From assembly GCA_003136335.1 (NCBI GenBank), contig PLEA01000365.1, forward strand, positions 1 through 22,124: DNA of 22,124 bases. Direction: 5' to 3'. The position numbers were made by a program, and so were the translations under genes. Position 1 is the first letter of the stretch; the number at the start of each line of letters is the position of its first letter. The notes under the pieces were generated by a model, which was not told the origin of the DNA, did not search any database, and was given only the letters and a program-made list of their open reading frames with translations. The stretch is from Acidobacteriaceae bacterium (lineage in GTDB: Bacteria; Acidobacteriota; Terriglobia; Terriglobales; SbA1). Shown here piece after piece: positions 1-22,124 of the stretch.

Positions 1-135
<135 letters not shown>

Positions 136-217
136 TCAGAAGTCCTGGATGAAACTACATTTTAGCGAGGAATCGTGGCAGGAGTGGTTAATCGAAAGAG
201 CACGCCCTAATGGGCTT

Positions 218-1177
218 TTACCGTGCCGCTGTGCCGCTGGCTTTTTGCAGCAAATGAAAATATCGCCGCGCTTTTTTCACATCGCGCGCAATCTGTTCGC
301 GCAAGGCGTCGACGGTGGGAAACTTGATTTCATCGCGCAGGCGCTGCAAAAAACAGATCTCCACCTCCGTATCAGGAGTTAGATCAATGGGGTGGAAGTT
401 GAGCAGATGGGTTTCGATGGCAAATAATTCCGCCCCGAAGGTGGGACGGTTGCCCACATTGGTGACGGAATCGAAGCGCTCTGTGCCAACGCGTGTCCAG
501 GTAATATAGACGCCGTCTTTGGGCGCAAGTTCTTCATAGCGTGCCAGGTTGATGGTGGGCACGGTGTACTTCGACCCGTAGCCGCGCCCGCGTCCCGGTG
601 TGCCGAGAATGCAGAAGGGACGCGCCAGCAGATGCCGCGCGCGGCTGACGCGGCCCGAAGAGAGCAACTTGCGAATCTGGCTGCTGGAAACGGTTTCGCC
701 GCGCAAGGTCATCTCGGGATAAACCTTGACCTCGAAGCCCATCTCGCGCCCGAGCTCGGCGAGCAGGTTCATGTCGCCGGCCGCCTTATGGCCGAAACGG
801 AAGTTAAACCCCTCGTGCATTTCGCGCGCGTGCAGCTTTTTCTTGAGAATGCGCTCGGCAAACTGACGTGGGGTCATCAGCGAGAGATCGCGTCCAAAGG
901 GAAGGAGGAGCACGGCGTCGATCCCTGTGGCTTCGAGCAAGCGCAGTTTTTCGGGAGTGGGCGTGAGCAGCTTCAATGCTGCCTCGGGTCGCAGAATCCG
1001 CGTCGGGTGCGGCTCAAACGTTACTGCGACGGCCTTGGCCCGGCTGGCCCGCGCCCGCGAGACAATCTCCCGCAACACGTGCGCATGCGCGCGGTGCACT
1101 CCGTCGAAGTTGCCCACGGTGACCAGGGTTGCGCCGAAAGTAGCGGGAACATCGTCGAGTTTGTGGAAAACCTGCAT
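218..1177 (-). CDS. ribF: Bifunctional riboflavin kinase / FAD synthetase
   Basis: RibF phosphorylates riboflavin to FMN and adenylylates FMN to FAD in the cytoplasm. The 319-residue protein has the usual length. The N-terminal nucleotidyltransferase domain shows GNFDGVHRAH (22-31), FNFRFGHKAAGD (124-135) and SSSQIR (164-169). The C-terminal kinase domain follows from about residue 185, with a PTIN segment (207-210, family PTAN), NVGNRPTF (240-247) and a Glu in ETH (255-257) at the expected catalytic position. The kinase loop before PTIN reads GRGRGYGSKYTV, longer than the usual GR-x-LGFP form; the fold is otherwise well kept. No FMN riboswitch is visible upstream. The 147-base gap to the upstream hydrolase gene holds a heptamer inverted repeat, so whether it shares that transcript is unclear. 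Confidence 0.93.
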   Translation of the reverse strand: MQVFHKLDDVPATFGATLVTVGNFDGVHRAHAHVLREIVSRARASRAKAVAVTFEPHPTRILRPEAALKLLTPTPEKLRLLEATGIDAVLLLPFGRDLSLMTPRQFAERILKKKLHAREMHEGFNFRFGHKAAGDMNLLAELGREMGFEVKVYPEMTLRGETVSSSQIRKLLSSGRVSRARHLLARPFCILGTPGRGRGYGSKYTVPTINLARYEELAPKDGVYITWTRVGTERFDSVTNVGNRPTFGAELFAIETHLLNFHPIDLTPDTEVEICFLQRLRDEIKFPTVDALREQIARDVKKARRYFHLLQKASGTAAR

Positions 1178-1212
1178 GGATCGTCGTTTGCGAGGTTGGC
1201 CCGGATCCGATC

Positions 1213-1313
1213 AATTGTTGATTGTTGATTGTTGATTGCTGATTGAAAACCAGACTAATGTCGCCACGTGCAATCGAATTGTTTTTCAATCAACAATCAG
1301 CAATCAACAATTT
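1213..1313. repeat. Inverted repeat made of 7-bp tandem units
   Basis: The left arm holds three ATTGTTG units, one ATTGCTG and a partial ATTG (1214-1245), followed by AAAAC. The right arm (1281-1313) carries the same units in the opposite orientation: CAATCAA, CAATCAG, CAATCAA. The arms could pair over roughly 30 bp with few mismatches around a loop of about 30 bases. It lies between the hydrolase stop and the ribF start, in a transcript reading leftward. No clean T-run follows, so a terminator role is not shown. It may instead be a dispersed intergenic repeat. Confidence 0.75.
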
Positions 1314-1324
1314 CCAATCCGGTA

Positions 1325-2098
1325 TCAGATCTCGAAATCCAGCTTCATCCCGTCATGCGACAAACGCACGTGACGCGGCAACGTGGCGTTTGTGGCCTCA
1401 TGCGCCAGATCGTGGCAAATGTGCGTGAAGAAGGCGCGCTTCGGCTTCAGCCGATCCACGATAGCCAGCGAATTCTTCACCGTCGAGTGGGTGGGGTGAG
1501 GCTTGTGGCGCAGCGCATCCAGAAACAGAATGTCCAGTCCTTCCAGTTGATGCAGCGACGATTCCGGAATCTCGCTGTGGTCGGTGAGATAGGCGGCCGA
1601 TCCAAAGCGGTAGCCGTAAATCTGGGTTTCCCCATGAATCAGAATCACCGGCTCGAAGCGCACTCCCAGGACATCCACTGGGCCATCGATGGGGCGCAGT
1701 TCAAGTAGAGGGAGTCCGCCGAATTTATAGTCGGCATCAAAAATGTAGCTGAACATTCTGCGCAGAAATGCCGCCGCGTCGGGCCGCGCGTACAGCGGCA
1801 ACTTATCAGGCTTGTGCCGGTAGCTGAGTGGACGCAGATCGTCGATGCCCAGAATGTGGTCGGCGTGCGTGTGGGTGTAGAGCACGGCATCCACGCGCGT
1901 AATCTTCTCGCGGACGGCCTGGGTGTAAAAGTCTGGAGTGGTATCGATGAGCACGACCTTGCCGTCGTACTCGAGCATGATCGAAGGCCGGGTCCGCCGG
2001 TCGTGCGGATCGCTGGAGCGGCAGACGGCGCAGTCGCATCCCAGCGTGGGCACGCCCATGGACGTGCCGCTGCCCAGCACGGTCAAGGTCGCTTTCAT
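1325..2098 (-). CDS. MBL-fold metallohydrolase, PhnP/COG1235-like
   Basis: A 257-residue cytoplasmic metallo-beta-lactamase-fold hydrolase. The metal-binding motif HTHADH is at 76-81, followed by GIDDLRP. An N-terminal CDCAVC (21-26) resembles the cysteine cluster of the PhnP subgroup, and later TDHSE and THICHD segments supply further expected Asp/His ligands. PhnP itself opens 5-phosphoribosyl cyclic phosphate, but no phosphonate-utilisation genes lie nearby, so the substrate here is unknown; a cyclic phosphodiester is a reasonable guess from the family. The start codon overlaps the stop of the upstream DUF1844 gene by 4 bases, which suggests translational coupling. The fold is certain, the specific reaction is not. 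Confidence 0.88.
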   Translation of the reverse strand: MKATLTVLGSGTSMGVPTLGCDCAVCRSSDPHDRRTRPSIMLEYDGKVVLIDTTPDFYTQAVREKITRVDAVLYTHTHADHILGIDDLRPLSYRHKPDKLPLYARPDAAAFLRRMFSYIFDADYKFGGLPLLELRPIDGPVDVLGVRFEPVILIHGETQIYGYRFGSAAYLTDHSEIPESSLHQLEGLDILFLDALRHKPHPTHSTVKNSLAIVDRLKPKRAFFTHICHDLAHEATNATLPRHVRLSHDGMKLDFEI

Positions 2099-2715
2099 CT
2101 TCCGCTTGTTCCAGTGGCGGGTCCTGGCTGCGGGGGCCGTGCCAGTGCGTTGGTCACCTCGACATAGGCCATGCGCAGCTCATAAAGACTGTTTTGCAGG
2201 AAATTTTCTTCCACTGGCGTGAGATTGGTCTTCGTCTTTTGCGCGAGCAGGCTCAGCGTGTCAATGGTCTGGCGCGCGCCGATGATGTCGACTTGCGGTT
2301 GCTCGCCCTTTTGCCGCATCAATCCCAACTGCATCATGGCGGTCATGTAGAGCGAGGCTAAAAAACGCTCAAAGGTAATCTCGAAATCCTTGGCGGAATG
2401 CCCGCTGAGTTCGACCTGCGTATCCAGATCCTTGGCGGATTGTCGATAGGCCGCCGCCTGAGCCTCTTGCTCGGCGCTGGTGGGCGGCATGGGCATTTCA
2501 CGATCCGGGGTCGCGCCGGTATCTACTCCGCCGGCGTCTACTGCCACAGGCGCTGGAGTCTTTGCTGCGGACGGAGTATCTGTCGCCGCAATCGAGGTCA
2601 CCGGTTTTGGCGCCTCGAGTTCCTCGGGTATATCGGCGCGCAACTCGCCTTCAGAAGTGAACAGTCGCCGGTCGGTTACTTTGAAGCCAGATTGTTCGTG
2701 TCTCTTCTCAGCCAT
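2095..2715 (-). CDS. DUF1844 domain protein
   Basis: A 206-residue protein of unknown function. Residues 1-30 form a short conserved-looking head (FKVTDRRLFTSEGELR). Residues 31-90 are a low-complexity Ala/Pro/Thr-rich linker. Residues about 108-192 form an alpha-helical DUF1844 domain: a hydrophobic helix ending MMQLGLM, then ARQTIDTLSLLAQKTKTNLT and an ELRMAYVEV helix, a layout I recognise from that family. No signal peptide or membrane segment is apparent. A good ribosome site (AGGAAAGGA) lies just upstream of the ATG. The 4-base overlap with the downstream MBL hydrolase indicates a common transcript, but no biochemical role is known for the family. Confidence 0.82.
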   Translation of the reverse strand: MAEKRHEQSGFKVTDRRLFTSEGELRADIPEELEAPKPVTSIAATDTPSAAKTPAPVAVDAGGVDTGATPDREMPMPPTSAEQEAQAAAYRQSAKDLDTQVELSGHSAKDFEITFERFLASLYMTAMMQLGLMRQKGEQPQVDIIGARQTIDTLSLLAQKTKTNLTPVEENFLQNSLYELRMAYVEVTNALARPPQPGPATGTSGR

Positions 2716-2991
2716 AAATTCCTTTCCTAAAAAGACCGCCTGATTTCTCTGCGCTCACTTCGCGACCTCTGCGGTTAGAGATTCTTCGCATCAAGAGTCC
2801 AACGGTTCCGAGAGCTCTGTTCCTACCGGCGATCTTGCGTGCAGACCGGTAACGCTTTCCGATGCTCCCACGCGAGATCCCCTTCGACTTCGCTCAGGGG
2901 CAGGCTCTCGCCCAGCTGAACTGCGCCGGGCTCGGGATGACGCCAGCGAAAAGGGAGGCCCAAAAGCTAAAGACGGCACAACTCCCTCCCA
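2716..2991. repeat. Intergenic region with dispersed-repeat-like remnants
   Basis: This 276-base gap between ygfZ and the DUF1844 gene has no convincing gene. At 2879-2900 CCCCT and AGGGG flank TTCGACTTCGCTC, and the next bases (GGCAGGCTCTCG, then GGGCTCGGGATGA) resemble a repeat family I associate with intergenic DNA of high-GC soil bacteria. A second stretch near 2750-2790 (CTCTGCGCTCACTTCGCGA, CTCTGCGGTTAGAG) has the same flavour. That other copies exist is recollection; none can be confirmed inside this window. Confidence 0.4.
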
Positions 2992-4098
2992 TCACGCGGG
3001 ATGCTGTTCCAAAGAATTCTCTTCCTGCAACAGCACGCGATTGGTGACCGGTAACTGCACCACCGTCGCTTTCGCCGCGCCAATCGTGACCTCGCGCCCA
3101 GGCACACCTACTTCGCGTCGGATGTATCCCAGCGCTACAGTCTGGTCCCCGCTTGCCGCGGGCAAGGAAGCGGCGCTCGTTACCTCTCCGACTTCCTTCT
3201 CGCCAGCAACAATCTTGGTTCCGGCGACGAACTGTGCCATGCCCTGTGCCACAAACCCCGCGAACCTGCGGTGAACCGCTCCGCGTGAGCGGATGCGCTC
3301 GACGATTTCCTGGCCGACGTAGCATCCTTTGTTGAAGTTCAAGGCGCGCGCCTGCTCGGTCTCCTGCGGCAGGTCGCGCTCGCGGATGTCCACTCCGTAG
3401 CGTGGAATGCCTGAGACGATACGCTGCAACTCCAGCGGTTCAGAACCCACTGGCGTAGCTCCAGCGGCCAGCAAAGCGTCCCACAGTTGCCTCACGCTAT
3501 CCGGCGCCAACCAGATCTCACAGGAGAGATGCTCCACGTCTTCGCCGCGCACCAGCGTGCAATCAGTTCCTTGCCACATGACGGATTGCACCTGCAAAGC
3601 CAGCATCGCGGGAATCGCGAATCCGGCCGCGGTCAGCACTGCGTGCGACTTCGGTCCAGCAATTCCCAGCGCGGTCAGTTGCTCGTTGAGATTCGTGACC
3701 TCAACGTCGTCCATAATGATGTAGTGGTCAAAGGTCGCCAGAATCTTTTCCACCTGCGCGCAGTCGGTGTCAACGGTAATGGATTCTCCGCGGTTATAAG
3801 CATAGAGATCGCCAAGGATGTGCCCCTGCGGATTCAGCAAAAAGGCATACAAGCCCTGACTCACAGCCAGGTCGCGGACATTGTTGGTGGTCATCCCGTT
3901 CAACCAGCGCACGCGATCGCCGCCCGTGAGCGAGATCTTGGCCCGGAAGCCGAGGTCATAGACGCCGCAGCCGCTGCGCAACGCCGCAAACTCGGCCTGC
4001 GGATCGCCGAAGCGCGCGGCCGTCGTCGCGCCACGATAATCGCTGACGCCCGCCGCGCCCAAACCCTCGCCATGCCCCTGGAGTGCAGTAATCGCCAT
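2992..4098 (-). CDS. ygfZ: YgfZ/GcvT-family folate-binding protein
   Basis: A 368-residue homologue of YgfZ (IBA57 in mitochondria), a tetrahydrofolate-dependent factor that supports maturation or repair of certain iron-sulphur enzymes. The hallmark KGCYVGQE is at 257-264, containing the family's essential cysteine (Cys259). The N-terminal GcvT-like fold is seen in GVYDLGFRAKISLTG (45-59) and RVRWLNGMTTNNV (62-74). The C-terminal barrel contains a VALGYIRRE segment. Length is slightly above the usual bacterial size. It is divergent from the dehydrogenase gene. A TATAAT hexamer (4116 to 4111) ends 12 bases before the ATG and no Shine-Dalgarno is visible, which suggests a very short leader. No Fe-S assembly genes are nearby. 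Confidence 0.9.
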   Translation of the reverse strand: MAITALQGHGEGLGAAGVSDYRGATTAARFGDPQAEFAALRSGCGVYDLGFRAKISLTGGDRVRWLNGMTTNNVRDLAVSQGLYAFLLNPQGHILGDLYAYNRGESITVDTDCAQVEKILATFDHYIIMDDVEVTNLNEQLTALGIAGPKSHAVLTAAGFAIPAMLALQVQSVMWQGTDCTLVRGEDVEHLSCEIWLAPDSVRQLWDALLAAGATPVGSEPLELQRIVSGIPRYGVDIRERDLPQETEQARALNFNKGCYVGQEIVERIRSRGAVHRRFAGFVAQGMAQFVAGTKIVAGEKEVGEVTSAASLPAASGDQTVALGYIRREVGVPGREVTIGAAKATVVQLPVTNRVLLQEENSLEQHPA

Positions 4099-4139
4099 AG
4101 TGGTAGTTCGATTATAACGATTGTGTTAACTTTTCTGCC
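4099..4139. promoter_or_regulatory. Divergent promoter region with overlapping -10 elements
   Basis: The 41-base AT-rich gap contains ATTATAAC (4111-4118). Read on the minus strand it gives a perfect TATAAT for ygfZ; on the plus strand it gives TATAAC for the dehydrogenase. No convincing -35 hexamer is present at 17 bases on either side. The two genes therefore probably share one small control region. Confidence 0.5.
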
Positions 4140-5222
4140 GTGGACTCGAAAAAGGAAAGCCGCAAACGTATAGCCGTTATCCCGGGCGACGGCATTGGCC
4201 AGGAAGTCATTCCCCAGGCGGTAAAGGTGATCCAGGCCTCGGGCGCTGATGTGGAATTGACCGATTTCGACTGGGGCGCCGATCGCTATCTGCGCGACCA
4301 GGTCACGGTGCCGCCGGACGGCTTTGCCATGCTCGGCCGCGACTTCGATGCAATCCTGGTTGGCGCGTTCGGCGATCCGCGGATCAAGACCAACATCCAT
4401 GCCAAAGAAATTCTGCTCGGCATGCGCTTCAAGATGGACCTGTATGCCAATGTGCGCCCGGTCCGCCTGCTCGATGCCGCGCTCTGTCCACTGAAGGGAA
4501 TCGAGCCCAAGGACGTCGACTTCGTAGTGCTCCGCGAAAACACGGAAGGCGTTTACACCGACGCGGGTGGCGTCTTCAAGCTGGGCACGCCCGACGAAAT
4601 TGCTACCCAGGAAGACATTAATACGCGCAAAGGCGTGGAGCGCATCATCCGCTACGCCTTCCAATATTGCGGGCGGCACACCAAACTCGACGGCTCGCCA
4701 CGCCAGAAAGTCCTGATGTGCGACAAGTCGAATGCCATGACCCACGCGGGCGCCTTGTGGCAGCGCGTGTTCAAGGAAGTGAGCGGCGAGTATCCACGAA
4801 CCACCGCACAGCACATGTATGTAGACGCACTCTGCATGCAGATGGTGCGCGATCCGCGCCAGTTCGACGTCATCGTCACGAATAATATGTTCGGCGACAT
4901 CATCACTGACCTCGCCGCCGGCTTGCAGGGCGGCCTGGGTATGGCCGCCAGCGGGAATATCCATCCTGGAAAGACCTCGATGTTCGAGCCGGTGCACGGC
5001 TCGGCCCCGCCGATCGCAGGCAAGAACATGGCGAATCCCTTCGGCGCGATTCTGACGGTGGCGATGATGCTCGCGCACCTGGGGATGGCGGCGGAAGCGG
5101 CGAAGGTTGAAGGCGCCGTGTTCGAAGCCGTGCGACAGAAGAAAACCACGCAGGATATCGGCGGGCCGCTGGGGACGCGGGAGGCGGGGGAGTGGGTGGC
5201 GGACTCGGTCAGCCGCGGATAA
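4140..5222 (+). CDS. Isocitrate/isopropylmalate dehydrogenase family protein
   Basis: A 360-residue NAD(P)-dependent beta-decarboxylating dehydrogenase. It would oxidise a 2-hydroxy acid such as isopropylmalate, isocitrate, homoisocitrate or tartrate and release CO2. Visible features are IPGDGIGQEV (14-23), substrate arginines in LLGMRFKMDLYANVRP (R96, R106) and RENTEGVY (R132), catalytic Lys196 in CDKSNAM, metal-binding aspartates D229, D253 and D257 in NNMFGDIITDLAA, and the cofactor loop HGSAPPIAGK (286-295). RENTEGVY is of the isocitrate/tartrate type rather than the LeuB-type RELTGGIYFG, and no leu genes are adjacent, so I do not assign leuB. The start is GTG with no clear Shine-Dalgarno; the motif IAVIPGDGIG begins at residue 11, which fits. 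Confidence 0.9.
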   Translation: MDSKKESRKRIAVIPGDGIGQEVIPQAVKVIQASGADVELTDFDWGADRYLRDQVTVPPDGFAMLGRDFDAILVGAFGDPRIKTNIHAKEILLGMRFKMDLYANVRPVRLLDAALCPLKGIEPKDVDFVVLRENTEGVYTDAGGVFKLGTPDEIATQEDINTRKGVERIIRYAFQYCGRHTKLDGSPRQKVLMCDKSNAMTHAGALWQRVFKEVSGEYPRTTAQHMYVDALCMQMVRDPRQFDVIVTNNMFGDIITDLAAGLQGGLGMAASGNIHPGKTSMFEPVHGSAPPIAGKNMANPFGAILTVAMMLAHLGMAAEAAKVEGAVFEAVRQKKTTQDIGGPLGTREAGEWVADSVSRG

Positions 5223-5805
5223 CCCCTGTTTTTCTGCCTGCGCAATTTACGTGTGCTCGGCCGTTGCCATTTCTCTATTTCCCGCAGTGGCCGGTCGCTC
5301 CGAAGTGCTTTGATGACGTCTTCGTCGTAGGGGCGCATGTGGCCGGTTTCAGGAATGTAAATGCCGAGGCAGTTCTCATCCACGAACTCCGAGGCCAGGC
5401 GTGCCATTCGGCGGTAGCACTCACGTTTCGTTGCCTTACTGGATTCTTGGGGCTCAAAAGGTCCAATGTGAGAAAGGGCTGATGCTCGCGGGCAACTTTT
5501 TTCTGCCGCTCCTCGGGGAACTGAGCTAGCGTTTGCGAAAGAAACTCCGGAGGACAATAGGGTTTAGCCCCGTTGGTGAGCAGGAGCACGACGCCGTCGA
5601 ACTTCACAAAGCAAATTGGTGGTCGATTGACGACGTGCTCGTTAAGGTCTTCACGCACATCCCGTCCCCAAGCCCGAGCGATGGCTGTGTGGATCCTTTC
5701 GTCAGTTAACGAGGTTGGTTGCCTAAAATTCAGGACCACGGAAATAAGTTCAGACGCTTTGGCTCGGATGCCCACTACCGCTCTGATTTTGTCAATTAGA
5801 GACAT
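5223..5805 (-). pseudogene. Frameshifted, probably truncated gene of unknown function
   Basis: A start ATG at 5805 with a good ribosome site (GGTGAGG, 8-base spacer) opens a frame beginning MSLIDKIRAVVG. It continues through ICFVKFDGVVLLLTNGAKPY to HQPFLTLDLLSP. At about 5449-5452, a run of four C on the coding strand, the protein-like sequence jumps to another frame: KRECYRRMARLASEFVDENC, LGIYIPETGHMRPYDEDVIK, then ALRSDRPLREIEKW. One missing base would restore it. The second frame meets no stop before running antisense through the dehydrogenase gene, so the 3' end also seems lost. The pattern loosely recalls DUF4261-like proteins, but I do not firmly recognise it. A TACAAT at 5842-5837 could be its -10. 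A sequencing error at the C-run is an alternative for the first break. Confidence 0.6.
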
Positions 5806-5872
5806 GCAAATTGCCTCACCATCGAGCGCTGAACGTATTGTATCTACGCGGACTGGCCAGTTTCTTGATCTT

Positions 5873-6514
5873 TTATTCGCGTACGCCCGCCAGCAGCGCC
5901 AATTCTCGCCACTTCCAGTGGCAGTCCACATCCGCGAAGCCAATCTCGCGCAACCATCCGAGCTGGGTTTCGACATCTAACAATTTGTTCGATGGATCTT
6001 CGGTTTCGACGGTGAATCCGATGTGCTCCAGAAATTCTTTGTGCAGCTGCGGACTGGGCGATGCCACGTGCTCTAGATTGCAGAAGACCCCGTCCGAATT
6101 CAGCACGCTGTAAATCTCGGCGTACAGCGCTTGCTTGCGTGCGTGCACCAGATGATGAATCGCGAAGCTGGAGATGACAACATCGAACTTGCCCAGGGCG
6201 GGCAAAGACTCGTCCAGATTGTGGGCAATCACACGAACGGAAGATTCCCCGGCAAAGCGCTTGCCGGCGGCCTCCAGCATGGTCGGAGAGAAATCGATGG
6301 CCACCGCTTCTATATCGGGGTGGTCGCGCCGGACCAGGCTCAGCAGGCGTCCGTCGCCGGTACCCAGGTCGAGGGCTCGGCGCGTCGCCGGAGGAATGAA
6401 TTCCAGCAGAGCTGATTCCCCCTCATTCCGATGTGAAATCGAGTCGGCGCGTTCGAGATAGTCGCGGGCGTGCTCGTTCGAAGTCCAGAGACTGACGGGC
6501 TTGGTGGCTGTCAT
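5873..6514 (-). CDS. Class I SAM-dependent methyltransferase
   Basis: A 213-residue Rossmann-fold methyltransferase of unknown substrate. Motif I is DLGTGDGR (49-56), the acidic SAM-ribose position is in AIDFSPTML (72-80), and motif IV is in FDVVISSFAIHHL (110-122). An alternative TTG start at 6553 would add 13 hydrophobic residues and would overlap the start of the divergent gene; the ATG at 6514 is preferred. TATACT lies 8 bases before this ATG without a Shine-Dalgarno, consistent with leaderless expression. The family is clear; small-molecule or ubiquinone-type methylation are equally possible, and nothing nearby decides. Confidence 0.87.
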   Translation of the reverse strand: MTATKPVSLWTSNEHARDYLERADSISHRNEGESALLEFIPPATRRALDLGTGDGRLLSLVRRDHPDIEAVAIDFSPTMLEAAGKRFAGESSVRVIAHNLDESLPALGKFDVVISSFAIHHLVHARKQALYAEIYSVLNSDGVFCNLEHVASPSPQLHKEFLEHIGFTVETEDPSNKLLDVETQLGWLREIGFADVDCHWKWRELALLAGVRE

Positions 6515-6522
6515 GAGGGAAA

Positions 6523-6542
6523 AGTATACGGAAACGTATAAA
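6523..6542. promoter_or_regulatory. Palindromic divergent promoter/operator candidate
   Basis: TATACG-GAAA-CGTATA (6525-6540) is a perfect 6-bp inverted repeat in the 38-bp gap between the methyltransferase and the secreted metallopeptidase. Each arm overlaps a -10-like hexamer: TATACT on the minus strand (8 bases from the methyltransferase ATG) and TATAAA at 6537-6542 on the plus strand (10 bases from the peptidase ATG). A dimeric regulator binding here would block both promoters, but no regulator gene is adjacent. Confidence 0.5.
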
Positions 6543-6552
6543 CTCAATCTCA

Positions 6553-8118
6553 ATGAATAAGGCTAAAGCGCGCTGCTCAGGGGTTCTGCGGTTGCTTGGG
6601 GCGGTTGGTCTGCTCGCCTTGCTGAATGGGGCGGTTTCTTCGCAGGCGCAAGATCAAGCTGCGCAGACTCCGGCTCAGGAACAGCAAGATCAAAAGCAGG
6701 CGGAGAAGAGTGTCCGCCCTACACAAGACCAGGCGCCGCAAACAAAGCCTTCCCAGTCGAAAGAAGACGATGAAGTCAAGATCACCCCGCGGCAAGCTGA
6801 GGAACTTTTCCATTCCGTCGACGAAATTCTGGAATTCGACAGTAAGCAGACCGGCCTGCCCATCAAGAAGGAAGTGAAGCGCAAGCTGACCAGCCGGGAC
6901 CAGGTCGTCTCCTATCTCACCAAGCATGTGAACGACGAGGATACGAAACGCCTGCGGCGGTCGGAACTGGTGCTAAAAAAGTTCGGACTGCTAACGCGCG
7001 ACTTCAATCTGGAAACATTCCTGGTTGCCCTGCTGCGGGAGGAAGTGGCGGGCTACTATGATCCAAAGACAAAAACCGTGAATTTGCTCGACTGGGTGCC
7101 CATGGAAGAGCAGGAGCCAGTGATGGCTCACGAGTTGATGCACGCGCTTCAGGATCAGTCGATTGGCCTGCAGAAGTGGATGAGGAAAGGCGAGAAAGAC
7201 CTGGGCGAAATCAGAAAAGATCCGACCCCTACCGACATCGAAAATGACGAGATGGATAATGCTCGCGAAGCCGTCATCGAGGGCCAGGCTCAAGCCATGA
7301 TGTTTCAATACGCCATGGCGCCGACCGGCCACTCGATCGCCAATTCTCCGGCGCTGGTGGACGCAATGGAAGACGAGACTCTCACTGGCACGCCCAGCAC
7401 GAAGGTATTCAATGATGCGCCCATATTCCTGAAAGAGTCGCTCACGTTTCCCTATAGCTATGGCATGGAGTTCGTGGTCAAACTGATGCAGAAAGGCGGC
7501 AAGGAGAAGGCGTTTGCCGCCGTTTTGAAAAATCCTCCGCACACCACGCGCCAGATTATGGAGCCTGAGACTTATTTGTCCGGCGAAAAGATCGAGCCCA
7601 TGCCTGTGCCCGACTTCAAGCACGACTTCAAGAATTATGAGAGGTTCGATATTGGCGCGATGGGTGAGTTCGACGTGGCCGTGCTGATCGAGCAATATGC
7701 GGGAAAGCCGTTGTCGAAGCATCTTTATCCGGAGTGGCGCGGCGGATATTACTACGCTGCCAAGCCCAAGCCGGATTACCAGTCGTCTGCGCCCGGCACG
7801 GCATCTCTGGGTTTGCTGTACGTGTCGCGCTGGTCCAGCGCCGACAAGGCCGCGGAGTTTGCGGAGATCTATGCGCGGTCGCTAAAGCAACGCTACAAGA
7901 AAGTGGATGAAGTAGGAGATCCCGCGCTGGATAATGCCGCACAGAACGTCGAATCCAAAACAGATGTCCTGAAGGGCCGCCACAGCTGGACCACCGAAGA
8001 CGGCCCGGTGGTGATCGAGGAAAAAGGCGATACCGTGCTCGTGAGTGAAGGCCTGGACGCGGCCACGACCTCAACGCTGGAGCGGGAAGTGTTCGGAGCG
8101 CCGTTAGCCCCGAAGTGA
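6553..8118 (+). CDS. Putative secreted zinc metallopeptidase (HELMH motif)
   Basis: A 521-residue protein I cannot place in a named peptidase family. A signal peptide is evident: basic MNKAKARC, hydrophobic core VLRLLGAVGLLALLNGAV, and a likely cut near SSQA-QD around residue 33. Residues 34-75 form a Gln/Lys/Pro-rich linker. The zinc motif is MAHELMHALQDQ (H193, E194, H197). The segment AREAVIEGQAQAM (237-249) places E243 (or E239) about 45 residues downstream as the likely third ligand, a gluzincin-type arrangement. Other motifs are EEVAGYYDPKT, FPYSYGMEFV and GRHSWTTEDG. The C-terminal part after about 400 looks like a separate alpha/beta module. It shares a divergent control region with a methyltransferase and ends in a probable terminator. 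Confidence 0.8.
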   Translation: MNKAKARCSGVLRLLGAVGLLALLNGAVSSQAQDQAAQTPAQEQQDQKQAEKSVRPTQDQAPQTKPSQSKEDDEVKITPRQAEELFHSVDEILEFDSKQTGLPIKKEVKRKLTSRDQVVSYLTKHVNDEDTKRLRRSELVLKKFGLLTRDFNLETFLVALLREEVAGYYDPKTKTVNLLDWVPMEEQEPVMAHELMHALQDQSIGLQKWMRKGEKDLGEIRKDPTPTDIENDEMDNAREAVIEGQAQAMMFQYAMAPTGHSIANSPALVDAMEDETLTGTPSTKVFNDAPIFLKESLTFPYSYGMEFVVKLMQKGGKEKAFAAVLKNPPHTTRQIMEPETYLSGEKIEPMPVPDFKHDFKNYERFDIGAMGEFDVAVLIEQYAGKPLSKHLYPEWRGGYYYAAKPKPDYQSSAPGTASLGLLYVSRWSSADKAAEFAEIYARSLKQRYKKVDEVGDPALDNAAQNVESKTDVLKGRHSWTTEDGPVVIEEKGDTVLVSEGLDAATTSTLEREVFGAPLAPK

Positions 8119-8124
8119 GCAATG

Positions 8125-8149
8125 AGCGACGCCGTCGCTACTTCTTTTT
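8125..8149 (+). terminator. Probable rho-independent terminator
   Basis: AGCGACG-C-CGTCGCT is a perfect 7-bp hairpin (8125-8139), followed by ACTTCTTTTT. Outer bases GAAGT (8112-8116) can also pair with ACTTC (8140-8144). It lies just after the metallopeptidase stop and overlaps the last codons of the convergent gene. The T-rich tail follows only in the plus direction. The loop is very small, so the real stem is probably 6 bp with a 3-base loop. Confidence 0.5.
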
Positions 8150-9403
8150 CCTGCTTTCTTTCTCATCCGGCAATTCGCCCAGAAAATGTTGTACCGTCGC
8201 CGCGACGGTGAATTGCCTGCCCTCGCGCTCGATGGTTAGTTTGCGCTCCTGGCCTGGAGTTCCTCCGAGCATGTTCCATACCTGTCCCATGGTCGATCCT
8301 TGAACCGGAATGCCGTCGACTGCGACGAGATGATCGTCGGGCTGCACGCCGTCCGGGCCAAGCGCCACGGATGGCTTTCCGTCGAAATCCGCGACGCCAA
8401 GGATCGTGGAGCGCCCGTCGTCTTCCGGGCGCAAGGTGAGGCCGATGACATCAAAGTCAGGAAAGTTGAACATGCGGCCAAACTCGAAGTAGACCGTCGA
8501 GTGGGCATAGTCAAGTCCGACTCGGTAGTTGAGCAATGCGTTCGAGCCGATCAAGCCAGCGGTCGGCGAGCCCGCGCTCTTTGCGAAGAAATCCATGCGG
8601 TCTTTCGGGAAGTCGACAACCACGACGTTTGCAAGGAACAGCGGCCCATACTGCACGCGGTCCACGCGCATCAGCTTCCGCTTGAGTTCGTCGTCGGTTC
8701 CCCACATGTTGGCCGGGCCTACCGCCCCGGTCATGTGTGGCCAATCCGCATGGGCCGCGGCGAGTTTGTCGAACAGTTCCTGTGAGAGACGGCTGATGCT
8801 GGCGCCTAGGTCGAGCGCGAGATCGTATTTCTTGTTCTCGATCCGGCTGGGGACCTGGATCAGGCCATTCTCAGCGTTGATTTGAACCTTGCCGCTGGGC
8901 CCTCTGAAATGAATCGTGCCAGGAGCGCCGATCGAAAGCTTGTAGCCAGGAAAGTCAATCAGGACGTCATAGTTGCGGAGGATGCTCGAGGGCAGGTTGA
9001 TCTCGACGCTCATGCCGGCGGCCAGCACCGAGGCCGCATTTACGGGCCTCAGCGGAATCTTCGCTTGCTTGACGCCCGCGAGAGAAATCTTCATCCCACC
9101 GACTGTGATCTCGGGCGGGGGAGGAGAAGAGCATTCCTGGTCATGGCAAGACACCGCGAGTCCCAGCAGCGTAGCCAGGCGGCGCGAAAGGTAGAGCTCG
9201 GGATTGCCGTTATCCACCCAGGCATGAACGCGCTCCGTAGAGCCGTTGGGGAGCGCGATGTCGGCATTGATGACAACGCGATCGTGATCGATGGCGGCCG
9301 GGACGGTGACCGAATTCGGCTCGGATTGGGGAGCCGGTTTGTTTTGTGCCGGGATGAAACCGCACAGCAGGAACCACGCGCCAGCTGCGATGCAAAACCT
9401 CAT
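8138..9403 (-). CDS. Secreted retropepsin-like aspartyl protease homologue with PDZ domain
   Basis: With the ATG at 9403 the protein is 421 residues and starts with a signal peptide (MRFCIAAGAWFLLCGFIPAQ). A longer frame to 9490 would bury the signal, so it is rejected. Two retropepsin-like lobes follow. The first has AWVDNGNPELYLS (Asp64), the second LALDLGASISRLS (Asp198). Each aspartate is kept, but the usual Thr/Ser of Asp-Thr-Gly is Asn or Leu. A family-like segment AGLIGSNALLNYRVGLDY (282-299) and a hydrophobic strand follow. Residues about 350-404 form a PDZ domain (GVQPDDHLVAVDGIPVQG). It may be a catalytically weak protease or a binding protein in the envelope. TACAAT stands 7 bases before the ATG. 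Confidence 0.82.
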   Translation of the reverse strand: MRFCIAAGAWFLLCGFIPAQNKPAPQSEPNSVTVPAAIDHDRVVINADIALPNGSTERVHAWVDNGNPELYLSRRLATLLGLAVSCHDQECSSPPPPEITVGGMKISLAGVKQAKIPLRPVNAASVLAAGMSVEINLPSSILRNYDVLIDFPGYKLSIGAPGTIHFRGPSGKVQINAENGLIQVPSRIENKKYDLALDLGASISRLSQELFDKLAAAHADWPHMTGAVGPANMWGTDDELKRKLMRVDRVQYGPLFLANVVVVDFPKDRMDFFAKSAGSPTAGLIGSNALLNYRVGLDYAHSTVYFEFGRMFNFPDFDVIGLTLRPEDDGRSTILGVADFDGKPSVALGPDGVQPDDHLVAVDGIPVQGSTMGQVWNMLGGTPGQERKLTIEREGRQFTVAATVQHFLGELPDEKESRKKK

Positions 9404-9404
9404 G

Positions 9405-9417
9405 CTACAAATTGTAG
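9405..9417 (-). promoter_or_regulatory. -10-like element inside a short palindrome
   Basis: CTACAA-A-TTGTAG is a 13-base palindrome directly before the aspartyl-protease-like start. On the minus strand it contains TACAAT, whose last base is 7 bases from the ATG. No Shine-Dalgarno is present, so transcription probably begins at or near the start codon. No good -35 was seen. Confidence 0.4.
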
Positions 9418-9500
9418 CGCCAGTTGCTCTGCCGTTCGCGACGCGCGCAGCAGCAAGAATACTCTGTCGCTGGGGCGCGGGACCGCGCATTCACCTCCTG

Positions 9501-9546
9501 TATAATCACGAGTTTGACCTGCCACGCGCAAGCGTTCTGGAGGGGG
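9501..9546 (+). promoter_or_regulatory. mtnP -10 element and ribosome binding site
   Basis: A perfect TATAAT lies at 9501-9506. A strong Shine-Dalgarno, GGAGGGGG, lies at 9539-9546 and decides the TTG start at 9548, because no ATG or GTG is available before the IGIVGGSGLY core of the protein. The leader would be about 35 bases. A matching -35 box is not obvious. Confidence 0.6.
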
Positions 9547-9547
9547 A

Positions 9548-10411
9548 TTGGCACAGGCGGAAATCGGAATTGTCGGCGGCAGCGGGCTGTACTCCATGCC
9601 CGGGCTGAGCAAGGTGAAGGAAGTGCGGGTGAAAACGCCGTTTGGCGCGCCGTCCGACGCCTACGTGTGCGGCTCGCTGGAGGGACGCAAGGTGGCGTTT
9701 CTTGCTCGCCATGGACGCGGCCATCGCATTCTGCCCAGTGAGCTGAACTTTCGCGCCAACATTCACGGGTTCAAGCAGCTGGGGATCGAGCGCATCGTTT
9801 CCATCTCGGCTGTCGGATCGCTGAAGGAAGAACATAAGCCGCTGGACTTCGTCATCCCCGATCAATTTTTTGATCGAACGCGGCATCGCGTGGATACGTT
9901 TTTCGGCGGCGGCGTGGTGGCGCACATCGCCTTCGCCGACCCCATCTGCGCGGAAATGTCAGGAGTGGTCGAGTCTGCGTGCAAAACAGTCGGCGTCATT
10001 GGCAAGCGGGGCGGAACGTACCTGTGCATGGAAGGTCCTCAGTTTTCCACCAAGGCCGAGTCGAACGTATATCGCGGCCTGGGCATGGACGTGATTGGCA
10101 TGACCAACCTGCAGGAGGCTAAGCTGGCGCGCGAGGCGGAGCTCTGTTATGTAACGGTCGCCATGGTGACGGATTATGACTGCTGGCATCCGCATCACGA
10201 TTCGGTGACGGTCGATCAAATCGTTGCCGTGCTGCTCAAAAATGCGGAGAACGCCACGAAAGTTGTCCGTGAGACGGTGTCCGCAATGCCGCGCCTACGC
10301 TCGTGCAAATGTGCATCGGCTCTTGCCCACGCCATCCTGACGGATCACAAAAAGATTCCCGCAGCGACGAAGAAAAAGTTGAAGCTGATTCTCGGGAAGT
10401 ACGTGAAGTAA
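9548..10411 (+). CDS. mtnP: S-methyl-5'-thioadenosine phosphorylase
   Basis: A 287-residue cytoplasmic phosphorylase that cleaves methylthioadenosine with phosphate to adenine and methylthioribose-1-phosphate, clearing a by-product of polyamine and other SAM-derived pathways. Family motifs are IGIVGGSGLY (6-15), ARHGRGH (53-59), PSELNFRANI (63-72), MEGPQFSTKAES (161-172), MTNLQEAKLARE (185-196) and TDYDCWH (208-214). The last is typical of methylthioadenosine rather than inosine/guanosine phosphorylases. It starts with TTG behind a strong ribosome site. A PfkB-type kinase follows 55 bases downstream on the same strand and is probably co-transcribed. No other methionine-salvage genes (mtnA, mtnB, mtnC) are in the window. 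Confidence 0.92.
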   Translation: MAQAEIGIVGGSGLYSMPGLSKVKEVRVKTPFGAPSDAYVCGSLEGRKVAFLARHGRGHRILPSELNFRANIHGFKQLGIERIVSISAVGSLKEEHKPLDFVIPDQFFDRTRHRVDTFFGGGVVAHIAFADPICAEMSGVVESACKTVGVIGKRGGTYLCMEGPQFSTKAESNVYRGLGMDVIGMTNLQEAKLAREAELCYVTVAMVTDYDCWHPHHDSVTVDQIVAVLLKNAENATKVVRETVSAMPRLRSCKCASALAHAILTDHKKIPAATKKKLKLILGKYVK

Positions 10412-10466
10412 GAGGTTTTTTACTAACCACTGATCAGCACCAATACCCAAGGAGCCAAGAGACAGG

Positions 10467-11390
10467 ATGAGCATTCTTGTAGTCGGTTCGGTTGCGTTTG
10501 ATGACGTCACGTCGCCCTCGGGTAGCGTGAAGAATATTTTGGGCGGGGCGGCCACTTACTTTTCCCTGGCGGCAAGTTATTTCACACAAGTGCGTGTCGT
10601 GGCCGTGGTCGGCGAGGACTTTGGCGCCGCGCAGGAGCAGGTCTTCCGCCAGCACGGCATCGACACCCGCGGCCTGGAGCGTGCCAAAGGCAAGACGTTC
10701 CGCTGGGGCGGTTCCTATACCGACAATCTTAACGAAGCCAAGACGAACTTCACCGATCTGAATGTGTTCGAGACTTTTCAGCCTCGCATTCCGAAGGAGT
10801 ACGCGGATACCGAGTTTCTTTTTCTGGCGAATATTCAGCCGACCCTGCAGGCGGATGTGAGGCGCAAGATGAACAGCGTGCGCCTGACGGGATGCGACAC
10901 CATGAATTACTGGATTAAAGGCGCGCTTCAGGAACTCAAGGAAACGTTGAAGCTCGTGAATGTCCTGCTGATCAATGATACAGAAGCGAAGATGCTCGCG
11001 GGCGAAACCAACCTGCCGCGAGCCGCGAACAAAGTGCTGGCCATGGGTCCGCAGGCGCTGGTTATCAAGCACGGGGAATACGGTGCGACCATTTTCTTTC
11101 GCGCGGGAACGTTCGGCATCGGACATCATCCGTTTCGCGCTCCGGCGCTGCCCATCGAAGAGGTAAAAGATCCGACGGGCGCGGGCGATTCCTTCGCCGG
11201 CGGATTTATGGGCTACCTGGCATCGCAACAAGAATTAAACCGCCAGGTGCTGAAGCGTGCCCTCTTCTACGGCGGGGTCATGGGGTCATTCGCGGTCGAG
11301 CGTTTCGGTACGGAGCGCCTGCAGTCGCTGACCCGCGAGGAGATCGACGCGCGCTTTCAAATCTTTCGCGAACTCACGCACCTTGAGTAG
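10467..11390 (+). CDS. PfkB-family sugar/nucleoside kinase
   Basis: A 307-residue ribokinase-fold enzyme. The N-terminal PfkB signature is seen as GGAATYFSLA (26-35), and the anion-hole/catalytic motif DPTGAGDSFAGGF runs 235-247 with the base Asp241. A short beta-lid region contains FRWGGSYTDNLNEAKTNF. Substrate cannot be read from sequence; adenosine, ribose or another sugar are possible. Its place right behind mtnP suggests a role in purine or methylthioribose salvage, though MtnP already makes the 1-phosphate, so a nucleoside such as adenosine is the more sensible guess. The start ATG has a weak purine-rich site (GGAGCCAAGAGACAGG) upstream. Confidence 0.88.
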   Translation: MSILVVGSVAFDDVTSPSGSVKNILGGAATYFSLAASYFTQVRVVAVVGEDFGAAQEQVFRQHGIDTRGLERAKGKTFRWGGSYTDNLNEAKTNFTDLNVFETFQPRIPKEYADTEFLFLANIQPTLQADVRRKMNSVRLTGCDTMNYWIKGALQELKETLKLVNVLLINDTEAKMLAGETNLPRAANKVLAMGPQALVIKHGEYGATIFFRAGTFGIGHHPFRAPALPIEEVKDPTGAGDSFAGGFMGYLASQQELNRQVLKRALFYGGVMGSFAVERFGTERLQSLTREEIDARFQIFRELTHLE

Positions 11391-11429
11391 TCTGCTGCGA
11401 GGGACCGGTCGTTTTTCGGACAATCGTTT

Positions 11430-13118
11430 GTGCCCAAGAAAATGAAGAACGCGCCGCCCAGTTCTCCCTGGGACTCCGAGGTCCGGCTGCTGATTTGGCT
11501 TGCGACCTGCATCTCTGTTTTTTCCTTCCTTTTCTATTTCCAGCACGGCGATGTGTTGCTCTATGGGGACGCCGTTGCCCACATCAACATCGCGCGTCGC
11601 GTCTTCGATTCGAAAACCCCCGGCCTGCTGCAATTGGGAACTGTCTGGCTGCCCCTGCCGCACCTGCTGATGATTCCTTTCCTGATCGCCGAGGAAATGT
11701 GGCAGCGGGGTGTGGGCGGCTCGATTCCGTCGATGGTGGCGTATGTATTTGGCGTGATCGGAATGTTCCGTCTGGTTCGCGGCGCTCTCTCCCGCGGCAT
11801 CGACCCGGATCGGGCCGCTCGGGTTGCCGCGTGGACAGCAGCGTTAGTGTATGCGGCGAACCCAAATCTGATCTACATGCAGACCACCGCCATGGGGGAA
11901 GCTCTGTATCTGGCGCTCTTTATTTGGTCGGTCGTCTATGTCGGCGAGTGCCTGCGCGGGGATGCGAAGGCCCTCACGAAATGCGGATTGTGTCTGGCTG
12001 CGGCTTGTTTGACGCGCTATGACGGATGGTTCCTTGCGACAACAATCGCGGCAACAGTTCTATTGTTCAGCCTGCGCTCGGATAATGTCGCCGCGCCGAG
12101 GTTTTCCGCACCGCGGATTTCGCGAGCAACAGTCGTGAAATTCGTCTTGATCACCGCGGCCGCACCATCACTCTGGATCGCTTATAACGGAATCGTTTAT
12201 CGCAATCCCCTCGAGTTTGCGAATGGGCCCTATTCAGCAAAGGCGATTGAACGCAGGACGGAGAATTCTGGGAATCAGGGACATCCCGGCAGTGGCAATC
12301 CAGTGCTGGCCGGGATGTATTTCCTAAAATCCGCCGAAGTCAACCTGGCAGAAAACAAATGGCTGCAGCGTGCCTGGATCTTGATCGCGGTCGCGGGCGT
12401 GATGGCCGCGGCGTTGATTCGTCGCCCGCAATCAAGCATGGACGGACAATGTTCTCGCGGCGAGTGGCTGCCTCTCCTATTCTTGCTCGTGCCCTTGCCC
12501 TTTTATGCGCTGTCGGTGGCCTATGGAGGCGTTCCGATCTTCGTCCCAACGTGGTGGCCATTTTCTCATTACAACGTGCGTTACGGATTGCAGTTGCTCC
12601 CGGGCTTCGCCGCGGCGCTCGCTAACTTCGTGCATCTAGCCGTGCGGTCCACAAGGTGGAACCGGCGGCTGCGCGTGGCGTGTGTGCTCGGCGTATTCGC
12701 ACTGGTGATTGCAAGCTATGCTTTAATCTGGCGCACGGTGCCGGTTTCATTGAAGGAAGCTCAACTCAACATGCGCACGCGGAATCAACTCGAAACTGAG
12801 CTCGCGATCTGGCTCCGAAAGCTGCCGCCTAATTCCACTTTGCTCATGTACTTGGGAGATCACGTGGGCGCAGTGCAGCAGGCCGGGATTCCGCTCAAGC
12901 GGGTGATCAATGAAGGCAATCACCACACGTGGAAACGACCCGCCGACCCCGATGGTTTGTGGGAGGAAGCTCTGGCGGATCCCGCTCGATACGCCGATTA
13001 TGTGGTGGCCTTCGAGGGCGACCGTGTGTGGGAGGCAGTACAGGCCCGGCATCTGGAGGCACTAGTGGAAATCCATACCACGGGGCAAGCGCGCGCCATT
13101 CTCTACCGCGCCCGGTAA
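11430..13118 (+). CDS. GT-C-like membrane glycosyltransferase
   Basis: A 562-residue polytopic membrane protein resembling the dolichyl-phosphate-mannose-type/ArnT-like superfamily. These enzymes move a sugar from a lipid-phosphate carrier to a protein or lipid on the outer face of the inner membrane. The first membrane segment is about 19-38. An acidic motif in the first external loop, YGDAVAHIN (45-53, Asp47), matches the usual catalytic position. About nine or more hydrophobic segments follow, and a soluble C-terminal tail starts near 450. GTG at 11430 gives MPKKMKNAPP; an ATG at 11442 is an equally plausible start because neither has a good ribosome site. Donor and acceptor are unknown. 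It follows the PfkB gene by 39 bases. Confidence 0.75.
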   Translation: MPKKMKNAPPSSPWDSEVRLLIWLATCISVFSFLFYFQHGDVLLYGDAVAHINIARRVFDSKTPGLLQLGTVWLPLPHLLMIPFLIAEEMWQRGVGGSIPSMVAYVFGVIGMFRLVRGALSRGIDPDRAARVAAWTAALVYAANPNLIYMQTTAMGEALYLALFIWSVVYVGECLRGDAKALTKCGLCLAAACLTRYDGWFLATTIAATVLLFSLRSDNVAAPRFSAPRISRATVVKFVLITAAAPSLWIAYNGIVYRNPLEFANGPYSAKAIERRTENSGNQGHPGSGNPVLAGMYFLKSAEVNLAENKWLQRAWILIAVAGVMAAALIRRPQSSMDGQCSRGEWLPLLFLLVPLPFYALSVAYGGVPIFVPTWWPFSHYNVRYGLQLLPGFAAALANFVHLAVRSTRWNRRLRVACVLGVFALVIASYALIWRTVPVSLKEAQLNMRTRNQLETELAIWLRKLPPNSTLLMYLGDHVGAVQQAGIPLKRVINEGNHHTWKRPADPDGLWEEALADPARYADYVVAFEGDRVWEAVQARHLEALVEIHTTGQARAILYRAR

Positions 13119-13154
13119 TCACGCAGGTAACGCGAGACCGCAGCAGTCCGATGA

Positions 13155-13160
13155 TAGAAT
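13155..13160 (+). promoter_or_regulatory. Possible -10 element before mgtC
   Basis: TAGAAT lies 40 bases before the mgtC ATG in the 82-base gap after the glycosyltransferase. It may begin the transcript of the six-gene cluster downstream. No strong -35 accompanies it, and GGAGGCC at 13170 is too far from the ATG to act as its ribosome site. Confidence 0.3.
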
Positions 13161-13200
13161 CCGGCCATCGGAGGCCTGCCTTTAGCGGGCGTGTGACTCA

Positions 13201-13905
13201 ATGACCTGGCAACATTTTGTCGATTTGCTGCGCTGGGAGATGGCAAGCGGAGCCGTCGGCGGTTCGATCACGCGTCTGGCAGTGGCGGCGATTCTCGGCG
13301 GGCTGATCGGCCTGGAGCGCGAGTTCAAACACCGAGCGGCTGGTCTGCGCACCAACATGTTCATTTGTTTTGGGGCGGCGATGTTCACGCTTCTTTCCGA
13401 GAGGCTGGCGGGCGTCCCGTCGGATGCGGCTAGAATTGCGGCGCAGATTATCCCTGGCATCGGCTTCATTGGCGCGGGCTCGATTCTGCACACGCGCGGG
13501 CTTACCACGGGCCTGACCACGGCGGCCACGCTGTTCGTGGTGGCCTCGGTCGGAATGGCCGCCGGCGGCGGCCTTTACCTGACGGCCATGTTCGCCACCG
13601 GATTGGTGCTGCTGGCTCTGTTTGCGCTGGGTCACATGGAAGAAACGTTCAACATCAAGTTGCTGATGATGACCTATGAAGTTACCGGCGCTAGCGTCGA
13701 AGTGATCAGCAACGAGGTCAATCGCATCCTGGAAAGTCATCATCGGCTGATGAAAAACATGTGCAGCGGCAACACGGACCAGCACGTCCGCATGCAGTTC
13801 GATGTGGAGGGCTGCAGCCGCGAGCAAAAGGAATTGCTGCAGCAATTGAAAGTGTCGAATGTACTGCTTGCCGCGACTTCCCTCGGCCGGGTGGACCCAG
13901 AGTGA
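13201..13905 (+). CDS. MgtC/SapB family membrane protein
   Basis: A 234-residue inner-membrane protein. The MgtC signature includes GGLIGLEREFKHRAAGLRTN (33-52, with GLERE at 37-41) and GIGFIGAGSI (86-95). Four to five hydrophobic segments span residues 25-135. The C-terminal 90 residues are soluble and look like the ACT-like domain found in longer members. MgtC proteins affect magnesium homeostasis, F-ATPase control and survival in some pathogens, but most environmental members have no tested role. Its stop overlaps the GTG start of dapF by 4 bases, so it heads the peptidoglycan-related operon. No magnesium riboswitch is recognisable in the 82-base leader. Confidence 0.9.
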   Translation: MTWQHFVDLLRWEMASGAVGGSITRLAVAAILGGLIGLEREFKHRAAGLRTNMFICFGAAMFTLLSERLAGVPSDAARIAAQIIPGIGFIGAGSILHTRGLTTGLTTAATLFVVASVGMAAGGGLYLTAMFATGLVLLALFALGHMEETFNIKLLMMTYEVTGASVEVISNEVNRILESHHRLMKNMCSGNTDQHVRMQFDVEGCSREQKELLQQLKVSNVLLAATSLGRVDPE

Positions 13906-14708
13906 ACTCGGGTGTCCGCACGATTCCATTCGTGAAGGCGAGCGCTTGCGGCAATGACTTCCTGTTGATCGATGTTTCCCTCGCTCCGCCTGCCGCGCAT
14001 ATTTCTGCATTCACAAAGCGCATTTGCGATCGGCACGAAGGCGTGGGCGCCGATGGCGTCGAGTGGATGTTGCCGCATGGGTCGGCCGACGTCGAAGTCT
14101 GCCTGATCAACGCCGACGGTTCCGAGGCGGAAATTTCCGGCAACGGCACTCGCTGCGTCGCCGCATACTTGTGCTCCGAGCAGGGGAAAGAGAAGATTAC
14201 GATCCAGACTGGGGCAGGTCTGAAGACTTGTACTCTGACTTCGCGCAGCGACTGTGAATATGAGTTCGAAATCGAAATGGGGGAAGCTGCAGTCGAGAGG
14301 GAACTCGCATTGAAGACGTCAGATAGGGAAGTGCATGGGATTCCGGTGTCGATGGGCAATCCCCACTATGTAGTGTTCGTTCCCGAGCTTATGGAAGACT
14401 GGCAGGCGCACGCGGCGGAAATCCAGCGCAGTTCGCACTTCACGCAGGGAGTAAACGTTGAACTAGTCGCAGTCGATAGTAAGCATGATGTGAGGGCGCG
14501 CTTCTTTGAACGCGGCGTCGGGGAAACGCAATCTTCGGGCACCGGTTCTTGCGCGTCGGCAGCGGCGGCGATGGCGACGGGACGGGCAGAGTCGCCGGTG
14601 AAAGTCCACGCTCCCGGCGGAACGCAAACCGTGCGCAGGGAAGGCAATAAACTTTTTTTGCGAGGTCCGGCGCGGCTGGTGTGCCGGGGAGAGTTCTTTC
14701 TAAGTTGA
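13902..14708 (+). CDS. dapF: Diaminopimelate epimerase homologue with both catalytic cysteines replaced by serine
   Basis: DapF interconverts LL- and meso-diaminopimelate using two cysteines as acid and base. This 268-residue protein has the family length and pattern: GNDFLLIDV near the N terminus, NADGSEAEISGNGTRC, VSMGNPHYVVFV, and FERGVGETQSSGTGSC. The cysteines of the CGNG and CGSG motifs are serines here, Ser79 (codon TCC) and Ser212 (codon TCG). Other cysteines (TRC, GSC) lie a few residues away but at non-catalytic places. The GTG start overlaps the mgtC stop (GTGA); an upstream extension to 13761 lies inside mgtC and is rejected. Neighbours are LD-carboxypeptidase and mpl, both acting on DAP peptides. 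It may have lost epimerase activity, work with altered chemistry, or bind DAP peptides. Confidence 0.85.
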   Translation: MNSGVRTIPFVKASACGNDFLLIDVSLAPPAAHISAFTKRICDRHEGVGADGVEWMLPHGSADVEVCLINADGSEAEISGNGTRCVAAYLCSEQGKEKITIQTGAGLKTCTLTSRSDCEYEFEIEMGEAAVERELALKTSDREVHGIPVSMGNPHYVVFVPELMEDWQAHAAEIQRSSHFTQGVNVELVAVDSKHDVRARFFERGVGETQSSGTGSCASAAAAMATGRAESPVKVHAPGGTQTVRREGNKLFLRGPARLVCRGEFFLS

Positions 14709-14753
14709 ATTGCTGATTGTGCCGCTTCATCGGCCGCAACAGTTTTGGAGCCA

Positions 14754-15701
14754 ATGTCTTCATCCGATCCTCAGCCCGTTAAACCACCCGCGCTTCGGCC
14801 CGGCGATACCGTGGGTATTGTCGCTCCCGCCAGCAACATCAAGCGTGCGGACTTGGAAGCGGGCTGCGAGGCGCTGCGGTGCGCGGGATACCGCCCATTT
14901 TATTTCGACTCGATTCTGGAGCAGGATCTCTATTTTGCCGGATCGGTCGAGCGCAGAGCGCGCGAATTGGAGGAGATGTTCGTGCGTGACGATGTGCGAG
15001 CGATCGAGTGCGCGCGCGGGGGCTATGGCGCGAACTATTTGCTGAAAGGGCTTGATCTGAAAAAGATCAGAGCGCATCCGAAGATTTTTGTTGGGTACAG
15101 CGACCTGACTACGTTGCTAACCTATTTTTACGATGCCGCTGGCTTAGTTACTTTTCACGGACCGATGGCAGCCAAGGATTGGGCACACGCAGATGGTGTT
15201 GACCTGGAGTCGTGGCATGCGGCGGTTTCGGGCACGACACCCTGGGACGTCGCTCTGGGCGCGGGAGTCAGCGGATTGGTCGAGGGTGACGCTGAGGGCG
15301 TGTTATTCGGTGGATGCCTCTCGATCCTGGTCGCGTCGCTGGGCACGCCCTACGAAATCAAGACTGAAGGCACGATTCTGTTCCTCGAAGATCTCGCCGC
15401 CAAGCCCTATCAGATCGACCGCATGCTGATGCAATTGAAGCTGGCGGGGCATCTCGATAAAGTGAACGGCATTGTCTTCGGAGAAATGCTCGACTGCGTG
15501 CAGACTACGAATCAGGGCTACACTTTGCAGGATGTGGTCACAAGGATTGTCGGTGACTTGGGAGTGCCCGTGGCCTTCGGAGTCCGGTCGGGCCACGTTA
15601 CATCGGGGAACATCACGCTTCCGTTCGGAGTGCGGGCGCAACTGATGGTGCGGAATGGACAAGTGACATTGAGCGTATTGGAATCAGCGGTCACTAAATA
15701 A
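14754..15701 (+). CDS. LD-carboxypeptidase (peptidase family S66)
   Basis: Cytosolic S66 enzymes such as LdcA remove the terminal D-Ala from recycled L-Ala-gamma-D-Glu-meso-DAP-D-Ala. This 315-residue protein shows LRPGDTVGIVAPAS near the start, ARGGYGANYLL (87-97), and a complete Ser-Glu-His set: Ser116 in GYSDLT, Glu212 in LFLEDL, and His281 in SGHVTSGNITLPFG. No signal peptide is present, as expected for the cytoplasmic recycling form. The ATG at 14754 is chosen; a TTG at 14745 is also possible. GGAG lies only 3 bases before the ATG, a tight spacing. Its product, the murein tripeptide, is the substrate of the next gene, mpl. Confidence 0.9.
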   Translation: MSSSDPQPVKPPALRPGDTVGIVAPASNIKRADLEAGCEALRCAGYRPFYFDSILEQDLYFAGSVERRARELEEMFVRDDVRAIECARGGYGANYLLKGLDLKKIRAHPKIFVGYSDLTTLLTYFYDAAGLVTFHGPMAAKDWAHADGVDLESWHAAVSGTTPWDVALGAGVSGLVEGDAEGVLFGGCLSILVASLGTPYEIKTEGTILFLEDLAAKPYQIDRMLMQLKLAGHLDKVNGIVFGEMLDCVQTTNQGYTLQDVVTRIVGDLGVPVAFGVRSGHVTSGNITLPFGVRAQLMVRNGQVTLSVLESAVTK

Positions 15702-15709
15702 CCGACGAG

Positions 15710-17149
15710 ATGAACAAAAAAAACCACATTCACTTGATCGGCATCTGCGGCACGGCGATGGCTTCGCTGGCGGGAATGCTGAAGCAGCGCGGATTTCGCG
15801 TTACGGGCTCAGACGCTGCAGCCTATCCGCCGATGTCGGACTTTCTGCGCGAGTTGGGCATTCCCGTGGCGCAGCCGTTTGCTGCGCAGAATCTTGACCC
15901 CAGGCCGGATCTGGTCGTGGTCGGCAACGCCATGTCCCGCGGCAACGTGGAACTGGAGGAGGTGCTCGACCAGCGTATTCCATTCTGTTCTTTGCCGCAG
16001 TTGCTGCACGACGAATTCCTTCGCGGCAAGGAAGTGCTGGTCGTCGCCGGAACTCACGGCAAGACCACGACGACGTCCATGCTGGCATGGATATTTGACT
16101 CCGCCGGACTGCAACCGTCTTTTCTAATTGGCGGCATTGCCGAAAATTTTGGCTCGAGCTTTCATCTCGGCGCTGGCAAGCACTTCATCGTGGAAGGCGA
16201 TGAGTACGACACGGCTTTTTTCGACAAGGGACCGAAGTTCCTGCACTACTTTCCCGACTCGGTGATTCTGACTTCCGTCGAGTTCGATCACGCCGACATC
16301 TACAAAGATCTCGACGCCGTGGAGACGGCATTCAAGCGCCTGGTGAATCTCATTCCGCGCCGGGGACGAATCGTAGCCTTCGATGGGGCTGCAGGCGATG
16401 CGACAGAAAGCCCAAGTCTGGAGCGCTGTTTGGCGAAGGCGTTCTGCCCCGTGGAACGCTACGGCGCCGGGCCGCGTGCGAACTGGAGAGTTACAAACCT
16501 GCGACTCGAACCCGAGCGCACTTCTTGGACGGTCCTGCACGACGGCCAGCCGTGGGCCGACCTCGAGTTTCCGCTCGCCGGAGAATACAACGTCTGGAAT
16601 GCGACGGCCGCGGCTGCGCTGGCGGCTTCCTGTGGCGTTCCGAAAGATGCAATTGCGGCCGCACTGCGAACTTTCAAGAGCGTGAAGCGTCGTCTCGAAG
16701 TGAAGGCGCAGGTGAACGGCATCACCATCATCGACGACTTTGCTCACCATCCCACCGCCATCGCGGGAACGCTGAAAGCACTGCGGGCGCGGTACCCTGA
16801 CGCGCGACTATGGGCAATTCTGGAGCCGCGTTCCAATACGCTGCGTCGCCGGATTCTGCAAAGCGACTTGGCGCGCAGCCTGGCGCAGGCCGACGAAGTG
16901 ATTGTGGCGGGCGTATTCCGCTCGGAAGCGGTTCCGGAAAATGAACGTCTGGAGTTGCCCGCCCTCGCGGCAGAGATCAAGGGCAAGGGCCGGCGGGCGC
17001 GGCTTCTCGCCGACGCAGACGCCATCGTGCAGACCATTGCTGCTGAAATGCGGAGCGGCGATGTCGTGGCGATTCTTTCCAACGGCGGTTTCGGCGGAAT
17101 CTATGAAAAACTGCCGGCACGCCTGCGGGAATTGGCAGGGACTCGATGA
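15710..17149 (+). CDS. mpl: UDP-MurNAc:L-Ala-gamma-D-Glu-meso-DAP ligase (murein peptide ligase)
   Basis: Mpl joins recycled murein tripeptide to UDP-MurNAc with ATP, bypassing MurC, MurD and MurE. The 479-residue Mur-ligase-fold protein has an N-terminal Rossmann start HIHLIGICGTAMASLAGM, the P-loop GTHGKTTTTS (114-123), and the Mpl-characteristic GDEYDTAFFDKGPKF (163-177). EFDHADIY (191-198), FAHHPTAI and LEPRSNT follow, all fitting Mpl better than MurC. It starts 8 bases after the LD-carboxypeptidase stop with a GACGAG ribosome site, and its stop overlaps the next start by 4 bases. Together with the upstream enzyme it gives two consecutive steps of cell-wall recycling; the permease and amidase steps are not in view. 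Confidence 0.93.
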   Translation: MNKKNHIHLIGICGTAMASLAGMLKQRGFRVTGSDAAAYPPMSDFLRELGIPVAQPFAAQNLDPRPDLVVVGNAMSRGNVELEEVLDQRIPFCSLPQLLHDEFLRGKEVLVVAGTHGKTTTTSMLAWIFDSAGLQPSFLIGGIAENFGSSFHLGAGKHFIVEGDEYDTAFFDKGPKFLHYFPDSVILTSVEFDHADIYKDLDAVETAFKRLVNLIPRRGRIVAFDGAAGDATESPSLERCLAKAFCPVERYGAGPRANWRVTNLRLEPERTSWTVLHDGQPWADLEFPLAGEYNVWNATAAAALAASCGVPKDAIAAALRTFKSVKRRLEVKAQVNGITIIDDFAHHPTAIAGTLKALRARYPDARLWAILEPRSNTLRRRILQSDLARSLAQADEVIVAGVFRSEAVPENERLELPALAAEIKGKGRRARLLADADAIVQTIAAEMRSGDVVAILSNGGFGGIYEKLPARLRELAGTR

Positions 17150-19002
17150 ATCTCTCTTTCAGACTTAGTCGCACTCTGCGCCTGGCGCTTTGTGTCGCTA
17201 GTCTCGCCCTGCCGTCCAAGTCGATTGCGCAGTCCCCGGCTTCGGTCGCTTATGAGGTATCGCTCTCATCCCCCGAGCAACATCTGGTCGAAGTGCAGAT
17301 CTTCCTGCCTGCCGGTGCCGCGCAGCGCGAACTTCAGCTTCCCGTTTGGAACGCCCTCTATCAGGTTCGCGATTTCTCCCAGTTCGTGAACTGGGTCCGC
17401 GCGAAAGATCGCTCCGGCCATCCGCTTTCGGTGCGCGAGCTCGACAAGAGCCGCTGGCAGATTTCAGGCGTCGAGGGCGGCGCGATTGTGGAGTATCAAA
17501 TTTATGTTGACTCGCCGGGCCCTTTCAACGCGCAACTGAACACTCATCATGCCTTCTTCAATCTGGCGCAGATTCTAATGTATCCGGTGGACGCGCGCTC
17601 TGCGCCCTTGAACCTGCGTTTCAGCCATATTCCTGAAGGATGGCACATTGCCACTCCTCTAGCATCGTCGTCCGGAGACGAGTTCAGCGCCGCGAATTAC
17701 GACCGCCTGGTCGACTCGCCCGTGGAGATCGGTAACTTTCAGGAGTCTGATTTCGACGAGTCCGGAGGCCATTTCCGCGTGATCGTCGACGCCGACTCCG
17801 CCGACTACGACCTGGCAAAGATTGTTGCCGCGCTGCACAAGATTGTCGCCGCAGCCGCCAGTTGGATGAACGACCGCCCCTTCGACACTTACACGTTCAT
17901 CTATCACTTCCCGCGCGGGCCGGCGGGCGGCGGCATGGAGCACGCCTTCTCGACGGCTATTGATGTGAATGCCGACGCCATGAAGCAGTCTCTACGCGCT
18001 CTGACCGGCGTCACCGCGCATGAATTCTTTCATCTGTGGAACGTCAAGCGCATCCGCCCGCAGACGCTCGAACCTATCGACTACACCAAAGAAAATTACA
18101 CGCGGGCGCTGTGGTTCAGCGAAGGCGTCACCAGCACCGCCGAGGGCGCCATTCAGTTGCGCGCCGGCCTGCTCGATGAAAAGCAATATCTTTACCGGCT
18201 CGGCGAACAAATCACGGAACTCGAGCGGCGTCCGGCGCATCTCACGCAGTCGGCCGAAGAGTCGAGCCTCGATGCCTGGCTTGAGGGTGAAGGTTATTAC
18301 CACCGTCCGGATCGCAGCATTTCCTACTACAACAAAGGCGAACTGCTGGGCGTGATGCTCGACCTCGCGGTGCGCGATGCCAGTCACGGGCAGGAGTCGC
18401 TTCGCGAAGTCCTGCAATGGATGAATGCGAACTACGCTAAGAAAGGACGCTTCTTCAACGATTCCGCAGGTGTACGCGCGGCCGCTGAGGCGGTCAGCCA
18501 CGTCGATTTGGCTTCGTTCTTCATGAAGTATGTGGCCGGAACCGAGGAAATTCCCTGGGATGATTGTTTTCGCTCCGTCGGTCTGCGCGTGGAAGCCGTT
18601 CCCAACACCGTGACCGATGCAGGTTTCACTGCATCGCGAAACTTCGACGGGCCGATGTCAGTGGGAGTGGTAACGTCCGGCAGCGCAGCCGAGAATGCTG
18701 GCTTGCAAGTGGGGGACACGATTATTGAACTGCAGGGCAGGGCTGCCGGTCGAGAGTCTCGTGAGGAGTTAGCCGGGCTGAATCCCGGGGACACGGTCAC
18801 CGTGAAGGTTCAATCCCGGCGCGCAGGTGAGCGCGAACTGAAATGGAAGGTCGGCAGCCGTCAGGAAATTTCGTACGAGTTGAAGGATCTCGACCAAGTC
18901 ACAGCCCAGCAACAGGCGCGCCGCGTTGCCTGGCTGAAAGGCGAAGCGCAGAGCGCCACCGACCGAACGTCCGGGACCGCAGGAACAGGAACCACAAAAT
19001 GA
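17146..19002 (+). CDS. M61 glycyl-aminopeptidase-type metalloprotease with PDZ domain
   Basis: A 618-residue exported peptidase. A signal peptide is seen at the N terminus (basic start, RLALCVASLALPSKSIAQ, cut near residue 29). A beta-rich N-terminal domain runs to about 180. The M61 catalytic core has GGMEH (262-266), the zinc motif HEFFHLWNVKRIRP (H292, E293, H296) and the third ligand Glu326 in WFSEGVTS. A PDZ domain covers about 504-580 (GSAAENAGLQVGDTIIEL). Family members trim N-terminal Gly/Ala, but the true substrate is unknown. Its ATG overlaps the mpl stop (ATGA), and its stop overlaps the plsC start, so it is translated from the same message. Periplasmic peptide trimming alongside wall recycling is a guess from location only. 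Confidence 0.9.
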   Translation: MNLSFRLSRTLRLALCVASLALPSKSIAQSPASVAYEVSLSSPEQHLVEVQIFLPAGAAQRELQLPVWNALYQVRDFSQFVNWVRAKDRSGHPLSVRELDKSRWQISGVEGGAIVEYQIYVDSPGPFNAQLNTHHAFFNLAQILMYPVDARSAPLNLRFSHIPEGWHIATPLASSSGDEFSAANYDRLVDSPVEIGNFQESDFDESGGHFRVIVDADSADYDLAKIVAALHKIVAAAASWMNDRPFDTYTFIYHFPRGPAGGGMEHAFSTAIDVNADAMKQSLRALTGVTAHEFFHLWNVKRIRPQTLEPIDYTKENYTRALWFSEGVTSTAEGAIQLRAGLLDEKQYLYRLGEQITELERRPAHLTQSAEESSLDAWLEGEGYYHRPDRSISYYNKGELLGVMLDLAVRDASHGQESLREVLQWMNANYAKKGRFFNDSAGVRAAAEAVSHVDLASFFMKYVAGTEEIPWDDCFRSVGLRVEAVPNTVTDAGFTASRNFDGPMSVGVVTSGSAAENAGLQVGDTIIELQGRAAGRESREELAGLNPGDTVTVKVQSRRAGERELKWKVGSRQEISYELKDLDQVTAQQQARRVAWLKGEAQSATDRTSGTAGTGTTK

Positions 19003-19763
19003 TCCGCACGATCCTCATGCTGATCTTCTGGGCGCTGGCCGCTCCCGTGGCCGCGATCATTGGTTTCACCGCAAGCTTCATCATGGGCGACGTTCGCGTG
19101 CTGTATCGCCTGTTCATGTGGGGAGCGTGGGCGGGCGTGTGGATCACGGGCGTGCGCGTCGAAACCGTGGGACTCGATCAGTTCGACCATTCGCGCAGCT
19201 ACATCTTCATGACGAATCACGTTTCCAACCTCGACCCGCCGATTCAAATTCCGCTGATTCCCAGGCGCACGTCGGTGATGGTGAAGAAAGAACTGTTCAA
19301 GGTTCCCATCCTCGGTCGCGCCATGCGCATGGGATCGCTGGTGCCTGTGGACCGCGGAAATCGCGACGCCGGCATCGAAGCCGTGCGAGCCGCGAAGTCG
19401 GTCGTCGTCGAGCAAGGAGTCAACATGACCATCTACGTGGAAGGCAAGCGCTCCTTCGATGGCAAGCTGCTTCCATTCAAAAAGGGCCCATTCTATCTGG
19501 CGATGGAATGCGGGGTTCCGGTTATCCCTATTACTATCGTAGGCACTCACGACGCTATGCCGAAGGCGAGATTTTCCATCAGACCGGGAAGGGTGAAGGT
19601 AATTTTTCATTCGTCGATTGACCCGAAGGATTTCGGCAGCCGTGATTGCCTGATGGAAAAAGTGCGCAACGCCATCGAAGGCGGCCTTCCGGAAGAGTAT
19701 CGCCAACCCGCATCCGCGCCCGCACAGGGCAGAGAGACGCAGGGAGGAACAGCATACGCGTAA
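18999..19763 (+). CDS. plsC: 1-acyl-sn-glycerol-3-phosphate acyltransferase
   Basis: PlsC acylates lysophosphatidic acid to phosphatidic acid at the inner membrane. The ATG at 18999 overlaps the M61 stop (ATGA); an upstream extension to 18843 lies inside the M61 gene and is rejected. The 254-residue protein begins with a membrane segment (ILMLIFWALAAPVAAIIGF). It has the acyltransferase HX4D motif in NHVSNLD (73-79), the block VPVDRGNRDAG, EGKRSFDG (148-155, family EGTRS) and VPVIPITIVGT (173-183). The Thr-to-Lys change in EGKRS is within the range seen in this family. The C-terminal 20 residues are a low-complexity tail. It is the last gene of the cluster and converges on lpxD with 21 bases between stops. 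Confidence 0.9.
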   Translation: MIRTILMLIFWALAAPVAAIIGFTASFIMGDVRVLYRLFMWGAWAGVWITGVRVETVGLDQFDHSRSYIFMTNHVSNLDPPIQIPLIPRRTSVMVKKELFKVPILGRAMRMGSLVPVDRGNRDAGIEAVRAAKSVVVEQGVNMTIYVEGKRSFDGKLLPFKKGPFYLAMECGVPVIPITIVGTHDAMPKARFSIRPGRVKVIFHSSIDPKDFGSRDCLMEKVRNAIEGGLPEEYRQPASAPAQGRETQGGTAYA

Positions 19764-19784
19764 GAGAACTCCGATGTACTCTGG

Positions 19785-20789
19785 CTATTCTTTCGAGTGT
19801 TTAGCCCGTACCGCTCGCGCGATGTCAGGAAGTTTCGGCAGGATTGCGGAATATTTCAACCACAACTTGTGATCGACGGCGGGAGCGCCGCTCACCAGGG
19901 CGCCCGCCGGGATGTCATGAGCGACGCCGCTCTGGGGCGTAACGATTGCTCCTTCCCCAATTTTGCAGTGTCCGACCACGCCAACTTGCCCGGTCAGAAT
20001 TACCTTATTGCCAATCTCCGTCGATCCAGCGAGGCCGACCTGCGCGCAAAGAAGTACGTCTTCCCCAACATGCGATCCGTGCCCCACCTGCACCAGGTTG
20101 TCGACCTTCACCCCGCGTCCGATGCGCGTTTCGCCGACGCTGGCGCGGTCGAGGCACGAGTTGGCCTGGACTTCCACGTCGTCTTCAATCACGACCGGGG
20201 CGGGCTGCGGAATCTTGTGCCAGCGTCCTTCGGCAGTTTTTGCGAATCCAAAGCCGTCCGCGCCAATCACCACTCCGTTTTGTAGAAGCACGTTGTTGCC
20301 GATGCGGCAGTTCTCGCGCACCACCGCGTGCGCGTGCGCGAAAAAATTGTCGCCGATCTGCACCCCGCGATAGATGACGACATGCGCCAGCAGCACCGCG
20401 TTCGCCCCGATCTGGACATTCTCGTCGATGACCGCGTAGGGCCCGATGTGTGCGTTCGCTCCGATGCGTACACTGGCATGCACGACCGCAGTAGGATGTA
20501 CGCCGCCCGCATAGCGGAGAGGTTGATGAAAAAGTTCAAGGGCGCGGGCGAACGTCAGATAAGGATCTTTGGCGCGCAACATGGCGGCGGGAATGGCTGG
20601 GAAATCCTCCCCGACGATCACGGCGGAAGCCTTGGTACGGCGGGCCGCGGCTGAATATTTTGGATTCGATACGAACGTGAGTTCCCCGGGCCCGGCTTGT
20701 TCGATGCCGTTAAGGCCGGTGATTTCGGTGTCAGGAGAACCGTTTTCGAGGCGCACGTCGAGGGCGGAAGCGATCTGAGAAAGTTTCAT
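19785..20789 (-). CDS. lpxD: UDP-3-O-acylglucosamine N-acyltransferase
   Basis: LpxD adds the second (N-linked) acyl chain to UDP-3-O-acyl-glucosamine in lipid A synthesis, using acyl-ACP, in the cytoplasm. The 334-residue protein has the typical N-terminal uridine-binding domain (LNGIEQAGPGELTFVSNPKY, 26-45). A left-handed beta-helix of hexapeptide repeats follows from about 97 to 290. The catalytic histidine is seen as His237 in NLVQVGHGSHVG, and GADGFGFA (176-183) is the conserved FGFA-type loop. The C-terminal helix carries KLWLKYSAILPKLP. It shows that the host makes an LPS-type outer membrane. Other lpx genes are not in the window. It stands between a convergent plsC and an upstream gene on the same strand ending 90 bases away. 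Confidence 0.94.
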   Translation of the reverse strand: MKLSQIASALDVRLENGSPDTEITGLNGIEQAGPGELTFVSNPKYSAAARRTKASAVIVGEDFPAIPAAMLRAKDPYLTFARALELFHQPLRYAGGVHPTAVVHASVRIGANAHIGPYAVIDENVQIGANAVLLAHVVIYRGVQIGDNFFAHAHAVVRENCRIGNNVLLQNGVVIGADGFGFAKTAEGRWHKIPQPAPVVIEDDVEVQANSCLDRASVGETRIGRGVKVDNLVQVGHGSHVGEDVLLCAQVGLAGSTEIGNKVILTGQVGVVGHCKIGEGAIVTPQSGVAHDIPAGALVSGAPAVDHKLWLKYSAILPKLPDIARAVRAKHSKE

Positions 20790-20879
20790 GGTGATGGAAT
20801 GAGTGGCGAGTAAATCCTACACCACTCCAACGGTTGCTCCGCGCAGTCATGGCACGGCGCTCGCGACGCGTCCGTAAGG

Positions 20880-22124
20880 CTATTGCACGGAAAGCGTGAA
20901 GCCGGTCTGGCTTACCGCGGAACCACTGGTAGCAGTCACCGTGACATTTGTAACGCCTGCGGACGTACCAGGATTCGGGGGTGGTGTTTTACTGCCACTG
21001 CCGCCAGTGCCGCCACCGCCTCCTCCGCAACTCGGCGCCACGCTTAACAGCATCAGCATTAGCAATAAGAAAAAGAAGCGTGCATGCTGGTGTCTTCTGC
21101 TTACAAGAACTACAGAAAGTAGCAAGCCCACGCCCATGATCGATTGCGCTAGCAAGTAGCGTTGTCGCTGCGGAGTGAGCGTTGCCGTAGCCGCTGTGGT
21201 TGTCACTAAGATCGAAACATTTGTCGTGCTCGGCGTTCCGTTTGCGGCGATGGTTGCGGGGGAAAAGGTGCAGGTGGCCTCATACGGAAGGCCTACGCAG
21301 GCCAGATTGATCGTCCCGTTAAAACCAGTGGAATTAGATACCGCAACCGACGTCGTCCCCGAGGATCCAGGAGCGGAGATCACTACGCCAGATTGGGATG
21401 CACCAATGGCGGCATAAAACCCCGGAGTAATGGTGAATGACTGAGGTCGGGTCGTGCTGCTCGTATTGAAGCTCTGATCACCACTATAACTAGCCGATAT
21501 AGTGTGCGTCCCGCTGTCGAAATTGAGGATTCCGTTGGGAGTAGCAGTATTGCTTTGGCCGTTCAAGGGTGATGGATAGGGGAACCCGGGAATCGGACCG
21601 AAAGAATCGGTGAATGTTACTCTCCCCGAGGGGAACCCTTGCCCGGATTGTCCGACAACATCCGCCCGCAAGTACACGAAGCTGCCGAACGGTCCGCCAG
21701 TGAAGGGAACGAGGCTTCCATTCTGGCTCGCAGTCAGAACAGAGACAGTGGTCGTGCTCGCCTCGGGGTAAACGTCAATGTAGGCAGACTGCGCCGATAT
21801 ACTCGGGGCATAAGTACCATCACCGCCATACCGAGCTGAAATCGGGTATGCACCGCCCGGAAGCACAGAGGTACTTGCTGAGACGGAGCCCCCGGACAGT
21901 CCCCACGGACCTGCCGACCCTGTTGCGAGCCCCCCTACATCGCTGTTGTAGATCAGCAGCGAAACATCACCACTGGGGGTTCCCGTTCCTTTGCTTGGGG
22001 TCACGCTCACGCTAAAAGGCACCGCGGAACCGTGGGTGATCGTGGAAGTACTTAGTGTCAAAATGGTCGTGGTGGGATTGAAACTGACGGTGCCCCAGTT
22101 GTTCACCAGGTTACTGACATTGAC
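20880..22124 (-). CDS. Ig-like repeat surface protein, C-terminal part (cut by window edge)
   Basis: The frame is open at 22124; 414 residues are visible and the N terminus is outside. Two Ig-like modules of bacterial Big_3 type are seen (residues about 15-118 and 121-232, each with a TTTT/TTTV-type first strand and a closing SARYGGDGTYA or SASYSGDQSF). A third beta-sandwich follows (about 235-310; FNGTINLACVGLPYEATCTF). Next comes an unusual tail: a membrane segment (323-342), RRHQHAR, a second hydrophobic stretch (350-363), Ser-Cys366 with a run of six Gly, a Pro-rich linker and a final strand pair VTNVTVTATSGSAV ... FTLSVQ. Thr/Ser/Gly bias and Ig folds suggest an exported structural or adhesive protein. 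The GTG at 22106 looks internal. Confidence 0.8.
   Translation of the reverse strand, partial: VNVSNLVNNWGTVSFNPTTTILTLSTSTITHGSAVPFSVSVTPSKGTGTPSGDVSLLIYNSDVGGLATGSAGPWGLSGGSVSASTSVLPGGAYPISARYGGDGTYAPSISAQSAYIDVYPEASTTTVSVLTASQNGSLVPFTGGPFGSFVYLRADVVGQSGQGFPSGRVTFTDSFGPIPGFPYPSPLNGQSNTATPNGILNFDSGTHTISASYSGDQSFNTSSTTRPQSFTITPGFYAAIGASQSGVVISAPGSSGTTSVAVSNSTGFNGTINLACVGLPYEATCTFSPATIAANGTPSTTNVSILVTTTAATATLTPQRQRYLLAQSIMGVGLLLSVVLVSRRHQHARFFFLLLMLMLLSVAPSCGGGGGGTGGSGSKTPPPNPGTSAGVTNVTVTATSGSAVSQTGFTLSVQ

What the first reader, a model, noticed from the sequence alone, without database searches (positions are those of the whole stretch)
14130..14540. DapF homologue with Ser at both catalytic Cys positions in a wall-recycling operon
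In characterised DapF the motifs CGNG and CGSG supply the two cysteines that remove and add the alpha proton. Here they read SGNG (Ser79) and SSGTG (Ser212), while flanking signature residues (NADGSE, NG-x-RC, ERGVGETQ) are intact. Two matching substitutions in an otherwise well-conserved protein argue against random decay. Options are a slower or metal-assisted epimerase, a different reaction on DAP or DAP peptides, or a binding role. The location next to LD-carboxypeptidase and mpl favours a cell-wall function. I cannot tell whether the change is lineage-wide or whether a normal DapF exists elsewhere in the genome.
Basis: partly seen in the sequence, partly recalled or inferred. Interest (0 to 1): 0.72.

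Follow-up and report, generated by a model that had tools for sequence, protein, structure and literature searches.

The report
Wall-amino-acid epimerase with serines replacing cysteines
The enzyme thought to finish a key building block of the bacterial cell wall has serine at both places where the textbook enzyme needs cysteine, and many soil bacteria related to this one seem to have only this version, so either serine can do chemistry believed to need sulphur or these bacteria make the building block in an unknown way.

Summary
The gene (13902-14708, +, 268 aa) is a DapF homologue (203.9 bits, cut-off 114.65) with Ser79 (TCC) and Ser212 (TCG) at the two catalytic Cys positions. It is not decay: of 130 DapF loci read from a phylum sample, 79 are Ser/Ser, 47 Cys/Cys, 3 Cys/Ser, 1 unread; 121 of 121 rows of the closest proteins are Ser/Ser; dN/dS in 11 pairs of relatives is 0.035-0.225. 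All 50 Ser/Ser genomes tested have one DAP-epimerase gene over cut-off, and none has meso-DAP dehydrogenase over cut-off. LysA (43 of 50), MurE and DapB (22 of 22 each) and, in the window's clade, a dapF-ldcA-mpl order (69 of 69) are present. DAP-binding residues are kept in 96-98 of 98 Ser/Ser rows. Most likely it is the lineage's only DAP epimerase, working with a Ser/Ser pair. Activity is inferred; Cys-to-Ser mutants of the related PddB keep under 0.1% (PMC8225329). The main rival is an unknown second epimerase. Four genomes of the sample also carry a Cys/Cys copy. Five searches of an open-licence library listed no report of it.

The parts
13902..14708 (+). dapF homologue, 268 aa, GTG start overlapping the mgtC stop (GTGA)
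   Evidence: 268-aa database entry P0002, 100% identical over the query; TIGR00652 203.9 bits
14136..14138 (+). Ser79 codon TCC, position of E. coli DapF Cys73
14535..14537 (+). Ser212 codon TCG, position of E. coli DapF Cys217
14754..15701 (+). LD-carboxypeptidase (peptidase S66), probable ATG start at 14754 within ORF 14745-15701
   Evidence: PF02016 and PF17676; downstream of dapF in 69 of 69 checkable loci of the clade
15710..17149 (+). mpl, UDP-MurNAc : L-Ala-gamma-D-Glu-meso-DAP ligase
   Evidence: TIGR01081 464.3 bits, cut-off 388.7; downstream of dapF in 69 of 69 checkable loci of the clade
13201..13905 (+). MgtC-family membrane protein directly upstream (neighbour, not claimed to be part of the function)
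   Evidence: PF02308

Best explanation
It is the lineage's only diaminopimelate epimerase. It folds like known DapFs, keeps their DAP-binding residues, and converts LL-DAP to meso-DAP with a Ser79/Ser212 pair at the N-termini of the two central helices instead of the thiolate/thiol pair. Shown here: the two serines, their strict conservation, the kept DAP-binding residues, the predicted fold, single copy in relatives, the DAP-using genes around it. Inferred: that it epimerises DAP; that one Ser acts as alkoxide base and the other as hydroxyl acid, lowered in pKa by the helix N-terminus, backbone NH groups and the closed dry pocket. How the first Ser is deprotonated is unknown; I saw no new basic residue conserved in all Ser/Ser members.
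Against: Cys-to-Ser mutants of PddB keep under 0.1% activity, and the paper says the same was reported for M. tuberculosis DapF (passages of PMC8225329); HisR mutants are greatly reduced (passages of PMC11602996). The review section read says Cys is favoured over Ser and Thr for its lower pKa and easier desolvation. His159, invariant in Cys/Cys rows (42 of 42), is His in only 72 of 98 Ser/Ser rows, and E213 (42 of 42) in only 50 of 98. G081, G091 and G116 carry a Ser/Ser-like gene beside a Cys/Cys one, and G168 a Ser/Ser gene plus a Cys/Cys copy with an in-frame stop, so Ser/Ser copies can coexist with normal ones. LysA was not over cut-off in 7 of 50 and without any match in 4. Other Ser/Ser DapF-like proteins sit in what look like secondary-metabolism clusters. 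Meso-DAP in these walls was not verified here.
Confidence: 0.6

Rival explanations
1. The Ser/Ser protein is not the DAP epimerase. An unrelated, unrecognised enzyme makes meso-DAP, and this protein does another reaction on DAP or a DAP peptide (for example elimination, or binding and delivery to Mpl in recycling).
For: Cys-to-Ser mutants are nearly dead; a Ser/Thr member of the related proline racemase superfamily is a dehydratase (passages of PMC4113996); neighbours are recycling genes; four sampled genomes have both types.
Against: It requires a missing epimerase in all 50 genomes that have this one gene over cut-off; the DAP contacts are kept; a pure binding role does not explain Ser at both sites in 98 of 98 rows.
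Confidence: 0.22
2. These bacteria use LL-DAP in the wall and need no epimerase for it, with lysine made by a relaxed LysA or another route.
For: No epimerase with standard catalytic residues was found in the 50 genomes; some bacteria (Streptomyces, recalled) use LL-DAP.
Against: LysA over cut-off in all 22 Terriglobia-like genomes of that search (Terriglobia-like by their place in the tree) and, in the window, Mpl of the meso-DAP equivalog family; LysA acts on the D centre of meso-DAP (recalled). An unneeded gene would hardly be kept with dN/dS near 0.1.
Confidence: 0.08
3. A moonlighting role, such as DapF activating RppH in RNA decay, independent of catalysis.
For: E. coli RppH-DapF complexes are solved (titles).
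Against: It would not by itself conserve the DAP-binding residues or the place beside ldcA and mpl.
Confidence: 0.05
4. Decay or sequencing error in one genome.
For: None found.
Against: The same serines in hundreds of records; purifying selection in relatives.
Confidence: 0.01

Closest known systems
Diaminopimelate epimerase DapF (TIGR00652 / PF01678; E. coli, H. influenzae, Anabaena, Arabidopsis)
   Different: Ser in place of both catalytic cysteines; fails the Cys in the PROSITE DapF signature (pattern as quoted in a passage of PMC8225329).
Ser/Cys 4-hydroxyproline 2-epimerase and Ser/Thr trans-3-hydroxyproline dehydratase (proline racemase superfamily, passages of PMC4113996)
   Same: Same overall fold; natural Ser at a catalytic Cys position in a working enzyme.
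   Different: Only one Cys is lost in the epimerase; the substrate is hydroxyproline; the form lacking both cysteines (Ser/Thr) is a dehydratase.
HisR / CntK histidine racemases, PddB, O-ureidoserine racemase
   Different: HisR and PddB rely on Cys/Cys and their Cys-to-Ser changes are laboratory mutants with little activity; Cys roles in O-ureidoserine racemase from a review passage.

Membership tests
DapF (canonical Cys/Cys) | Score over the curated equivalog cut-off | tested here: met
   203.9 against 114.65 bits
DapF (canonical Cys/Cys) | DapF two-domain fold | tested here: met
DapF (canonical Cys/Cys) | First catalytic Cys (C73, CGNG) | tested here: not met
   Ser79, TCC
DapF (canonical Cys/Cys) | Second catalytic Cys (C217, CGSG/CGTG) | tested here: not met
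   Ser212, TCG
DapF (canonical Cys/Cys) | Distal DAP-binding residues N64, N157, N190, E208, R209 | tested here: met
   all present in the window protein; 96-98 of 98 Ser/Ser rows
DapF (canonical Cys/Cys) | LL-DAP/meso-DAP epimerase activity | not testable with these tools
   needs an enzyme assay
Proline racemase superfamily, Ser variants | Closer to them than to DapF in fold and sequence | tested here: not met
meso-DAP dehydrogenase bypass (Ddh) in Ser/Ser genomes | TIGR01921 over cut-off | tested here: not met
   0 of 50 genomes over cut-off; 6 of 50 have short sub-cut-off matches

The most novel reading that the evidence does not exclude
A large part of the Acidobacteriota (Terriglobia, Aminicenantes and others) makes all its meso-DAP with a thiol-free, cofactor-independent epimerase that uses two serines as the acid/base pair. 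This would be a natural exception to the rule that DAP epimerase needs two cysteines, and it would have arisen at least twice within DapF.
Probability: 0.55. Interest if true: 0.85.

Novelty: new variant of a known kind. Interest (0 to 1): 0.7.

Why it matters
The two-cysteine mechanism is the basis on which DapF, its inhibitors and its signature motif are understood. If a whole lineage relies on Ser/Ser, then proton transfer at an unactivated amino-acid alpha carbon does not need a thiolate, annotation by signature is misleading there, and thiol-directed DapF inhibitors would not be expected to act on these organisms. If instead the protein is not an epimerase, a major soil lineage has an undiscovered way to make meso-DAP. 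One expression-and-assay experiment separates the two.

Tried and rejected
Relocated catalytic Cys: the Cys in ACGNDF looked like a replacement base, but it is in only 37 of 98 Ser/Ser rows and occurs in a Cys/Cys DapF; rejected as a general answer.

Second normal DapF in the genome: rejected for 22 of 23 genomes and 50 of 50 (the two sets overlap). The second copy in the remaining one (G017) is also Ser/Ser (L190). Four sub-cut-off PF01678 matches (G067, G004, G145, G056) were not followed up.

LL-DAP aminotransferase route: TIGR03542 and TIGR03540 were over cut-off in 0 of 22 genomes each, although all 22 had weaker matches, so the route that makes LL-DAP is not settled.

Literature on meso-DAP in Acidobacteriota walls: searches gave nothing usable. 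I looked at passages of two listed papers, PMC7315648 and PMC5900883; they do not bear on it. A natural Ser/Ser DapF in print: searches listed none in title or abstract start; the library holds open-licence papers only and I read passages of a few, so this is weak.

Other phyla: not surveyed systematically. Of 9 plasmid-borne DapF genes that I read from named records outside Acidobacteriota (chosen from the 115 and 42 records; read), 6 are Cys/Cys, 2 Ser/Ser (Streptomyces, Agrobacterium vitis) and 1 (Sphingomonas) has Cys at the first site and an unclear second site. Where the Cys/Cys enzymes of other phyla attach among the Ser/Ser rows is weakly supported (80-81%), so the direction of change (Cys to Ser) is inferred. 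A phage search (26 records, none over 60% identity) was not pursued.

Biases and rows dropped: the scan behind L001-L080 used the peptides FVKASACG and AEISGNGT, the second of which demands Ser, and kept the best 80 of 337; the protein lists are the best 120 of up to 8000. Of the 149 phylum genomes, 4 had no DapF match (G085, G114, G138, G146), and matches in G126, G134, G157 and G166 were not fetched. The trees used every fourth of L001-L080 and left out L104, L132, L135, L188, L193, L208, L209, L210, taken out by hand because they matched in pieces, are distant, or are second copies. L217 and L218 fell out of the second tree by a script filter, as did the Priestia, Acetoanaerobium and Streptomyces rows. 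The dN/dS pairs come from L001-L080; none includes the window.

Full report
Observation. The gene runs from a GTG at 13902, overlapping the stop of an mgtC gene, to 14708 (268 aa; P0001 is the same protein from residue 4 on). Codon 79 is TCC and codon 212 is TCG. Aligned with E. coli K-12 DapF (L211), these stand at Cys73 and Cys217. The protein scores 203.9 bits against the DapF equivalog model (cut-off 114.65). Among solved structures it matches 17 distinct sequences, 16 named DapF and one O-ureidoserine racemase.

Not decay, not one genome. In the 120 best hits among 5.8 billion proteins plus the query, Ser is at both sites in 121 of 121 rows. A scan of one-genome-per-species contigs gave 337 relatives, of which the best 80 were kept: MAGs labelled Candidatus Sulfotelmatobacter, Acidobacteriaceae, Acidobacteria, Acidobacteriales or Terriglobia, and one each Candidatus Korobacter versatilis and Candidatus Angelobacter; all are Ser/Ser (80 of 80), but one of the two search peptides demands Ser. 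The fairer sample is 149 genomes of the phylum of that Korobacter genome: 145 have a DapF match, 134 over cut-off, 4 none. I read 130 loci (129 of them from this sample, one, L190, from G017): 79 Ser/Ser, 47 Cys/Cys, 3 Cys/Ser, 1 unread. Thirteen more distant DapF loci fetched, two or more of them second genes of genomes already counted, all show Cys at both sites in the printed sequences. The 120 best homologues of a Tunturiibacter DapF are Ser/Ser in 120 of 120 and of an Aminicenantes-type DapF in 119 of 120, the last one missed by my pattern but Ser/Ser by eye. In 158 of the 159 Ser/Ser loci whose codons were read, the first Ser is TCN in 150 and AGY in 8, from several branches, and the second is TCN in all, with all four TCN codons in use. 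Eleven pairs of close relatives among L001-L080 give dN/dS 0.035-0.225. The serine itself is being kept.

Phylogeny. The trees separate two DapF types. The window's type groups with E. coli and, in the second tree, with plasmid-borne DapFs of Paenibacillus, Bacteroides, Monoglobus, Subdoligranulum and Sphingomonas. All 96 rows from this phylum in that group are Ser/Ser (window and 20 of L001-L080 included); one distant Cys/Cys row (L220, very long branch) attaches beside it at 88%. The other type of the phylum (mostly GVPH in place of GNPH) is Cys/Cys, apart from one separate Ser/Ser pair (L179, L182) and the three Cys/Ser forms (L109, L156, L192). So Ser seems to have replaced Cys at least twice. 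Direction is inferred: where the Cys/Cys enzymes of other phyla attach is weakly supported (80-81%), and these are quick trees without bootstrap.

Is there another epimerase? The window's own genome is not held. In relatives, 22 of 23 genomes have one DapF, and a second test with Pfam PF01678 found one gene over cut-off in 50 of 50 Ser/Ser genomes (the two matches per gene are its two domains; four further matches under cut-off were not followed up). Meso-DAP dehydrogenase, which would bypass DapF, is over cut-off in 0 of 50, against 2 of 14 control genomes. LysA is over cut-off in 43 of 50, under it in 3 and without a match in 4; MurE is over cut-off in 22 of 22 and DapB in 22 of 22. Neither DapL family is over cut-off in 22, so the step that makes LL-DAP is open. 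Against the pattern: G081, G091 and G116 have a Ser/Ser-like gene beside a divergent Cys/Cys one, and G168 has a Cys/Cys copy with an in-frame stop beside its Ser/Ser gene. Most of these genomes are draft assemblies, so absence is never absolute.

Context. Downstream are an LD-carboxypeptidase of family S66 and Mpl, enzymes that act on meso-DAP peptides in wall recycling (pathway knowledge). By similarity to the window's proteins, ldcA and mpl both follow dapF in 69 of 69 clade loci with at least 2.8 kb downstream, in 15 of 50 other Ser/Ser loci, in 0 of 37 Cys/Cys and 0 of 2 Cys/Ser loci. Distant forms of the two genes could be missed in this count.

Mechanism. I think the enzyme epimerises DAP with a Ser/Ser pair in a closed, dry pocket. 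Precedent: a natural Ser/Cys 4-hydroxyproline 2-epimerase of the same fold is active, while a Ser/Thr form is a dehydratase (passages of PMC4113996). Against: engineered Cys-to-Ser changes leave under 0.1% in PddB, which the authors compare with M. tuberculosis DapF (passages of PMC8225329), and greatly reduce HisR (passages of PMC11602996). A review explains why Cys is preferred (section 7 of PMC8142540). Those mutants are single steps in enzymes tuned for thiols; a lineage-long adaptation could differ, but this is inference. The Cys in ACGNDF was considered as a moved base and rejected (37 of 98 rows).

Beyond the phylum. Two Ser/Ser DapF-like genes were met by chance, in Streptomyces sp. 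NBC_01216 and Agrobacterium vitis plasmids. Both lie beside genes for a 2OG-Fe dioxygenase, a molybdopterin oxidoreductase, an aldo/keto reductase and an iron-containing redox enzyme. They look like parts of a biosynthetic cluster and suggest that Ser/Ser forms may be used on other amino acids too, which also means that Ser/Ser alone does not prove a wall function.

Verdict. Function as a thiol-free DAP epimerase is the best reading (0.6) but unproven. It is a new variant of a known kind, and five searches of the open-licence library listed no report of it.

Noticed in passing
L233:12835-13779 (Streptomyces sp. NBC_01216 plasmid) and L234:3956-4852 (Agrobacterium vitis plasmid): Ser/Ser DapF-like genes in a shared neighbourhood with a 2OG-Fe dioxygenase, a molybdopterin oxidoreductase, an aldo/keto reductase and an iron-containing redox enzyme; probably a biosynthetic cluster.
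   Followed up: partly
L109, L156, L192 and L179, L182: Natural Cys/Ser DapFs and a second, separate Ser/Ser pair inside the other DapF type of the phylum.
   Followed up: partly
L104 with L221, L135 with L222, L133 with L223 (genomes G081, G116, G091): Genomes with a Ser/Ser-like DapF beside a divergent Cys/Cys DapF of CSNG/CCGTG type; they may have split functions.
   Followed up: partly
window 6553-8118 (+) and 11430-13118 (+): Two long reading frames (521 and 562 aa) without a Pfam match; the second also without an NCBIfam match (the first was not scanned there).
   Followed up: no
window 13902-13905: The dapF GTG start overlaps the mgtC stop (GTGA), which suggests translational coupling of an MgtC-family protein with dapF.
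   Followed up: no
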